Assembly (NCBI GenBank): GCA_025359265.1
Contig: JANYHB010000002.1
Span: 1-64,000, forward strand
Reading direction: 5' to 3'
Length of the DNA stretch: 64,000 nt
Source: Hyphomicrobiales bacterium
Lineage (GTDB): Bacteria; Pseudomonadota; Alphaproteobacteria; Rhizobiales; Aestuariivirgaceae
Below, piece by piece: positions 1-64,000 of this stretch. The notes below the pieces were generated by a model. That model searched no databases and was not told where the DNA came from. It saw only the letters and a program-made list of their open reading frames with translations. Each line of letters opens with the position of its first letter. Positions within the stretch are counted from its first letter, which is position 1. The translations under genes and the position numbers were made by a program.

Positions 1-65
1 CCAGCTTTTGGAAAGTGCGGCTCAATGATCGACCACTCATCATCGCTTAAATCAAATCGACCCAT
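1..65 (-). CDS. IS5-family transposase, N-terminal fragment (runs off window)
   Basis: Only the first 21 codons lie in the window; the gene continues past base 1. The translation begins MGRFDLSDDEWSIIEP, the start typical of IS5-family transposases with the DUF4096-type N-terminal domain. A good ribosome binding site (AAGGAG) lies 7 bases before the ATG. The DDE catalytic domain is outside the window, so activity cannot be judged. The family name follows from the N-terminal motif; the subgroup (IS427-like) is inferred from the CTAG at the presumed element end. Confidence 0.8.
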   Translation of the reverse strand, partial: MGRFDLSDDEWSIIEPHFPKA

Positions 66-139
66 GATATGCTCCTTGTTAAGAGCATCTGAATCTGATT
101 TGCTAATGTAATTCAACAAATTGAATTGGGTTCACACCC
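1..139. mobile_element. End of an IS5-family insertion sequence
   Basis: The transposase start codon is at base 65 and the element seems to end near base 139, where GGGTTCACACCC is followed by CTAG (139-142). Elements of the IS427 group, such as IS711, insert at YTAR sites and duplicate TA, so CTAG fits as the target. The other end lies outside the window, so the inverted repeat could not be matched. An open reading frame coming from the right is interrupted exactly at this CTAG, which supports the boundary. Confidence 0.55.
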
Positions 140-253
140 TAGTTGGTTGATGTCCAGCGCCAAAGCAAGCAGAGCCAACACAATTCCTAACTTAAGCAGA
201 ACAAGCAACCATTTTGTGGCCTTTGAAAACTCCTTCAGTAGAGCATTTTTCAT
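113..253 (-). pseudogene. N-terminal remnant of a small membrane protein cut by the IS
   Basis: A minus-strand ORF starts with ATG at 253 and reads a lysine-containing N-terminus followed by one strongly hydrophobic segment (about residues 15-33, starting WLLVLLKLGIVLALLALAL). About 37 residues lie outside the insertion sequence; the frame then crosses the presumed IS boundary at CTAG (139-142) and stops at 113 inside the IS. The look is that of a signal or anchor segment of a membrane or secreted protein whose body was separated by the insertion. The family is not recognisable, and no strong ribosome binding site is visible. Confidence 0.4.
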
Positions 254-583
254 TACGACTGTCGCCTGAAAATAATCTTCTCAACTGACAACAATCATGT
301 CTTGCGGTCAAGTCTTGAGGTGCAGCTAAAGCATAACAATGAAAATTGCTTGATGAGATAGAACCAGCCAGGTGGGCTTCATAGCGAAGTAGGTGACATC
401 CCCAAGGCAGATTTAACGTCAAGCAAAGCGAGCCGAAAATGTCGTGCTGACTGCTATGAAGCAAGAGCCGCCTGACATTGATCCAAGATTGAAGCCCGTG
501 CTCGACCGCAGCGCGCAAGGCCAGAAATCCAGTTGCTCTCCCAATAATGCTGCGGCATGATCGGCAAAACAGGGAGTGAAATC
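254..583. other. Unassigned DNA between the IS-cut ORF and phaB
   Basis: No reading frame here shows recognisable protein features; the longer frames are antisense to phaB or lack sensible composition. The last part must hold the phaB promoter, but no clear -35/-10 pair was seen. A clear ribosome binding site for phaB (AGGGAG, 571-576) ends the stretch. phaA, the usual partner of phaB, is not present here. Confidence 0.5.
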
Positions 584-1309
584 ATGAGCCGCGTCGCCGT
601 CGTCACCGGAGGCACCAGAGGCATTGGTGCCGCCATTTCGAAGCAATTGAAAGCCAAGGGCGCCAAAGTGGCTGCCATCTATGCCGGCAACGATGAAGCC
701 GCAAAAGCCTTCAACGCCGAAACTGCAATTCAAGTTTACAAATGCGATGTAACCAATGCCGAACTTTGCGCTTCAACTTTGAAAACCATCGAAGCCGAAC
801 TTGGCCCAGTCGATATTCTGATCAACAATGCCGGCATCACCCGCGATGCCATGTTCCACAAGATGACATTGCAACAGTGGCAAGAAGTGTTGAACACCAA
901 TCTCAATTCACTGTTCAATATGACGCAACCTGTTTGGGGTGGCATGCGCGATCGGGGTTTTGGCCGCATTGTGTGCATTTCCTCCATCAATGGTCAAAAA
1001 GGCCAAATGGGACAAGCCAACTATGCCGCATCAAAGGCGGGTGAAATTGGCTTCGTCAAATCACTGGCGCAAGAAGGTGCGGCCAAGGGCATCACGGTGA
1101 ATGCCATCTGCCCGGGCTATATTAACACCGACATGATGAAGGCCGTGCCTGAAAAAGTTTTGAATGAGCGCATCATTCCGGCAATTCCGGTGGGCCGTTT
1201 GGGCGAACCAGAAGACATTGCGCGCTGCGTGGCTTTCCTCACGCGAGACTCTGCGGGCTTCATCACTGGGGCCACCCTCTCCGCCAATGGCGGCCAGTAT
1301 ATGGTATAA
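584..1309 (+). CDS. phaB: Acetoacetyl-CoA reductase PhaB
   Basis: This is a 241-residue short-chain dehydrogenase that reduces acetoacetyl-CoA to (R)-3-hydroxybutyryl-CoA with NADPH, supplying monomer for polyhydroxybutyrate. The NADP-binding motif TGGTRGIG is at residues 8-15, NNAG at 81-84, and the catalytic Ser (about 133), Tyr147 and Lys151 (YAASK) are intact. The PhaB-type C-terminus ends in ANGGQYMV. The start at 584 is chosen because AGGGAG lies 7 bases upstream; an upstream in-frame ATG at 557 has no such site. It is followed after 3 bases by ccmA. phaA is not adjacent, so the operon may have been broken near the IS. FabG is the alternative name for the family, but the PhaB subgroup features fit better. 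Confidence 0.88.
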   Translation: MSRVAVVTGGTRGIGAAISKQLKAKGAKVAAIYAGNDEAAKAFNAETAIQVYKCDVTNAELCASTLKTIEAELGPVDILINNAGITRDAMFHKMTLQQWQEVLNTNLNSLFNMTQPVWGGMRDRGFGRIVCISSINGQKGQMGQANYAASKAGEIGFVKSLAQEGAAKGITVNAICPGYINTDMMKAVPEKVLNERIIPAIPVGRLGEPEDIARCVAFLTRDSAGFITGATLSANGGQYMV

Positions 1310-1312
1310 CCC

Positions 1313-1909
1313 ATGTGGCAAGGCTTGGTTTTGGAAGCCAAGTCTTTGGCGTGTGAACGTGGCGGCAGGCTGATATTCAATAATCTCAATTTTGTGGTCG
1401 GCGGTGGCGAACTTGTGGAGTTGCGCGGCCCCAATGGTGCGGGTAAATCCTCGCTGCTGCGTCTCATCGCCAAACTCAATGAACCCGCTGCGGGAAGTCT
1501 AAGGCTTTCCGGCTCTGCGCAAGATCTGGCCACGCAAGCCCATTACATCGGTCATCACGAGGCCATAAAACCTGCGCTTACCGTCAAAGAGAACTTGGAT
1601 TTCTGGGCCAACTTCCAAGCTGGTGCTGCCAATCTCGCACCATTCAATCTGCACCAACTGGCCCATGATGAAGCGCGGCTGCTCTCAGAGGGGCAACGCC
1701 GCCGCTTGTCACTTTCACGCCTTGTCTCAGTCATGCGGCCCATCTGGCTTCTGGATGAGCCCACCGTAGGGCTTGATCAATCAGCGGTCACCAATTTGCG
1801 CAACGTGATCAAAGCTCATCTGGTTATGGGCGGATTGGTCATCGCCGCAACGCATGCGGATTTAGGGTGGCCCAATGCGCGTGTCATAAAACTTGCTGGT
1901 GGTGGCTGA
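1313..1909 (+). CDS. ccmA: Haem exporter ATP-binding subunit CcmA
   Basis: CcmA is the ATPase of the CcmABCD complex, which releases haem-loaded CcmE for cytochrome c maturation at the inner membrane. The 198-residue protein has Walker A GPNGAGKSS (residues 39-47), a signature segment LSEGQRRR (from 124; the usual LSGGQ has a Glu, a variation seen in CcmA) and Walker B WLLDEP (145-150). Its small size is normal for the family. It begins 4 bases after phaB and its stop overlaps the ccmB start (ATGA), so translation is probably coupled. ccmE and ccmF-H are not in the window. Confidence 0.93.
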   Translation: MWQGLVLEAKSLACERGGRLIFNNLNFVVGGGELVELRGPNGAGKSSLLRLIAKLNEPAAGSLRLSGSAQDLATQAHYIGHHEAIKPALTVKENLDFWANFQAGAANLAPFNLHQLAHDEARLLSEGQRRRLSLSRLVSVMRPIWLLDEPTVGLDQSAVTNLRNVIKAHLVMGGLVIAATHADLGWPNARVIKLAGGG

Positions 1910-2574
1910 TGGGGGCGCTCAAGGCCATACTGTGGCGCGATCTTGCCTTGGCGCGCCAACAAGGCGGCGGGCTTGGGGCGGCGTTCAGCTTTATTTTGGC
2001 CGTGGTGGTGCTGGTTCCGCTCGCCATCGGGCCGGATCTTGTTCTGCTCCAGCGCCTCGCCGCAGGCATGCTGTGGCTGTCACTACTCCTGGCTGTGTTG
2101 CTTACTGCGGAACAGATTTTTCAGCGCGATTTGGAAGACGGCTCATTGGAATTAATGACCATGACCACAGTGCCCTTTGAATTGATCGCGCTGGTGAAGG
2201 CCATTGCCCATTGGCTAACGGTATCATTACCCTTGGCCGTTATTGCGCCACCCTTGGGGCTGCTGCTCAATCTTGATATCAACCAGCTGCCCATTTTCTG
2301 GTTGTCCATAATCGTTGGTTCACTTGCCCTTTCTTTGTTGGCCAGTTTGGGCGGTGCCATTACGGCAGGCCTGCGCCGTGGCGGTCTTCTGGTCTCCATT
2401 CTAGTTTTACCGCTGTATATTCCAGTTCTGATCTTCGGCGTTTCGGCAACCACAATGCTGATGGGCGCACAATCGGCTGTGCCATCGCTTCTGGTTTTAT
2501 TGGCGATCACCCTCCTGTGCCTGGTGATGGTGCCCTTGGCTTGCGCGGCAGCCTTGCGCGCCTATATGAGGTAG
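1909..2574 (+). CDS. ccmB: Haem exporter membrane subunit CcmB
   Basis: CcmB is the membrane permease of the haem export ABC complex. The product (221 residues) has about six hydrophobic segments and opens with the family-typical pattern LKAILWRDLALARQQG, followed by the conserved cytoplasmic region around RDLEDGSLE. The start at 1909 is chosen because it overlaps the ccmA stop codon and gives the normal family length; a longer frame from 1867 would extend into ccmA. It ends 2 bases before ccmC. Confidence 0.93.
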   Translation: MGALKAILWRDLALARQQGGGLGAAFSFILAVVVLVPLAIGPDLVLLQRLAAGMLWLSLLLAVLLTAEQIFQRDLEDGSLELMTMTTVPFELIALVKAIAHWLTVSLPLAVIAPPLGLLLNLDINQLPIFWLSIIVGSLALSLLASLGGAITAGLRRGGLLVSILVLPLYIPVLIFGVSATTMLMGAQSAVPSLLVLLAITLLCLVMVPLACAAALRAYMR

Positions 2575-2576
2575 CG

Positions 2577-3299
2577 ATGCAAAAATTTGCCAACCCCACG
2601 TTATTCTTGAACCTGGCCAATGCCGTGTTGCCCTATCTCATCGCCATCACGGCAGTGCTTTTTACACTGGGCCTTTATGGCGCACTTGTCACCAGCCCCG
2701 CTGACTATCAGCAAGGCGAAACCGTACGCATTATGTATGTTCACGTCCCCGCCTCCTGGATTGGCATGTTTGCCTATGGCTTCATGGCTTTCTTCAGCGC
2801 TGTGGCCCTGATCTTTCGGCACCCTCTGGCTGATGCAGCCGCCAAAACCGCCGCGCCCATTGGGGCAGTATTCTGCTTTCTTGCGCTCGCCACAGGCTCC
2901 ATCTGGGGCAAGCCCATGTGGGGCACATGGTGGGTGTGGGATGCCAGGCTCACATCAATGTTCATCCTCATGCTGCTTTATCTGGGCTACATCGCTGTTT
3001 GGCAGGCGATTGAAGAACCCTTTCTCGCGGCTGCCATTGCCCGCATTGTGGCGCTGGTCGGATCGATCATTTTGCCGATCATCAAATTTTCGGTGGATTG
3101 GTGGAACACGCTCCACCAACCCGCCAGTGTATTTAAAATGGGAGGCCCTGCAATAGAAACTCGCATGCTCGCGGCACTTCTCACAATGGCCTTGGCCTAT
3201 ACCGCGCTTTTTCTCACGCTTCACCTCATTTCCATGCGTACAGAAATTGCCAAACGCAAACTGCGCCAATCAAGACTTTTCGAAATTCGGGGAAATTGA
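2577..3299 (+). CDS. ccmC: Haem exporter / haem handling protein CcmC
   Basis: CcmC presents haem to the chaperone CcmE in the periplasm. The 240-residue product has six membrane segments and the tryptophan-rich WWD-type motif at about residues 110-122 (WGKPMWGTWWVWD), flanked by histidines in VHVPASW (about 56) and in the NTLHQPAS loop, which are the haem-contacting positions of the family. The start follows the ccmB stop by two bases; its own stop overlaps ccmD (TGATG-type junction). Confidence 0.95.
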   Translation: MQKFANPTLFLNLANAVLPYLIAITAVLFTLGLYGALVTSPADYQQGETVRIMYVHVPASWIGMFAYGFMAFFSAVALIFRHPLADAAAKTAAPIGAVFCFLALATGSIWGKPMWGTWWVWDARLTSMFILMLLYLGYIAVWQAIEEPFLAAAIARIVALVGSIILPIIKFSVDWWNTLHQPASVFKMGGPAIETRMLAALLTMALAYTALFLTLHLISMRTEIAKRKLRQSRLFEIRGN

Positions 3300-3436
3300 T
3301 GGACTGGGCGGCACACAATGCCGGCTTTGTGGAAGCCGCCTATGCAATCAGCGCGTTCTGCATCATTGCACTTGCCTTTTGGATTTGGCGGCAAGACCGA
3401 TTGACGGCGCGTCTGCTCAAGAACCTTAAAAACTAG
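3299..3436 (+). CDS. ccmD: Small haem exporter subunit CcmD
   Basis: This 45-residue single-span protein is CcmD, needed to release holo-CcmE from CcmABC. It has a short periplasmic N-terminus (MDWAAHNAGFVEAAYAIS), one membrane helix and a basic tail with the usual RQD element. The gene overlaps the last base of the ccmC stop codon, and its own last four bases overlap the end of the convergent marR gene. Position, size and topology together make the call firm despite the small size. Confidence 0.9.
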   Translation: MDWAAHNAGFVEAAYAISAFCIIALAFWIWRQDRLTARLLKNLKN

Positions 3437-3939
3437 GCAGCCAGCCTGCGCTTCAGTTTCACTTTGCCCGAAGTGTTTGAGGCCTCAGCCTCATCAACCT
3501 TATCCATTGCAGATGAAAGACTCGCCAGACATTCCGTCACCGTGCGTCGATCAATGGCCGAAAATGCCGCCAACAATTTGCGGTCAATATCATCGGCCCC
3601 AACTTGCGAAGACTTGAGCATTTTCTTGCCCAATGGTGTAAGGCGCACGGCATTGGTGCGGGCATCCTCTTTGGATCTTTTGCGTTGCAAATATCCTTGC
3701 GCCATCAACCGCGAGACCAGATCGGCAAGCGTGGAACGATCAATGCCCGTAACTTTCACCAGTTCAGTTTGGCTCTTGCCTTCAAAACTATCAACCGCAG
3801 CCAACACCGTGAACTGACGATGCGTCAACCCGCTCTTGCCAACCTCTTCCATGTAAAGGTGCACCGAATATTGCACTGCCCTCTTGAGAAGATGGGAGAA
3901 CGAACGAGCAAACTGTTTTGCCTCTTTTTGTGCCGACAT
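3433..3939 (-). CDS. MarR-family transcriptional regulator
   Basis: A 168-residue winged-helix regulator. The recognition region reads LTHRQFTVLAAVD followed by GKSQTELVKVTGIDRSTLA, and the wing carries the DAR motif (SKEDARTNAVRLT) conserved in MarR proteins; a C-terminal helix would form the dimer. The ATG at 3939 is preferred to a GTG at 3942 because AGGA lies 6 bases upstream. The ligand and targets are unknown. It stands alone: the upstream region holds an inverted repeat that may be its own operator, and the gene converges on ccmD with a four-base overlap. Confidence 0.85.
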   Translation of the reverse strand: MSAQKEAKQFARSFSHLLKRAVQYSVHLYMEEVGKSGLTHRQFTVLAAVDSFEGKSQTELVKVTGIDRSTLADLVSRLMAQGYLQRKRSKEDARTNAVRLTPLGKKMLKSSQVGADDIDRKLLAAFSAIDRRTVTECLASLSSAMDKVDEAEASNTSGKVKLKRRLAA

Positions 3940-3960
3940 CACGCGTCCTGTTTGAAGTTC

Positions 3961-3982
3961 TGTTTCTCGTGAAGCGGAAACA
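3961..3982. promoter_or_regulatory. Inverted repeat upstream of marR, possible operator
   Basis: TGTTTC (3961-3966) and GAAACA (3977-3982) form a six-base inverted repeat centred about 32 bases before the marR start. MarR proteins usually bind palindromes that overlap their own promoter, so autoregulation is a reasonable inference; binding is not shown by the sequence. Confidence 0.35.
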
Positions 3983-3996
3983 GTTTCCTTCCTTCT

Positions 3997-4094
3997 GATC
4001 GAGCGCTCTGAAACGAAAGTGCCATCCCTTCCATCGCGGCGAGAGTCCTAGCGAATGAAACTAGGCGCTGCAAGCCCAAACTTCGCGCTCGATC
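3997..4094. other. Nested inverted repeats, possible structured RNA
   Basis: A perfect 10-base outer repeat, GATCGAGCGC (3997-4006) and GCGCTCGATC (4085-4094), encloses a second hairpin in which GCGGCG and CGCTGC pair, followed after a 5-base bulge by CCTAG and CTAGG (4051-4070 region) with a 9-base loop. No ORF covers it, and no T-run follows on either strand, so it is not an ordinary terminator. It lies between the end of yciB and the marR promoter. It did not match the RNA families I could recall (6S, SRP RNA). Confidence 0.4.
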
Positions 4095-4199
4095 AGGCCA
4101 AAACTAAGAGCCAATTTCTAAATTAAGCAAGACTTGACAATAGCAAAATTTTGATTCCACCGTACACAGATGATCAGCCTGCGGAGGAAAATAACCAGC

Positions 4200-4751
4200 T
4201 CATTCCTTGATATATTTCGCCATGAACGGCGCATTGGCCAGTGCAAACAGGACAGTACAGCCCAATAGGCCAAAGGCTTTGAACGTCACCCAAGCGGAAT
4301 CTGAAAAGAAATGCCAAACCACAAGATTTAATAACGCCATCGCCACGAAAAATCCGGCCCAGCGCAATGTCAATATGCGCCATGCATCATCAGGCATTGC
4401 CAGCGCTTCACCCATCATATCCTTGATGAACAATCTTTTGAAATAAAGCCCGCCCAAAAGCAACCCAGCGAAGAATAACTCAATCAAGGTAACTTTTATT
4501 TTCAGATACCACGGGTCTTGCAAATACAATGTCACGGCACCAAACAAACCAATGAACACGGCACCGACCAGCGCAAACTTGTTGATCTTGCGCGTTAAAG
4601 CATAACTGATGGCCAGTGAAATAAAAGTTGCCGCCATCAAAACCGCCGTGGCCCAGAGTAATCCCAGTTTCCAGTTCGCCACAAAAAATGCAAGCAACGG
4701 CCCAAGATCAAGAATCAATTTTTGCGTTTGCGAAAGTTTTACTTCATTCAT
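4200..4751 (-). CDS. yciB: Septation / inner-membrane protein YciB (IspZ)
   Basis: The 183-residue product is a polytopic inner-membrane protein of the YciB/IspZ family, which affects septation and envelope synthesis. It has about five membrane segments and the family-typical C-terminal half (LTLRWAGFFVAMALLN, then WVTFKAFGLLG). It is the last gene of the dapF-mtaB-ftsY-yciB string; its ATG overlaps the ftsY stop codon by four bases, which sets the start. This gene order is typical of alphaproteobacteria. Confidence 0.92.
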   Translation of the reverse strand: MNEVKLSQTQKLILDLGPLLAFFVANWKLGLLWATAVLMAATFISLAISYALTRKINKFALVGAVFIGLFGAVTLYLQDPWYLKIKVTLIELFFAGLLLGGLYFKRLFIKDMMGEALAMPDDAWRILTLRWAGFFVAMALLNLVVWHFFSDSAWVTFKAFGLLGCTVLFALANAPFMAKYIKE

Positions 4752-6208
4752 TTTTCGTCCAGTCCAGCAATGGCTCGGGCAAATCCCTCCGCATCAAAGG
4801 CTTGCAAATCATCAAGGCTTTCACCCACGCCAATGGCATGAATGGGTAACTTGAACTTCTCGGCGATTGCCACCAAAATGCCGCCACGCGCCGTGCCATC
4901 CAGCTTGGTCATGATCAAGCCCGTCACGCCTGCGACCTTGCTGAATATTTCAACTTGGTTCAAGGCATTTTGGCCTGTGGTGGCGTCCAAAACCAACAAC
5001 ACCGCGTGCGGTGCGCCAGGATCAAGTTTCCTAATCACGCGAACCACCTTGTCAAGTTCATCCATCAGATAAGCCTTGTTTTGCAAGCGGCCAGCGGTGT
5101 CGATGAAAAGAATATCCGTGCCATTCTCACGCGCCGCTTTAAGGGCATCAAAAGCCAAGCCGGAAGCATCTGCGCCCGTGGGTCTGCTCATGGTTATTGC
5201 GCCGATGCGAATTCCCCAAATTGTCAACTGCTCGATGGCCGCCGCGCGGAATGTGTCACAGGCGGCAAACATAACTTTAAAACCTTCGCCCGTGGCGATT
5301 GAACCCAATTTTCCGATGGTTGTGGTTTTGCCTGATCCATTCACCCCCACGACCATGATCACATGGGGCTGCTCACTGCCAAAATTAAACGGCACCTCCA
5401 CGGGCTTTAACACCTTGGCCACTTCCGCCGCCAAAATTTGCTTCACTTCTTCGGGGTCAATTTCCCTGTCGTAACGGCCCTGAGAAACCGCAGCGATAAT
5501 GCGCTCTGCAACCGGCAAGCCCAAGTCAGCCTGAATGAGTGTATCTTCCAAATCCTGCAGCGTTGTCTTATCGAGCTTTTTTTTGCTGAAGATCGAAGTT
5601 ATTGAGCCGCCAATGGATGTAGAGGATTTTGAAAGACCTTCTTTCAACCGCGAGAACCAACCGCCACGCTGCGCGACATCTGCATTCAGCACAAATCCTG
5701 GTGGAGGTGGCGCCTCAACACTTTCCACGACGGGCGGCGCGATGGCTTCGGGAACCACTTCAATTTCAGGCACCGCGATGATGGGTTCGACAACAATCTC
5801 CACCGCCGGCTTTTTCGCTTGCACTTTTTGAGGCACAGGCTTCGGCGCGGGCGGAGCCTTTATTGCAGCCACGACCGATGGTTTAAGTTTCTGAGTCCCC
5901 ACTTTTTTGGGTGGGGGCTTTTTGGCCTCTGCCTTCTCGGGAGCGGGCTTCTTCGGTTCCGCATGTTTTGCGACAACCTTCTTTTTTTCCGAATTTCTCG
6001 CGGCAGGCTTTTTGGATTCGGGCTTTTTCGGTGCAACCGGTTTGGCTTTTGCCGGTGCTGCTTTCCGCACCTCAGGCTCGGCCTCGATAATCTCAACTGC
6101 AGCCTCTACAGGCGCAGGCAATGCCGGCTGTTCAACAATTTCCGGCTGAGCTTCCTCGGCGCTTTTGCCCGCAATGCGATTAAAGAGCTTTTTGAAAAAC
6201 CCCGCCAT
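4748..6208 (-). CDS. ftsY: Signal recognition particle receptor FtsY
   Basis: FtsY is the membrane-associated SRP receptor GTPase that docks Ffh-ribosome complexes at the Sec translocon. The first 170 or so residues are a low-complexity Lys/Pro/Ala/Glu-rich region, which in this family mediates membrane contact. The NG domain follows with G1 GVNGSGKTTT, the insertion-box element DTFRAAAIEQL, G3 DTAGR and G4 TKLDGTARGG. The ATG at 6208 overlaps the mtaB stop; a GTG one codon earlier is possible. Its partner gene ffh is also in this window. Confidence 0.95.
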   Translation of the reverse strand: MAGFFKKLFNRIAGKSAEEAQPEIVEQPALPAPVEAAVEIIEAEPEVRKAAPAKAKPVAPKKPESKKPAARNSEKKKVVAKHAEPKKPAPEKAEAKKPPPKKVGTQKLKPSVVAAIKAPPAPKPVPQKVQAKKPAVEIVVEPIIAVPEIEVVPEAIAPPVVESVEAPPPPGFVLNADVAQRGGWFSRLKEGLSKSSTSIGGSITSIFSKKKLDKTTLQDLEDTLIQADLGLPVAERIIAAVSQGRYDREIDPEEVKQILAAEVAKVLKPVEVPFNFGSEQPHVIMVVGVNGSGKTTTIGKLGSIATGEGFKVMFAACDTFRAAAIEQLTIWGIRIGAITMSRPTGADASGLAFDALKAARENGTDILFIDTAGRLQNKAYLMDELDKVVRVIRKLDPGAPHAVLLVLDATTGQNALNQVEIFSKVAGVTGLIMTKLDGTARGGILVAIAEKFKLPIHAIGVGESLDDLQAFDAEGFARAIAGLDEK

Positions 6209-7452
6209 CACATTCCCACATGCAAATGGGATGCCGAGGCCGACAAGACCTTCATGTTGATCACTGCACCTGGCGCGAGCGCTGCATCAAACTTGGCTAG
6301 AGCAAAATGTTCAGTGCGTCCCAATCCCGCCGCTTCCACCAAGACCTCGCGCCGCATGCCAACTTCTGCCTTCAAAAAATTCTGCAACCGTATCTCACCT
6401 CTCGCGCGCAGAACGGCCGCCCGGCGCTTGATCACCTCACCGGAAACCGGCGGCATTTTTGCAGCGGGCGTGGCCCCCCGCGGTGAATAGGGAAACACAT
6501 GCAAAAAAGTTAGATCGCACTCATCGATGATGCGCAGAGAATTCTCAAACATCTCCTCCGTTTCCGTTGGAAATCCTGCAATAATATCCGCTCCAAACAC
6601 AATATCCGATCGTTTGGCCCGCAATCCATGGCAAAATGCAATCGTATGTTCGCGCGAATGCCGCCGCTTCATGCGTTTGAGAATCATGTTGTCGCCATGT
6701 TGCAAAGAAAGATGCAGATGCGGCATAACCCGGGGCTCACCCGTAATCACCTCCACCAACTCATCATCGACCTCAATTGAATCAATGGACGAAAGGCGCA
6801 AACGCTTCAGCGCCGGCACTTCAATCAAAATGCGCGCCAGCAGGCGGCCCAGCTTCGGTGCATCTTCAAGATCAGCACCCCAGGATGTGAGATCAACGCC
6901 GGAAAGCACAATCTCATTATGTCCATCTGCCACAAGGCGGCGCACTTGCTCCACTGCAGCAACAATCGGCACTGAACGTGAATTGCCGCGTCCGAACGGA
7001 ATGATGCAGAAGGTGCAGCGGTGGTCACAGCCATTTTGCACCTGCACGAAGGCCCGCGTGCGTGCGGTCAGCCGATCAATCATCGGCGGCCGGTTTTCCT
7101 TCACGAGCATGATGTCTGACACATCAACGCGTGGACGATTTGATCCGGGCAGCCAAGCCGATGCTTGCAGCTTTTCTGCATTGCCCAGCACGCGTGAAAC
7201 CTCCGGCATGGCGGCGAACATTTCTGGATCAGTTTGGGCGGCACAGCCCGTCACAATGATTTGCGCCGATGGATTTTGCTTGTGCGCCTTCCTGATCGCC
7301 TGCCGCGCTTGTCTGGTGGCCTCAGCCGTCACCGCGCAGGTGTTGAAAATCACGGCGCGCTCAACACCCGCCTGCCGCGCGTGGCCACGCATGATCTCGC
7401 TCTCGAATGTATTGAGGCGGCAACCAAATGTTTCAATTTGCACCTCGTTCAA
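6208..7452 (-). CDS. mtaB: tRNA t6A37 methylthiotransferase MtaB
   Basis: This radical-SAM enzyme adds a methylthio group to t6A37 in tRNAs reading ANN codons. The 414-residue protein has an N-terminal UPF0004 domain with its three cluster cysteines (GCRLN, NTCAV, GCAAQ), then the radical-SAM CxxxCxxC in GCDHRCTFCIIP, and a C-terminal TRAM-like part. The start is TTG at 7452: GGAGGG lies 6 bases upstream and the codon overlaps the dapF stop. MiaB and MtaB are close; the form of the N-terminus and the length fit MtaB. Confidence 0.87.
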   Translation of the reverse strand: MNEVQIETFGCRLNTFESEIMRGHARQAGVERAVIFNTCAVTAEATRQARQAIRKAHKQNPSAQIIVTGCAAQTDPEMFAAMPEVSRVLGNAEKLQASAWLPGSNRPRVDVSDIMLVKENRPPMIDRLTARTRAFVQVQNGCDHRCTFCIIPFGRGNSRSVPIVAAVEQVRRLVADGHNEIVLSGVDLTSWGADLEDAPKLGRLLARILIEVPALKRLRLSSIDSIEVDDELVEVITGEPRVMPHLHLSLQHGDNMILKRMKRRHSREHTIAFCHGLRAKRSDIVFGADIIAGFPTETEEMFENSLRIIDECDLTFLHVFPYSPRGATPAAKMPPVSGEVIKRRAAVLRARGEIRLQNFLKAEVGMRREVLVEAAGLGRTEHFALAKFDAALAPGAVINMKVLSASASHLHVGM

Positions 7453-8288
7453 AGCAAGCCCTCCGGTAATGTGCCTTCAAAATCATAAGCCGCTGGCCCG
7501 GTCATGATCACATGACCTTCGGTATTCACGGCCATGCACAAATCGCCACCCGGCAAGGTGATTTTGCACATCGCATCAATAATTTTGATCCGGTGCCCGG
7601 CAGCCATGGTGGCGCAAGCCGCAGTGCCGCAGGCCATCGTCAAGCCAGCACCACGTTCCCATACCTTCAGAAAAACATGATCCCGCGCCACAACTTGCGC
7701 CAAAGAAATGTTGGCCCGCTCGGGAAACAACGGATGATTTTCCAACATCGGCCCCACCCGCGATAGATCAACCACGTTTAAATCTCTCACCCAAAATATG
7801 CAGTGCGGGTTGCCAACATTCACAACTGAAGGCGAATGCAGCAGTGGCGCATCGATCGGGCCGATCTGCAATTCGATATGGCGTGTGTCTGGAAAATCCT
7901 CTGATAGCGGAATATCCTTCCAGCCGAATTTCGGTAAACCTTGATCAATCGTCACCGTGTGTACGCCGGCTTTTGTGGCAACCAGCAGCCCGCCCTTGGT
8001 TTCGATCGTGGCCGCGTTGATTTTCAGCTCGTCAAACAACAAATCCGCAACGCAGCGCGAGGCATTGCCGCACGATGGCACTTCGTCCCCTTCCGCATTC
8101 CAAATCCGCATTCGCACTTGGGCCACAGCTGAATTTTCCATCACGATAATTTGGTCGCAGCCGATGCCCGTTTTACGATCTGCAATCGCGCGGGCCTGCG
8201 CCTGGCTGATCGCAATTGGCGCTTTGCGCGCGTCAAGCACAACAAAGTCATTACCCAGACCATTCATTTTGCGAAAATGGAAACCCAT
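7449..8288 (-). CDS. dapF: Diaminopimelate epimerase
   Basis: DapF converts LL- to meso-diaminopimelate for lysine and peptidoglycan synthesis in the cytoplasm. Both active-site cysteines are present: the first in SCGNASRC (about residue 76) and the second in ACGTAACA (about 220). The N-terminal KMNGLGNDF motif and GNPHC are intact; 279 residues is normal. It heads the minus-strand string dapF-mtaB-ftsY-yciB, each gene overlapping the next. lysA at 40 kb supplies the following step of lysine synthesis. Confidence 0.95.
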   Translation of the reverse strand: MGFHFRKMNGLGNDFVVLDARKAPIAISQAQARAIADRKTGIGCDQIIVMENSAVAQVRMRIWNAEGDEVPSCGNASRCVADLLFDELKINAATIETKGGLLVATKAGVHTVTIDQGLPKFGWKDIPLSEDFPDTRHIELQIGPIDAPLLHSPSVVNVGNPHCIFWVRDLNVVDLSRVGPMLENHPLFPERANISLAQVVARDHVFLKVWERGAGLTMACGTAACATMAAGHRIKIIDAMCKITLPGGDLCMAVNTEGHVIMTGPAAYDFEGTLPEGLL

Positions 8289-8491
8289 GGGGCGCTTATA
8301 TGGGAAGTTGCGGTCATAAAGCTAGTCGCGATCAAAACCCGTAGACAGAGCCTATATTTCATCTCATTGGATGTTCCTCCAGCCTGAACAGACGAGTCCT
8401 GCAGATTTCTCACTTGTCCAAAGCGCTCAAGACTGTGAAGCTTGCCAATGAACTTAAGAGATTGATTCAGCCAAGCCAGGAAATGAGTTTT

Positions 8492-9673
8492 ATGATGCCG
8501 CAGCCCGAAAGCCAAATCCGCCTCACCCTGTGGGCCATGCTGTTTGGAAATTTTTTAATTGGCACCGGCGTTCTGCTTCCGTCTGGCTTGCTCAATGATA
8601 TGGCAAAGGACTTTGCCATCAGTCCGGCTCGTGCAGGTTTATTGATGTTTGTGGGCGGCCTTGTGGTGGCAATTGGTGCCCCGCTTTTTGCGACGTGGAC
8701 AACGCGGATTGACCGCCGCCTTCTGCTCACTGGTTCGCTTGTGCTTTATGCGCTTGGGCATGTGCTGGCGGCATTGGCACCTACATTTGAATTGCAACTT
8801 GTTGTGCGCGCATTCACCGTGATCGGAGCGGCCATATTCACCCCGCAGGCGGCAGCTACCGTGGGCTTGATCATGCCGCCGGAAAAACGCGCCGCAACAA
8901 TTGCATTTATTTTCATTGGCTGGTCTGCCGCTTCAGTGGCTGGCATTCCGCTTGGTGCTTTGCTGGCCGCGCATGTGGGTTGGCGCTGGGTGTATGTGGC
9001 AATGGCCGCACTCTGCTTTAGCGGTGCAACGGCTGTCTGGCTGACTTTAAAACCAAAACTTTTTGCCCAACCGCTTGGCCTTTCATCCTGGATGAAAGCT
9101 TTTTCATCGCCCACACTGTGGCTGATTTATCTTGTCACTCTCTGTTCCATGGCCGGGCAATTCTCGATGTTCAGCTACATCGCCCCAATGCTGCGCGATG
9201 GTTTTGGTGCCAGCCCACAAGGTATATCGCTGGCTTTCGCCATTGTCGGCATTGCCGGCATAACCGGCAATTCCGTTGCGTCACGCGTGGTTGGGCGTTA
9301 TGGCGTGGATAACGTCATTGCTTCTGGTTTGATGGCACTGGCCATTGGCTTTGTTGGCTTTGGCGCTTTCTACGGCGATTATTGGCCAGCCTTGGCAGCA
9401 GCAGTGTTTTGGGGGCTTGGTTCGTTTTCATCAAACTCATTGCAGCAAAGCCGGTTGGCGGTTCTGGCGCCCACCATTGCATCGGTAACCATCGCACTCA
9501 ACACCAGCTTTGTGTATCTGGGTCAATCGGCAGGCTCCGCCGCTGGCGGGCAGGTCATTGCGGGTGGTCATATGCCGCAACTCCCGTGGCTGGCATTGGG
9601 GTTCATGACGGCGTCATTTGCTTTGTCGCTTGCCGCCAGTGCCACAGCGCGCCGCAAGCTTGCTGTGGCTTAG
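8492..9673 (+). CDS. MFS transporter (DHA1-like drug/sugar efflux type)
   Basis: The product has twelve hydrophobic segments and is a major facilitator of the AraJ/DHA1 type. The loop between helices 2 and 3 carries a degenerate MFS signature (ATWTTRIDRRLLL), and a proline/glycine-rich helix 5 (GWSAASVAGIPLG) resembles the antiporter motif C, so export is likely. The start at 8492 (MMPQPESQIR) lies 9 bases after AGGAA; in-frame ATGs at 8414 and 8483 are alternatives. The substrate is unknown. The last bases overlap the end of etfA. Confidence 0.8.
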   Translation: MMPQPESQIRLTLWAMLFGNFLIGTGVLLPSGLLNDMAKDFAISPARAGLLMFVGGLVVAIGAPLFATWTTRIDRRLLLTGSLVLYALGHVLAALAPTFELQLVVRAFTVIGAAIFTPQAAATVGLIMPPEKRAATIAFIFIGWSAASVAGIPLGALLAAHVGWRWVYVAMAALCFSGATAVWLTLKPKLFAQPLGLSSWMKAFSSPTLWLIYLVTLCSMAGQFSMFSYIAPMLRDGFGASPQGISLAFAIVGIAGITGNSVASRVVGRYGVDNVIASGLMALAIGFVGFGAFYGDYWPALAAAVFWGLGSFSSNSLQQSRLAVLAPTIASVTIALNTSFVYLGQSAGSAAGGQVIAGGHMPQLPWLALGFMTASFALSLAASATARRKLAVA

Positions 9674-10596
9674 AGTGATTTCTCGAATTCCGGCACTGCA
9701 GTGAACAGATCTGCCACCAAACCATAATCGGCCACCTGGAAAATCGGCGCTTCTTCATCTTTATTGATTGCCACAATGATTTTAGAATCTTTCATGCCAG
9801 CCAAATGTTGGATGGCACCAGAAATTCCAACGGCGATATAAAGATTGGGCGCCACCACTTTGCCTGTTTGCCCAACTTGATAATCATTGGGCACATAACC
9901 CGCATCCACCGCCGCGCGTGAAGCACCCACGGCCGCGTTCAACTTCCTGGCCACGGCTTCAAGCATTTTGAAGTTCTCGCCGTTCTGCATGCCGCGGCCA
10001 CCAGAAACAATGATTTTGGCCGACGTCAGTTCCGGGCGATCAGAGATGGAAAGGTTTTCGCTGACATAGGTTGAAAGCCCAGGATTGGCCGCAGCCTTTG
10101 CTGCTTCAATGGCAGCATTGCCCCCTTCACCAGCGGCCGCGAAAGAAGCCGTGCGCACGGTGATAACTTTCTTGGCATCGGTTGATTGCACTGTCTGCAC
10201 GGCATTGCCAGCATAGATCAGCCGCACAAATGTATCAGCAGATTTCACTTCCGAAATATCGGATACCTGCATCACATCAAGAAGCGCTGCCACACGTGGC
10301 ATATAGTTTTTGCCGTTGGTAGTGGCCGCCGCAACAATATGATCATAGCCCCCCGCCAGCGCAATGATATTGGCTGCCATCGGTTCAGCCAACGGCCGCT
10401 CCAATTCCACTGCTTCGATATGAATGACTTTCTTCACGCCGGCGAGTTTTGCAGCGTGCTTGGCCGCACCCTCGGCTTGGTGACCAGCAACCAGCACATG
10501 CACATCGCCGCCCATTTGCACCGCCGCCGTCAAAGCCTTGTGTGTGGCATCCTTCAATGATGCATTGTCATGTTCAGCAACAAGAAGAACTGCCAT
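9670..10596 (-). CDS. etfA: Electron transfer flavoprotein alpha subunit
   Basis: EtfA with EtfB takes electrons from acyl-CoA and other flavin dehydrogenases and passes them to ETF:ubiquinone oxidoreductase. The 308-residue product has the C-terminal FAD domain with SGGRGM, the [23 protein letters not shown] signature (written here in parts: GQTGKVVAP, then [12 protein letters not shown]) and [10 protein letters not shown]. The ATG at 10596 overlaps the etfB stop codon. In this window an FAD/GcvT-type dimethylglycine/sarcosine dehydrogenase at 53.7-56.2 kb is one possible electron donor. Confidence 0.95.
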
Positions 10597-11342
10597 CAAA
10601 TCGCTCCCGCTTCTTTGAGTTTCAACACCAGTTCGGCAACCGAGGCCACTTTCACACCAGAGGCGCGCTTCGGCGGATCTTCAGTTTTGCTAACCTTCAA
10701 TCGAAGCTTCACATCCGCGCCATAATCTGCGGGCGTTTTTTCGTCCAGCGGTTTCTTCTTCGCCTTCATGATATTGGGCAGCGATGCATAGCGCGGCTGG
10801 TTCAAACGCAAGTCCGTTGTCATCACCAATGGCAACTTCACTTTGAGGGTCTGCAAGCCACCATCGATCTCGCGCGTTATCAAAGCTTCGCCCACGCCAG
10901 GCTCAATCTTTGAACAAGCCGTCGCCTGCGGCCAGCCCAGCAAAGCCGCAAGCATCTGGCCCGTTTGGTTGCAATCATCATCGATTGCTTGCTTGCCGAG
11001 GATCACGATCTCCGGCTTTTCGACCTCTACAATACCCCTTAAAATTTTAGCCACACCCAGTGGTTCCACAATCTCATCATGCTTCACCAAAATGGCACGG
11101 TCCGCCCCCATGGCCAAAGCGGTGCGCAAGGTTTCTGCTGATTGGGCGGGCCCAATGGAAACCACAATAATCTCTGTGGCCTTGCCCGCTTCTCTCAAAC
11201 GGATTGCTTCTTCCACGCCGATTTCGTCAAACGGGTTCATTGACATTTTCACATTGGCCAGTTCTACGCCTGAGCCATCGGCCTTCACCCTAATTTTCAC
11301 GTTATAATCAACAACGCGCTTTACAGCGACGAGAACTTTCAT
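10596..11342 (-). CDS. etfB: Electron transfer flavoprotein beta subunit
   Basis: EtfB is the AMP-binding partner of EtfA. The 248-residue protein begins [16 protein letters not shown], has the [12 protein letters not shown] element and the EtfB signature region around [20 protein letters not shown]. It is the first gene of the etfBA pair and has a promoter-like sequence about 25-50 bases upstream. Length and motifs fit group I ETF of respiratory bacteria. Confidence 0.95.
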
Positions 11343-11366
11343 GCAAAACCTCTTGCGATTGGCGGC

Positions 11367-11395
11367 TGTTTAGGCACCGCCTGCGCGCAAGTCAA
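11367..11395 (-). promoter_or_regulatory. Putative sigma-70-type promoter of etfBA
   Basis: Reading leftwards, TTGACT (11390-11395) and TAAACA (11367-11372) are separated by 17 bases, and the etfB start codon is 25 bases further on. This is the only clear -35/-10 pair in the gap between the rhomboid gene and etfB. Confidence 0.45.
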
Positions 11396-11417
11396 ATGCA
11401 CCAGCGGCGGAAGACAG

Positions 11418-12107
11418 TTAAATTCGACGCATTGATCGAAACAGATACGGTCGCGCGAGAATGGTCACCAACAGCCCAGCGCCAAACCCGCCGATATGGG
11501 CCCAGAGGGCCACATTTTCCCCAGTCTTGGCCATGAAAAGACCAATCACTTGCAGTGCAAACCACCCGCCCAAAACCCAAATGGCTGGCAGCGGCAGGGG
11601 AATACGCATAAACAGCAAAATCCAAACACGCGCGCGGGGAAACAGCAAAACATAGGAAGCTAAAACCCCCGATACGGCACCTGATGCCCCAATCAAAGGC
11701 CAATCAGACTGTGCCATCATAACCAGATGCAATAACCCCCCGGCAACGCCGCAAATCATGTAGAACATCATAAAGCCAACCGGCCCAAATGCATCTTCCA
11801 CATTGTCGGCAAATACCCATAGAAAAAGCATATTGCCAATCAGATGCAGCCAACTCGCGTGAAAAAACGGATAGGTAAATAGTGTAATCGCTTCCGGCAC
11901 CGGCCCTTGATGCGCCACCCCCGCAAAGGTTTTAAACATTTCAACCGGCACCACACCAAAGCCCTCGGCCAAAGTTGCCAGCATCGCATCGCTGCGAAAT
12001 GCGCCGGTCAGCAAAAATAAACCAGCATTCAAAACCAGCAGCGCCAGTGTCACCCATTGAAAGCGTATCACATAGTGCGGCGTGTCATCATGCAGTGGAA
12101 TAAACAT
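11418..12107 (-). CDS. Rhomboid-family intramembrane serine protease
   Basis: A 229-residue six-helix membrane protein. The rhomboid hallmarks are present: HASWLHLIGNMLFLWVFADN in the L1/TM2 region, the catalytic serine in GASGAVSG and the catalytic histidine in WAHIGGFGAG. It therefore probably cleaves transmembrane substrates within the inner membrane. The start at 12107 overlaps the stop of the lysE-like gene by one base (TGATG); the longer upstream frame is antisense-like. Substrate unknown. Confidence 0.88.
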   Translation of the reverse strand: MFIPLHDDTPHYVIRFQWVTLALLVLNAGLFLLTGAFRSDAMLATLAEGFGVVPVEMFKTFAGVAHQGPVPEAITLFTYPFFHASWLHLIGNMLFLWVFADNVEDAFGPVGFMMFYMICGVAGGLLHLVMMAQSDWPLIGASGAVSGVLASYVLLFPRARVWILLFMRIPLPLPAIWVLGGWFALQVIGLFMAKTGENVALWAHIGGFGAGLLVTILARPYLFRSMRRI

Positions 12108-12712
12108 CAAGAACCCATCAGAAGTTTGCCCGCGATCCAAAACATGATGGCCGCAATGGCAATTTCGATCACGCGCCACACCTTGGGCTGGGACAAAGGC
12201 CTGCGCAAGGCCTTCGCCCCATAGCCAATCGCAAAAAACCAAACAAATGATGCCAGCGAAGCGCCCACGGCAAAGGGCACCTGTTCACCTGCGGGCCTGG
12301 CATTGGCGATAGAACCGATAAGAACAACCGTATCAATATACACATGCGGATTAAGCCACGTGAACGCCGCGCACATGGCCAGGGCTGAAGCAAGAGTTTG
12401 CGTATTGCGATCACTTTCTGCCATCGCTTCTGGATGCCGCGCGCGCAGCAAGGCTTTAACGCCGTACCAGATCAAAAACGCCGCGCCGCCATAGCGCAGC
12501 ATTGCCAATAACTGCGGCGCCACCGCCAAAACCGCGGCAAGCCCATAAATGCCAAGCCAGATCAGAGCAGCATCAGATAAAGCGCAAAAAAGACAAAGCC
12601 AAAATACAAATTGGTTCAGAACGCCTTGTCTGATGATAAAGGCGTTCTGCGCACCAATGGCAACAATGAGGCTTCCGCCAAGGGCGAAACCGGCCAGCGC
12701 TGCCCCAAACAT
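12107..12712 (-). CDS. LysE/ArgO-type amino-acid exporter
   Basis: The 201-residue product has six membrane segments and the LysE-family N-terminus with a glycine-rich stretch ending GAQNAFIIRQG. The second conserved region, TWLNPHVYIDTVVLIG, is diagnostic of the ArgO/LysE branch that exports basic amino acids. It is adjacent to the adenosyltransferase gene upstream (no gap) and overlaps the rhomboid gene downstream. The exact substrate (lysine or arginine) is inferred from family membership only. Confidence 0.85.
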   Translation of the reverse strand: MFGAALAGFALGGSLIVAIGAQNAFIIRQGVLNQFVFWLCLFCALSDAALIWLGIYGLAAVLAVAPQLLAMLRYGGAAFLIWYGVKALLRARHPEAMAESDRNTQTLASALAMCAAFTWLNPHVYIDTVVLIGSIANARPAGEQVPFAVGASLASFVWFFAIGYGAKALRRPLSQPKVWRVIEIAIAAIMFWIAGKLLMGS

Positions 12713-13291
12713 CTAGCGCGTTTTCCCCGGCACCCACAAAACGTCACCAGCACCGTGCTTGGCATTGATCCAACGCGAAGCCACGAAGAAGAAATCGGAA
12801 AGCCGGTTGATATAGGCAATTGCACCGTCGCTGACGGGTTCATTTTCTAAAGCCGCAAGCTCCACAATCAACCGCTCCGCGCGCCTGCACACTGTTCGGC
12901 ATACGTGAAGCTGTGCTGCCGCCGGATGGCCCGCGGGCAAAACAAAGGAACGCAGTGCAGAAAGTTCGCCATTCAATTCATCAATCTCAGTTTCCAGGCG
13001 TTCAAACTGTTTTGGCAAAATGCGCAACGGTTCATAATCCAGTTTCTGCCCACGATCTGGCACACACAAATCCGCGCCAAGATCAAACAGCTCATTCTGA
13101 ATCCGCATCAACATGGCATCCAGCTTCATGCCACCGGTATGCAATCGCGCCACGCCCACGGTGGCATTGGTTTCATCCACCGTGCCATAAGCGGCAATGC
13201 GGATATTTGCTTTCGATACACGCTCGCCATTGCCCAGAGCAGTTTCGCCTGCGTCTCCGGTTCTGGTGTAAATGCGATTGAGAATGACCAT
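12713..13291 (-). CDS. PduO-type cob(I)alamin adenosyltransferase
   Basis: This enzyme transfers the adenosyl group of ATP to cob(I)alamin, giving coenzyme B12. The 192-residue helical protein has the PduO ATP-binding N-terminus (RIYTRTGDAGET), the GTVDETNA element and the conserved C-terminal CRRAER and NRLSDFFFVASR segments. The family usually serves B12-dependent enzymes such as methylmalonyl-CoA mutase, none of which is in the window. No cobalamin riboswitch could be placed in the 8-base gap upstream. Confidence 0.9.
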   Translation of the reverse strand: MVILNRIYTRTGDAGETALGNGERVSKANIRIAAYGTVDETNATVGVARLHTGGMKLDAMLMRIQNELFDLGADLCVPDRGQKLDYEPLRILPKQFERLETEIDELNGELSALRSFVLPAGHPAAAQLHVCRTVCRRAERLIVELAALENEPVSDGAIAYINRLSDFFFVASRWINAKHGAGDVLWVPGKTR

Positions 13292-13299
13292 GGGGCCTT

Positions 13300-15807
13300 C
13301 TACTCATTCCGCAAATAAAAGGAAGGCTTCACCGAAAGCGCCCGCACCGTCACCATCAGGCCACCGGCAATGGTCACCACCATGGCAATGGCCGCTGTTG
13401 CTACGGCAGTTGAAAGCGAAAAAACAAATGGCATCTCCAAAGCGAAATAGGCCAGAAACCAAGACGCAATGCCGCCCACAACAATGCCGAAGACGGCAGA
13501 CACCAAGCCCAGCAAAGCATATTCAATCACAAAGCCCGCCAAGAGTTGGCCCCGCGTTGCCCCATACGTTTTCAACACCACCGCTTCATAACTGCGCGCC
13601 GATAATCCCGCAGCCAAGGCACCAGCCAGAACCAAAATGCCTGTCAATAACGCAATCACATTGGCCCCGCGAACCCCTGCCAATATCTTGTTCAGCAACT
13701 CACTGACGGTTTGCAACGCATCCTTCACCCGCACCGCCGTCACCGCAGGATAAGCGGCAGCAACTGCATTCAGCACTTGCCCTTCATCGCCGCCCTTCAT
13801 TTCAGCTGTCACCAGCTCGGTATGCGGTGCTCCTTCCAACGCCGAGCGATTGAACACCAAAACGAAATTGATGCCCGCACCCTTCCAATTCACATGGCGC
13901 GTTGAAGCAAGTTGTGCATCCACGTCGCGGCCCAAAACATTGACGGTGATTTCGTCGCCAATTTTCAGCTCCAGCGCCTTGGCAATATCATCGGTCATTG
14001 AAACCAGCGGCGGCCCCGCATAGTCCTTGGCCCACCACGAGCCTGAAACTAATGTGGAGCCCTTCGGCAATGCATCAGCAAAGGTTAATCCACGATCGCC
14101 CTTCAGCGCCCAGGCACCATCGTCCTTCGCTTTCACCTTGTCAGCGGAGATTCCTTTCACCTTGGCAATGCGCCCGCGCAACATCGGCGTGTGCAAAATT
14201 TCAGCAACCCCGGGCTGCGCTTGTAATGTGTCGCGGAATTTATCAAAATCCGCCCCCTGCACATCAACAAAATAGAACGCCGGAGCTCTCTCCGGCAGAT
14301 TTGATTTAATCTCACGGGTCAGCGTTTGGTCGGTCAAAGCCAGCGTCACAAACAAACCAAGGCCCAAGCCCAGCGCCATAATAACCGATCCGCTGGTGGA
14401 GCCGGGCCGATGCAAACTGGTCAGCGCCTGGCGCAACAAAAGCTGGCGCGGGCGCGGCATGCGAGCGGCGATTTTCACAATTCCAGTCGACAGCAAACTC
14501 AGCGCCACAAAGCTCGCGGCCAGGCCTGCAATAAAATAGATCGGAACACGTTTTTCTTCAAAACTCAAAACGGCAATTGCGGCCGCGCCAGCCAGAAGTG
14601 CAAGGCTAGCCCCCACCATGGCAAGCGAAGGCCAGCCGCTGGCCTCAATTCCTTGCGCCCGAAACAGCCCCGCTCCCTTGATACGCGCCACGCGAGACAA
14701 AGGCCAAAGTGAAAATGCAACAGTGATTAAAACACCCAGCACCCCGGCAAACAGCAAAGGCCAAATATCCAGGCCGAGCGATAATGGCAGAGGGAAAATT
14801 TTTCCAAACTGAGTTTGAATAACCCAAGGTGTTGCCGCGCCCAACAGTGCCGCGATCACAAGGCCCCCTAAACTCACCACCAATATTTCAATCAATGAAA
14901 TTGCCATCACATCGGAGTTTTGGGCACCCAGGCATTTGAGAATGGCAATGCTTTCACGCCTTCGCGCAATGAAGGCGGAAACCGCATTGGCAATGCCCGC
15001 CCCACCAATCACCAAGGCGGAAATCGAAACCAGCGTCATAAAGGTGGAAAGCCTGCGCACAAATTCATCTGTGCCCTCAGCTGCTTTATCCGCACCGCGC
15101 ACGCGCCAACCCGCTTCAGGAAATTTGACCCTGGCCTCCTCCATAACCAATTTTGCCGCCGCCAGAGAGGCTTGCGGCAGTTTGATGCGATAGGCATTCG
15201 TAACAAGACTGCCGGGTTGCACCAGTCCAGTGGCCGCCAGATTTTCGTGGGTCATGAGAATGCGCGGGCCAAAGGCAATGCCACTGGATATGCGATCCGG
15301 CTCATTGGCAATGGTTGAGCGGATGGCAAAATCGAATTGCCCCAACTTGATATTATCGCCCAGTTTCAGCCCCAGTCGCGATAGCAACAGCGGATCCACG
15401 CCGATGCCTTCGCGCCCATCATTCGACAGCAACAATAGTTTTTTATCGCGCTCCAAATCCATCGCGCCATATAGGGGATAGGCCTCATCCACGGCCTTGA
15501 TCTCAGTGAGCGTGGATGTGCCATTGCTCTGCGCCATGGCCCGCATAACGGCGATGTGGCTGACGGTGCCCTTGGTTTGCATCCACGCAAGTTCATCTTC
15601 AGTTGCGGCGCGCTGCACGAGCGAAAATTCCACATCCCCGCCCAGTAAAACTTGCCCCTGCTCTGCCAGCCCGCGCGAAACCGACGAGGCCAGAGAACCA
15701 ATCATTGCAATCGCGGCCACCCCCAAAGTGAGACACGACAACAAAATCCAAAACCCGCGCAATCCAGAGCGCAAGTTCCGCAAGGCAAGCCGAAGCCACA
15801 GCATCAT
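13300..15807 (-). CDS. ABC transporter permease, FtsX-like (YbbP type)
   Basis: An 835-residue permease with two FtsX-like four-helix regions, at about residues 260-480 and 700-830, and large periplasmic domains between them. It matches the YbbP-type transporters annotated as linked to lysophospholipase L1 (TesA). The ATG overlaps the stop of its ATPase gene by four bases. Mechanically such type VII systems act on periplasmic or membrane targets rather than pumping solutes across the membrane; the actual role here is not known. Confidence 0.88.
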   Translation of the reverse strand: MMLWLRLALRNLRSGLRGFWILLSCLTLGVAAIAMIGSLASSVSRGLAEQGQVLLGGDVEFSLVQRAATEDELAWMQTKGTVSHIAVMRAMAQSNGTSTLTEIKAVDEAYPLYGAMDLERDKKLLLLSNDGREGIGVDPLLLSRLGLKLGDNIKLGQFDFAIRSTIANEPDRISSGIAFGPRILMTHENLAATGLVQPGSLVTNAYRIKLPQASLAAAKLVMEEARVKFPEAGWRVRGADKAAEGTDEFVRRLSTFMTLVSISALVIGGAGIANAVSAFIARRRESIAILKCLGAQNSDVMAISLIEILVVSLGGLVIAALLGAATPWVIQTQFGKIFPLPLSLGLDIWPLLFAGVLGVLITVAFSLWPLSRVARIKGAGLFRAQGIEASGWPSLAMVGASLALLAGAAAIAVLSFEEKRVPIYFIAGLAASFVALSLLSTGIVKIAARMPRPRQLLLRQALTSLHRPGSTSGSVIMALGLGLGLFVTLALTDQTLTREIKSNLPERAPAFYFVDVQGADFDKFRDTLQAQPGVAEILHTPMLRGRIAKVKGISADKVKAKDDGAWALKGDRGLTFADALPKGSTLVSGSWWAKDYAGPPLVSMTDDIAKALELKIGDEITVNVLGRDVDAQLASTRHVNWKGAGINFVLVFNRSALEGAPHTELVTAEMKGGDEGQVLNAVAAAYPAVTAVRVKDALQTVSELLNKILAGVRGANVIALLTGILVLAGALAAGLSARSYEAVVLKTYGATRGQLLAGFVIEYALLGLVSAVFGIVVGGIASWFLAYFALEMPFVFSLSTAVATAAIAMVVTIAGGLMVTVRALSVKPSFYLRNE

Positions 15808-16481
15808 TTGCGCTCCTCATGCACGGTGCCATCACGCACCTCCAAAATGCGGTTGCAGCGTTTTGCCAACTGTCGATCATGGGTAACAAGCAGCAACGTT
15901 GCGCCATCACGATCTTTAAGTTCGAACAACAGATCAATAATGGCAGAGCCAGTGTCTTGGTCCAGATTGCCGGTGGGCTCATCGGCTAAAAGAATCTTGG
16001 CCCCCGCCGTCACCGCCCGCGCTATCGCCACACGCTGTTGCTCACCACCAGAAAGCTGGCTGGGGTAATGGGTGAGGCGGTGCGAAAGACCCACCCGTTC
16101 TAATCCGGCCCTGGCCCGCGCCATGGCATCGCCAACCCCGCGAAACTCCAAAGGCACGGCGACATTTTCCAATGCCGTCATTGTTGGGATCAAATGGAAT
16201 GACTGGAAAATAATGCCGATGTTGTCGCGGCGAAACTGCGCCAAGGTCGCTTCACTTTGGCCAGAAAGTTCAGTTCCCGCGGCTTGAACCCTGCCCGTGG
16301 TTGGTGCTTCAAGCCCCGAAGCCACCATCAACAAAGATGTTTTGCCCGAACCCGAAGGCCCGATGATGCCAATGGCCTCACCTGCGTTGGCCGCGAACGA
16401 CACATCTTTCAGAATTTCAACGGGGCCCGCCTGCGATGCAAGCGAAAGGTAAACATTTTCAAATTTTAGCGCGGCGGCCAT
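15804..16481 (-). CDS. ABC transporter ATP-binding protein (YbbA type)
   Basis: The 225-residue ATPase has Walker A GPSGSGKTS, Q-loop region IFQSFHLIPTMTALENV, signature LSGGEQQRVAIARA, Walker B ILLADEPTGNLD and the H-loop VTHD; it belongs to the MacB/LolD/YbbA group. The start at 16481 (MAAALKFENV) gives the normal length; the frame remains open upstream into sequence antisense to tesA. It is divergent from tesA with only 39 bases between the two starts, the same arrangement as ybbA-tesA in enterobacteria. Confidence 0.9.
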   Translation of the reverse strand: MAAALKFENVYLSLASQAGPVEILKDVSFAANAGEAIGIIGPSGSGKTSLLMVASGLEAPTTGRVQAAGTELSGQSEATLAQFRRDNIGIIFQSFHLIPTMTALENVAVPLEFRGVGDAMARARAGLERVGLSHRLTHYPSQLSGGEQQRVAIARAVTAGAKILLADEPTGNLDQDTGSAIIDLLFELKDRDGATLLLVTHDRQLAKRCNRILEVRDGTVHEERK

Positions 16482-16520
16482 GCTCTTGCATCCTGAGGTT
16501 TGAACCCTGATATAGAAACT

Positions 16521-17132
16521 ATGCGCCTGATTTTCACTTTTCTTTTGGGATTGAACTTGCTGGCCATTCCCGCCACCGCGAAAACCATTCTGGCCCTGGG
16601 TGACAGCCTCACGGCCGGCTATGGCCTTGATGCAGGCCATGCCATGCCGGATGTGCTGCAAGCCGCACTGCAAAAATCGGGAGTGGATGTTAAAATTGTC
16701 AACGCCGGTGTTTCTGGTGACACGGCCGCCCAAGGTGCGGCACGGCTGGATTGGGCGCTGACCCCCGATATTGGCGCAATCATGCTGGAACTGGGCGCCA
16801 ATGATGCATTGCGCGGCCTTCCGGCCGAACAAGTTGAGCAAGCCTTGCGCCAGATCTTGGACAAAGCCAAAACCAGGAATTTGCCGGTTCTGATTTTGGG
16901 CATGAAAGCGCCACCCAATCTCGGCCAGGATTACCGCGCAAAATTTGACACGATCTATGATCGCCTCGCGGCCGAATATCATCAGCCGCTCTATCCGTTT
17001 TATCTTGACGGTGTGGCGGGCCAGCACGATTTAAACCAGCAAGATGGAATCCACCCAAATGACAAAGGTGTGACGATGATTGTGTCGCGCCTGCTGCCGC
17101 TGGTTCAGAAATTCGTAAGTACATTGCCATAA
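16521..17132 (+). CDS. tesA: TesA-like arylesterase / lysophospholipase L1
   Basis: A secreted SGNH/GDSL hydrolase of 203 residues. An N-terminal signal peptide ends about ATA|KT, then block I reads LALGDSLTAGYG with the catalytic serine, the block II glycine is in NAGVSGDTAAQG, the block III Asn in ELGANDALRG and the catalytic Asp-His in DGIHPNDKG. It probably hydrolyses acyl esters or lysophospholipids in the periplasm. The start at 16521 gives the signal peptide directly; an in-frame ATG at 16500 would add seven residues. Confidence 0.88.
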   Translation: MRLIFTFLLGLNLLAIPATAKTILALGDSLTAGYGLDAGHAMPDVLQAALQKSGVDVKIVNAGVSGDTAAQGAARLDWALTPDIGAIMLELGANDALRGLPAEQVEQALRQILDKAKTRNLPVLILGMKAPPNLGQDYRAKFDTIYDRLAAEYHQPLYPFYLDGVAGQHDLNQQDGIHPNDKGVTMIVSRLLPLVQKFVSTLP

Positions 17133-17205
17133 TAGTTGATTCATATAAGTTCGTGATTCGAAGGCTCTGTTTAATTCGGAGCCACAAGAACGGAGGGCTC
17201 CATTG

Positions 17206-17751
17206 ATGATGCGCTTGTTCACAGGTTTAGAACTTCCCCCCGACATTGCACTGGATTTGAACTTCATGCAGGGCGGCATTATGGGTGCCCGCTGGATTGA
17301 CCGTGAAAGTTTCCACATCACCTTGCGCTTCATTGGCGACATTGATGATGCAGCAGGCCGTGATGTGGCCGATGCCTTGAATGACGCAGATCATCGCCCC
17401 TTCACACTTTCAATCAAGGGCATTGATGTTTTCGGCGGCAATAAGCCACATGCGATCATTGCCCGCATTGAAGAAAATTCAGATCTCAGCCGCCTGCAAG
17501 CCGCCCAGGAACGCATCTGCCAATCTGTGGGGTTAGAGCCGGAAGGCCGCAAATTCATCCCGCATATCACGCTGGCACGTTTGCGCGAGGCAGATCCGCG
17601 GGCTTTGTGCTCATTTATTGAAAGCCATGCGCTATATCGCTCACGGCCGTTTATCGTTGATCACTTTGTTCTGTTCTCGGCCAAACCCTTGCGCGGCGGC
17701 GGGCCTTATACGGTAGAGGGAGCCTACGGCCGCTCCTCAGCTTATGCTTGA
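17206..17751 (+). CDS. thpR: RNA 2',3'-cyclic phosphodiesterase (2'-5' RNA ligase family)
   Basis: The protein has the two HxTx motifs of the 2H phosphoesterase family, FHITLRFIG (about residue 40) and IPHITLARL (about 122), and the expected length (181 residues). Members open 2',3'-cyclic phosphates of RNA. The ATG at 17206 is chosen because CGGAGGG lies 8 bases upstream. The final 8 bases overlap the next gene. Confidence 0.87.
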
Positions 17752-17998
17752 GGTTCCCAAAGGTTGGGCGCGCGCTGAAGGCCGCGATGCCATTACGAAA
17801 TCTTACAGGTTCAAAGACTTCATTGAAGCCTTTGGTTTCATGGCCAGAGCCGCGTTAATTGCCGAGAAAATGGCTCACCATCCGGAATGGTTCAATATTT
17901 ACAATAAGGTGGATGTAACCCTCACCACCCATTCAAAAAGCGGGGTGACGGATTTGGATATTAAGCTTGCTGCGGCTATGGATGCGCTGGTCACTTGA
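17744..17998 (+). CDS. phhB: Pterin-4a-carbinolamine dehydratase
   Basis: The 84-residue product matches the 4a-hydroxytetrahydrobiopterin dehydratase family, with the core [20 protein letters not shown] followed by the active-site segment HHPEWFN and the [11 protein letters not shown] strand. It recycles oxidised pterin cofactors, or acts in molybdopterin-related chemistry in bacteria without phenylalanine hydroxylase. It is about 12-15 residues short at the N-terminus compared with relatives; upstream the frame is open only back to a TAG at 17714 and holds no usable start codon. The overlap with thpR suggests translational coupling. Confidence 0.82.
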
Positions 17999-18051
17999 TT
18001 ACTAGGCGCTCACGGCCCATATTGCGCACAAGACCATCAATGGAGTTTGCA

Positions 18052-18756
18052 ATGTCTGATTATCGCGGTTCTGAACGGGTTGGCACACAAGGCCTTGCCA
18101 TCGACCAAGGCCTTCGCGCCTACATGATTAGAGTTTACAATTATATGGCTTTGGGCCTTGTCGTCACGGGCCTTGCAGCTTTTGCAACCATGACGTCTGG
18201 TATTGCGCCCATGCTCTTTGCTGGGCCGATGAAGTGGGTGGTGTTATTGGCCCCCCTCGCCATGGTAATGTTCCTGTCTTTCCGCATTCAAACGCTCAGC
18301 GTGCCTGCGGCACAGCTGGCCTTTTGGGTTTATGCCGCTTTGGTGGGCGTAAGCCTTACGCCCATTGCCTATATCTATACGGGCGCCTCCATTGCCAAAG
18401 TATTCTTCATCACGGCAGCGACGTTCGGCTCTCTCAGCCTTTATGGCTATACCACCAAGCGTGATCTCACCGCTTTCGGTGCCTTCCTGTTCATGGGCTT
18501 GATCGGTTTGATCATCGCGTCGCTGGTCAACATCTTCTTGGCCAGTTCAGCAGTCAGCTTCGCTTTGTCAATTATTGGCGTGCTGGTTTTCACCGGCCTC
18601 ACGGCCTATGATACCCAGCGCATCAAGAGCATGTATTTCCAAAGCTCAGACAGTGTCAGCCTTGGCCGTATGGCGGTGATGGGCGCGCTCACGCTCTATC
18701 TCGATTTCCTCAACATGTTCATGAGCCTGCTGCGTCTGTTCGGCGATCGTCGTTAG
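18052..18756 (+). CDS. Bax inhibitor-1 / YbhL-family membrane protein
   Basis: A 234-residue protein with seven membrane segments, of the BI-1/YccA/YbhL family (UPF0005). The conserved late region VFTGLTAYDTQRIKSMY contains the di-aspartyl-type pore residue of the family. Members are proposed pH-sensitive calcium leak channels; the role in bacteria is unclear. The start at 18052 follows TGGAG by 6 bases; an in-frame ATG at 18040 is possible. An RNA motif called ybhL is known before such genes in Rhizobiales; I could not confirm it in the 53-base leader. A terminator follows. Confidence 0.85.
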   Translation: MSDYRGSERVGTQGLAIDQGLRAYMIRVYNYMALGLVVTGLAAFATMTSGIAPMLFAGPMKWVVLLAPLAMVMFLSFRIQTLSVPAAQLAFWVYAALVGVSLTPIAYIYTGASIAKVFFITAATFGSLSLYGYTTKRDLTAFGAFLFMGLIGLIIASLVNIFLASSAVSFALSIIGVLVFTGLTAYDTQRIKSMYFQSSDSVSLGRMAVMGALTLYLDFLNMFMSLLRLFGDRR

Positions 18757-18784
18757 TCCGCAGTCATCAGACTTAAAATCAAGC

Positions 18785-18814
18785 GCCGTTGGCCAAAAGC
18801 CAGCGGCTTTTTTT
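18785..18814 (+). terminator. Rho-independent terminator after the BI-1 gene
   Basis: GCCGTTGGC (18785-18793) and GCCAGCGGC (18799-18807) pair with one G-T wobble around a 5-base loop, followed by seven T residues. The T-run overlaps the stop codon of the convergent DUF2794 gene. Confidence 0.88.
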
Positions 18815-19169
18815 ATATTGTCTCAAATTTTGGCTTCTTTTCCAACACCCGCAAAACCTGGTCCAAATCATTGCCGCGCCGCATGATCAACCCGCCCGGG
18901 GCCACCACTTCGAACAACCCACCTTTGACAGCGTGAGCTGGTATTTTTTTGACCATATAAAGCGGCTGCTCTGAAGCGCGGCGGTGAATATCAAAGCGGG
19001 CCACATCCGCCCCAAAATCGATCGCATAATCGCGCCATTCGCCCTCTGCCACGCGCCTCCCATAAAGGCTCAACAGCAGGCCCAGTTCACGCCTGTCAAA
19101 AACCACCGGCTGGCGCGATTTCTGGGGAAAACGCAGCACATGCGGGCTGGCTTGATCTATCACTGTCAT
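18813..19169 (-). CDS. DUF2794-family protein
   Basis: The 118-residue product belongs to an alphaproteobacterial family of unknown function (DUF2794). Typical elements are VVFDRRELGLLLSLYGRRVAEGEWRDY (in parts: FDRRELGLLLSLYG, VAEGEWRDYAIDF) and the basic pair before PLYMV. It has no signal or membrane segment. The start at 19169 gives the usual family length; the frame upstream is open but of poor composition. Its stop codon lies in the T-run of the opposing terminator. Confidence 0.8.
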   Translation of the reverse strand: MTVIDQASPHVLRFPQKSRQPVVFDRRELGLLLSLYGRRVAEGEWRDYAIDFGADVARFDIHRRASEQPLYMVKKIPAHAVKGGLFEVVAPGGLIMRRGNDLDQVLRVLEKKPKFETI

Positions 19170-19288
19170 CAAGCCGTAACATGCAACTCCGAAGATTTTT
19201 CTGCAAGTGGCGAAATTCCAAAGTTTTGCCGCAATTCGATCAAGCCTTGAACATGATGCAGGAGCAGAAAAGCGTTGTTGCCTCGACA

Positions 19289-19437
19289 GCCCGGCTGGTT
19301 TGCTTTGTTTAGCCCCCCAGCCCCTCAAAGCCTTAATACCGGCCGGGCCCCCTGTACTCAGCAAGACTTGCGTAAGTGAGTGTGTATGTAAGTCTGTGAG
19401 TTTTAAGGCGGTTGCCAGTTGCAACCGCCCCTTTTTT
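19289..19437 (+). ncRNA. Candidate small RNA or leader upstream of htpG
   Basis: No ORF explains this stretch, but it is rich in pairings: GCCCGGCTGG (19289-19298) with CCGGCCGGGC (19339-19348), enclosing GCTTTG (19302-19307) with CAAAGC (19326-19331); then AGACTT (19364-19369) with AAGTCT (19390-19395); then a perfect terminator stem (19407-19415 with 19421-19429) and six Ts. Order and terminator are what a free small RNA or an attenuator would show. It does not match 6S, SRP, tmRNA or RNase P RNA as far as I can tell. The 5' end and promoter are not identified. Confidence 0.45.
19407..19437 (+). terminator. Rho-independent terminator 37 bases before htpG
   Basis: GGCGGTTGC and GCAACCGCC form a perfect nine-base stem with a 5-base loop, followed by CC and six Ts. 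No protein gene on this strand ends nearby: the closest upstream plus-strand gene has its own terminator at 18.8 kb. It therefore ends a short untranslated transcript or attenuates htpG. Confidence 0.9.
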
Positions 19438-19473
19438 ATCCAATATCTGCGCCAATTCAAAAACGAGGCGCAG

Positions 19474-21321
19474 ATGACCAAAGAACCCAAATCCAAACCG
19501 CAAGAATTCCAGGCCGAAGTTGGCAAGCTGCTGCACATGATGGTGCATTCGGTCTATTCAGATCGTGATGTTTTCTTGCGCGAATTGATTTCCAACGCCT
19601 CTGACGCCTTGGACAAGCTGCGCTATGACGCCATCGCCAAACCTGAACTGTTGGAGCAAGACCCCACGCTTGGCATTACAATCACGCCTCACAAGGCTGC
19701 AAAAACCCTTACGATAGCCGACAGCGGCATTGGCATGTCCGCCAAGGAACTAACCGAAAACCTTGGCACCATCGCAAAATCTGGCACGCAGAAATTCATC
19801 GAAAAAGCCAAAGATGCGCCGCAGCTCATCGGCCAATTCGGCGTTGGCTTTTACGCCTCCTTTATGGTCTCGGGAGATGTTGAAGTGTTCTCGCGCAAGG
19901 CCGGTGCCAAAGCCTGCAATGTATGGCGCTCAAAGGGCGAAGGCACGTTCACCGTCGATGAAGCAGAAAAGGCTAACCGCGGCACGCGCATTGTGCTGCA
20001 CTTGCGTGACGATGCCCTGGATTATTTAGAACCATGGAAAATTGAAGCGGTTGTTAAAACCTATTCCGATCATATCACCCACCCCATCATGCTGGCAGGC
20101 GAAGGTGAACCCAAGCAGATCAATTCCGCCTCAGCCATTTGGATGCAGCCCAAGGCCAATGTCACGCCAGAGCAACACAAAGAATTCTTCGGGCAACTCA
20201 GCCATACAACGGATGCCCCAGCCCTCACTGTCCATTACCGCGCCGAGGGCAAGCAAGAATACAATGTTCTCCTCTATGTTCCATCAGAGCGCCCCTTCGA
20301 CCTTTATGACGCCGAACGCAAAGGCCGCCAGAAGCTTTACGTGAAGCGCGTGTTCATCGCCGATGACGCAGCTTTGCTGCCGCCTTACCTGCGCTTCGTG
20401 CGCGGCGTGATCGACAGCTCAGACATGCCGCTAAATCTCAGCCGCGAGATGTTGCAAAATAATCCAGACGTGGCCGCCATTCGCAAGGCCGTGACCAACC
20501 GCGTTTTGCAAGAGCTGAAGAAGATGGGCGAGAATGAAGCTGCCACCTTCTCCAAAATCTGGGAGCTCTTCGGCCCCGTCATTAAGGAAGGTCTCTACGA
20601 AGATTGGGAACGGCGCGATGCGCTGTTTGAAGTGGCGCGCTTTAAATCCACCACGCGTGCTGCAATTACATTGAAGGAATACATTGCCGGACTGCAGGAA
20701 AATCAAACCGCGATTTATTATTTGACTGCCGAAGATGCAGCCAAAGCTGCGGCTAGCCCGCAACTCGAAGGCTATAAATCGCGCGACATTGAGGTGCTGT
20801 TGCTGACCGACCCGGTGGATTCATTCTGGGTGCGCACCGCCATGGGCTTTGAAGGCAAGCCCTTCAAATCCGTCAGCCAAGGCGCCGCTGATCTTGATCT
20901 CATCAAGCCCAAGGATGAAAAACCCGACGAGCCACATGAAACCGCCGAAACGGCAACGCTGATCGCCGCCTTCAAACAAGCTTTGGGCACGCGTGTTTCA
21001 GACGTTCGCATCTCCAAGCGGCTGACCGATTCAGCCTGCTGCATTGTCAATGATGGCAAGATGGACCGCACTTTGGAAAAGCTGCTATCACGTCAAAAGG
21101 ATTCGGGCGTTTCGGTTTCAGCCCCTGTGCTGGAAATCAACCCGAGCCATGGTCTCATTAAAGCCTTGTCAGCGACGCTCAATTCCAAAGGGGCAGCAGC
21201 GGTGGAAGACGCAGCGCACCTGCTTCTTGATCAAGCAACCTTGCTTGAAGGCGAAGTGGTGGCAGACCCTACGGCCTTCGCCAAACGCTTGGATGCAATG
21301 ATGGCCAAAGCCTTTGGATGA
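19474..21321 (+). CDS. htpG: Chaperone HtpG (bacterial Hsp90)
   Basis: A 615-residue cytosolic ATP-dependent chaperone. The N-terminal GHKL ATPase has the conserved YSDRDVFLRELISNASDA (in parts: DVFLRELISNASDALDK), DSGIGM, GTIAKSGT and GQFGVGFYASFMV elements; the middle domain has SSDMPLNLSREMLQ with the catalytic arginine. The start at 19474 follows GAGG by 5 bases and gives MTKEPK; a longer open frame upstream lies over the terminator and is not coding. Heat-shock control is expected, but no clear sigma-32 promoter was found between the terminator and the start. Confidence 0.96.
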   Translation: MTKEPKSKPQEFQAEVGKLLHMMVHSVYSDRDVFLRELISNASDALDKLRYDAIAKPELLEQDPTLGITITPHKAAKTLTIADSGIGMSAKELTENLGTIAKSGTQKFIEKAKDAPQLIGQFGVGFYASFMVSGDVEVFSRKAGAKACNVWRSKGEGTFTVDEAEKANRGTRIVLHLRDDALDYLEPWKIEAVVKTYSDHITHPIMLAGEGEPKQINSASAIWMQPKANVTPEQHKEFFGQLSHTTDAPALTVHYRAEGKQEYNVLLYVPSERPFDLYDAERKGRQKLYVKRVFIADDAALLPPYLRFVRGVIDSSDMPLNLSREMLQNNPDVAAIRKAVTNRVLQELKKMGENEAATFSKIWELFGPVIKEGLYEDWERRDALFEVARFKSTTRAAITLKEYIAGLQENQTAIYYLTAEDAAKAAASPQLEGYKSRDIEVLLLTDPVDSFWVRTAMGFEGKPFKSVSQGAADLDLIKPKDEKPDEPHETAETATLIAAFKQALGTRVSDVRISKRLTDSACCIVNDGKMDRTLEKLLSRQKDSGVSVSAPVLEINPSHGLIKALSATLNSKGAAAVEDAAHLLLDQATLLEGEVVADPTAFAKRLDAMMAKAFG

Positions 21322-21327
21322 TTTTGC

Positions 21328-22029
21328 TCAAGCGTGAATGCGCATGAACAAACCACAACTGTCTCGCTCTTCGGTTTTGGGAAAATGCCGCGCCCGGCCT
21401 TCAAGAATTCGTCTGGCTGACCAGGCAGCGGCACAGGCATCGACAATATCGTCACGCTTGACGTCTCTCCGGCGATAGCCCATCTGCTGCCAATCGATGG
21501 TCGGAAAACCCGAAGCATGCAATAAATCAAGCCGCTGCTTTTCTCCTTCAGCGGTCTTCTTCTTGTGCTGCAATGGCTTGCCGCCATTCATCAACGCGAA
21601 AGAAAGTTCGGGATGAACCTCGCAAAGGCGCAATTCCACCTCTCGCGACATCACCTTGTCAACTTCTTGCATGCGCGGCCGAATGGCATTGGTCACCGGT
21701 GGAATACTCACATTGTTGGAATGAATTTTATTGAGGCGGATGGCCTCGCTGTAATTGGCCGCGTGCACAGCGGCGCGACAGGGAACCGGAAACACACGCG
21801 AACCATGGGGCGACATGGCCTTGCGGGCCTCAATATCGGCGTTGCGACCATAGGTGTCCGGAAAGCCGATCGGCATATCAACCGCAATTATAGCCGCCGC
21901 CTCGCCCAAGATCCGGGCGAAGGTGCCAAGCTCAAATAATTTAGCCTGGATTTGGTCGCCTTGCCAAACCACCGCTATCCAGCCAGCGGGGCATCCATCC
22001 ACGCCGATTACCGTTTGGTCATCTTTCAT
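21328..22029 (-). CDS. DUF429-family protein (predicted RNase-H-like fold)
   Basis: A 233-residue protein of the DUF429 family. The first strand-loop VIGVDGCPAGWIAV, the VDMPIGFPD segment with its acidic residue and the late RDDIVDACAAAW (acidic pair before a helix) are the family's conserved carboxylates, consistent with a ribonuclease-H-like fold and a possible nuclease activity. Function has not been established. It converges on htpG with six bases between the stops. Confidence 0.78.
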   Translation of the reverse strand: MKDDQTVIGVDGCPAGWIAVVWQGDQIQAKLFELGTFARILGEAAAIIAVDMPIGFPDTYGRNADIEARKAMSPHGSRVFPVPCRAAVHAANYSEAIRLNKIHSNNVSIPPVTNAIRPRMQEVDKVMSREVELRLCEVHPELSFALMNGGKPLQHKKKTAEGEKQRLDLLHASGFPTIDWQQMGYRRRDVKRDDIVDACAAAWSARRILEGRARHFPKTEERDSCGLFMRIHA

Positions 22030-22038
22030 GACCCAGCA

Positions 22039-22986
22039 TTATATCCATCCGGCATCCATGAGATAGAGCAGCAAAGATGCCGTTAGCGCCGCTAACCCGG
22101 TGCCCGCTGCCACCGATGCCGAGACCGCAGGGGCCGCTTCATTATTGCGCTGTGCGAACAGGAAAGCGTTGGCGCCCGTCGGCATCGCGGCAAACAACAC
22201 AGCCAACTTTGCATAAAGCGCCGGCAAGGGAAAAACCAAATGCGTCAGCACAAGCACCATGAGTGGAAACAGCAGCATTTTAAGCCCTATCAAAACCGCC
22301 ATGCCATCGAATGAGCCTTTAAGCGAATAGCTGGAGAGCGACGCGCCCAGTGCAAACAGCGCCGTGGGAATCGATGCGTCAGCTAACATCATTAGCATCT
22401 TGTCTGGAACCTGATGAAGTCCAAGCCCCGTCAGCCGCCATAAGGCCCCGGCCAACAGTGCAATCACGATGGCATTCTTGGCCAAACTCGTCACCAGTTC
22501 CCGGCCAATTGCAAGCCAATCTGGATTGCCGGTGTGCCTGGCAATTTCACGGTGCAATGTTGCTGCCGTCCACAAGATCGGCGCGTGCACCGAAAGAATA
22601 ATGCCGAGAGGCACGCCCACTTGTTGCCCAAAGTGCGACAGTGCCAAAGGTGTTCCCAACATTGCCAAATTGCCAAATCCCGCCGCCATGGAAGCCGATG
22701 CCCCGCCGGAATAATTCAAACTGGGAATTTTTTTTGCAACCCAGGCGGCGGCAATCCACGTGATTAACAGTCCACCAAAAAACGCGCCCCACAGGTTCCA
22801 TGGTGCCACGTTGGACATATCCATGGTCGAGGTTGTCTTGAACAGCAATGCCGGAATGGCGATGTTGAAAACAAACTGGCTGAGGCCTTTGAAGGATGCC
22901 GCATCGGTGATCTTGGCCCAGGCAAACCCATAGCCCAGAACGATCAGGCCAAAGACGGGCAGAACGGTGTTAAATATGGAATCCAA
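22039..22986 (-). CDS. AEC-family transporter (auxin efflux carrier type)
   Basis: A 315-residue membrane protein with ten hydrophobic segments, of the AEC family that includes malonate carrier MdcF and plant PIN proteins. Typical features are the N-terminal PVFGLIVLGYGFAW, the early ALLFKT element and the repeated five-helix halves. The substrate, probably a carboxylate or amino-acid derivative, cannot be told. It follows the cupin gene by two bases and lies 9 bases before the DUF429 gene, so they may be cotranscribed with leuD. Confidence 0.83.
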   Translation of the reverse strand: MDSIFNTVLPVFGLIVLGYGFAWAKITDAASFKGLSQFVFNIAIPALLFKTTSTMDMSNVAPWNLWGAFFGGLLITWIAAAWVAKKIPSLNYSGGASASMAAGFGNLAMLGTPLALSHFGQQVGVPLGIILSVHAPILWTAATLHREIARHTGNPDWLAIGRELVTSLAKNAIVIALLAGALWRLTGLGLHQVPDKMLMMLADASIPTALFALGASLSSYSLKGSFDGMAVLIGLKMLLFPLMVLVLTHLVFPLPALYAKLAVLFAAMPTGANAFLFAQRNNEAAPAVSASVAAGTGLAALTASLLLYLMDAGWI

Positions 22987-22988
22987 GG

Positions 22989-23345
22989 CTAGATCGCCAA
23001 CTTTTTGGCGGCGGTTTCCGCATTACCCGTGTTGGGGGTGCCCCGCGGTTCGATTAAGAGCACATGACATTCTTCATCTGCTTTGGGGCAATGCTCGATG
23101 CCCTTGGGAACAACGAAGACTTCACCGGGGTTAAGAACAACATCGCCGTCACGCATTTGGATGGTGAGACGGCCTTTGAGCACCATGAAAAAATCATCGG
23201 TATCAGCGTGAGAATGCCAAACAAATTCACCCTTGAGCTTGACCACAAGCAAGTCATTGCCATTGTAGTCCCCCACAATCTTCGGTGACCACAGTTCCGA
23301 GAATAACGCCAACTTCTCTGTGAGGTTGAGCGAGGTCTGGCTCAT
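22989..23345 (-). CDS. Small cupin-domain protein
   Basis: The 118-residue protein has a single cupin barrel: motif 1 GEFVWHSHADTDDFFMVLKG (in parts: WHSHADTDDFFMVLKG) with two histidines and a glutamate-equivalent aspartate pair, and motif 2 PGEVFVVPKGIEHCPKA with the third histidine. It could bind a metal; the substrate is unknown. The ATG at 23345 is one base after the leuD stop, which sets the start and suggests cotranscription. Confidence 0.82.
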   Translation of the reverse strand: MSQTSLNLTEKLALFSELWSPKIVGDYNGNDLLVVKLKGEFVWHSHADTDDFFMVLKGRLTIQMRDGDVVLNPGEVFVVPKGIEHCPKADEECHVLLIEPRGTPNTGNAETAAKKLAI

Positions 23346-23346
23346 C

Positions 23347-23952
23347 TCAAAGCCAAGGCCGCGCCGTTTGACTGTTCTTCTCAAAAGCGGCAATTGAAGC
23401 CGCCTTCTCCATCGTCAGGCCAATGTCATCCAGCCCATTCAGCAAACAGTGTTTGCGGAAAGCATCAATTTCAAACTTGATCACACCACCATCCGGCCCG
23501 CGGATTTCCTGGTTGGCCAGATCAATCGTCATCGTGGCGTTGGCACCGCGCTGTGCATCATCCAAAAGTTTCTTCTGATCGTCAGGCGAAACCACAATGG
23601 GCAAAATGCCGTTCTTGAAACTGTTATTATAAAAAATATCGGCAAAGCTCGTCGCAATCACGCAACGAATGCCAAAATCCAACAAGGCCCACGGGGCATG
23701 TTCGCGGGATGAACCACAGCCAAAATTATCGCCCGCCACCAAAATCTGGGCCTTGCGATAAGCCGGTTTGTTGAGCACAAACTCCGGCAACTCTTGGCCA
23801 TCTTGCGTATAGCGCATTTCATAGAACAGAGATTTGCCAAGGCCCGTGCGCTTGATGGTTTTTAAAAATTGCTTGGGAATGATCATATCCGTGTCGATGT
23901 TGGTGATGTTGAGTGGCGCGGCCACACCATTCAAAGTTTCAAACTTTTGCAT
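23347..23952 (-). CDS. leuD: 3-isopropylmalate dehydratase small subunit LeuD
   Basis: LeuD forms with LeuC the isomerase of leucine synthesis (2- to 3-isopropylmalate). The 201-residue swivel domain has [14 protein letters not shown] near the N-terminus and the substrate-binding [17 protein letters not shown]. It is separated from leuC (25.7-27.1 kb) by argC and two small genes, which is unusual since the two are often adjacent. It begins 12 bases after the argC stop. Confidence 0.95.
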
Positions 23953-23964
23953 TTCAGCCTTCCC

Positions 23965-24915
23965 TCACGCAGCCAGATCAACCGAAGCCGCTTCATCGGC
24001 CCCGATCATCAAATTCAAATTTTGCACGGCAGCGCCTGAGGCGCCCTTGCCGAGATTGTCGTAATTCGCCATCAGCACAAATTGCCCGCGCGCCTCATTG
24101 CCATGAACTGAAAGCCGCATGCGGTTGGTGTTGTTCAGGGCTTCAGGATTTATCGGTTCATTCACATTGAGCGGCGCAACCTCTATAAAACGCGCGCCCG
24201 TATGATGGGCAGAAATGATATCATGAATTTGCGCAAGTGAGATCCCCGCTCTCATGTTGCCAGCAAACAATGGCACAGAAGTCAGCATGCCTTGGGCAAA
24301 ATCCCCCACAACCGGTTGAAACAGCACATCGTGCTTCGTGCCGCTATAAAGTTTCATCTCCGGCAGATGCTTGTGGTTGAAAGTCAGCGCATAAGGGGCG
24401 TATGCGCAAGCCGCCTCACCCTTGGCCACATAATCGTTAATCATCGTCTTGCCGCCGCCAGTATAGCCCGACACGCCACCATAATTCAGCGGAACATCAC
24501 GAGACAGCAAGCCCGCATCAATCAGCGGCTTCACTAATGCGATCAAACCTTGCGGCCAACAACCGGGGTTAGACACGCGTGTTGCAGAGGCAATTTTCGC
24601 GCTTTGATGCTTGTCCATTTCCGCAAAGCCATACGCCCAGGCGGGGTTCACGCGAAAGGCCGTTGAGGCATCAATCACTTTTGTTTTGGAATTGGGCTTG
24701 ATCAAAGCCACGGCTTCAAGCGCCGCTTCGTCCGGCAAGCAGAGAATGGCGACATCTACACCATTGAGCAAATCGGCGCGCGCCCGCGCATCCTTGCGTT
24801 TGTCTTGCGCAATCGAAACCAGCTCCAAATCCGTGCGGTGTTTCAGCCTGTCGCGGATTTGCAGGCCGGTTGTTCCAGCTTCACCGTCAATGAAGATTGT
24901 GGGTTTGTTTGCCAT
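23965..24915 (-). CDS. argC: N-acetyl-gamma-glutamyl-phosphate reductase (type 2)
   Basis: ArgC makes N-acetylglutamate semialdehyde in arginine synthesis. The product (316 residues) is of the shorter type 2 class: it begins with FIDGEAGTTGLQI, the NADP loop, and carries the active-site cysteine in VSNPGCWPQG (about residue 117). It is followed at once by leuD. argH, the last step of the same pathway, lies at 38.6 kb in this window. Confidence 0.93.
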   Translation of the reverse strand: MANKPTIFIDGEAGTTGLQIRDRLKHRTDLELVSIAQDKRKDARARADLLNGVDVAILCLPDEAALEAVALIKPNSKTKVIDASTAFRVNPAWAYGFAEMDKHQSAKIASATRVSNPGCWPQGLIALVKPLIDAGLLSRDVPLNYGGVSGYTGGGKTMINDYVAKGEAACAYAPYALTFNHKHLPEMKLYSGTKHDVLFQPVVGDFAQGMLTSVPLFAGNMRAGISLAQIHDIISAHHTGARFIEVAPLNVNEPINPEALNNTNRMRLSVHGNEARGQFVLMANYDNLGKGASGAAVQNLNLMIGADEAASVDLAA

Positions 24916-25068
24916 GTGCGGCGGCTTCTATCCCTCTGCGGCCCGCTTTTCAACCTGAACCGAAAATGAATATATGCCTCAGAGTTGGTTCAGCACCGGG
25001 GTTTCATAACGGTCACACCAACACGAAACGACACGTCAACCCAACCACCCAAACAAAGGACAACCAAG

Positions 25069-25362
25069 ATGAAAAAGACCCTCATTTCCCTCGCCGCCGC
25101 TGCCACTTTGGCAATCGGCCTTTCTGCAACCGCTAAAGCTGACCCTGGCTTCGGCTTCGGCTTTGGTTTCGGCCCTGGTGGCCACCCCCACTTCGGTGTG
25201 AGTGTTTACGATCCTGGCTATGGTTATGGCTATCACCCCGGCTACTACGGTGCCGGCTATGGCTCTGGCAATTCAGATTGCGGCTTCACCTGGGTGAACG
25301 GCTGGCACCGCGTGCATCACCACATGGAATTCGGGCCACACCGCGTTTGGACTTGCGAATAA
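25069..25362 (+). CDS. Small secreted Gly/Tyr/His-rich protein
   Basis: A 97-residue protein with a clear signal peptide (MKKTLISLAAAATLAIGLSA, cleavage about AKA|DP). The mature part is made of GF, GY and GH repeats, then a short conserved-looking tail with CGFTWVNGWHRVHHH and a terminal WTCE; the two cysteines could form a disulphide and the histidines could bind metal. AAAGGA lies 9 bases before the ATG at 25069. No family is recognised. It lies alone on the plus strand between argC and leuC and ends at a bidirectional terminator. Confidence 0.72.
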   Translation: MKKTLISLAAAATLAIGLSATAKADPGFGFGFGFGPGGHPHFGVSVYDPGYGYGYHPGYYGAGYGSGNSDCGFTWVNGWHRVHHHMEFGPHRVWTCE

Positions 25363-25416
25363 CGCCTGAAACAATCTTGCCCGCGCCGCGGCTCACGCTT
25401 ACACCGCAACGCAAAA

Positions 25417-25451
25417 CCAAACCCGCCACGATCTCTCGCGGCGGGTTTTGG
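25417..25451. terminator. Bidirectional intrinsic terminator
   Basis: CCAAACCCGCC (25417-25427) pairs with GGCGGGTTTTGG (25440-25451) with one bulged base. It lies between two genes that converge on it, the Gly-rich secreted protein and the 51-residue membrane protein. T-rich bases follow on both strands (GGTTTGGTTTTGC on the minus side). Confidence 0.7.
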
Positions 25452-25471
25452 TATTCTGCAAAATCAAATTC

Positions 25472-25627
25472 TTATGGGCAGTTGATGGTGCAAACCAAGG
25501 CATCAGCCTTCATCGCTTGCACGGTGGTGAAGCCCGCAACCGCACCACTCATAATTGTAAGGCCAACAAGACCCAACAACACCCGACGCAAAAATTTCGC
25601 ATCGGCTTTTACACTCACTGAATTCAT
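25472..25627 (-). CDS. 51-residue hypothetical membrane or secreted protein
   Basis: This short gene reads MNSVSVKADAKFLRRVLLGL and continues with a glycine-rich hydrophobic segment, then QAMKADALVCTINCP. It has a positively charged N-terminus, one membrane-type segment (about residues 17-34) and two cysteines near the C-terminus. A strong ribosome binding site (GGGGGA) lies 5 bases before the ATG, and the gene ends at a terminator shared with the convergent neighbour. Both points make it likely to be real. No family was recognised. Confidence 0.6.
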   Translation of the reverse strand: MNSVSVKADAKFLRRVLLGLVGLTIMSGAVAGFTTVQAMKADALVCTINCP

Positions 25628-25741
25628 TAAATTCCCCCGGGTATTTACGCCTACCCATTCTTCACGAGAACGGAGCCTAGCGGCGAAAGGTTCTCATAAG
25701 GTAAAAAAACAATTCCGCAAATACCAAAACGTTTATTAAAG

Positions 25742-27148
25742 TTAATGTTGCCGAATATCAACAAAATGGCCCGCCAGCGCTGCCGCAGCGGCCATGCGCG
25801 GGGAAACCAGATGTGTGCGGCCTTTGTAACCCTGCCTGCCTTCAAAGTTCCGGTTTGAGGTGGAAGCAGCGCGTTGGCCGGGTTTTAATTGGTCTGGGTT
25901 CATGGCCAGGCACATGGAACAGCCGGGTTCGCGCCATTCAAAGCCTGCGGCTTTAAAAATCGCGTCGAGGCCTTCTTCTTCAGCCTGTTGCTTCACCAGG
26001 CCAGAGCCAGGAACGATCATGGCATAGGCTAAACGCTCAGAAACCTTTTTGCCGCGCACCACGTCAGCAACGGCGCGCAAGTCTTCAATGCGGCCATTGG
26101 TGCAAGAGCCAATCCACACCACGTCAAGGCCAATGTCGGTGATTTTCTGGCCAGCTTTCAGGCCCATATATTCCAGAGCGCGGATTTTAGACTCGCGTTT
26201 GCCTTCATCGGAGATGAGATCAGGGTTCGGCACGCTGCCATCAACGGCCACCACATCTTCAGGCGACGTGCCCCAAGATACAATGGGTGGCAGGTTGGCG
26301 GCATCAAGCGCGATGACTGAGTCGAAATGCGCGCCGCCATCGGTTTTCAGCGTGTCCCAGTATTGGCGGGCCGCATCCCATGCAGCACCGGCAGGTGCCA
26401 TGGGCTTGCCGTGCAGATAGGCATAGGCCTTTTCATCTGGGGCAATCATGCCAGCGCGGGCACCGCCCTCAATCGTCATATTGCAAACCGTCATGCGGCC
26501 TTCCATCGAAAGGTCGCGGATCGCTTGGCCCGCAAACTCGATCACATGGCCCGTGCCGCCCGCCGTGCCAATTTTACCGATAATGGCAAGGATGATGTCT
26601 TTGGCGCTTGAATGCGCCGCAAGCTTATTATCCACCTGCACCAGCATGTTCTTGGCTTTTTTCTGGATCAGCGTTTGCGTGGCCAAAACATGCTCCACCT
26701 CCGAGGTGCCGATGCCATGCGCCAGTGCCCCGAAAGCGCCATGTGTAGAGGTGTGGCTGTCGCCGCACACAATGGTGGTGCCGGGCAAGGTGAAGCCCTG
26801 CTCTGGCCCAACCACGTGCACAATGCCTTGGCGCTTATCCATTTCATTGAAATAGGGAACGCCGAATTCTTTCGCATTGGCAGCCAGGGTTTCCACCTGA
26901 ATGCGGCTCTCAGGCTCAGCTATGCCCTTGGAGCGATCCGTTGTCGGAACGTTATGATCAACAACAGCGAGCGTTTTCTCAGGATGGCGCACTTTGCGCC
27001 CCGTCATGCGCAAGCCTTCAAAGGCCTGCGGGCTTGTCACTTCATGCACTAGGTGGCGATCAATATAAAGCAAGCACGTGCCATCTGCCGCCTCATGGGC
27101 CACATGATCATCCCAGATCTTGTCGTATAAGGTACGTGCTTTAGACAT
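25742..27148 (-). CDS. leuC: 3-isopropylmalate dehydratase large subunit LeuC
   Basis: LeuC is the iron-sulphur subunit of isopropylmalate isomerase in leucine synthesis. The three cluster cysteines are in GSCTNG (about residue 347) and CSMCLAMN (about 407-410); the [13 protein letters not shown] motif is intact. The 468-residue start at 27148 is preferred over an ATG one codon earlier because a second, degenerate copy of this start region at 28.7 kb keeps only this ATG. AGGA lies 8 bases upstream. leuD lies two genes downstream. Confidence 0.95.
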
Positions 27149-27283
27149 CATCGAATTCCTGAAGTTAGAGGCTATTTAGCGTCTGCGGCCAAGCTGTCAA
27201 ATGTTCCCGCGTCAAGGCTGGAAGGCCCGCGCGGCATGGCCGACCCTTGCAAGAAAAGCCGCCCATTCCTATGTGTACAAGTT

Positions 27284-27967
27284 ATGACCAGTTTCACAGT
27301 TTCAGGGATGACCTGCGCCGGCTGCGCAAAAAAGGTTGAAAACACGCTTCACGCGCTGGCGCCTTCTGCCACCGTCACCCTCAATCCGCCACGTGTGCAA
27401 ATGGCTGAGGCGGTGCCGCTGGCACAACTGAATGCCGCCCTGTCGAAGATTGGAAACTATAGCGTCGCGGTGGATGTGCCGGTTGCCGAAACATTTGTTG
27501 ATCCCGCCCCATCCGGCTGGCTGCAAACTTACTATCCGTTGCTCCTGGTCATCGGCCTCATTGCTGTTGCGTCCGCTGCCGGGCCGGATTGGATGGGCAA
27601 CTTCATGGCTGGCTTCTTCATTGTTTTTGGCGCTTTCAAGCTTCTTGATGTGCCCGGTTTTGCCGATGCTTATGCCCGCTATGATGTGATCGCCAAACGC
27701 TTCAAGCTTTGGGGTTTTGCTTACCCTTTTGTCGAAACCGTGTTGGGCCTGGCCTTCCTGTTCCATGTTCAGCCCAAAGTGACGCTCTGGGCAGCACTGA
27801 TAGTGAGCCTTGTGGGGGCCGTCGGGGTAATCCAAACCAATCTGCGCAAGCAAACCATCCAATGCGCCTGCCTTGGCGCGGTCATCAAATTGCCCATGTC
27901 TGTGGTGACGATCGTGGAGAGCCTAGGCATGGCCGCGATGGCCATCTGGATGTTGTTCACACGCTGA
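27284..27967 (+). CDS. Heavy-metal-associated domain fused to a MauE/DoxX-like membrane domain
   Basis: The 227-residue product starts with an HMA domain whose metal site is GMTCAGCAKKV, followed by four membrane segments (about residues 85-225) like those of the methylamine-utilisation protein MauE and MerT/MerC-type transporters, with a CAC cysteine pair in IQCACLGAVIK. It could pass a soft metal ion such as copper or mercury across the inner membrane, but the direction is not known. The ATG at 27284 is preferred; an open frame extends upstream to 27236. It is followed after 15 bases by the DUF305 gene. Confidence 0.75.
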   Translation: MTSFTVSGMTCAGCAKKVENTLHALAPSATVTLNPPRVQMAEAVPLAQLNAALSKIGNYSVAVDVPVAETFVDPAPSGWLQTYYPLLLVIGLIAVASAAGPDWMGNFMAGFFIVFGAFKLLDVPGFADAYARYDVIAKRFKLWGFAYPFVETVLGLAFLFHVQPKVTLWAALIVSLVGAVGVIQTNLRKQTIQCACLGAVIKLPMSVVTIVESLGMAAMAIWMLFTR

Positions 27968-27982
27968 CGAAGGAACCTCGAC

Positions 27983-28588
27983 ATGCTCAAACTTTCCCAT
28001 CTTGCTATGGTGCTGGCCTGCGCTGCCACACTGGCCGAAACGGCGGATTTTGCCAAAGCCGCATCTGGTTCGGACAAGGCTTATGCCGCCGCCATGGATC
28101 AGATGATGCACGCCATAATGAAACCCGCCACCGGAAAGCCAGACCTTGATTTCGTCACCGGCATGATTCCGCATCATGAAGGCGCTGTGGCCATGGCCAA
28201 GGTCGAGAAAAAATTCGGCAATGACCCGGAAATGTTGCGGCTCGCTGATGCCGTCATTGCCGCGCAAACGAGCGAAGTAACCGTGATGAAAGGCTGGCTG
28301 GCCAACAAGAAACTGTCCACCGCTGCCGCTGACCCCGCCTCAAAAACCGCCTCGTCCACCGCCATGGACACGATGATGAAAAACATGAAGGCCTCCGCCA
28401 CGGGCAATGCCGACATTGATTTTGCCAAGGGCATGATTCCGCACCATCAGGGCGCTGTCGACATGGCCCAGGCCGAATTGAAATACGGCGCCGATACCGA
28501 CGTCAAGAAATTGGCGCAAGGCGTGGTTGACTCACAAACCAGGGAAATTGCCCAAATGAACGCCTGGCTCATCGCCCATGGCGGATAA
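27983..28588 (+). CDS. DUF305-family secreted protein with two repeats
   Basis: A 201-residue exported protein: an N-terminal signal segment (cleavage about AKA|AS) and two copies of the DUF305 signature, FVTGMIPHHEGAVAMAK (about residue 56) and FAKGMIPHHQGAVDMAQ (about 139). The Met/His residues in DUF305 proteins such as CopM bind copper or silver. Lying 15 bases after the HMA-MauE gene, it is most likely its periplasmic metal-binding partner. The specific metal is inferred, not shown. Confidence 0.82.
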   Translation: MLKLSHLAMVLACAATLAETADFAKAASGSDKAYAAAMDQMMHAIMKPATGKPDLDFVTGMIPHHEGAVAMAKVEKKFGNDPEMLRLADAVIAAQTSEVTVMKGWLANKKLSTAAADPASKTASSTAMDTMMKNMKASATGNADIDFAKGMIPHHQGAVDMAQAELKYGADTDVKKLAQGVVDSQTREIAQMNAWLIAHGG

Positions 28589-28613
28589 ATCCACCGCTTG
28601 ATTTCAGCATTGC

Positions 28614-28643
28614 AAAAAACAAAGGCCAGTCTCACAACTGGCC
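28614..28643 (-). terminator. Duplicate copy of the rplS terminator
   Basis: On the minus strand GGCCAGT and ACTGGCC pair around a six-base loop, followed by T-rich sequence (TTTGTTTTTTGC). It is nearly identical to the terminator of rplS at 29.8 kb and is part of the chimeric scar 28625-28775. Confidence 0.75.
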
Positions 28644-28775
28644 TTCAAAAACTCGAAATCAGAAATACTTACGCGGCAGAAGCCAAGATCTTTTTGGCGT
28701 GCTCAACCCACATTTTGTCACATAAGGTACGTGCTTTGGACATATCGAATTCCTGAATTGGGAGGCTATTTAGCG
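28625..28775 (-). pseudogene. Chimeric scar: rplS 3' end joined to leuC 5' end
   Basis: Bases 28625-28711 repeat the end of rplS and its terminator (29832-29918) with about four mismatches in 87; bases 28712-28775 repeat the leuC start and upstream region (27116-27181) with more differences. On the minus strand this gives a 24-codon frame (28669-28743): [20 protein letters not shown] and four more residues, that is, the LeuC N-terminus fused in frame to the L19 C-terminus. The junction falls in a short similarity (GACAA followed by TGGG) shared by both genes. It is a recombination remnant; whether the small frame is translated is unknown. Confidence 0.8.
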
Positions 28776-28817
28776 AAAGCAGCGCTTGAGTCAAAGGGGC
28801 TGGATCACAGGTGGTCT

Positions 28818-29309
28818 ATGCGCAAAGATAAGCCCATGACATTTGAAATCCGCCCAATGCGGCTCCAAGAATCTGGCGCAGTTGCCCAGCTCTTTCACGA
28901 CGTATGGCATGAAACACAAGCAAAACTGCAAGACCCGCGGAAAGCGGCCATTCGTGGATATGGCTTCTTCAAAGGGCGCATCGACATGCCAGAGGTTCGA
29001 ACTCTGGTTGCGCTGAAAGAAGGCCAAATCATTGGCTTTGCGCGATGGTCGCCCGGCCATCTTCATAGCCTCTTCGTTGACCAAGGCCAGCGTGGCAGGC
29101 GCGTCGGCGAAAAACTGTGTGAAGTTGTCGTGGCGACCAATCACGACGAAGGCGGCGGCCAACTGCAACTTGAATGTGTTGAAGGAAACCGGGCAGCGCG
29201 GCGCTTCTATGAACGGCAGGGTTGGCGCGTGAGTGAAACCATCGACAGTATTGACGAGACATCCGAAGGCCAGATTGTCGTGCGACATTGGGTGATGCTG
29301 CGGCGGTAA
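28818..29309 (+). CDS. GNAT-family N-acetyltransferase
   Basis: The product (about 163 residues) is a GNAT enzyme: the acetyl-CoA loop reads DQGQRGRRVGEKL (the Q/RxxGxG/A motif), and the final strand-helix carries NRAARRFYERQGWRV. The substrate is unknown. Starts at 28818 (MRKDKP) or 28836 (MTFEIRP) are both possible. It lies in the accessory interval between the leuC/rplS scar and rplS, which suggests it is not part of the conserved core of the region. Confidence 0.78.
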   Translation: MRKDKPMTFEIRPMRLQESGAVAQLFHDVWHETQAKLQDPRKAAIRGYGFFKGRIDMPEVRTLVALKEGQIIGFARWSPGHLHSLFVDQGQRGRRVGEKLCEVVVATNHDEGGGQLQLECVEGNRAARRFYERQGWRVSETIDSIDETSEGQIVVRHWVMLRR

Positions 29310-29411
29310 CATTTTCAGCTGTTGGTCTTGCAAAGCTTCCTGAAGACGATCTTAAATCTGCCATTCTTCAAGCGTAAGGCTGAATTAGCACCAACCAATG
29401 AATTGGCAAAA

Positions 29412-29813
29412 ATGTTTAATTCTCTCATTCCGCAACTGCTGCTGGTTTTAACCTTGACGGTGCCGACAGCCGCTTTCGCCCAACTCGAAAATAGCGCCCC
29501 CGAAGAGGCAACCTCCGCCGTATTGAATGCTGGTTCAACGGCCAATCAAATCCATCATTTGCGCCAAGTGCCATCTGTTGGAGTGATTTATGTTGACGAC
29601 CGCTATGCTTCCCCATTGAGCCGTGCCGGAGAGGAAGGAAGATCGCTGGGTATTTATGCCGAACGCAATGCTGCCGGTGTCACAAAATTGCGCCGCGCAC
29701 TGCAAAGCAACCCTGTGACGAGGCGCGCAATAGCCGAACATGGCATTAATTTGCGCCAGGTTATTGGGGTGTCAATCGGAACCACGGGCTCGCTTAGATT
29801 TTTTATCGGATAG
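29412..29813 (+). CDS. Hypothetical secreted protein
   Basis: The 133-residue frame starts with a good signal peptide (MFNSLIPQLLLVLTLTVPTA, cleavage about AFA|QL). The mature part has no cysteine or membrane segment and no family was recognised; it contains a VIYVDDRYASPLSRAGE region and ends RFFIG. The frame is open further upstream from a TTG at 29322, but the signal peptide argues for the ATG at 29412. It ends 10 bases before the rplS terminator, to which it runs opposite. Confidence 0.55.
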   Translation: MFNSLIPQLLLVLTLTVPTAAFAQLENSAPEEATSAVLNAGSTANQIHHLRQVPSVGVIYVDDRYASPLSRAGEEGRSLGIYAERNAAGVTKLRRALQSNPVTRRAIAEHGINLRQVIGVSIGTTGSLRFFIG

Positions 29814-29823
29814 CGAGGCGTCT

Positions 29824-29850
29824 AAAAAAAAGCCAGTCTCACAACTGGCC
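29824..29850 (-). terminator. Rho-independent terminator of rplS
   Basis: Reading leftwards, GGCCAGT and ACTGGC(T) form the stem with a TGTGAG-type loop, followed by eight T residues. It ends the ffh-rpsP-rimM-trmD-rplS transcription block and is present in a second copy at 28614-28643. Confidence 0.9.
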
Positions 29851-29875
29851 TTCAAAAACTCGAAATCAGAAATAC

Positions 29876-30493
29876 TTACGCGACAGAGGCCAAAATCTTT
29901 TTGGCGTGCTCAACCCACTTGTCTTTCTTGCTGCGGCCCTTCAGGCCCAGTTTTTCGTCAAGCGAAAACAATTGCTCATCGCTCATTTCAGCAATCTGCT
30001 TCACCGAGGTGATGCCTTCGGCCACCATCTGTTCACGCACCTTGGGGCCAACGCCGCCGAGATGTGACACGTCATCAAAAGCCACTTGCACCTTTTCGTG
30101 ATGCACTTCTGCAACGGCTGCCAAATCTTCGCGGTTGGTTTGCTTTTCGGTGATGCGGGCGGCTTTGCCCGTAAGACCCTTGAGGTAATACAACTTGGCC
30201 CGGCGCACCTTGCCGCGACGCACCAGCTTCACGGAATCAATCAGCGGCGAATACATCGGGAAAATGCGCTCAACGCCTTCGCCATAGGAAAGCTTGCGCA
30301 CCGTGAAGCTTTCATTGAGGCCGCCGCCACTGCGCGAAATGCACAAGCCTTCATAAGCTTGCACGCGGGTGCGTTCACCTTCAACAACCTTAACATTCAC
30401 AATCACCGTGTCGCCGGGGGCGAAATCGGGAAGTTGGCGCTTGGCGGCAACAATGGCCATCTGCTCTTTTTCAAGCTGCGCGATAATATTCAT
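29876..30493 (-). CDS. rplS: Ribosomal protein L19 with a C-terminal helix-hairpin-helix-like extension
   Basis: The first 115-120 residues are a normal L19 (bL19), with the [13 protein letters not shown] and [27 protein letters not shown] (in parts: [26 protein letters not shown]) signatures; L19 sits at the 30S-50S interface. A further 80 or so residues follow, with [20 protein letters not shown] and a [13 protein letters not shown] stretch, the pattern of a helix-hairpin-helix fold found at the end of L21 in some alphaproteobacteria. The start at 30493 ([10 protein letters not shown]) is the family start. It is the last gene of the trmD operon. Confidence 0.93.
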
Positions 30494-30549
30494 GGGGGCA
30501 ATCCTGTTCTTCGAAGTTGTGGGGCTTAAACTGCAAGGTGGGGGAAATG

Positions 30550-31242
30550 TCAAGTTTTGCGCTTGACATATTTATCCCACAAATCCGGGCGGCGCCGCTG
30601 GGTTATGTCGGCGCGCTGCTGGGCCTTCCACTTGGCTATCGCGCGATGATCGCCAGAGTGAAGAATCGATGGAATTTCAATGCCTTCGAAGGTGTTGGGC
30701 TTGGTGTAATGCGGCTGTTCCAGCAGCCCGTCTTCAAAACTTTCCTCCGCATGGGATTGCTCGTGCCCCATCACCCCGGGCAGAAGCCTGATCACGCCGT
30801 CCAGCAGAACCAGCGCCGCAGGCTCACCGCCGGAAAGCACATAGTCGCCGATAGACACTTCTTCCAGGCCCCGTTGGTCAATGACACGCTGGTCAATGCC
30901 CTCAAAGCGCCCGCAGATGATCATGCAACCACCGCCCGCCGCGAGATCGCGCACCTTGGCTTGCGTCAGCGGCGCACCGCGCGGCGACATCAGCAAACGC
31001 GGGCCTTTGTGTGGTGTGCCATCAATGGCGCGTGCCAGAATATCCGGCTTCAATACCATGCCGGCACCACCGCCTGCCAAATGATCATCCACTGTGCGAT
31101 GCTTGTCTGTGGCGAAAGACCGAATATCCACCGCCTCATAAGACCACGTGCCCTCACGCAACGCCTTGCCCGCCAGAGACAAGCCCAGCGTGCCCGGAAA
31201 CATGTCGGGGAACAGCGTGAGTATGGTGGCGTGGAAGGGCAC
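30550..31242 (-). CDS. trmD: tRNA (guanine-N1)-methyltransferase TrmD
   Basis: TrmD methylates G37 next to the anticodon of tRNAs reading CNN-type codons and prevents frameshifting. The 230-residue SPOUT enzyme has the trefoil-knot elements [28 protein letters not shown] and [11 protein letters not shown]. It lies between rimM and rplS in the usual order; a REP-like repeat is inserted between rimM and trmD. Confidence 0.96.
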
Positions 31243-31265
31243 GTTCGATGTCTACCTTTTTATCT

Positions 31266-31353
31266 CCGTCACCCCTGCGAAGGCAGGGGCCCAGCTTAAA
31301 ATTAGGAGTCCGCGCCCAGTAAAAGCTGGATCCCCGCTTTCGCGGGGATGACG
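31266..31353. repeat. REP-like palindromic element, paired units (copy 1)
   Basis: Two inverted palindromic units face each other: CCGTCACCCCTGCGAAGGCA at the left and GCGGGGATGACG at the right, each with a GC-rich hairpin. Such repeats (CCGTCACCCC...GCGGGGATGACGG type) are dispersed in many alphaproteobacterial genomes. Copies 2 and 3 in this window follow. It lies between trmD and rimM. Confidence 0.8.
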
Positions 31354-31357
31354 AACG

Positions 31358-31861
31358 CTATATTTCTGATCCACTATCCGGCTTTGCATCATCCAGATAG
31401 CTATCCGGCAACTCTAGCATCACAACTTCAGCAACGGACGCAATGAAAGACACCGGCACAAGCATCCCGCCCTCCAATTCCATCAACTCGCCAGCACCAA
31501 AATTCTGAAAGCCGATGATGCTGCCAAGAGTTTTACCCTCGGCAACCGCAAGCTTGCCTTGAACATCGGAGAGATAAATCTCTCCTTCATTCAAAGGTGG
31601 CAGTTTTTCACGCAACACAAAAAGTTCCGTGCCACGCAAGGCTTCAGCGGCATTTCGATCACCAATATTATTCAGTACACAGAGGAATTCATCCTTCTGC
31701 GGGCGCACATGTTTGATCTCAAAGCTGCGGCCATCTCCGGCCACTAATGAACCATAAGTAGCAAAAGCCTTTGGCACAGAGGTAAAGCTCTTCACCTTCA
31801 CTTCGCCCTTGATGCCATGGGCACCCGTAATGACGCCGACGCAGATCAACTGGGCCACCAT
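31358..31861 (-). CDS. rimM: Ribosome maturation factor RimM
   Basis: RimM binds S19 and helps assemble the head of the 30S subunit. The 167-residue product has the N-terminal VGVITGAHGIKGEVKVKSFT segment and the PRC-barrel C-terminus with LPPLNEGEIYLSDVQG. The ATG at 31861 is chosen over a GTG one codon earlier. Repeats flank the gene on both sides. Confidence 0.93.
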   Translation of the reverse strand: MVAQLICVGVITGAHGIKGEVKVKSFTSVPKAFATYGSLVAGDGRSFEIKHVRPQKDEFLCVLNNIGDRNAAEALRGTELFVLREKLPPLNEGEIYLSDVQGKLAVAEGKTLGSIIGFQNFGAGELMELEGGMLVPVSFIASVAEVVMLELPDSYLDDAKPDSGSEI

Positions 31862-31872
31862 CACCCCCTATT

Positions 31873-31962
31873 CCGTCACCCCCGCGAAGGCGGGGGCCCA
31901 GCTCGTCATGAAATACTGAACTCTGTGAAATAAGCTGGGTTCCCGCCTTCGCGGGAATGACG
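31873..31962. repeat. REP-like palindromic element, paired units (copy 2)
   Basis: The same arrangement as copy 1: CCGTCACCCCCGCGAAGGCG at the left and GCGGGAATGACGG at the right, with about 40 bases between the units. It lies between rimM and rpsP. Confidence 0.8.
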
Positions 31963-31996
31963 GTGTTAAGGGAGCCCAATGGCCCAAAGCCAGCGC

Positions 31997-32443
31997 CTAA
32001 ACCGCTGGCGTATCAGCAGCTTCGGCTGGCGCTGCAGCAGCAGCTTTGGCGGCCTCAGCTTCAGCAGCCGCGGCAGCCTTTGCGGCTTCCGCCGCGGCAG
32101 CAACTTTTGCAGCCGCATCAGCCGAAGCCTTTTCACGCTCCAAGCGCTTCTTGCCAGGCAAAGCCTTGTTCGGATTGTTGCGCGCATCGCGCTTGGCAAC
32201 GCCGGCCTTGTCGAGGAAGCGCAGCACGCGGTCTGTCGGTTGTGCGCCTTTCTTCATCCAGTCTGCGGCTTTTACCGCATCAAGCTTCACACGCTCAGCC
32301 GAATCCTTGGCCAGCATGGGGTTGAAAGCGCCGATCACATCAATAAACTTGCCATCCCGTGGCGAAGTCGCCGCCGCAACCACGATGTGATAGTAGGGGC
32401 GCTTCTTGGTGCCAGCGCGTGCGAGACGAATTTTCAGTGCCAT
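31997..32443 (-). CDS. rpsP: Ribosomal protein S16 with Ala-rich tail
   Basis: The first 80 residues are a normal S16 (bS16), beginning [20 protein letters not shown] and with the [11 protein letters not shown] element. The remaining 65 or so residues are an Ala/Glu/Lys-rich low-complexity tail (repeats of [14 protein letters not shown] type), as in many alphaproteobacterial S16 proteins, where it probably stays flexible. It comes after the GNAT gene and before rimM in the usual operon order. Confidence 0.95.
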
Positions 32444-32472
32444 GGGTTACTCCTGTAATTGGCGTTGAAGGG

Positions 32473-32976
32473 TTAGTGTAGTTGGTGGAGATAAACTGTG
32501 TGAGAAATGCCGGACATGTCGAAGGTTCCATCGGGAACCGCTCCCATTTTTTCGGCAACGCGAATTGAATTTACGTTTGAAGATTGAATGTAACTGACCT
32601 GTCGTTTGAAACAGTGAGTTTTATGGCCGCGCTCTCGCACTAAGTTTGCAGCCTCAACGGCGTAACCGCGCCCACGATGTTTGGGATGAATGCCATAACC
32701 AATCTCAACATCGGCCCAGCCTTCTGGAAACCAATGCCCGCACTGGCCGACATAATCGTGCGTGGTCTTTTCCTCGAGTAGCCAGCCGCCAAAACCGCGC
32801 AATTCCCAATGGCCGCGCCCCATGGCAATGAACCGCCAGATATCGCCGCGCACAGGTTCAATTTTGTAAACCGACTTGGTCAGCGGATCAGAATGAAACG
32901 CAAGAAGTGAATCCAAATCGCTGTCTTGAAATGCGCGCATGATTAGGCGTTCAGTTTCAAGGGTTGGGATATTCAT
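32473..32976 (-). CDS. GNAT-family acetyltransferase (RimJ/RimL-like)
   Basis: A 167-residue GNAT protein of the RimJ/RimL type: the start LETERLIMRAFQDSDL, the acetyl-CoA loop PKHRGRGYAVEA and the late SSNVNSIRVAEKMGA are typical. These enzymes acetylate N-terminal amines of ribosomal proteins or small molecules; the target here is unknown. The ATG overlaps the ffh stop by four bases. Its place between ffh and rpsP is unusual, since those genes are normally adjacent. Confidence 0.85.
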   Translation of the reverse strand: MNIPTLETERLIMRAFQDSDLDSLLAFHSDPLTKSVYKIEPVRGDIWRFIAMGRGHWELRGFGGWLLEEKTTHDYVGQCGHWFPEGWADVEIGYGIHPKHRGRGYAVEAANLVRERGHKTHCFKRQVSYIQSSNVNSIRVAEKMGAVPDGTFDMSGISHTVYLHQLH

Positions 32977-34568
32977 TTCTTCTTTCCCATTCCCTTGAAC
33001 GGATTGAGGCCACCTAATCCCGGCAAACCGCCGCCCAGGCCCGGTAATTTCGGCATCCCGCCAGGCAGGCCTTTCATCAGCTCGCTCATATCCGGCATTT
33101 TCGGCGCAGCATTGCCGCCACCAAAAGAGCCACCACCGGAATTCATCATATCGCGCAATTCTGGCGGCAGTGATGCGGGGTCCATGCCCGACAATTCCTT
33201 CTGCATGGCTTCCATCTCGGCCTCAGACGGCATGGCCTTGCCGCCCATCATTTTGCCCAGCAGGCCCTTGCCTTGGCCCATTTGCTTCATTTGCTCTGCC
33301 ATCTGCTGATGCATTTTGAGCAGCTTGTTTACATCTTCCGGCTTGGTGCCTGAACCGGCGGCCACGCGCTTGCGGCGTTTGCCGTCAATAATCTTCGGGT
33401 TGCGCCGCTCAGCCTTCGTCATCGATGAGATGATGGCCATCTGGCGTTTGAATATCTTGTTATCGATATCCATGCCTTCCAGCTGCTTGCTCATCTTGCC
33501 CATGCCCGGCAGCATTTTCATAACGCCACCCATGCCGCCCATTTTTTCAATCTGCATGAGCTGATCAGACAAGTCATTCATGTCGAACGCGCCCTTGCGC
33601 ATCCGCTCGGCAATTTTGCGGGCCTTGTCATGGTCGATATTCTGTGCGGCCGCTTCAACGAGAGACACCACGTCGCCCATGCCCAAAATGCGGCCTGCGA
33701 TCCGGTCTGGATGGAAATCTTCCAACCCTTCCATTTTTTCGCTGGTGCCCAGCAGCTTGATTGGCTTGCCAGTAACGGCCCGCATCGAAAGGGCCGCACC
33801 GCCACGGCCATCGCCATCAATGCGCGTCAGCACAATGCCGGTGATGCCGATTTTTTCGTCAAAGCTCCGCGCCAGATTAACCGCGTCTTGCCCGGTGAGT
33901 GAATCCGCGACCAGCAAGGTTTCTTTGGGCTTGGCAATGTCGCGCACCGCGGCGGCTTCGGCCAACAACGCTTCATCAATGTGCAAGCGGCCCGCCGTGT
34001 CCAACATCACCACGTCATAAGCGCCCTTGCGGGCCTCACTCATGGCGCGCTTGGCGATTTGAACCGGGCTCTCGCCTTTGATGATGGGCAGTGTATCAAC
34101 TTTAACTTGGCGACCGAGAATTTCCAACTGCTCTTGTGCAGCTGGGCGGCTGGTATCCAGCGACGCCATCAAAACTTTGCGCTTCTCGCGTTCGAACAGG
34201 CGCTTGGCGATCTTGGCTGTGGTGGTGGTTTTGCCAGAGCCTTGCAGGCCCACCATCAAAATCGCCACAGGCGGCGAGGCGCGCAGGTTCAACGCCGATT
34301 GATCAGAGCCCAGCGTTTCAACCAAAGTGTCGTGAACGATCTTCACTACCATCTGGCCCGGCTTGATGGATTTGACCACATCAGCGCCCACGGCTTTTTC
34401 CCGCACTTTTTCAGTAAAGGATTTGACCACCTCAAGCGCCACATCGGCCTCAAGCAGCGCGCGGCGCACTTCGCGCATGGCCACATCAACATCAGCCTCC
34501 GAAAGGGAACCCCTTCCGGTGAGAGTGTCAAATATGCCGCTCAGGCGCTCGCTTAACGTTTCAAACAT
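32973..34568 (-). CDS. ffh: Signal recognition particle protein Ffh
   Basis: Ffh binds signal peptides and 4.5S RNA and delivers nascent membrane proteins to FtsY. The 531-residue protein has G1 GLQGSGKTTT, DTSRPAAQEQL, G3 DTAGR and G4 TRIDGDGRGG in the NG domain, followed by a methionine-rich M domain (from about residue 330, with the RNA-binding GSGTKPEDVNKLL element) and a Gly/Pro-rich tail. It opens the block ffh-GNAT-rpsP-rimM-trmD-rplS. FtsY is encoded at 4.7-6.2 kb. Confidence 0.96.
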   Translation of the reverse strand: MFETLSERLSGIFDTLTGRGSLSEADVDVAMREVRRALLEADVALEVVKSFTEKVREKAVGADVVKSIKPGQMVVKIVHDTLVETLGSDQSALNLRASPPVAILMVGLQGSGKTTTTAKIAKRLFEREKRKVLMASLDTSRPAAQEQLEILGRQVKVDTLPIIKGESPVQIAKRAMSEARKGAYDVVMLDTAGRLHIDEALLAEAAAVRDIAKPKETLLVADSLTGQDAVNLARSFDEKIGITGIVLTRIDGDGRGGAALSMRAVTGKPIKLLGTSEKMEGLEDFHPDRIAGRILGMGDVVSLVEAAAQNIDHDKARKIAERMRKGAFDMNDLSDQLMQIEKMGGMGGVMKMLPGMGKMSKQLEGMDIDNKIFKRQMAIISSMTKAERRNPKIIDGKRRKRVAAGSGTKPEDVNKLLKMHQQMAEQMKQMGQGKGLLGKMMGGKAMPSEAEMEAMQKELSGMDPASLPPELRDMMNSGGGSFGGGNAAPKMPDMSELMKGLPGGMPKLPGLGGGLPGLGGLNPFKGMGKKK

Positions 34569-34620
34569 TCCAAATCTTCTCTCTTATTCTTCCCCTTCGC
34601 CCCTTGCGGGATGATACGCG

Positions 34621-34755
34621 CTTGCGAAGCAAGTCGCGCCTGGTGGCGCACGCGCGCCGGATGAGGGGTCGCTCCGACCCAAAAGGGTGCCTGCGGAGCA
34701 ACCCCTCACCCGTCACTCACTGCGTGAGTGCCACCCTCTCCCGCAAGGTGAGAGG
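34621..34755. repeat. Palindrome-rich intergenic element
   Basis: A chain of hairpins fills the gap before ffh: CTTGC/GCAAG (34621-34633); a long stem GAGGGGT-C-GCTCC with GGAGC-A-ACCCCTC (34663-34675 with 34695-34707) enclosing ACCC-AAAA-GGGT; a perfect CACTCAC/GTGAGTG hairpin with a 3-base loop (34714-34730); and CTCTC/GAGAG (34736-34754). No ORF is supported. This looks like a dispersed intergenic mosaic element rather than a regulatory site for ffh. Elsewhere in the 34569-34908 gap I see nothing. Confidence 0.6.
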
Positions 34756-34908
34756 CAAGAATGATCCCGCCACAAGCCCAAACGAAAAAACACCCGGGAA
34801 CGAAACTCGTTGCCGGATGGAGCCGGTTCATCTCAAGTATGAACCAACATCAGATCGTTCAAGCGTCTGACAGAATGGCAGGCGACATAGGGGAAATGGG
34901 GGGAAGAG

Positions 34909-35703
34909 TCAAATTGGGGGCTGAGCGGTTAGTTCCGCCCAGTTCCTATCTGCCCATTGGGCCATATGAATCAATTGCCGCATAGCTTCGTCTGCGTTAG
35001 CCACATTGATGTCACTTAATTGGCCATGAGACGCCTCATCGCGCCAATACGCGAGAAGGCCGAGAAACGTCTTTAGCGTTTCGGCTATGTGTTTTGGTAG
35101 TTTGCCAACAAGTAAATTTGTGATGGCACGCCGCCCATCACGAGCGCCATAGTCCGCCAGCACTTTGGCTTCGTCTTTGGTCTTTGTAACAGCCAAGCTC
35201 AAGAGAACAGATTCAGACGCTGCCCCCGCCATCGCGCAACAGGCAAGCCATGCCTCTGCTTGCTGGCACTTAATTGCTTCCTGTGACCGTTGATGGAATC
35301 CATCTCCAAATCTATCCTTGAATCCCGCAAGAACCTTCGAACGGGAACTCGGGTCCAATAACTCAAACTTTTCAACACCACTTCGCAGCCATTCCTTACC
35401 TTGCTCTGTAAGACTATATCCACCATCATCTACTGCTTGTTTTCCGAAAGTCTTCACCCCAGGCCTAAATATGCCTCTACGGCAAAGCTCCCATGCGGCA
35501 TCGTAAAACACGTGACCGTGTTTTTCTACGATTTCACCCTCTTGATGCGAATTGATATTTCTGGCCCATCGATAAGCCATTTGCCCAGGCTGTAAATCAT
35601 AGCCATAATCAGTTAGGCCAAAACCCGAACCACCCTTTAAGTGTTTGATGATCAATGCAATAGCTTGATCCGTTCCGAGCGTCACTGAATTTGCATTGTC
35701 CAT
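34909..35703 (-). CDS. Hypothetical protein with HEPN-like R-x4-H motif
   Basis: A 264-residue soluble protein of no family I can name. The middle part resembles a winged helix (GGYSLTEQGKEWL, about residue 100). The C-terminal third is helical and carries WRDEASHG (Arg221, His226), an R-x4-H pattern like the catalytic motif of HEPN ribonucleases and like DUF4145-type proteins. No antitoxin-like or nucleotidyltransferase partner lies next to it; it is flanked by repeats. The HEPN assignment is inferred from one motif and predicted helices. Confidence 0.5.
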   Translation of the reverse strand: MDNANSVTLGTDQAIALIIKHLKGGSGFGLTDYGYDLQPGQMAYRWARNINSHQEGEIVEKHGHVFYDAAWELCRRGIFRPGVKTFGKQAVDDGGYSLTEQGKEWLRSGVEKFELLDPSSRSKVLAGFKDRFGDGFHQRSQEAIKCQQAEAWLACCAMAGAASESVLLSLAVTKTKDEAKVLADYGARDGRRAITNLLVGKLPKHIAETLKTFLGLLAYWRDEASHGQLSDINVANADEAMRQLIHMAQWADRNWAELTAQPPI

Positions 35704-35777
35704 ATTCTAGTACTCCAATCTGGGTAACTCAGAAAGAATACCAAATTTAAGAGGGGCGTATTTGGCTTTCTTCATTT

Positions 35778-35811
35778 CCGTCACCCCGGCGAAGGCCGGG
35801 GTTCGGCTAGT
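35778..35811. repeat. REP-like palindromic element, single unit (copy 3)
   Basis: CCGTCACCCCGGCGAAGGCC followed by GGGGTTCGGCT is one unit of the repeat seen twice in paired form at 31.3 and 31.9 kb. The second, inverted unit is absent here. Confidence 0.7.
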
Positions 35812-35839
35812 CGCGGGGCTCAAGACCTCAATCGGAACT

Positions 35840-36211
35840 TCAAGTCGCAAAACCAAACAACCCCAAAATCGTCAGCACGACATAAATAAAAATGCCCACG
35901 CCCGCGATAATGTCAGCCAGCTTGTGGTCAATCTTTTGGCCCGGCGGGGTTTTCAAATCTTGAAGCACAAAGATCGCAACCGCCGCAGCCGCCAGCAAAA
36001 CGGCGCCCGCCGTCAGCCATGCCAATAGCCCGTGAAAATGCAAATTGAAGAAGTGCTTTGCACCCATCACCGGCAAGATAATGTCGTCACGCCGCAGCCC
36101 GTCAAAGGCATAGTAAAACAAGCCTGCAGCTAACAGGCAGAACATGGCGCGCCGCGCCGGGGCTGGCAGCTTGAAACCCTGCGCCGGAGGATTGGTTGGT
36201 GGCCTGTTCAT
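35840..36211 (-). CDS. Hypothetical membrane protein, three spans
   Basis: The 123-residue product has three hydrophobic segments (about residues 22-40, 58-82 and 100-120) with a basic linker LKTPPGQKIDHK between the last two. No family was recognised. The N-terminus is proline-rich and predicted cytoplasmic. It has no partner on the minus strand; the divergent gene starts 61 bases away, so both may share the small gap for promoters. Confidence 0.65.
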   Translation of the reverse strand: MNRPPTNPPAQGFKLPAPARRAMFCLLAAGLFYYAFDGLRRDDIILPVMGAKHFFNLHFHGLLAWLTAGAVLLAAAAVAIFVLQDLKTPPGQKIDHKLADIIAGVGIFIYVVLTILGLFGFAT

Positions 36212-36272
36212 CGCAGCGCTCCCTTCAACAAGAACAATGACTGTGGCTGCCCTTCATGCGAAGAGTGACCCC

Positions 36273-36710
36273 ATGCAACATTCAACGGTCACAGCCCCCG
36301 CCCTCACTCTGGCAGGTCGCAACAAAACCTTCAAGATCGGCCCTTCGCAAGGAATCAAAGACTTGTGGGCAACCTTCATGCAGGATTTCGGCAAGATCGA
36401 CGGGCAAGTGGGCTTGCGCGCTTACGGTGTGTGTCACAATTTCGATGGGCGCGGGAATATGGACTATATGTGCGCCGTGGAAGTGAAAGACGCAGGTCAG
36501 GCTCCGGGCTATCTGCACACGTTGCAAATCCCGCCGCGCAAAGAGGCCGTGTTCACCCATGAAGGGCCGGTTGAAAAACTGCCTGAAACCTGGGCCGCGA
36601 TTTTCAACACGCATCTGCCCGCCGCAAAACTGGAAGTGGCCCACGGCCCACAGTTTGAAGTTTATGGCGAAGACCCACGCCAGATCGACATCCATATTCC
36701 GCTGAAATAG
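36273..36710 (+). CDS. GyrI-like / AraC effector-binding-domain protein
   Basis: A 145-residue stand-alone small-molecule-binding domain of the GyrI/SOUL-like fold: it begins with a strand LTLAGRNKTFKIG, has the YGVCHNFDGRGNMDYMCAVEV core and ends with FEVYGEDPRQIDIHIPLK, where the glutamate and the final IPLK strand are family features. It may bind hydrophobic amines or be a simple sensor or hydrolase. The ATG at 36273 follows a weak AGAG; an in-frame ATG at 36237 is possible. Confidence 0.75.
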   Translation: MQHSTVTAPALTLAGRNKTFKIGPSQGIKDLWATFMQDFGKIDGQVGLRAYGVCHNFDGRGNMDYMCAVEVKDAGQAPGYLHTLQIPPRKEAVFTHEGPVEKLPETWAAIFNTHLPAAKLEVAHGPQFEVYGEDPRQIDIHIPLK

Positions 36711-36753
36711 CGGAGGTTTGCAACACGCCCGCAAAGCCGCTAGTTCCAGCGCC

Positions 36754-38022
36754 ATGAAGCCGAAGCGCCAATCCGTTCTCATCACGCCGCCCGCCCACGC
36801 CTTGCACGGCAAGCTGGCCCTGCCCGGTTCAAAATCCATTACCAATCGCGCTTTGTTGATTGCGGCCTTGGCCAAGGGCGAAAGCCGGCTGACAGGCGCA
36901 CTTTCCAGCGATGATACGCGCTACATGGCTGAGGCTTTGCGCCAGATGGGTGTTGAGATTTCACAACCCACGCCCACCACATACATTGTGAAAAGCAGCG
37001 GCACGTTGCAACCACCAACCCAGCCGCTGTTCCTCGGCAATGCCGGAACCGCAACACGCTTCCTCACCGCCGCCGCCGCCAATGTGCATGGCACTGTGGT
37101 GATCGACGGCGATGAACATATGCGCAAACGCCCCATCGGCGCTTTGGTTGCTGCGCTGCGCGCCTTGGGCGTTGAGGCTGGCGACACCGACACCAAGGGC
37201 TGCCCGCCTGTCACCGTGCATGGCAAGGGCGGCTTTACGGCGGCGCATGTTGAAATCGATGGCTCCCTCTCCAGCCAATTCATCTCTGCCGTGATGATGG
37301 CGGCGGCTTGCGCAAGGCAGTCTCTGGAAATTATGGTGCCACAGGGAGACATTGGCGGCGCTGGCTATATCGGCGTTACCCAAGCGGTGATGCAATCATT
37401 CGGCGGCAAAGTTGAAACTTTGGGCAAAGGCACATGGCTTATTCACCCCACCGGTTATCAAGCGCAAGACTATGCGGTGGAGCCTGACGCCTCCGCCGCC
37501 ACCTATCTCTGGGCCATGGAAAAACTCACCGGCGGCAAGATTGCTCTGGGCGCAGATCCCACGCGCATGATGCAACCCGACGCCAAGGCCTGGGCTGTGA
37601 TCCAACAGTTCCCGCACATGCCGGCGGTGATCGAAGGCTCCCAAATGCAAGACGCCATTCCCACTCTCGCGGTCTTGGCAGCCTTCAACACCACACCGGT
37701 GCGCTTCACCGGCATCGCCAATCTGCGCGTGAAAGAATGTGACCGCATCAACGCCCTCTCCACTGAATTGAACCGCATTCGATCAGGCCTCGCCCGGGAG
37801 GAAGGCGATGACTTGGTGGTGAATGCTGATCCCACACTCGCTGGCCAAACCCTGCCCACTGCAATTCACACCTATGCAGACCACCGCATCGCCATGTGCT
37901 TTGCCTTGGCGGGATTGAAGATCAGCGGCCTGAGCATCCTGGATCCCGACTGCGTGGCCAAAACTTATCCGCTTTACTGGGACGATCTGGTTAAACTGGG
38001 TGTGGGGCTGAAGTTCACTTGA
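36754..38022 (+). CDS. aroA: 3-phosphoshikimate 1-carboxyvinyltransferase (EPSP synthase)
   Basis: AroA joins shikimate-3-phosphate and phosphoenolpyruvate in the shikimate pathway. The 422-residue enzyme has PGSKSITNRALL near the N-terminus, LGNAGTATRF (about residue 100), KRPIGALVAAL, and the late ECDRI and DHRIAMCFA motifs. With tyrC, hisC and the chorismate mutase at 49-52 kb it serves aromatic amino-acid synthesis. The ATG at 36754 is preferred over a TTG at 36718. The 3' end overlaps the tlpA gene by 8 bases. Confidence 0.95.
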   Translation: MKPKRQSVLITPPAHALHGKLALPGSKSITNRALLIAALAKGESRLTGALSSDDTRYMAEALRQMGVEISQPTPTTYIVKSSGTLQPPTQPLFLGNAGTATRFLTAAAANVHGTVVIDGDEHMRKRPIGALVAALRALGVEAGDTDTKGCPPVTVHGKGGFTAAHVEIDGSLSSQFISAVMMAAACARQSLEIMVPQGDIGGAGYIGVTQAVMQSFGGKVETLGKGTWLIHPTGYQAQDYAVEPDASAATYLWAMEKLTGGKIALGADPTRMMQPDAKAWAVIQQFPHMPAVIEGSQMQDAIPTLAVLAAFNTTPVRFTGIANLRVKECDRINALSTELNRIRSGLAREEGDDLVVNADPTLAGQTLPTAIHTYADHRIAMCFALAGLKISGLSILDPDCVAKTYPLYWDDLVKLGVGLKFT

Positions 38023-38590
38023 GATCAATCACAGCCTTGATGATGGCCTTCGCCTCATCGCCACCCCACGGGGCCGGCCCCAGCAAACGGCCAACTTCCT
38101 TGCCATCACGGTTCAACAACAAAGTCACTGGCAAACCGGGCGCGGCTAAAACATCAAGCGCATTGGCCTTATCATCAGCGTAAAGCGTCAAATTATCAGC
38201 CCCCACATCTTTCAGAAACTTGGCCGAAGCCGGATAGCCCTTCAAATCTTCGCTTAATTCCACCACCTGAAAATCGGCCCCGCCCAAATCCTTTTGCAAC
38301 TTGGCAAGTTCCGGCATTTCCTTGCGACACGGCGCGCACCAGGTGGCCCATAGGTTCAACAATGTTACCTTGCCGTTGAATACGGCGTTGTCTTTCGCCG
38401 CACCGGCTTCATCGACAAACGTCAAGGCAGGCAAAATTTTGGGCGTCGCCTGTTTGATATAAGCGGCCATCGAACCTTCAGCCGCAGCAATCGGCCCAAT
38501 CTTCACCTTGCTTTCTGTGCCCGTGAACCAGTAAATGCCAAGGCCAATGGCAGCGGCAGCTATGATGGCAGTGAGAGTGGTTTTGTTCAT
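38015..38590 (-). CDS. tlpA: TlpA-family thiol:disulphide protein
   Basis: A 191-residue membrane-anchored thioredoxin-like protein: an N-terminal anchor (about residues 5-22), then a periplasmic domain with the redox centre WATWCAPCRKEMP and the cis-proline APGLPVT. TlpA proteins in alphaproteobacteria reduce apocytochromes or copper centres of cytochrome oxidase, which suits the ccm genes at 1.3-3.4 kb. It is divergent from argH (33 bases apart) and convergent on aroA. Confidence 0.9.
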   Translation of the reverse strand: MNKTTLTAIIAAAAIGLGIYWFTGTESKVKIGPIAAAEGSMAAYIKQATPKILPALTFVDEAGAAKDNAVFNGKVTLLNLWATWCAPCRKEMPELAKLQKDLGGADFQVVELSEDLKGYPASAKFLKDVGADNLTLYADDKANALDVLAAPGLPVTLLLNRDGKEVGRLLGPAPWGGDEAKAIIKAVIDLK

Positions 38591-38623
38591 GGTGGCGATC
38601 TTTCCGGCTAATAAGGTTTTGGT

Positions 38624-40015
38624 ATGACGAATAAAATGTGGGGCGGCAGGTTTGCCAGTGGCCCTGATGCCATAATGAGCAAGATCAATGCATCAATTGA
38701 TTTTGATCAGAAGTTATATGCCCAGGATATCGCGGGCTCGAAGGCTCATGCCAGCATGCTGGCCCAGCAGGGTATCATCACCAAAGCCGATGCCGCAGCC
38801 ATTGCCAAAGGCCTTGACCAAATCAAGACAGAGATCGAAGCGGGTAAATTCAAATTCAGCCAGGAGCTGGAAGACATTCACCTCAACATTGAAAGCCGCC
38901 TCAAGGAATTGATCGGTGATGCCGCTGGCCGTTTGCACACGGCGCGTTCACGCAATGATCAAGTGGCAGTGGATTTTCGGCTTTATGTGCGTGAGCAGGT
39001 CGACGGGTTACTGGCTGGCCTGAAAGATATGATGCTGGCGCTGGCCGAAAAAGCCGAAGCTGAAGCGGGCACCATCATGCCGGGCTTTACCCATTTGCAA
39101 GTGGCCCAACCCGTCACCTTCGGGCATCACCTTTTGGCCTATGTCGAAATGCTGTCGCGTGATTTAGGCCGCTTTCAAGACGCCAGAAAACGGCTAAACG
39201 AAAGCCCGCTGGGGGCAGCAGCTCTCGCCGGCACGTCCTACCCCATAGACCGCGCCGCTACGGCCAAGGCTTTGGGCTTTGCTGGCCCCACGCGCAATTC
39301 AATGGACTCGGTTGCCTCACGAGACTTCGCCTTGGAAGTGCTCGCGGCGTGCTCCATCTGTGCCATTCACCTTTCACGGTTGGCTGAGGAACTTGTCATC
39401 TGGTCATCCGCACAATTCAACTTTGTGAAATTATCCGACCAATTCACCACCGGCTCGTCGATCATGCCGCAAAAGCGTAATCCCGATGCAGCAGAGTTGA
39501 TCCGCGCCAAGCCGGGCCGCATCATCGGGGCTTTCACCGCACTGGCGATTGTGATGAAGGGCCTGCCGCTGACTTATTCCAAAGACATGCAGGAAGATAA
39601 GGCACAAGTCTTCGACGCGTTGGAAAACATGGCCCTCGCCATCGCCGCCATGGCTGGCATGGTGCGTGACATGAAGCCTAACCGCGAGGTGATGAACGCC
39701 GCCGCAGCCATGGGCTTTTCTACCGCCACCGATTTGGCTGACTGGTTGGTGCAAAAATTGAAGCTGCCCTTCCGTGACGCGCATCACCTTTCTGGCCGCA
39801 TTGTTGCATTGGCTGAAAATAACAACGTTCAACTGGCAGAGCTTTCGTTAAAGAATTTACAGTCCGTACACGGAGCAATTGATCAATCGGTGTTCAAGGT
39901 GCTGTCTGTGGCAGCCTCGGTGAAATCGCGTAAATCCTTCGGAGGCACCGCACCTGCCAATGTCGCGCGCGCTGCCAAACGTTGGCTGAAAATTCTGAAA
40001 GGCAACGACAAATGA
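38624..40015 (+). CDS. argH: Argininosuccinate lyase
   Basis: ArgH cleaves argininosuccinate to arginine and fumarate. The 463-residue enzyme of the fumarase superfamily has the N-terminal [11 protein letters not shown], the [12 protein letters not shown] motif and the signature [15 protein letters not shown] with the mobile loop serine. It overlaps the lptM-like gene by three bases, forming argH-lptM-lysA, an order common in alphaproteobacteria. Confidence 0.96.
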
Positions 40016-40116
40016 AAAAACTTCTGCTCCTCGCACTCTGCCTTGCAAGCCTTTCCGCCTGCGGCGTGCGCGGCGATCCTGTGCCCCCCTCAAAAGCCAG
40101 CACCGTTGTGAATTGA
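40012..40116 (+). CDS. lptM: Small lipoprotein LptM (YifL-like)
   Basis: This 34-residue frame begins [20 protein letters not shown], a lipoprotein signal peptide with lipobox LSAC, and ends in a short Pro/Lys-rich tail. Small lipoproteins of this type between argH and lysA are LptM, a helper of LptDE outer-membrane assembly. It overlaps argH (ATGA) and touches lysA (TGATG), so all three are coupled. The assignment rests on lipobox, size and position. Confidence 0.82.
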
Positions 40117-41381
40117 TGCACTACTTTTCCTACAAGTCCGGTATTCTCCATGCCGAAGATGTGAATCTCAAGCAGCTGGCTGAAGAAGTGGGCACGCCCT
40201 TCTATTGCTATTCCACCGCCACTTTGGAGCGACACTACACCGTGATGAACGAGGCCTTTAAAGGCACCGACCATGCCATTTATTACGCGATGAAAGCCAA
40301 TTCGAACCAGGCCGTGCTTAAAACCATGGCGGCTTTGGGCGCCGGCATGGACGTGGTCTCTGAGGGTGAATTGCGCCGTGCATTGGCGGTGGGCGTCCCG
40401 GCGCGTAAAATTGTATTCTCCGGCGTCGGCAAAACGGCGCGTGAGATGGCCTTGGCCCTGCGCGAAGGCATTGCCTGTTTCAACGTCGAGTCCGAACCGG
40501 AACTGGAGCTTCTCAACGAGGTGGCAGGCCGCGTGGGCCAGCGCGCCGCAATCTCCATCCGCGTCAACCCCGATGTGGACGCCAAAACCCACGCCAAAAT
40601 CACCACCGGCAAATCCGACAATAAATTCGGCATCACCTATCAACGCGCCTCAGAAGTCTATGCCCGCGCCGCTGCCCTGCCGAACCTTGAGGTCACCGGG
40701 GTGGATATGCACATCGGCAGCCAGATCACCGAACTGGCCCCTTTCGAGCAAGCCTTCAAACTCATGGCCACCTTGGTCGATAAGCTAAAAGCCGAAGGCC
40801 ACAACATTCGGCACTTGGATTTGGGGGGCGGGCTTGGCGTGCCTTACCGCGGCACCAATGATGTGCCCCCCCACCCAGACGAGTATGCCCAGATGGTGCA
40901 GCGCACGCTTGGCCACCTCGGCCTTAAATATATGCTGGAACCCGGCCGGATGATTGTTGGCAACGCCGGTGTTATGATAACAAAAGTCATCTATTTGAAG
41001 GAAAATGAAGGCAAAAACTTCGTCATTCAAGACGGTGCAATGAATGACTTAATCCGCCCCACACTTTACGACGCTTATCACGAAATTCTGAGCGTGGATG
41101 AGAGCCGCAACCAGCAATCCATGGAAGCAGATGTCGTTGGGCCTGTCTGCGAAACCGGTGATTATCTGGCCAAAGGCCGCCGCCTGCCTGCCGTTGAGCA
41201 GGGTGATCTGCTGGCGGTCATGACGGCCGGCGCATATGGTGCTGTACAATCAGGCACTTACAACTCGAGGCCGTTGATCGCGGAAGTCTTGGTCAAGGGC
41301 AACAAATGGGCAATTGTGCGCCCACGCCAAACTTATGATGAATTGATCGGTTTAGACCAGCTTGCCCCCTGGCAGGATTGA
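40116..41381 (+). CDS. lysA: Diaminopimelate decarboxylase
   Basis: LysA makes lysine from meso-diaminopimelate with pyridoxal phosphate. The 421-residue barrel enzyme has the cofactor lysine in YYAMKANSNQAV (about residue 55), the HIGSQI element, DLGGGLGVPY, and the dimer-active cysteine in PVCETGDYLA (about 344). The ATG at 40116 overlaps the lptM stop codon. DapF upstream in the window supplies its substrate. Confidence 0.95.
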   Translation: MHYFSYKSGILHAEDVNLKQLAEEVGTPFYCYSTATLERHYTVMNEAFKGTDHAIYYAMKANSNQAVLKTMAALGAGMDVVSEGELRRALAVGVPARKIVFSGVGKTAREMALALREGIACFNVESEPELELLNEVAGRVGQRAAISIRVNPDVDAKTHAKITTGKSDNKFGITYQRASEVYARAAALPNLEVTGVDMHIGSQITELAPFEQAFKLMATLVDKLKAEGHNIRHLDLGGGLGVPYRGTNDVPPHPDEYAQMVQRTLGHLGLKYMLEPGRMIVGNAGVMITKVIYLKENEGKNFVIQDGAMNDLIRPTLYDAYHEILSVDESRNQQSMEADVVGPVCETGDYLAKGRRLPAVEQGDLLAVMTAGAYGAVQSGTYNSRPLIAEVLVKGNKWAIVRPRQTYDELIGLDQLAPWQD

Positions 41382-41405
41382 TCACGCTTACGCCCAAATC
41401 ATGTT

Positions 41406-43847
41406 ATGATATTGGTGATGACCATGCCTTTGCCGGATCCACTCAAAAACAAACTGCGCCTCCAGCGCTTGGCTTTGGCATGGGATGCGATTTGGACCGC
41501 CTTGCAAAAGCCACTGCTCTTGGCGCTTGCGGCTTTGGCCATTCTGTGGTCTGGCCTTCTGAATAGCCTGCCCCGCCCGCTGCCCCTGCTTATGATTGTT
41601 TTGTTGGCGGCAGGTTTCATGTGGACTTTGCGCACCTTATTTCAACTTTCCCGCATCGCGGATTTTTCCGTCTTGCGAAAGCTGGATGCAACCAATGATT
41701 TCCAACACCGCGAGGCTTCAAGTGCCGGTGATGCGCTGGCGGCAGAATCGGGCAATGGTGAACTTTGGCAGGAACACCTCACCCGCAAACTGGCTGCCCT
41801 TCAAAACCTGAAGGTGGCAACACCCAAATCGGCTTGGCGACGATTTGACCCGCAAGCGCTTCGAGTCCCGGTTTTCATGGCCGCCGCAGCCGCCTTCCTG
41901 TTGGGCCAAGGTGACATTGTTTCAAACTTCAGAAATTCAGCAAGCCTTTCAGCGCCCCTCGCGCCCAAGCCAGTCACGCTTGATGTGTGGCTGAAACCAC
42001 CGGCCTACACGGGCAAAGCCCCAGTGCTGCTCACATCACCTGCCATGATCGACAAGTTGAAAAACCAGCCGGAAATCCTGACTCCAGAAAATGGCATTTT
42101 GAATCTGCGCGTTGAAGGCACCGCACAGGCCAAGATTGAATTCTTGTCACCCGGAAGCACTGACACAAAGATCAACCTTGCCAGCGCAAAAATTGATAAA
42201 TCCGAATCTGGCCTGTCTGCCGATATCAAACTTGATCGACCCGTGACAATCCGCATCTTGAATGGCGATCAGGAACTGGCGAAATATCCCATCAGTCTGA
42301 TAACCGATGAATCACCCAGGATTGAATATGTTTCCGATCCAAAAGCCGGCGAGCTCGGCAAGCTGGAGGTGAAATGGCATGCGGCGGATGATTATGGCGT
42401 GAAATCCGTCACCTCCGAGATATCTTTGGCGGACGAACAAGAGAACGGCACCGGATTCGAGGGTAATGGCGTTTTTCTCTACGAAGCCCCGATATTTAAA
42501 ATCGCACTGAAAAAGCCCGGTACAAAAGATGCTACCGAGACAATAACAGTTGATCTCACCGGCCATCCTTGGGCGGGCCTTTATGTGGAAATGCAGCTCA
42601 CCGCCACCGATGGAGCGGGCCATAAAACAGTTACGGAGCCGAAACGGTTCAAATTGCCTGAGCGTGATTTCATCAAGCCGCTGGCAAGCGCATTACAAGA
42701 GCAGCGCAAGAAGTTTATATTAGAGCCTGATGCCGCCGCAGACGCATCAACCATGATTGGCACCCTATTGCTTTATCCCATCGATATTGCCGATTCCGGG
42801 GGTTTGATCATCAATCTGGCCGCACTCAATCACAGATTGGCAGCCGTTTCGGCACCGGATGATGTTGTGGCCGTCACCAAAGATCTGTGGCCCATGATTC
42901 TGGCCGTTGAAAATGGCAGGCTTGACGATGCCAAGTCGGAGCTTAAAGCGCTGGCCCAGCAGTTGAAACAAGCCCTGCACGAGGGTGCGCCCCAAGACAA
43001 AATTGATGAGCTTTCCCGTCGCCTGCGGGAGGCCATGAATAAATTGATGAGCCAGTTGCAGAAAGACGGAAAACAGCGCCAGAGCAATGGCGAAAAACTG
43101 CAATCAGATCGCCTGGTTTCACCAAAAGATTTGCAAAGCATGCTGGATGAGATTGAGCGCATGTCAAAGGACGGTGACAACAAGGCCGCGGAAAACATGC
43201 TTTCACAGCTCGATGAACTATTACAAAATCTGCAGCCTGGCCAAGGTCAACAGGCTGACAAGGGCTCGCCAGGTGGCCTGCAAGACCAGATGGATTCGCT
43301 TTCGCAGATGATGGGCAAACAGCGCCGTTTGATGGATGAAACCCAACGTCTCGGCCAACAGGGCGATAAGGGTGATGGGCAAGGCCTGGGCGATAAGCAG
43401 CAATCTCTAAAAGATCAATTGGGCAAATTGGGCGAAGGGCTGCAGGGTGGGGAAGGTGGTAAAAGCCTTAAAGACGCCGGCCGGAATATGGGCAATGCCG
43501 AAGGCTCTTTGCGCGGCCAAAACAAGCCCGAAGCGCTGAAACAACAAAATGAAGCCCTGCGCAAGATGATGGAAGGAATGGGCAAACTTGCCCAAGAGAT
43601 GAAGCGCCAAGGACAGGGTAATCAAAGCGGCGATGGCACGCGCAATCCAGACAATGATGATCCGCTTGGCCGTCCGCGCGCCACCCACGACCCGAACGTA
43701 GGGCCAAATAAAAATCTCGTGCCCTCCGAACTCGCCATGAAACGCGCCCGTGAGATTTTGGAGCAGCTCCGCAATAAGATTGGTGAACAGGGGCTGGATG
43801 AAGAAACCAAAGCCTATATCGACCGCCTGCTCAAAGAGCAGTTCTAG
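41406..43847 (+). CDS. TIGR02302 / DUF4175-family membrane protein
   Basis: An 813-residue protein of an alphaproteobacterial family of unknown role. Two membrane segments at the N-terminus (about residues 35-80) are followed by a third (about 150-170), a long extracytoplasmic region with beta-rich repeats, and a C-terminal coiled, Gln/Lys/Gly-rich stretch (residues about 540-750). It follows lysA after 24 bases. The annotated start is one of three closely spaced in-frame ATGs (41406, 41418, 41424). Confidence 0.82.
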   Translation: MILVMTMPLPDPLKNKLRLQRLALAWDAIWTALQKPLLLALAALAILWSGLLNSLPRPLPLLMIVLLAAGFMWTLRTLFQLSRIADFSVLRKLDATNDFQHREASSAGDALAAESGNGELWQEHLTRKLAALQNLKVATPKSAWRRFDPQALRVPVFMAAAAAFLLGQGDIVSNFRNSASLSAPLAPKPVTLDVWLKPPAYTGKAPVLLTSPAMIDKLKNQPEILTPENGILNLRVEGTAQAKIEFLSPGSTDTKINLASAKIDKSESGLSADIKLDRPVTIRILNGDQELAKYPISLITDESPRIEYVSDPKAGELGKLEVKWHAADDYGVKSVTSEISLADEQENGTGFEGNGVFLYEAPIFKIALKKPGTKDATETITVDLTGHPWAGLYVEMQLTATDGAGHKTVTEPKRFKLPERDFIKPLASALQEQRKKFILEPDAAADASTMIGTLLLYPIDIADSGGLIINLAALNHRLAAVSAPDDVVAVTKDLWPMILAVENGRLDDAKSELKALAQQLKQALHEGAPQDKIDELSRRLREAMNKLMSQLQKDGKQRQSNGEKLQSDRLVSPKDLQSMLDEIERMSKDGDNKAAENMLSQLDELLQNLQPGQGQQADKGSPGGLQDQMDSLSQMMGKQRRLMDETQRLGQQGDKGDGQGLGDKQQSLKDQLGKLGEGLQGGEGGKSLKDAGRNMGNAEGSLRGQNKPEALKQQNEALRKMMEGMGKLAQEMKRQGQGNQSGDGTRNPDNDDPLGRPRATHDPNVGPNKNLVPSELAMKRAREILEQLRNKIGEQGLDEETKAYIDRLLKEQF

Positions 43848-43877
43848 CCCGATAAGCGTAACCGGAACTGATCGAGC

Positions 43878-44480
43878 CTAAGTTGCCAAGCCCTCGTGGA
43901 GCAGATTGGCCAGGTGGGCGGGGAAATTATCCCATCGTTGCGCGGTGACTTCGTCACCGAGCAATCGCAACATTACAAATCCAAAAACCAAGGCAATCAA
44001 GGCGCGGCTACTCAGTTCAGCATCATGCGGCCGCATTGACCCGGCTTTCACGAAACTACGCAACGTGGGCCGGTTCATTTCAACCGCCGAACCAATCATT
44101 CTTTCAGTGTAGACCGCCCGCAGTTCCGGGTTGATCAGTGCTTCCGAGAATACGATGCGCAACACATCGAGTGATTTTGGGTTTAGCTCGTTCCAGCTGC
44201 GGGCGAAGGTATCGCTTAAGAATGCATGGGGATCATCAGAGCGCAAAGGCATCGTTGCCGAGGGGGTGACGCCCTCATCGAGCTGCGGGTAAAGTATGCC
44301 CATCAAAAGCGCTATCTTGTTGTCGAAGTAATTATAGATGGTGCCATCAGCCACCTTGGCCTCAGCCGCCACATCTTTGATAGTGGCGACATGAAAACCC
44401 TTCTCGGCAAAAACCTTAACGGCTGCCTCCAGAATATGGGCACGACGCAGGCGATTCGTTTGGTCTTTCAAGCTTTTCAT
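43878..44480 (-). CDS. TetR-family transcriptional regulator
   Basis: A 200-residue regulator. The N-terminal helix-turn-helix reads HILEAAVKVFAEKGFHVATI, then VAAEAKVADGTIYNYFDNK, the classic TetR pattern. The C-terminal ligand-binding domain shows no family by eye. Two palindromes overlap its own promoter upstream, so autorepression is likely. The neighbours on both sides are unrelated in function, so its other targets are probably elsewhere. Confidence 0.88.
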   Translation of the reverse strand: MKSLKDQTNRLRRAHILEAAVKVFAEKGFHVATIKDVAAEAKVADGTIYNYFDNKIALLMGILYPQLDEGVTPSATMPLRSDDPHAFLSDTFARSWNELNPKSLDVLRIVFSEALINPELRAVYTERMIGSAVEMNRPTLRSFVKAGSMRPHDAELSSRALIALVFGFVMLRLLGDEVTAQRWDNFPAHLANLLHEGLAT

Positions 44481-44485
44481 AAAAA

Positions 44486-44519
44486 TGAATATAATTTCAA
44501 TATAGTGAATGTCAATTCA
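44486..44519 (-). promoter_or_regulatory. Promoter of the tetR gene overlapped by two palindromes
   Basis: On the minus strand TTGACA (44510-44515) and TATATT (44488-44493) form a -35/-10 pair with a 16-base spacer. Two similar palindromes, TGAATATAATTTCA (44486-44499) and TGAATGTCAATTCA (44506-44519), lie 20 bases apart, about two helical turns, so they face the same side of the DNA. They cover both promoter boxes, as expected of a TetR operator. Confidence 0.65.
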
Positions 44520-44542
44520 ATTTTTTGAACGGTTGTTCTAAG

Positions 44543-45088
44543 TCACTTTACCACGTTCCCAACGAATGGTAACTCACGGAATTGATGGGCCATATCCATG
44601 CCATAGCCCACCACAAATAAATCAGGGCAATCAAAAGCGCAAAAGTCGGCTCTGATAGAGGCCACCAGATGCCCGGGCTTGTAAAGCAGCACCGCTGATT
44701 TAACCGAAGCTGCGCCCCGCTCTGCCAGCAGGTTCTTCGCATAAGCCAGGGTTCGCCCTGATTCCAATATATCATCCACCAACAGAACATCGCGGTCTTG
44801 CACCACGGCCTCAATGTCACGCAACACATCCACCTTTCCCGACGATGTTGTGGCGGCGCGGTAAGAGGCCAAAATCATGAAGTCCACCTCTGGGGAAAGC
44901 CCGGCATGATGCATGGCACGGATCAGATCGGCTGCAAAAATGAAACTGCCTTTGAGCACGGGTACAACCAAAAGCCGCCTGGGCTTCGTTAATGCAATCT
45001 CCTCTGCCAACCCCTTTATGCGTGCAGCAATTTGGCTTTCTGTAAATAGGACATCAATGCGATGTCCATCAATGGTAATGGAGCTCAT
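44543..45088 (-). CDS. hpt: Hypoxanthine phosphoribosyltransferase
   Basis: A 181-residue purine-salvage enzyme. The phosphoribosyl pyrophosphate motif VLLVDDILESGRTL (about residue 98) and the early loop VPVLKGSFIFAADL are intact, followed by VVGYGMDMAHQFREL, the active-site region of the Hpt family. Its ATG overlaps the stop of the zinc-ribbon gene by four bases. It is separated from tetR by 62 bases. Confidence 0.93.
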   Translation of the reverse strand: MSSITIDGHRIDVLFTESQIAARIKGLAEEIALTKPRRLLVVPVLKGSFIFAADLIRAMHHAGLSPEVDFMILASYRAATTSSGKVDVLRDIEAVVQDRDVLLVDDILESGRTLAYAKNLLAERGAASVKSAVLLYKPGHLVASIRADFCAFDCPDLFVVGYGMDMAHQFRELPFVGNVVK

Positions 45089-45795
45089 GGGCGTGGATTT
45101 GAGCCGATTTCGTCAACATGTGCAAAGCGAATTTGCAAGTTTTTTGCAAGTTCTGGAGGCGCTGCAACGCGTGTGGTGAACGAGGTCGTCTCGCCCCCCC
45201 GCAGCGGTCTGGCACCGGTATCCAGCGTCCAGCTGTAAAGTTCTTTGCCATATTGGTCGTTCAATGCAAAGCGCAGCCACGGAATGCGGCGCATGTCATT
45301 CGTCACATTGCTGATTTCGCCTTTCACCATCAACACATGTTCACCGTCAATCAAGCGGTTCTGCTGTTCAGCGCGCTTGATCTCAAGGCCGTAAATATTA
45401 ATTGGCCAACCCATGCGTTCATAGGCCTTGTTGGCAATCGGGGCTGCCAGAACCAGTGTTTCTGGTGCCAAGACTGCAAAAATAAAGGGTAAAATCGCAA
45501 TGGTTGCAAAGGATGCCCAGCTCGCCATCCGCTTCCATCTGGTTTTGCGCTTTTGGGCAAAAGCCAAACGTGAGATACGGCCGGCTTCAACCAACCGCAC
45601 CACATCAAGTTCTGGCTCGGACTGATCATGCTCGATCACCATCAGCGAGGTGCGAATGGGCACCTCCACAATGTCGGTGACCTGCTGCTCTTTCCAATGA
45701 TAGCCACAGCGTTTGCAGGTTACCGTGAACGCTTCCATGCTACGGTCGGAACCAAGATCATATCGGGTGGTGCAAGATGGGCAAGAAACGATCAT
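45085..45795 (-). CDS. Zinc-ribbon (MJ0042-type) membrane protein, DUF3426-like
   Basis: A 236-residue protein with an N-terminal zinc ribbon of two CxxC pairs, CPSCTTRYDL and CKRCGYHWK, a linker, one membrane segment (about residues 92-110) and a periplasmic domain ending in the strand-rich FTTRVAAPPEL region. Proteins of this make-up are found in many alphaproteobacteria next to ftsE; their role is unknown. It is divergent from ftsE. Confidence 0.83.
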   Translation of the reverse strand: MIVSCPSCTTRYDLGSDRSMEAFTVTCKRCGYHWKEQQVTDIVEVPIRTSLMVIEHDQSEPELDVVRLVEAGRISRLAFAQKRKTRWKRMASWASFATIAILPFIFAVLAPETLVLAAPIANKAYERMGWPINIYGLEIKRAEQQNRLIDGEHVLMVKGEISNVTNDMRRIPWLRFALNDQYGKELYSWTLDTGARPLRGGETTSFTTRVAAPPELAKNLQIRFAHVDEIGSNPRP

Positions 45796-45870
45796 GTTGG
45801 CTTCATTAAAACCTGATTCGGGCTAGCCTGCCGCTTTGGCGAAGGCTTGCTAGGCTAAGCGCCGTGATGG

Positions 45871-45885
45871 TTAACGTGTGGTTAA
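45871..45885 (+). promoter_or_regulatory. CtrA-type site before ftsE
   Basis: TTAA (45871-45874), seven bases, TTAA (45882-45885) matches the TTAA-N7-TTAA pattern bound by the cell-cycle regulator CtrA in alphaproteobacteria. It lies just before the ribosome binding site of ftsE. Whether CtrA acts here is not shown; the pattern can also occur by chance. Confidence 0.35.
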
Positions 45886-45894
45886 GAGGCCGCT

Positions 45895-46551
45895 TTGATC
45901 GAACTTGAAAATGTGGGCCTAGCTTACGGAAACGGTCCCGATATCCTCCAAAACGTCTACCTGCATATCGGGCGCGGGGATCTGCGTTTTTTGACAGGTG
46001 CTTCCGGTTCCGGCAAATCAACCTTGCTCCGTTTGTTGTTTTTGGCTTTGCAGCCGCATCAAGGTATGGCCCGTGTATTAGGTAAAGACGTTGCCAGCCA
46101 TACCCCACAAAGCCGGGCCCGGTTGCGCCGAAAGCTTGGTGTTGTGTTCCAGGATTTTAGGTTGCTGGATCATTTGACCATATTCGAGAACGTGGAGCTT
46201 CCGCTCCGCGCTGCCGGTGGTGAGCCCGGCAAACACACCAACGATGTAAATGACTTATTGGATTGGGTAGGCCTGAAAGAGCGGGCCAGAGATTTTCCTA
46301 ACACCCTATCAGGCGGTGAAAAGCAGCGTGTGGCGATTGCGCGGGCGGTGGTCACCAAGCCAGAGCTCATTTTGGCTGATGAGCCCACAGGCAACGTCGA
46401 CCCTGCGATGGCCAAGCGCCTGCTTCGACTTTTTTTGGAGTTAAACCGGCTGGGAACCACCGTTCTCTTTGCAACCCATGACAAGCATCTGATCGAGCGT
46501 TCGGGGGGACAAGTTATTCACCTGATGCCGGGCGGTCGCCTGTCACAATGA
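45895..46551 (+). CDS. ftsE: Cell-division ATP-binding protein FtsE
   Basis: FtsE with FtsX couples ATP hydrolysis to activation of peptidoglycan hydrolases at the septum. The 218-residue ATPase has Walker A GASGSGKSTLL, signature LSGGEKQRVAIARAVV and Walker B LILADEPTGNVDP. The start is TTG at 45895: AGAGG lies 5 bases upstream and translation gives MIELENVG, the family start. The stop overlaps ftsX. Confidence 0.93.
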   Translation: MIELENVGLAYGNGPDILQNVYLHIGRGDLRFLTGASGSGKSTLLRLLFLALQPHQGMARVLGKDVASHTPQSRARLRRKLGVVFQDFRLLDHLTIFENVELPLRAAGGEPGKHTNDVNDLLDWVGLKERARDFPNTLSGGEKQRVAIARAVVTKPELILADEPTGNVDPAMAKRLLRLFLELNRLGTTVLFATHDKHLIERSGGQVIHLMPGGRLSQ

Positions 46552-47453
46552 CCACCGCTTCGAAATTAAATCCCTCACCCATTTTCCCGAACGCGGCCGC
46601 GCATCTGCGATCCCTGGCCATGACCATGGCTGTCATGTGTTATTTGGCGGGGCTTGCTGTGGTATCTCTGTTGATTGTTCAACACACGGCCAGAGCCTGG
46701 GCAGAAGGTTTGTCGCATGAAGCAACGGTGCAACTGCAACACCTGTCAAATGTCGATGAAGAGCAGGAATTGACCAAAGCATTGGCGCTTATAAAATCGA
46801 CGCGCGGAGTTATCAGCGCCGCGGCACTCGATAAAAGCGCCGGGGCTAAACTATTGGAGCCATGGCTGGGTAAAGGCGTTACCGACGATCTGCCCATTCC
46901 ACGCCTGATCCGAATTGCGATAGACGAGCACAATCCACCTGACTTCGCGCAGCTTGAAGCCACACTCACCGCAAAAGTGAAAGGTGTAAGCCTCGACACG
47001 CATAGACGCTGGCAAGCCCAGCTGTCTCGCATGGGAACAAGCTTGGTCTTTCTGGCGAGTTTGATTCTCGCATTAATTACTTTGGCCAGCGTAATCTTGG
47101 TTTCCTATACGGCGCGCGGCGTCATTGCCGCCAACACCGCCATCATTGAAGTGCTGGAGTTGGTGGGGGCAGAGCCGCGCTTTATTAGTCGCCAAAATGA
47201 CAAGCAGTTTTTCACCACCGGGCTGTTTGCCGGCGTTATTGGAATGTTTGCATCATTGTTGACATGCGCTGCGGTCTACTATGGCGGAGGTTTTACGGAT
47301 GGAAGCGCAATGGATCTTGGAGCCATGTTCAATTTTGAAAACTTCGGCGAACGCGTTATTGCTGGCCTTGCATTGGTGCCGTTGCTTGCCACACTCATCG
47401 CCGTCTGGGTTTCGCGCCTGACTTTGCTGCAACATTTGAAAAAAAATTCATGA
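46548..47453 (+). CDS. ftsX: Cell-division permease-like protein FtsX
   Basis: A 301-residue partner of FtsE with four membrane segments: the first at about residues 28-48, a periplasmic loop of about 110 residues, then three more segments ending at the C-terminus. The region VLELVGAEPRFI between segments 2 and 3 is the FtsX coupling element. It overlaps ftsE and plsC by four bases each. Confidence 0.92.
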   Translation: MTTASKLNPSPIFPNAAAHLRSLAMTMAVMCYLAGLAVVSLLIVQHTARAWAEGLSHEATVQLQHLSNVDEEQELTKALALIKSTRGVISAAALDKSAGAKLLEPWLGKGVTDDLPIPRLIRIAIDEHNPPDFAQLEATLTAKVKGVSLDTHRRWQAQLSRMGTSLVFLASLILALITLASVILVSYTARGVIAANTAIIEVLELVGAEPRFISRQNDKQFFTTGLFAGVIGMFASLLTCAAVYYGGGFTDGSAMDLGAMFNFENFGERVIAGLALVPLLATLIAVWVSRLTLLQHLKKNS

Positions 47454-48169
47454 TTTGGTTTCGCTCGCTGGTTTTCAATTTTTCGTTTTACGTGATGATG
47501 ATTTTGTTTTTGATTGTGTGCTCACCCACGCTGTTAATGCCGCGCATCTATGCCATTCGCGCCCTGCAAGCTTGGGGCCGGACGGCCAACTGGTTGCTGA
47601 AAACGATGTGCAACATCAAGGTTGAGGTGCGTGGAGCCGAGAACATACCCCCAGGCCCCTTGCTGGTGGCAGGTAAACATCAATCCCTGTGGGAAACTTT
47701 GATGCTGCCAACGCTTTTCGATGATCCTTGTATGGTTGAGAAGAAGGAACTTTTTTATATTCCGATTTACGGATGGCCTTACACTTATAAGTTCCGCATG
47801 ATTGGCGTGGATCGCAGCGCGGGATCAAAAGCCTTGAAAAGCCTGATCGCCCGCGGACGCGAAGAGTTGGCGGCGGGACGGCAGATTATCATATTGCCCG
47901 AAGGCACGCGCAAAGCGGTGGGGGCAGACCCCGATTATAAACCCGGCGCAGCGGCACTTTATGCGGCACTCAATGTGCCCTGCATTCCATTTGGTTTGAA
48001 CGCCGGCCTGGTTTGGCCAAGGCGAACCTTCCGCCGTTTTCCCGGAACAATCATCATTGAATTTGGCAGGGCCATTCCACCCGGCCTGCCCCGCAAGGCC
48101 TTTCAACAGCAGATGGAATTGGCCATCGAGGGTATCACCGCAAAGCTGATTTCAGAAAATCGTTCTTGA
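47450..48169 (+). CDS. plsC: 1-acyl-sn-glycerol-3-phosphate acyltransferase
   Basis: PlsC makes phosphatidic acid. The 239-residue enzyme has an N-terminal anchor and the catalytic block KHQSLWETL, where the usual HX4D reads HX4E; this variation is seen in alphaproteobacterial relatives. The EGTRKA motif is present. It overlaps ftsX by four bases. The 3' end holds the promoter region of the next gene. Confidence 0.9.
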   Translation: MIWFRSLVFNFSFYVMMILFLIVCSPTLLMPRIYAIRALQAWGRTANWLLKTMCNIKVEVRGAENIPPGPLLVAGKHQSLWETLMLPTLFDDPCMVEKKELFYIPIYGWPYTYKFRMIGVDRSAGSKALKSLIARGREELAAGRQIIILPEGTRKAVGADPDYKPGAAALYAALNVPCIPFGLNAGLVWPRRTFRRFPGTIIIEFGRAIPPGLPRKAFQQQMELAIEGITAKLISENRS

Positions 48170-48204
48170 CATGTTCTATATTATGTTCTATTTGTGTTCT
48201 GATG
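48166..48204 (+). promoter_or_regulatory. Putative leaderless SOS-type promoter with LexA box
   Basis: TTGACA (48166-48171) and TATTTG (48189-48194) are 17 bases apart, and the downstream ATG (48202) sits 7 bases after the -10, where transcription would begin. A perfect alphaproteobacterial LexA site, GTTC-N7-GTTC (48185-48199), covers the -10, and a further GTTC lies at 48173. The ATG itself lies in a GTTC-TGAT-GAAC palindrome. Confidence 0.5.
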
Positions 48205-48591
48205 AACATTCAGGGCTCACCCTTCTTGAAAACTGCCGCTGTCGCTAACCCTGAGCTGCTGGAACGTTTCTGGTTTTGGCGCGGGGCTTCGGGGCAGAAT
48301 TACATTCATTCGGTTTATGCGCCGGATCATTGCCCACCTCTGCCGGGCGCGGTTTATGTGGCCGTGAAACGCGCCAGCGGCATGCGTATCGCCCTGTCAG
48401 TTGGCCGCTTCAATTCGTTTTATGGCGAAATGCCCGACTTTGGCGACTGTGACGAAGTGCATGTGCATCTTTTGGCACGCAAACCCGAGGCCGCCGAAGA
48501 TGTGCGCCGCGATTTGGCCTCGGCAATGGCTGAGGATCTTGTGCCCCCGGGTTTTTGTGAGGGTGCGTTCGGTCGGTCGGTTGCCGCGTGA
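48202..48591 (+). CDS. Hypothetical protein, probably LexA-controlled
   Basis: The 129-residue product has no recognised domain. It contains FWFWRGASGQNYIHSVYAPD, then AVYVAVKRASGMRIALSVG and DEVHVHLLARK, an alternating strand pattern of a small alpha/beta protein with a His-rich strand. No ribosome binding site lies before the ATG and the apparent promoter places the transcript start at it, so it seems leaderless. The LexA-type site suggests induction by DNA damage. It overlaps nothing and follows plsC. Confidence 0.7.
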   Translation: MNIQGSPFLKTAAVANPELLERFWFWRGASGQNYIHSVYAPDHCPPLPGAVYVAVKRASGMRIALSVGRFNSFYGEMPDFGDCDEVHVHLLARKPEAAEDVRRDLASAMAEDLVPPGFCEGAFGRSVAA

Positions 48592-48616
48592 GTGTCGGGC
48601 TTTTATCTATTGGAGT

Positions 48617-49147
48617 TTACGCCATAACATGCGGTGCGAAGCGTTCCAACTCTGCGTCATGAATGCCGAGCTGGCGCAAATGAGTGATGGTATTGGCCAC
48701 ATAGTCTTTGCACGATCCCATCGTGCCCCAGCCTTGATTGATATAGGGCATTAACGCCTCAACCGTCATGCTTGGAACATATTGCTTGCTTTGATGGCGC
48801 ACCACGTAAGTGATGGCAGCAATGGTTTCGCCGTTTTCAATAATTGAAAAATTGAGTTTACGTTCGTCATAGACATCCCCAAGCAGTTCGCGCTTGCGCA
48901 CATAATCAATCACCTCTTTCCACTGTGTTGCCGCGATTTCATAAACCAAACCAAAACATTCACCACCCACGTCAAGCCCAACCACCAAGCCGGGCTTTTC
49001 ATCTGTGCCACGATAATGATTTGAAAACACCGCCAGCCTGCGGTGATAGCCTTCTAGTCTTGCCGGTCTTGCCGAAACAAACTCAAACCCGGGCCGCCAC
49101 ATAAGTGACCCATAGGCAAAAATACAGTGTTCGCTTTTCGCGTTCAA
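48617..49147 (-). CDS. ChaC-like gamma-glutamylcyclotransferase
   Basis: A 176-residue enzyme that would split glutathione into 5-oxoproline and Cys-Gly. The substrate loop FAYGSLMWRPGF is at the N-terminus and the catalytic glutamate is in YVRKRELLGDVY (about residue 85). The start is TTG at 49147; no ATG exists before SLM, and the codon overlaps the tyrC stop. It is the last gene of the chorismate mutase-hisC-tyrC string. Confidence 0.85.
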   Translation of the reverse strand: MNAKSEHCIFAYGSLMWRPGFEFVSARPARLEGYHRRLAVFSNHYRGTDEKPGLVVGLDVGGECFGLVYEIAATQWKEVIDYVRKRELLGDVYDERKLNFSIIENGETIAAITYVVRHQSKQYVPSMTVEALMPYINQGWGTMGSCKDYVANTITHLRQLGIHDAELERFAPHVMA

Positions 49148-50055
49148 CTCTTGGCCTGCCCACGGCCAAAGTCAGGTGCGGCAGTGTCTTGGCCTGCCGC
49201 AATAATACCGCGCCGCACTTCGCGCGCCCGCGTAAACAAATTAAACAGTGTCTCGCCATCGCCCCAACGCACAGCGCGTTGCAGCACGGCAAGTTCTTCC
49301 GAGAAGCGACCGAGCATTTCCAGAACCGCATCTTTGTTGTTTAAAAATACGTCACGCCACATCGTAGGGTCAGAGGCCGCAATGCGGGTAAAATCACGAA
49401 AGCCTGAGGCTGAATATTTGACCACTTCTGAATTCGTTACCGTTTCAAGATCAGCGGCCGTCGCCACCGTGGTGTAGGCGATAAGGTGGGGCAAATGGCT
49501 GGTGATGGCCAAAACCATGTCATGATGTTCTGCATCCATCACATCAACCATCGAACCCAGATTCTGCCAAAATTGGGTGAGCGTGCTGACCGCTTGCGCA
49601 TCAGAACCCTTCATCGGCGTGAGAATACACCACTTCCCATGGAACACTGCCGCAAAGCCTGAGCGCGGGCCAGATTGCTCAGTGCCAGCAATGGGATGCC
49701 CAGGAATGAAATGCACGCTTTTGGGCACATGCGGGCTGCAATCCCGCACGATGGCACCCTTCACCGAGCCTACATCCGTCAGGATCGCGCCCGACTTGAG
49801 ATGCGGCCCAATTTCCTTTGCCATCGCGCCGCAAGCCCCCACCGGTACACAAAGGATAACAAGATCAGCATTTTTGACGGCATCAATTGCTGTGTCATGA
49901 ACTTCATCAACCAAATCCAACTCACGGGCAACTTGGCGCGTTTCAACACTTTTGGCATGGCCGGAAATCACTCTGGCCAGGTTGTTCTCACGCATGCCAA
50001 GACAAATGGACGAGCCGATGAGGCCAAGGCCAAGAACAGCTACTTTCTCAAACAT
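49144..50055 (-). CDS. tyrC: Prephenate/arogenate (cyclohexadienyl) dehydrogenase
   Basis: The enzyme oxidatively decarboxylates prephenate or arogenate in tyrosine synthesis. The 303-residue product has the NAD loop VLGLGLIGSS at the N-terminus, DVGSVKG, the catalytic His region HPIAGTEQSGP and the dimer-domain SHLPHLIA. The ATG at 50055 overlaps the hisC stop (TGATG); an earlier in-frame ATG at 50064 lies in hisC. Cofactor and substrate preference (NAD/NADP) cannot be told. Confidence 0.9.
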   Translation of the reverse strand: MFEKVAVLGLGLIGSSICLGMRENNLARVISGHAKSVETRQVARELDLVDEVHDTAIDAVKNADLVILCVPVGACGAMAKEIGPHLKSGAILTDVGSVKGAIVRDCSPHVPKSVHFIPGHPIAGTEQSGPRSGFAAVFHGKWCILTPMKGSDAQAVSTLTQFWQNLGSMVDVMDAEHHDMVLAITSHLPHLIAYTTVATAADLETVTNSEVVKYSASGFRDFTRIAASDPTMWRDVFLNNKDAVLEMLGRFSEELAVLQRAVRWGDGETLFNLFTRAREVRRGIIAAGQDTAAPDFGRGQAKS

Positions 50056-51155
50056 CACCGCCATTTCAAAAATTCTTCCAGCTTATTCACCACGAAGCGG
50101 TTGGCTTCTTCAGTTCCCACCGATAAGCGCAAAGCCGCAGGCAGGCCGTAAGCCGCAACAGCGCGCAAGATCAATCCCCGGTCACTCAAAAACGCATCTG
50201 CCCGTTGCGCTTGCCCTGCCGAGTCAAAATGCAAGAGCAAAAAATTGCCAACGGACGGGGTAATGTTCAGGCCCAACTTCGTGATTTCAACCGTCAGCCA
50301 AGTCATCCATTTGGTGTTGAAGGCCAGCGCATCATCAAAAAACTTTTGATCTTCCAATGCCGCAATGCCTGCCATCATTGCCGGAACACTCACGTTGAAG
50401 GGCCCCCGAATACGGTTCAACACATCAGCAATGGCGGGCGGACAATAGGCCCAACCCAAGCGCAATGAAGCCAGCCCATAAATCTTGGAAAATGTCCGCG
50501 TCATCACCACATTGCTATGGTTTTCAACGAGGGCAACGCCTGCATCATAATCGTTAGCCATCACAAATTCCGCATAAGCACCGTCTAACACCAATAATAC
50601 ATGGGCGGGCAGACCTTGATGCAGCCGCGCAATTTCTTCGGCTGTCAAATAAGTGCCGGTAGGATTATTCGGATTGGCGAGAAACACCATCTTGGTTTTT
50701 GCCGTAACGCGCGCGAGTATTTCACCCACATCGGCGCGATGATTTTTTTCTGGTGCGATTACAGCCGTTGCACCATTTGACGAAATGGCGATGGGATAAA
50801 CCAAAAAACCAAATTGCGAATAAATTGCCTCATCCCCAGGCGCCAAATAGGCATGCGCCAGAAGCTGCAGCAGCTCATCGGAACCCGCCCCGCAAACAAT
50901 GTTCTGAACCCTTAAACCGTGGCGCTGGGCAATCGCCTCTCGCAACGCAGCCACAGAGCCATCTGGATAACGCTCCATATCCCGCGCGCTCTCGGCATAG
51001 GCGGCAAGAGCCTTCGGGCTGGCCCCAACGGCAGACTCATTGGCTGATAGTTTATAAATCTTGCCACCTTTGGCGCCCACTTTGCCCGGCACATAAGGGC
51101 GAATATCCAGAATGCCAGATTGCGGCTGTGGGCCATTCTTGTGGTGCGCGTTCAT
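50055..51155 (-). CDS. hisC: Histidinol-phosphate / aromatic aminotransferase
   Basis: A 366-residue class I/II aminotransferase of the HisC type: NPNNPTG, the lysine in [12 protein letters not shown] (about residue 222) and RLGWAY. In this context, between chorismate mutase and tyrC, it probably transaminates aromatic keto acids (phenylalanine/tyrosine) rather than or besides histidinol phosphate. The start at 51155 (MNAHHK) gives the normal length. Confidence 0.9.
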
Positions 51156-51165
51156 GGTTATGATC

Positions 51166-51963
51166 TCACAATTTAATCGGGCGGCTATAGTGGCCCGCAA
51201 GGCGCAAGCCAAGTGCCGGGTTGGATCGCGAAAGGCCCACCAATGGGTTTTCATGTTCGCCAATAAAGCCCGGCAATGCGGTTAATCTTAAGGTGCCACT
51301 CTTTGCCTGCCACACCGGCGCAAGCGCAAAATCGCGCGGCATTCGACCAGAAGAAATGATCAAGGTTTCATCATCGCCACTTTCATCCAAGGGCGCCTGG
51401 CCGAACACCAGCAGGCTGGGCTGGGCGACCTCCCCCGAAATCAACGGCAAACTTGCAATAATTTGCGCTTTGCCCGCTTGTCCCGACATAAAAGCCTCAG
51501 CCCACGGTTGCTCGGTTTCAACCACGCAAAGACCGGAAGGATCAGCATTAATTTGCACGAGGGCTTGCGACTCGTCGCGATATTCTTCCACAGGCAGGCC
51601 ACTGAAATAATCATGAACAGCAAGGCGCAAAGCCTGATTGGCTTTGAGATGGCGGCTCACATGCACCGTGATCGAAGATTGGTTAAGGCCCGACTGGTTG
51701 ATGATCGCCCGCCAAAGACGCACCATAAGTTGCGGGCTGAGGCTGTGATCCTTGCCAGCCGAAACGACACGACGCATAATCTGCGCTTCGCGTGCCGGCC
51801 GCAACGGTAATGGCCAATGCTGTGCTTCCTCGGCCTTGGCCGCACGCACGCGGGCGGTCATCCCAAAACGCTGGGCCAACAGCGCAATCAGCTGATCATC
51901 AATCGCATCAATATCGCGGCGCGCCACTTCCAAGGAAACCTGAGGGGAATTGTCTTTTGTCAT
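51166..51963 (-). CDS. Chorismate mutase (AroQ) with C-terminal extension
   Basis: The N-terminal 90 residues are an AroQ-type chorismate mutase: helices with [24 protein letters not shown] and REAQIM provide the active-site arginines, lysine and glutamate. A further 170 or so residues follow; they resemble the poorly defined C-terminal domain of alphaproteobacterial chorismate mutase proteins. It turns chorismate into prephenate, which tyrC uses. hisC begins 10 bases downstream. The ATG at 51963 (MTKDNSPQ) is the likely start. Confidence 0.85.
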
Positions 51964-52023
51964 CGTTTTCAATCTTCCGAACCCCTCCATAGGCAAACTC
52001 GATCAGAAATGGAAGCGAGGGCC

Positions 52024-52737
52024 TCAACGCCGCGTTGCGGGCTGCGGCCTGGGCAGCAACAAGGGGCGTAATCGCGGCAGCGCCCGCCGCACAAATTTGC
52101 CGGTTGAAAAGGCATAGACCTGTTTGGTTGCCTCTACCACGATGGCCCCTGCCGGCCATCCCAGGCCGGTCTTGCATACCGGCTCCAATAGTTTGCGAAC
52201 TGCCGCACTTGCGCCGGGAGGGCCAGCCAAAGCCTGCTGCATGGAATTGACGACGAACTGGCCCTCTTTTAACACGGCCATAAGCTGTGATCGTGAAAAT
52301 GGCTGGCCCTGCCCGAATGGTGTTAAATCCGAGCTGGACCATAATCCGCGCCGATTGGGCACCACAAGAATGAGCTTGCCTTGCGGGCTCAACACGCGCC
52401 AAACCTCTTCCAAGAGATCCTCAGCGCTTTCGGCAAACTCCAAGGCATGAATGAGCAGTGCAACGTCAACGCTGTTGTTGCCAAGCGGCAGATCAAGCTC
52501 ATCTATAAGAGCTGAACGCACTGGGCCAGAAGTGGGCCAATGCATAACACCGGCGCGCGCCATCATAAACGAAACACTCTGGTTTTCGCTGCTCAGATAA
52601 GGTGAGGCAAACCCTAAGCCCAAAACCAATTGATCAGACGTGACGCGCAATGAATGCGCCAGTTTTTCCGCCAGAAATTCTTGCGTGGTTTTTCCCAGCG
52701 GCTGCGTATAGAACTGCGCAATATCTAAAATGTTCAT
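52024..52737 (-). CDS. Class I SAM-dependent methyltransferase
   Basis: A 237-residue protein with a type 11 methyltransferase core: LVLGLGFASPYL at the SAM site (the usual GxGxG is degenerate), the acidic LPLGNNSVDVALLIHALEF strand pair, and LSPQGKLILVVPNR. The target is unknown. The tail is rich in Arg and Pro. It lies upstream of the chorismate mutase gene and is divergent from gloB (64 bases). Confidence 0.8.
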   Translation of the reverse strand: MNILDIAQFYTQPLGKTTQEFLAEKLAHSLRVTSDQLVLGLGFASPYLSSENQSVSFMMARAGVMHWPTSGPVRSALIDELDLPLGNNSVDVALLIHALEFAESAEDLLEEVWRVLSPQGKLILVVPNRRGLWSSSDLTPFGQGQPFSRSQLMAVLKEGQFVVNSMQQALAGPPGASAAVRKLLEPVCKTGLGWPAGAIVVEATKQVYAFSTGKFVRRALPRLRPLLLPRPQPATRR

Positions 52738-52801
52738 CACGGCCCAAGACTAAAGCAGAAAAACTCGCCCGTCATCTATGGGCTGCTAACAAGGTAAAAC
52801 C

Positions 52802-53575
52802 ATGGCCCACATCGATATGCGACAATTTATCTGCCGCAGTGACAATTTCGGTCTCCTGATTCACGATCATGTTTCGGGGGCTACGGCAGCCATTGATGCG
52901 CCCGATGCCAATGCCATCGAAAGCGAACTGCGCAAATTTGGCAGGCAATTGACCCATATTTTTGTAACTCACCACCATGCCGATCATGTGGAGGGCATTT
53001 TACAGCTGAAGGAACTCTTTGGCTGCAAAGTCATTGGCCCAAAAGCTGAAGCCGGAAAAATCCCGGGCTTGGACATAGCCATGGGCGGTGGCGAAAAATT
53101 CACCTGGGCAAAACGGCAGGTAGAGGTGTGGGATTGCCCCGGCCACACAGCGGGGCATATTGCCTTTCATATTCCCGATGAGTTGTCAGTTTTTGCGGGC
53201 GATACGCTTTTTTCCGTGGGCTGTGGCCGCGTGATTGAAGGCACCATGGAACAGATGTGGCAATCTGTAAACCAGTTCAAAAAGCTTCCCGCCCACACTT
53301 ATTTATATTGCGGCCACGAATATACGATGGCCAATTGTCGCTTTGCCCTGACACTCGATCCTGATAACTGGCGCTTGCAGGCTCGCATGAATGAAGTTGA
53401 AAAACTCCGCGCCGAAGATAAAATGACTTGCCCCGTCACCATGGGAGACGAGTTTAAAACCAACCCCTATTTGAGGCTGGATGACCTGGCCATTCGAAAC
53501 ACGCTTGGCATGGCAGAGGCAACCGACCTCCAAGTGTTTACCGAAATTCGAACCCGCAAAAATAATTTCAAATAG
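52802..53575 (+). CDS. gloB: Hydroxyacylglutathione hydrolase (glyoxalase II)
   Basis: GloB hydrolyses S-D-lactoylglutathione in methylglyoxal detoxification. The 257-residue metallo-beta-lactamase-fold protein has THHHADH (about residue 60), GHTAGHI, the DTLFSVGCGR region with the bridging aspartate and CGHEYT, and the C-terminal glutathione-binding part with the KTNPYLR segment. A glutathione-consuming ChaC-like gene lies nearby, but nothing ties the two directly. Confidence 0.94.
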   Translation: MAHIDMRQFICRSDNFGLLIHDHVSGATAAIDAPDANAIESELRKFGRQLTHIFVTHHHADHVEGILQLKELFGCKVIGPKAEAGKIPGLDIAMGGGEKFTWAKRQVEVWDCPGHTAGHIAFHIPDELSVFAGDTLFSVGCGRVIEGTMEQMWQSVNQFKKLPAHTYLYCGHEYTMANCRFALTLDPDNWRLQARMNEVEKLRAEDKMTCPVTMGDEFKTNPYLRLDDLAIRNTLGMAEATDLQVFTEIRTRKNNFK

Positions 53576-53634
53576 GAGCAATCTTATTCGAATTTGTATT
53601 GCTGAAATAATGGCCAGCCCGCGACCATGACAAG

Positions 53635-53662
53635 TAAAAAACGGCGAGACACAACGCTGTTT
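53635..53662 (-). terminator. Rho-independent terminator after the FAD/GcvT dehydrogenase
   Basis: On the minus strand AAACAGCG pairs with CGCCGTTT (one G-T wobble) around an 8-base loop, followed by a run of six Ts counted through the stem end. It is located 27 bases after the stop of the gene that starts at 56205. Confidence 0.65.
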
Positions 53663-53688
53663 CAGCTCAAATATATTTTTCTCAACAG

Positions 53689-56205
53689 TTAAGCCCTCAA
53701 CTTGAGGTTTTCTGAGTCATAGGGGCTTTCGCCAATCACCTTTGTTTTAAATAGTTTGCCCAGAATTTTTATGTCGAGTTCAGTTCCAAGCGCTGAATGA
53801 TCGGGTTTCACCATGGCCAAAGCCAGAGATTTGCCGCACCGCCAGCCATAGCCCCCGTTAGTGGCGCGGCCGATAAGGTGGCCTTTGCTGTAAATTGGCT
53901 CTGATCCGCGTGTGTCGGAATCGCCGTCAGTCACGCCATCAACTTCCAGCGTCACGAAATTCCAGCTCAATCCCTTCTCGCGGCCAGTGACCAGTGCATC
54001 ACGGCCAATGAATTGCCCTTTGTTGGGCTGAACAAACCGATCAAGCCCCGATTCATATGCCGAGTATTCAATTGAAAGCTCGCGCCCGATCAGACGGTAG
54101 CTCTTCTCTATGGACAGGGAAGACATGGCCTTGATGCCAAACGGCCGGATGCCAAATTCCTTGCCGGCTTCCATAAGAAGATCAAAAAGCGCCACTTGCA
54201 TTTCAACAGGCACATGGAACTCATAGCCAAGTTCACCGACAAAATTAACGCGCATCACATGAGCCGTGGTTGTTCCAACGGAGAGTTGTTTGCCCGACAA
54301 CCACGGAAATGCTTCATTTGAAAGATCGGCATCTGTAAGTTTGCTCAAGACTTTTCGCGCCATTGGCCCTGCCAAAACTAATACGCCTGTTGATTGCGTG
54401 ATGGTTCTGAACTCAACACTTCCATCTTTTGGTAATAATTTGCGCAACACATCGTGGTCGTGGCGCTCAAAAGCACCTGCAGATACAAGATAGAAACGCC
54501 CAGGACTACGTTCATAAACTGTAAATTCGCATTTCACTCCGCCTGTTGGAGTGAGTAAATGGGTAAGTGCAATGCGGCCTTGTTTTTTTGGAATCTTATT
54601 GGCGAGGATCGATTCCAGCCAGTTTCGGGCGCCTGGGCCAAAGACTAAAGCTTTTGCGAATGCTGACATATCTTGAATGCCAACACCATTCATCACATTT
54701 CGGCATTCCTCACCGACAAAGCGAAACGAGTTGGAGCGGCGGAACGACCATTTTTCAACAATGCGGCCATCTTCAGTGGCTGGCGCATGGTTGTGGTTGG
54801 TCAGGGTATCTTGCTTGTTCAACTCCAATTCTGAAAGCGCATAATCTTTGGGCGCAAACCAACCCGGCCTTTCCCAACCGTAGACGCTGCCGAACACCGC
54901 GCCCAGATCTTTCATGCGGTCATAAACGGCGGTGCGTTTCAAGGGCCGTGCGGCGCTTCGTTCTTCATCTGGAAAATGCGGCGTGAAGACATTGGCGTAG
55001 GCTTCTTCGTTTTTTTCCTTCAGATAGCCTTTGGTGGCATAGGGTCCAAATCGGCGTGGGTCCACGCCCATCATGTCAATGGTGGGCTCACCCTCCACAA
55101 TCCACTCAGCCAACTGCCAACCGGCACCGCCAGCGGCAGTCACACCAAAGGAATGACCTTCATTCAACCAGAAATTTTTCTTGTCCCAGGCTGGGCCGAT
55201 GATGGGTGAACCATCAGGCGTATAGGCAATGGCACCGTTATAAACTTTCTTGATGCCCACTTCGCCAAAGGCAGGCACCCGCGTAATCGCGGTTTCAATA
55301 TGTGGTCCCAACCGGTCCAGGTCTTCCTGGAATAATTCATATTCGCTCTGGTCAGATGGTCCGTCGACATAACAAGCCGGCGCACCCTTTTCATAGGGGC
55401 CCAGTAACAACCCGCCATTCTCTTCGCGCATATACCAACTGGAATCCGCCTCGCGCAGAACACCCATTTCGGGCAAGCCCTGCGCTTGACGTTCCTTGAT
55501 GAGAGGATGTGGTTCAGTGACGATGTATTGGTGCTCCACGGGAATGACCGGAATATCCAGCCCAATCATTGCACCGGTTTTACGCGCAAAATTGCCTGAG
55601 CACGAAACCACATGCTCGCAAGTGATATCGCCTTGATCAGTTTTCACTAACCATTCCCCTGATGGCAGTTGCTCAATCGCCGTCACCGCTGTGTGGCGAT
55701 AAATTTCTGCACCAAGCGCGCGCGCACCCTTTGCCAAGGCCTGGGTTAAATCAGCGGGCTGAATGTAACCATCATCTGGGTGTTGGATGGCTCCCAAAAT
55801 TCCCTCAATGTTGCACAACGGCCAAATTTCTTTCACTTGCTGTGGCGTGAGAATGTTGACGGTGATGCCAATGGTTTCAGCGATGCCGGCATAATACATA
55901 AACTCATCCAGGCGATCCTTGGTGCGGGCCAAGCGGATGTTGGAAACTTTCTTGAAGCCAACACTCTGGCCCGTTTCTTTTTCCAGCTCCTGATAAAAGC
56001 GCACGGAGTATTTGTGAATCTGGCCCACTGAATAAGACATGTTGAAAAGCGGCAACAACCCGGCGGCATGCCAAGTGGAGCCAGACGTCAGCTCTTTACG
56101 CTCAACCAACGCAACATCGCGCCAGCCTTTTTTGGCCAAATGGTAAAGAGTGGAAACACCCACCACACCGCCGCCAATCACCACCACGCGTGCTTTGTTT
56201 TTCAT
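53689..56205 (-). CDS. FAD-dependent dehydrogenase with GcvT domains (dimethylglycine/sarcosine type)
   Basis: An 838-residue two-part enzyme. The N-terminal half is a DAO-type FAD domain with VVIGGGVVGVSTLYHLAKKG, then ELTSGSTWHAAGLL, in which the histidine is the usual flavin attachment site in this family. The C-terminal half has GcvT-like domains (from about residue 480), which bind tetrahydrofolate and take up formaldehyde. It resembles dimethylglycine and sarcosine dehydrogenases; the exact substrate is uncertain. Electrons would go to ETF (9.7-11.3 kb). The ATG at 56205 is chosen; a GTG at 56220 is possible. Confidence 0.82.
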   Translation of the reverse strand: MKNKARVVVIGGGVVGVSTLYHLAKKGWRDVALVERKELTSGSTWHAAGLLPLFNMSYSVGQIHKYSVRFYQELEKETGQSVGFKKVSNIRLARTKDRLDEFMYYAGIAETIGITVNILTPQQVKEIWPLCNIEGILGAIQHPDDGYIQPADLTQALAKGARALGAEIYRHTAVTAIEQLPSGEWLVKTDQGDITCEHVVSCSGNFARKTGAMIGLDIPVIPVEHQYIVTEPHPLIKERQAQGLPEMGVLREADSSWYMREENGGLLLGPYEKGAPACYVDGPSDQSEYELFQEDLDRLGPHIETAITRVPAFGEVGIKKVYNGAIAYTPDGSPIIGPAWDKKNFWLNEGHSFGVTAAGGAGWQLAEWIVEGEPTIDMMGVDPRRFGPYATKGYLKEKNEEAYANVFTPHFPDEERSAARPLKRTAVYDRMKDLGAVFGSVYGWERPGWFAPKDYALSELELNKQDTLTNHNHAPATEDGRIVEKWSFRRSNSFRFVGEECRNVMNGVGIQDMSAFAKALVFGPGARNWLESILANKIPKKQGRIALTHLLTPTGGVKCEFTVYERSPGRFYLVSAGAFERHDHDVLRKLLPKDGSVEFRTITQSTGVLVLAGPMARKVLSKLTDADLSNEAFPWLSGKQLSVGTTTAHVMRVNFVGELGYEFHVPVEMQVALFDLLMEAGKEFGIRPFGIKAMSSLSIEKSYRLIGRELSIEYSAYESGLDRFVQPNKGQFIGRDALVTGREKGLSWNFVTLEVDGVTDGDSDTRGSEPIYSKGHLIGRATNGGYGWRCGKSLALAMVKPDHSALGTELDIKILGKLFKTKVIGESPYDSENLKLRA

Positions 56206-56279
56206 GTTTTCAGCTTTCACAAATCTGAGTGCAATCTAATGAGCATAATTCACTGCGCGCAAGTTTGGAACGACGGCCC

Positions 56280-56870
56280 TCACCGCTTTTCCGACAGGGC
56301 CAGATAGGTTTCGGCCTGTGCCAAATCGGCTGGCGTATTGACGTTAAAAAAGGGATCATACAATCCAATCGGCCAATCTATTGGCTTTGCCTCAACGAGG
56401 GCCGCCCATTCCCACATGCGTCTCAAGCTTTGTTGCATGATGGCCACTTCAAGCCGTGGCAAAAGTGACACGGGCCAAAGCCCGGTTAAGTAATGTTCCT
56501 GGCCCTGTGACGCCGCAATGGCCGGAGCACCGGCTTCCAACCGCGATCTCAGATCAAGCGGTAAAAAGGGAGTATCAGATGGAACGCTCAGCACGGCGTC
56601 GAAGCCCGCATTCTGAGCATGGTGCAGCGCGGCATGCACACCAGCCAATGGCGTGCTGCCCGTGACGAGCCGATCAGCAAAAACGGGAACCTTCAAAAAT
56701 GCCATACGATCAGCGTTTCCGTTGGCATTTACCGTGAGAGCATCAACTTGGCCTAATAGCCTTTCCGCCACGCGCGAAATAAGGGGTCTACCCCCCAAGT
56801 GAGTGAAACCCTTTTCCCTCTCCATGCGGCGCGAAGCACCGCCGGCAATGATGCAGCCTAAAATTTTCAT
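56280..56870 (-). CDS. mobA: Molybdenum cofactor guanylyltransferase MobA
   Basis: MobA transfers GMP to molybdopterin to form the bis-MGD cofactor. The 196-residue protein opens with the nucleotide-binding IIAGGASRRMEREKG and has the PLAGVHAAL and VPSDTPFLP motifs. It is overlapped by the stop of the MOSC gene (ATGA), which points to shared molybdenum-cofactor work. Confidence 0.9.
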   Translation of the reverse strand: MKILGCIIAGGASRRMEREKGFTHLGGRPLISRVAERLLGQVDALTVNANGNADRMAFLKVPVFADRLVTGSTPLAGVHAALHHAQNAGFDAVLSVPSDTPFLPLDLRSRLEAGAPAIAASQGQEHYLTGLWPVSLLPRLEVAIMQQSLRRMWEWAALVEAKPIDWPIGLYDPFFNVNTPADLAQAETYLALSEKR

Positions 56871-57448
56871 CCGTGCGGATAAATTCGGTTCGGCGGCAAA
56901 ATCAAAATTGCAGTATCGCCGACTGCAACTTTGCCTTCGCGTTCCACCCAGGCCGTCAAACCGCGCTTATGCGCTGCCGCTTTCACAAAATTCCAACCAG
57001 CCTCGCCGTGGTGTTGAACAATCACTTTGGCAACCTGCATACAGGGCGCATTTTCCATATCGATAACCAGCGTTGCTCCCGAGGGAAATTGAAGGCGCGT
57101 AGAAGGTGAAAGCAAAGTCAAATCCGGAATGCCTGAAAGCAGCATGTTTGCCCCCAACCAAGTGGGGTCGATATGCGAAACGCCCAAAGCCAGGGCAATA
57201 TCTTGCATCTCATCTGGTGCAACAAGGGTGATCTGCCGCACATTGCGAATGGCGGTGTTGCGCGGATATAATAAAAGCGTGCGACTGTCTGAAGCCCGGG
57301 TCAGCCCTGCATGGCAATCGCCTTCGGGCCCTGAGAACAACAAGTTGAGAGTGCCGCTTGGCGCCTTTTCAAAGCCATGCGTCCGCGACGGCCGAGCGTA
57401 AAGTTGTTCAACTTTGCCTACAAACTCCGCCTTGCGCTGCAATGCCAT
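56867..57448 (-). CDS. MOSC-domain protein
   Basis: A 193-residue protein of the MOSC family, the domain of molybdenum cofactor sulphurase C-termini and YiiM-type reductases, with the cysteine expected to carry sulphur in NAPCMQV (about residue 133). GDCHAG and NAPC are the visible signatures. It probably handles molybdenum cofactor or N-hydroxylated substrates. Its stop overlaps mobA, and it is divergent from tusA with 38 bases between the starts. Confidence 0.82.
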   Translation of the reverse strand: MALQRKAEFVGKVEQLYARPSRTHGFEKAPSGTLNLLFSGPEGDCHAGLTRASDSRTLLLYPRNTAIRNVRQITLVAPDEMQDIALALGVSHIDPTWLGANMLLSGIPDLTLLSPSTRLQFPSGATLVIDMENAPCMQVAKVIVQHHGEAGWNFVKAAAHKRGLTAWVEREGKVAVGDTAILILPPNRIYPHG

Positions 57449-57486
57449 GCTGGCCTCCCAATCAAACCTCCCCTATATGAGCCGCC

Positions 57487-57729
57487 ATGACCGAACGCCA
57501 CCCGGAAATCACCCTTGATCTCATGGGCCTGCTCTGCCCCTTGCCGGTGTTGAAAGCCCGCAAGCGCTTGGGCACCATGAAGGCCGGTGAAATTTTGGTG
57601 GTTACAGCGACTGATCCGATGTCTGCGATCGACATTCCCCATTTTTGCATCGAGCAAGGCCATGAGCTTTTGGAGCAAACCCAATCGGCGCAGAGTTTTT
57701 CCTTTCGGATAAGAAAAACCCATAGATAG
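57487..57729 (+). CDS. TusA-family sulphur carrier protein
   Basis: The 80-residue protein has the TusA signature LLCPLPVLKARKRL with the active cysteine (about residue 17). Such proteins carry persulphide sulphur for tRNA thiolation or for molybdenum cofactor work. Standing divergent to the MOSC gene, it may serve that pathway; the assignment to tRNA 2-thiolation is not certain because tusBCD are absent here. Confidence 0.87.
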   Translation: MTERHPEITLDLMGLLCPLPVLKARKRLGTMKAGEILVVTATDPMSAIDIPHFCIEQGHELLEQTQSAQSFSFRIRKTHR

Positions 57730-57773
57730 GAAAAAAACTTAGCACGTGTGTTGACTGGTGCAGGAGACGAGAA

Positions 57774-58127
57774 CTAAAACAATTCCCTCACCTTCGGCGG
57801 GAACCCCGCCGTCACCGTGCCATCGTCATATTCAATCAACGGCCTGCGGATGAGAGATGTATGGGCGGCGGCGAGTTTGGCGGCTTTCTTGTTGTCGAGA
57901 TCAGCCGTTTCAGACGCCGGCAATCCCCGCCATGTATAACCTGAGCGATTGATGAGTTTCTCCCAGCCGCCAACGGCCTTGGCCCATTTTTCGATTTGGC
58001 TGACCGAAGGTTTGTCTACGGAATAATCGGTGAATTCCACACCGACCTTTTTAGACTTGATGTAATCCAGTGCCTTCATCGTCGTATCACACTTCTTGAG
58101 GCCCCAGGCCTTGATCGATTTCGCCAT
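57774..58127 (-). CDS. ArsC/Spx-family protein (YffB-like)
   Basis: A 117-residue protein of the ArsC-fold family. The motif GLKKCDTT (about residue 9) has one cysteine in the place of the active site, and LIRRPLIEYDDGTVTAGF is the conserved second half. True arsenate reductases usually keep additional residues; the single-cysteine YffB/Spx type has an unknown role. It is separated from the CobW gene by two bases. Confidence 0.82.
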   Translation of the reverse strand: MAKSIKAWGLKKCDTTMKALDYIKSKKVGVEFTDYSVDKPSVSQIEKWAKAVGGWEKLINRSGYTWRGLPASETADLDNKKAAKLAAAHTSLIRRPLIEYDDGTVTAGFPPKVRELF

Positions 58128-58129
58128 GG

Positions 58130-59218
58130 TTACCTCTGCAATGAAAGCGTTTTGTCGGTGAAGGCTGCGGCGCCACCGCTGATCTGCTCAGTGAAGGCTT
58201 TGAACAGGTTTTCAATTTCAGCCTTGGCAATGTCTTTTACGATAAACACCAATCGCGTTTCCTCGACACCATCGGGCCAGGAGGCCAAGCGCACTGGTGG
58301 ATGAAACACATGTTGCACGCCGTGCACAGCCAAAGGCCGCGTTGGATCATCAGAGGTTTTAATCAGCCCCTTCATGCGCAACAGGTTGGCGCCGTGAAAA
58401 TTTGCCAGCAGTTCAAAGAATAATTCCAAACCTTGGGGTGAAATGGCATTCACCTCCCGCAAGGCAAATGAGCGGATATGCGCATCATGGCGCGACACGT
58501 CATGATGATGATGCCCATCACGCAGCAGGGCTTCGTCATTCATCCACGCCTGAACATTGGCGGTTTTCGTCGTCGCATCAAATAGACCCATGGTGAAAAG
58601 ACGTTCAGCTGAAGCTTCACCGCGGTGGGTGGTAAGCAGCCTCGCCGTTGGGTTCAGCTGGCGCAAACGCCCGATAATGGCGAACATCTTGTCTTCGCCT
58701 TCAAGGCCGGAGAGCAAATCCAGCTTGGTCAAAACAATACGGTCGGCCACCGCCACCTGCTTCAATGCTTCCGGGTGTGCATCCAGCGTGGCCCAGCCAT
58801 TCACACCATCAACAACGGTGATGACACCTTCAAGGCGCAAACGGCGCAGCAAGAGTTCATCACGCATCAAGGCATGCAGCACGGGTGCTGGATCAGCCAA
58901 CCCGGTTGTCTCAATTATTATGCGATCAAAAGCCTTGATCGTTCCTGCATCGCGCCGCGCGATCAGATCTGCAAGCGTGTTGATGAGGTCACCACGAATC
59001 GTGCAGCACAGACAACCAGCCGCAAGTTCGACAATGTTGTCATCAGATTTTTCGACGAGCAGATGGTCAATGCCGATTTCACCAAACTCATTGATCACCA
59101 CGCAAGCATTGGCCAGCATGGGATCTTTCAGAAGTGTGTTGAGGAGAGACGTCTTTCCCGCACCCAAAAATCCGGTAAGCACAACGGTTGGTACAAGGCT
59201 TGACAAATTCACCGGCAC
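58130..59218 (-). CDS. COG0523-family GTPase (CobW-like metallochaperone)
   Basis: A 362-residue G3E GTPase. The P-loop reads GFLGAGKTS, the metal-binding CxCC is in GCLCCTIRGDL, the G4-like motif is TKLD and a His-rich stretch (DGHHHHDVSRHD, about residue 245) lies before the C-terminal domain. COG0523 proteins insert zinc, cobalt or other metals into client enzymes. Which metal is used here is unknown; the His-rich segment argues for zinc or nickel handling. Confidence 0.87.
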   Translation of the reverse strand: MPVNLSSLVPTVVLTGFLGAGKTSLLNTLLKDPMLANACVVINEFGEIGIDHLLVEKSDDNIVELAAGCLCCTIRGDLINTLADLIARRDAGTIKAFDRIIIETTGLADPAPVLHALMRDELLLRRLRLEGVITVVDGVNGWATLDAHPEALKQVAVADRIVLTKLDLLSGLEGEDKMFAIIGRLRQLNPTARLLTTHRGEASAERLFTMGLFDATTKTANVQAWMNDEALLRDGHHHHDVSRHDAHIRSFALREVNAISPQGLELFFELLANFHGANLLRMKGLIKTSDDPTRPLAVHGVQHVFHPPVRLASWPDGVEETRLVFIVKDIAKAEIENLFKAFTEQISGGAAAFTDKTLSLQR

Positions 59219-59219
59219 C

Positions 59220-60545
59220 TCATTGCAGTTTCCGGTGGATGCGCTTGTGCTTGCCAGAGTCTTGCGCTGTTTTCGGTGGAGGCGGTGGTTTCAGATCGGC
59301 GTCATCTGAGCCTTCGTCTGTCATTTGAATATCGGAATTATCGTCCGGAGGCGCCGCAGCTGCCATTTGCAACAATAAAGTATCGGGCAGCACATCACAG
59401 GCCGCACCCTCAGATTTATATTGAATACACAGCTGGGTGGTTTTTTCCTCGCCCAAATTCCACACCATGGCTCCATAACCAGCTTGATTTTCAAGTTTTA
59501 TTACGCCAGCCGTGCCCCCCGCATCAATGCCAATGGGGCTGATCAATCGGCCACGCAATGCCATATCTGCTTTAATTGCCGTATCAAAAGTTCCAAATGT
59601 GATGCCCCAACCGAAAGTGCGGTGCGCATTCACTGGGGTCACCGGTGGTTTAGCCTTGCAAACGGTTGTCGTCATATCGGCCGGAACAACGGCACCATAG
59701 GATTGATCAGGAATTTCGCCAATGCGCCCATGATCTGGTTTACCCAACTCGTCAAAACCCTCATCCAACATATTTTTAGTAACCTTGGTGCGCATCGGGC
59801 CAGAGAGAGCCCCCATCACAACCGAGACCAGCTGCCTGCCGCCACGAATGGCCGAGCCCACAAGATTATAGCCGGAATTGCACACAAAGCCGGTTTTCAT
59901 GCCCACCGCTTCCGGCATCACCCGAATAAGGTTGTTGTGATTGGGTAAACGCCGCTTGCCCACGGCAACATCAGGCTGATTGAAATAGTGCAGATATTCT
60001 GGAAATTGATTGATGATGAGGGCAGCTATCACCCCCATGTCACGCGCGCTGGAAATGTGGCGCGGATCAAACAAGCCATTGGGGTTGACAAAATGCGTGG
60101 CAGTTAAACTCAGGCCTTGCGCCGTATTATTCATCTCGCTGGCAAAAACCTCAGCGGTGCCATCTGCACCTTCCGCCAAAACATAAGCCATGTCATTGGC
60201 GGAATAAACCAGCAGCGCTTGCAGCGCGAAATCCACCGACACCAATTTGCCCGCTGGAAGGCCGGTGTGGCTGGCCGGTTGTAAATGCGCGCGCTCAGAA
60301 ATGGGCAGCTCTTGGTCAAGCTGCATTTTACCATCGCGCAGTTTCTTGAAGATAATGTAGGCGGTCATCAATTTGGTGAGCGAAGCAGGATACCAAGGTT
60401 CACCGGCGCGCGATTGCTGGATGACCTCGCCACTAAAGGGATCAAACACGAGCACCGGGCCGGAAACCGCTTCCGCGCGGCCAACACTGACCATGGCACA
60501 AAGCACCACTGCCGCCAGACCACATTGCAAGACAGTTTTAGACAT
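59220..60545 (-). CDS. D-alanyl-D-alanine carboxypeptidase (PBP5/DacF-like)
   Basis: The 441-residue exported peptidase trims peptidoglycan pentapeptides. A signal peptide ends about GRA|EA; the serine-lysine active site is in PASLTKLMT (about residue 55), the SxN in YSANDMA, and the KTG in MKTGFVC. The tail is Pro/Lys/Arg-rich (PPPPPK) and unlike the amphipathic anchor of E. coli PBP5, so membrane binding is uncertain. The start at 60545 is chosen; the frame is open further into the tRNA gene. Confidence 0.88.
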   Translation of the reverse strand: MSKTVLQCGLAAVVLCAMVSVGRAEAVSGPVLVFDPFSGEVIQQSRAGEPWYPASLTKLMTAYIIFKKLRDGKMQLDQELPISERAHLQPASHTGLPAGKLVSVDFALQALLVYSANDMAYVLAEGADGTAEVFASEMNNTAQGLSLTATHFVNPNGLFDPRHISSARDMGVIAALIINQFPEYLHYFNQPDVAVGKRRLPNHNNLIRVMPEAVGMKTGFVCNSGYNLVGSAIRGGRQLVSVVMGALSGPMRTKVTKNMLDEGFDELGKPDHGRIGEIPDQSYGAVVPADMTTTVCKAKPPVTPVNAHRTFGWGITFGTFDTAIKADMALRGRLISPIGIDAGGTAGVIKLENQAGYGAMVWNLGEEKTTQLCIQYKSEGAACDVLPDTLLLQMAAAAPPDDNSDIQMTDEGSDDADLKPPPPPKTAQDSGKHKRIHRKLQ

Positions 60546-60621
60546 CAAACCCGTGACAAAATTAGTGTTACCGCCTCTGCTTCCGGCAGAAATGCGCCCG
60601 ATCTTTGGCGATCGGTCTAGA

Positions 60622-60705
60622 TGGTGCCCTTGGAGGGACTTGAACCCCCACTCCTCTCGGAAACGGATTTTGAGTCCGTCGCGTCTACCATTCCACCACA
60701 AGGGC
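60622..60705 (-). tRNA. tRNA-Leu (anticodon CAA)
   Basis: Reading leftwards from 60705, GCCCTTG pairs with CAAGGGC in the acceptor stem, followed by the encoded CCA. The anticodon stem ACGGA/TCCGT holds the loop CTCAAAA, so the anticodon is CAA (reads UUG). A long variable arm (CCGAGAGG type) and GGTTCAAGTCC in the T loop confirm the leucine class. It lies between dacF-like and arfB. Confidence 0.95.
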
Positions 60706-60774
60706 ATTTTCGAGGGCGATCTCTAATGCCGAAGCCCTTGCGCCGTCAACCTGAAACACGTTTAAGCCTTGGCC

Positions 60775-61194
60775 ATGCTTAAAATAACCGATTCTTTTGT
60801 AATCGACGACAAAGACATTCAGGAAAGCTTTATCCGCGCCTCTGGCCCGGGCGGACAGAATGTGAACAAAGTGTCGACGGCGGTGGAGTTGCGTTATGAT
60901 GTGAAACGCGCTGGCTTACCGCCAGAAGCTTTGGAACGATTATCAAAACTTGCTGGCCATCTTCTCACCCAAGACATGGTTCTTGTGATTCAGGCGCAGG
61001 AATTCCGGCTTCAAAGCCGCAACCGAAGCGCCGCCCTGGATCGGCTTATCCAACTTTTGCGCAAATGCCTCATCCGTCCAAAAAAGCGCCGCGCGACCAA
61101 GCCTACTTACACATCGCAGTTGAAACGACTTGATAGCAAACAGAAACACGGGCACACCAAAAAGCTGCGCCGCAATAAAATTGATTTGGATTAG
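60775..61194 (+). CDS. arfB: Alternative ribosome-rescue factor ArfB (ICT1-like)
   Basis: ArfB hydrolyses peptidyl-tRNA on stalled ribosomes without needing a stop codon. The 139-residue protein has the GGQ motif in ASGPGGQNVNKVSTAVELR and a basic C-terminal tail (KKLRRNK) that would enter the mRNA channel. The region SAALDRLIQLL precedes the tail. The start at 60775 gives the usual length; there is no strong ribosome binding site. Confidence 0.9.
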   Translation: MLKITDSFVIDDKDIQESFIRASGPGGQNVNKVSTAVELRYDVKRAGLPPEALERLSKLAGHLLTQDMVLVIQAQEFRLQSRNRSAALDRLIQLLRKCLIRPKKRRATKPTYTSQLKRLDSKQKHGHTKKLRRNKIDLD

Positions 61195-61196
61195 CT

Positions 61197-61802
61197 GTGC
61201 TAAAAAAACTCTATGATTGGGTGTTAGGCCTTGCCGCCAGTAAATGGGCTGAATTCTGGTTGGCTTTCATTGCTGTGATTGAAAGCTCATTCTTTCTGAT
61301 TCCGGCTGACGTGTTGTTTTTACCGATGGCGCTGGCCAAACCCAACCGCGCTTACCGCTATGCGCTTATCGCTACGGTTGCATCCGTGGCGGGTGGAATG
61401 TTGGGTTATGGCTTGGGCATGTTTTTGTTTGAGCAACTCGCCAAGCCTGTTCTCAGCGCTTTGGGCGAACTCCAAAAATTTGACCAGTTGAAATCCTGCA
61501 GCGGCGATCAAACGCTTCTCGTTCTGCTCGTCACCTCCGGCTTGGCCCACATACCGCCCATAAAAATTGTAACTATCCTTGCTGGCGCGGCGCACATCAG
61601 CTTTGTATTTTTTGTTCTGTCTTGTATTGTGGCAAGGGGCGCCAGATTTTTGGCTCTGGCCTGGGCATTGCGACGTTGGGGTGAGACAATTCGCCACTTC
61701 ATTGAAAAGCGCTTGGGCCTCATTGCGGGCGTTGTTGCAGCTATTGTAATTGCAGCTTACTTCGCCTTCAAATTCTTCACACCCGGAAGCCTTGCATGCT
61801 GA
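61197..61802 (+). CDS. YqaA/DedA-family membrane protein
   Basis: A 201-residue protein of the VTT (DedA-like) family: the YqaA subgroup, with the early AVIESSFFLIPADVLFLPMAL and the later ARGARFLALAWAL signature. Related proteins are thought to flip phospholipids or move undecaprenyl phosphate. The start is GTG at 61197, three bases after the arfB stop. Its last seven bases overlap dsbB. Confidence 0.84.
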   Translation: MLKKLYDWVLGLAASKWAEFWLAFIAVIESSFFLIPADVLFLPMALAKPNRAYRYALIATVASVAGGMLGYGLGMFLFEQLAKPVLSALGELQKFDQLKSCSGDQTLLVLLVTSGLAHIPPIKIVTILAGAAHISFVFFVLSCIVARGARFLALAWALRRWGETIRHFIEKRLGLIAGVVAAIVIAAYFAFKFFTPGSLAC

Positions 61803-62281
61803 ATGCCATTTCTCAAAGCCAGGCAATGATGCTGGTGTTTCTCCTAACACTTGCCACAATTCTGGGCGCCTGGATCTTTGAATATGCGGGTTATGCGCCT
61901 TGCGAGCTGTGCTTGATGCAACGTTTCGCTTATTATGCGGCAGTGCCGTTGAGTTTGCTGTTTTTGGTCATCGGCCAAAATAATCCAAAACGCATGCGCG
62001 CCGGACTGGTCTTGATTGGACTGATCATGTTGGGGAGTTGCATCTTCGGCATTTATCATTCCGGCGTGGAATGGAAATTCTGGCAGGGCCCGACCACTTG
62101 CACGGGCGGTGGCGATTTCACCAAAGGCTTGCCTGATCTCACGAAAAAAGCCGTGATGTGCGATCAACCGGCCATTCGGATTCTGGGCCTGTCATTGGCC
62201 GGATGGAATGCGGTGGTGTCGGCCATTGCATCAGCAGTCGCATTCGGCAAAGCTTATGGATCCAGTTCCGCATCCCAATAG
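61796..62281 (+). CDS. dsbB: Disulphide bond formation protein DsbB
   Basis: DsbB re-oxidises DsbA with quinone at the inner membrane. The 161-residue protein has four membrane segments, the first cysteine pair in APCELCLMQR (about residues 36-39) and a second pair in the loop CTGGGDF...VMCDQP. The overlap with the gene before it (ATG inside its last codons) sets the start. Its end overlaps the convergent HNH gene by 28 bases. Confidence 0.93.
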   Translation: MLNAISQSQAMMLVFLLTLATILGAWIFEYAGYAPCELCLMQRFAYYAAVPLSLLFLVIGQNNPKRMRAGLVLIGLIMLGSCIFGIYHSGVEWKFWQGPTTCTGGGDFTKGLPDLTKKAVMCDQPAIRILGLSLAGWNAVVSAIASAVAFGKAYGSSSASQ

Positions 62282-62814
62282 AGATAATCCATCCAGCTTT
62301 GATGCAGATAGTTCGGCGGGAACAGGCGCCCATTTTGGTGCAACTGATGCACCGTGGGCATCTTTGGCCATTGTGCTGGAAACATCTTTGCGACTTTGGG
62401 CATATCCCCACCTTTGGTGAGATTGCACGGAGAGCAGGCAGCAACAACATTGTCCCATGTGGTGTGGCCGCCCTTTGAGCGCGGGATCACATGATCAAAA
62501 GTCAAATCATCTGGCGCACCGCAGTATTGACACATGAACTTGTCACGCAAGAAAACATTAAACCGGGTAAACGCTGGCGTGCGCGAAGGCTTCACATAAG
62601 TTTTCAGTGAGACAACTGAGGGCAGCCTAAATTCAGCACTCGGGCTGTGGATCACGGTATCGTATTCCGAAACGATATTCACGCGCTCTGAAAATACCGC
62701 TTTGATCGTATCCTGCCAGGACCAAAGTGACAGCGGATAGTAACTCAATGGCCGGAAGTCGGCATTGAGAACAAGAGCCGGGCAAGCTTCCGGTTGTATG
62801 GGTGCCTGATACAC
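62254..62814 (-). CDS. HNH endonuclease
   Basis: A 186-residue protein with an HNH/McrA-type zinc-bound nuclease domain: CQYCG, then the catalytic LTFDHVIPRSKGG, and WDNVVAACSPCN. Similar single-domain proteins are frequent and poorly characterised; the target is unknown. The reading frame runs into the dsbB gene on the other strand (28-base overlap), so one of the two tails lies over the other. Confidence 0.88.
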   Translation of the reverse strand: MYQAPIQPEACPALVLNADFRPLSYYPLSLWSWQDTIKAVFSERVNIVSEYDTVIHSPSAEFRLPSVVSLKTYVKPSRTPAFTRFNVFLRDKFMCQYCGAPDDLTFDHVIPRSKGGHTTWDNVVAACSPCNLTKGGDMPKVAKMFPAQWPKMPTVHQLHQNGRLFPPNYLHQSWMDYLYWDAELDP

Positions 62815-62853
62815 TCAAACCTCGTCTTTCAGCAGCAATACTAACGCCAGTTG

Positions 62854-63489
62854 TCAATTCTGTGAAGGGGCCTGTGCGAGGCCTTTGAGACTGCGGTAAT
62901 GTGCCCATAATAGTCGAGCGGCGGCGCCCCGGTGAGGCCGCCACCTTTCGGCAATTTTGGCCATTTCGGTGGCATCGGGTCTATCTCTGAGGCGCAGCAA
63001 ATCTTGCGCGGAAACTTGCAATGCCAAATCACCCACAGGCCAAGCATCGGCCTCAGTAATGGCAGTGAGCAGAAAAATATCAACGGTCCACGGCCCAACC
63101 CCCCAAATGGACATCAGCCCTTCGCGAATCTTTTCGGTTGGCCTGTCGCTGAGAAGAACGAAGTCCAATCTTTGCGCCGCGCAAGCATGAAAGCACTTTG
63201 CTTTGGCTCGTGATAGACCCAGCGCCAGTAACTCCTCTTGCGGGCAACTGAGAACTGCATCACAGGTTACCTCGCCAAGCCGTGCTTTGAGCCGCGCCCA
63301 AATGGCGGCACCCGCTTGCAGCGATAAGAACTGATCGGTCACGATTGAAAGAAGAGACTCAAGACTGGCCGGAGTGCGCCGCAAAGAGGGTGTTCCATGC
63401 ATTACATGAATCGGCGCAAAGCGCGGCTCAATTTCAAGGAGGCGTGCAATGGCCAATTCTAAATCTTGCTGTGTATGAAGCCGGTTCAT
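62854..63489 (-). CDS. DNA-3-methyladenine glycosylase (AlkA-type, HhH-GPD)
   Basis: A 211-residue base-excision repair glycosylase. The helix-hairpin-helix reads LMSIWGVGPWTVDIFLLTA (in parts: LMSIWGVGPWTVDIF), and the catalytic aspartate is in VGDLALQ (about residue 155). It removes alkylated purines from DNA. It is close to the DUF1674 gene but not obviously coregulated. Confidence 0.9.
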   Translation of the reverse strand: MNRLHTQQDLELAIARLLEIEPRFAPIHVMHGTPSLRRTPASLESLLSIVTDQFLSLQAGAAIWARLKARLGEVTCDAVLSCPQEELLALGLSRAKAKCFHACAAQRLDFVLLSDRPTEKIREGLMSIWGVGPWTVDIFLLTAITEADAWPVGDLALQVSAQDLLRLRDRPDATEMAKIAERWRPHRGAAARLLWAHYRSLKGLAQAPSQN

Positions 63490-63498
63490 CGTTTCAAT

Positions 63499-63669
63499 CT
63501 AGAAATCTGACGCAATACCCTTCCTCTCCCAATCGCCAAAGCGTGTGGGCTCCAACCCCTTTGGCCGACCTGCTTCTGGTGGCAGGGATTTTTGAACGGC
63601 GGTTTTGCGCCTTGCTTCTGCCTCGGCGAGTGCACGCTTGGCGGCTTCTGAAATGGATTTTCTGACCAT
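63499..63669 (-). CDS. DUF1674 / SDHAF4-like succinate dehydrogenase assembly protein
   Basis: The 56-residue protein ends in PTRFGDWERKGIASDF, the DUF1674 signature of SdhAF4-like factors that bind the flavinated SdhA subunit during assembly of succinate dehydrogenase. The N-terminus is Ala/Lys-rich and helical. The ATG at 63669 (MVRKS) gives the family length; a longer frame upstream lacks family support. No sdh genes are in the window. Confidence 0.8.
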   Translation of the reverse strand: MVRKSISEAAKRALAEAEARRKTAVQKSLPPEAGRPKGLEPTRFGDWERKGIASDF

Positions 63670-63750
63670 GGCACAACATAGCTCAACTTGAGCTTTGACG
63701 AAATCATCAAAGTTCAGAAACATTGATCGATAATGGCTACTGAGACGATT

Positions 63751-63773
63751 TTGACTTTTCTTTGGAAAGTCAA
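63751..63773. promoter_or_regulatory. Inverted repeat before purH
   Basis: TTGACTTT (63751-63758) and AAAGTCAA (63766-63773) are a perfect 8-base inverted repeat with a 7-base loop, about 70 bases before the purH start. It may be a regulator site or part of the promoter (TTGACT); no T-run follows. Confidence 0.3.
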
Positions 63774-63841
63774 AGCGCTTCAGCAAATTCAGGTTTTATT
63801 GCCAAACAAGATGGCTTAAGGGCCGACACGTGGAGTGAGAG

Positions 63842-64000
63842 ATGACAATTAAGCGTGCCCTGCTTTCTGTTTCCGACAAAACCGGCCTGATTGAATTTGC
63901 CAAGGCTTTGGCCGAACAAGGCGTTGACCTTATTTCAACCGGTGGCACAGCCAAGGCTTTGCAAGGCGCCGGGCTTGAAGTTGCAGAAGCCTCGTCCGTC
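63842..64000 (+). CDS. purH: PurH, bifunctional AICAR formyltransferase/IMP cyclohydrolase (N-terminal fragment)
   Basis: The first 53 codons of purH lie in the window; the gene continues beyond base 64000. The start reads [20 protein letters not shown] and then the [10 protein letters not shown] element, the methylglyoxal-synthase-like IMP cyclohydrolase domain. GGAG lies 6 bases before the ATG. With hpt at 44.5 kb it represents purine metabolism in the window. Confidence 0.95.

Follow-up and report, generated by a model that had tools for sequence, protein, structure and literature searches.

A minimal mobile element is conceived without an integrase or a transposase of its own. As outlined for Neisseria in PMC3082526, which cites Saunders and Snyder 2002 and Snyder 2007 on this point, it consists of two conserved genes between which different whole-gene cassettes are found, incorporated by homologous recombination. 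A related behaviour is reported for the T6SS effector-immunity modules of Vibrio cholerae, in the part of PMC5361080 devoted to their accretion: a new cassette is placed beside the old one, displaced remnants are kept, and homology-facilitated illegitimate recombination is the mechanism proposed. The latter is presented, in the sections of PMC3240628 concerned with it, as a laboratory process. Merodiploids generated by transformation in Streptococcus pneumoniae are attributed, in the portion of PMC3784515 dealing with them, to alternative pairing and to unequal crossing-over between repeats, leading to duplications with a hybrid join. Two-variant loci and flanking repeats are among the topics of PMC2884548.

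Accessory genes lacking recombinases of their own enter and leave the gaps between core genes, and the step which places two alternative cassettes side by side is seldom caught. The locus described here was found in a window of 64,000 nucleotides, the whole stretch of DNA analysed, belonging to a draft genome of 73 contigs (G000). Between the core genes leuC and rplS it carries two sets of cargo genes, A and B, separated by a short fusion of the two flanking genes. The explanation to which we assign a probability of about 0.7 is that an A-allele and a B-allele of one cargo site were merged by a homologous crossover combined with an illegitimate join.

Organization of the leuC-rplS interval

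leuC and rplS both lie on the minus strand, about 2.7 kb apart, with four cargo genes between them. In plus-strand order the gap contains an HMA+MauE gene and a DUF305 gene (segment A), the join, and then a GNAT gene and a gene for a small secreted-type protein (segment B). The left flanking gene, leuC (25742..27151), is an intact open reading frame, whose product shares 90-92% amino acid identity with those of the relatives G019, G027 and G033, the G033 gene being partial and ending at a contig end. The right flanking gene, rplS (29876..30493), recognized by the Pfam model Ribosomal_L19, is also intact. It encodes an L19 protein with a C-terminal extension of about 85 amino acids (29876-30120), which gives a weak match, below cut-off, to the helix-hairpin-helix model PF14520; tblastn matches reach into the extension in some genomes of the genus and end near residue 120 in others.

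The first gene of segment A (27287..27967, plus strand) matches the Pfam models HMA and MauE, has an orthologue with 67% amino acid identity at the same site in G027, and is probably involved in copper handling. The second (27983..28588, plus strand) matches Pfam DUF305 and, above cut-off, NCBIfam CopM, so that segment A as a whole looks like a copper-handling unit with a CopM-type metallochaperone. This gene includes an internal duplication of 134 nt with 73% identity (28086-28489), and the CopM model matches two stretches of it. Away from leuC and rplS, MauE-type genes adjoin DUF305 genes in other families of the order (L217, L222, L228, L234), so that the two genes of segment A look like a metal-handling module which recurs.

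In segment B, the GNAT acetyltransferase gene (28836..29309, plus strand) was assigned by Pfam and occupies this site in G019 and in G033 as well. The same holds for the position of the second gene (29412..29813, plus strand), which also occurs elsewhere in 18 genomes; its product has no NCBIfam hit, all its Pfam matches are below threshold, and it is termed secreted on account of a putative signal-like N-terminus, judged by eye. Neither integrase nor transposase was found among the open reading frames and Pfam matches of the four cargo genes, and no known RNA element reached the gathering threshold in 25500-31000.

Structure of the join

The join is a sequence of about 150 bases in which the end of rplS is fused to the start of leuC, both on the minus strand. 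Its rplS half (28617..28711), comprising the last rplS codons, the stop, the 3' UTR and a terminator-like site with its fold, was aligned by a repeat search to 29824..29918, with 95% identity over 95 nt. Its leuC half (28700..28775) comprises the first codons and the leader of leuC and was aligned by the same search in two stretches, 28700-28743 to 27105-27148 at the leuC start (84%) and 28744-28775 to 27150-27181 in the leader (91%). A whole-genome search with 28600-28800 led to the same two parental regions, at 29824..29918 and 27105..27181: apart from the query itself, it detected only the end of rplS, with an E of 3.7e-37, and the start of leuC, with an E of 3.7e-18 and 86% identity over 77 nt; chance is excluded as the source of either half. 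The original prediction, that the left part copies the 3' end and terminator of rplS and the right part the start of leuC with its upstream bases, is confirmed by these alignments, and the copy runs on as far as the leuC promoter. The longest exact runs between join and parents measure 51 bp on the rplS side and 16 bp on the leuC side. Divergence from the parents amounts to 11/77 positions in the leuC half and 5/95 in the rplS half (Fisher p 0.063), a difference which could be due to chance, to different histories or to conversion on the rplS side.

The crossover was also expected to fall in a short similarity between the two genes, and it does: the pattern GACAAG(ATC)TGGG[A/T]TGA[T/G]CA occurs both where leuC starts and where rplS ends. 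At the crossover the parents have four identical bases (TGGG), and the longest run within the 20-column match is of six (GACAAG). The score of this similarity was reached by 189 of 5000 mononucleotide shuffles and by 284 of 5000 codon shuffles; it is modestly above chance, and weak evidence when taken alone.

An assembly artefact, the misjoining of two strain alleles, might be suspected in a draft genome, where a mixture of strains carrying A and B alleles is conceivable. It is highly improbable, since six bases, the longest run shared by the parents there, are too few to act as an assembly overlap, both genuine copies differ from the join, also at conserved LeuC residues, and the join lies well inside a contig of 172 kb. 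Site-specific integration was rejected in view of the lack of an integrase in the four cargo genes and of the two different flanking genes copied in the two halves. A plain tandem duplication was rejected as well, because no long repeat links segments A and B; that it would not suffice had been stated in the original prediction.

The same interval in related genomes

The comparison was extended to a sample of 37 genomes of the genus, including G000, several of which are incomplete or broken between leuC and rplS; they represent different species, and the source species is represented by one genome. The two genes lie within 3 kb of each other in at least 14 of the 37, four with an empty gap and ten, the window included, with cargo. 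They are found on different contigs in most of the other genomes, and G032, in which rplS is not upstream of leuC, was left out of the counts. The gap is shorter than 300 bp and holds no gene in G003, G004, G015 and G020. G027 is A-only, with the order leuC-HMA-MauE-rplS, while G019 and G033 are B-only, with the order leuC-secreted-GNAT-rplS. Other cargo consists of a DUF1287 protein together with a RES/Xre-MbcA-ParS toxin-antitoxin pair in G024 (L041 2351-3831), and of a methyltransferase in G005, G013, G014, G016 and G026; a cargo protein of 398 amino acids in G016 has no Pfam hit. The suggestion that the interval is a hot spot for accessory genes agrees well with these ten cargo-bearing gaps and with the several unrelated kinds of cargo which they contain. 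In other families of the order the same linkage is present in 14 of 24 genomes, and in eight of these 14 the matched stretches are over 1 kb apart.

HMA-MauE matches occur in five of the 37 genomes, close ones only in G000 and G027 (E 1e-94), followed by G034 (6e-15, 34% identity). GNAT matches are present in 26, close only in G000, G019 and G033 (E 8e-37, 3e-26), the next being at 4e-7. All the close HMA-MauE and GNAT genes are located between leuC and rplS. Matches to the secreted protein were detected in 21 genomes, in three of them at this site; for the 18 genomes with the gene elsewhere, 17 loci were checked and neither leuC nor rplS was found within about 1.5 kb, and the gap of G026 holds other cargo. 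DUF305 matches are found in 11 genomes. In the ten other than G000 none of them shares a contig with leuC or with rplS; G022, where both of these genes went undetected, is one of the ten. Altogether 155 cargo loci were inspected, namely 80 (the best 80 of 223), 58, and the 17 secreted-protein loci just mentioned; only those of G019, G027, G033 and the window contain leuC or rplS within the flanks used, mostly of 1.5-5 kb, beyond which a farther linkage would escape.

No remnant of the join, searched for as leuC or rplS similarity at E 1e-3, was found in the nine other cargo-bearing intervals, those of G019, G027 and G033 among them, the four empty intervals being too short for this search. The intervals read contain neither a continuous ancestral gene at this place nor the same chimera. 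The window thus carries a chimera, its A-only and B-only relatives fall in a single clade, and no join occurs in the intervals read elsewhere. Relatives limited to one of the two segments had been named as support for a merger, and both kinds were found, as species rather than strains.

Two further features of leuC were noticed. G021 has a second, partial leuC-like stretch, with 48% amino acid identity, about 0.7 kb from the leuC start (L049 1666-1857). In G013, G014 and G008 (L017, L029, L011) the leuC frame extends upstream as a lysine- and alanine-rich sequence and lacks a Met at the usual start, which gives LeuC the look of a protein with a basic N-terminal extension in these genomes. No leuC-rplS case is named in the open-licence literature searched by mechanism, rather than by gene pair or organism.

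Phylogeny and relative age of the join

In trees based on LeuC, RplS and TrmD, the genomes G000, G019, G027 and G033 make up a single clade, supported at 0.994 in FastTree and at 99/98 in IQ-TREE, the latter run on 18 taxa of our choice; the LeuC of G033 is partial. The topology is (G033,(G000,(G019,G027))), with 91/91 for the branch uniting G000, G019 and G027. Forcing the A-carriers together gave a p-AU of 0.027 and forcing the B-carriers together one of 0.033, while the grouping of G000 with G033 was not rejected (p-AU 0.178). Both cargo-based groupings are disfavoured, with AU p-values that are moderate, which indicates that the cargo does not follow the three-gene tree. The GC3 of the cargo roughly tracks that of each host, and for the B proteins the three species are separated by similar distances, with identities of 51-52% for the secreted protein and 37-42% for GNAT; these features suggest a long residence of the cargo in the clade. 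A comparison in 150-bp steps against G019, G027 and G033 revealed no tract of leuC introgressed from a sampled relative.

Against the leuC of its own genome the leuC half of the join scores 105, and the best score among 27 relatives is 77; for the rplS half the corresponding values are 170 with its own rplS and at most 71 with nine relatives. Each half is far closer to the genes of G000 than to those of the relatives compared, so the join postdates the species split and is, in relative terms, young.

These data bear on the possibility that the ancestor of the clade already had the A-join-B arrangement, G027 having lost B through the rplS ends, and G019 and G033 having lost A through the leuC starts. 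The direct repeats which flank B (51 bp exact) and A would permit clean excision, A and B look like old residents, and their distribution conflicts with the tree. An ancestral join should, however, be as distant from the G000 genes as the genes of the relatives are, and it is much closer; gene conversion on both sides would then be needed, yet the repeats on the leuC side share at most 16 exact bp; moreover, no remnant was left in G019, G027 or G033. An ancestral double state is for these reasons considered unlikely.

The join as a possible transcription unit

Read on the minus strand, the join consists of the leuC promoter, the leader, an ATG, 24 in-frame codons, a stop and a terminator made up of a hairpin and a T run. 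The codons form an open leuC-rplS fusion frame (28669..28743, by translation). The putative copied promoter, TTTGAC - 17 nt - TAAATA (28767..28795, minus strand), was recognized by sequence comparison with the genuine leuC promoter (27173-27201), which has the same boxes and spacing, and with the relatives: in 26 of the 27 read, the exception being G009, a TTTGAC box lies upstream of leuC, and a spacer of exactly 17 nt leads from it to TAAATA, TACATA or TAGATA. The spacer differs between the join and the genuine leuC, while boxes and spacing are kept in both, suggesting that the two were working promoters while diverging, that is, belonged to two alleles. In the coding part, the join has Cys and Met in place of the Tyr and Ile of the LeuC motif TLYDKIW; all 30 relatives read retain these two residues, although 27 had been found by a motif demanding them or a close variant. 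Cys and Met here are changes of the kind that would be expected in a dead copy. The join has kept the leuC promoter and the rplS terminator and is otherwise decaying. A consensus scan of 27000-30000 detected two promoter-like sites (1.7 expected) and three terminator-like sites (4.4 expected); it lists the terminator of the join and misses the genuine rplS terminator and both leuC promoters. With counts so near expectation, the scan alone is no evidence.

The promoter comparison is also relevant to a tandem duplication, within one genome, of the block from leuC start through cargo to rplS end, followed by homologous replacement of the cargo in one of the copies. Such a sequence of events yields the exact order observed and the same join, and would explain why each half is closest to the genes of its own genome. 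A source of the A allele is needed anyway, which makes it one step longer than a merger; the missing long repeat between segments A and B weighs against it too, and the kept boxes with their 17-nt spacing, despite the differing spacer, are more in line with two alleles that both functioned than with a single dead copy. It is a doubtful alternative.

A speculative role for the join, to which little confidence is attached, is that of a reversible divider. The rplS half, with its 51 exact bp, and the leuC half would permit excision of B or of A and thereby a return to the A-only or B-only arrangement of the relatives, the species cycling among A, B and A+B, and promoter, 24-codon fusion and terminator would form a small transcription unit insulating the cassettes from each other. 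The repeats would be expected to allow a clean loss of either cassette.

Proposed origin by merger of two alleles

In the favoured merger, the leuC-rplS gap would be a cargo site where one whole gene cassette takes the place of another, and an A allele (HMA-MauE) and a B allele (GNAT and secreted protein) of this site would have met in one cell. One end of the incoming DNA would have undergone homologous recombination in a flanking gene, either leuC or rplS. The other end would have been joined illegitimately, by linking the end of rplS in the A allele with the start of leuC in the B allele at the short similarity GACAAG..TGGG. The product would be leuC - A - [rplS end::leuC start] - B - rplS. 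Which allele came from a donor and which was resident, that DNA was taken up, and that a crossover was coupled to an illegitimate join are points which we infer.

Two features do not fit a simple merger. The first is the order of the B genes, GNAT-secreted in the window and secreted-GNAT, on the same strand, in both B-only species (L035, L036); the reversed order needs another rearrangement. Part of the gap preceding the secreted gene matches the leuC-secreted gap of G033 (none of 300 shuffles as good) and, less closely, that of G019 (4 of 300), and the secreted gene thus seems to have kept its upstream sequence, the GNAT gene having moved. A second join was considered as the cause of the swap and discarded, as the GNAT-secreted gap has no similarity to rplS or to the join (224, 203 and 237 of 300 shuffles as good). 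The second feature is the absence of DUF305 from the A-only relative, G027.

ComEC and DprA families are present in the source genome. Of 14 control genomes, however, 10 and 11 were positive in the same searches, and with matches so frequent in controls their presence says little.

Comparison with known systems

The locus resembles a minimal mobile element in several respects. leuC and rplS flank a variable region; the alternatives between them comprise no cassette, HMA-MauE, secreted+GNAT, DUF1287 with RES/Xre, and methyltransferase, a variation seen between species only; and the cargo genes of the window come without integrase or transposase. As to recombination in the flanks, the cargo conflicts with the three-gene tree, and no recombination tract was found in leuC. 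It differs from a minimal mobile element in that the variation is seen between species, not strains, and in that two cassettes are present at once, split by a fused copy of the flanks.

In the V. cholerae T6SS clusters, as far as PMC5361080 describes them, the effector is displaced and its immunity gene kept; here, in contrast, the frames of both cargos are open and neither flanking core gene has lost any part. The tandem duplications of the S. pneumoniae merodiploids, of about 100-900 kb in the account given by PMC3784515, have the same content on both sides, whereas the two sides differ at this locus. With regard to homology-facilitated illegitimate recombination, the illegitimate join, with four identical bases at the crossover inside a marginal similarity, is like its product, and a product is all that is seen here. 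The merged allele is most likely what this process, as characterized in the relevant part of PMC3240628, is expected to produce.

Since the splice point survives together with relatives carrying single cassettes, the order of events is directly testable within one species. The coexistence of two cassettes and the survival of the splice between them are unusual; compared with the systems above, the locus is a well-supported and modestly novel example of known processes, rather than a new kind of system.
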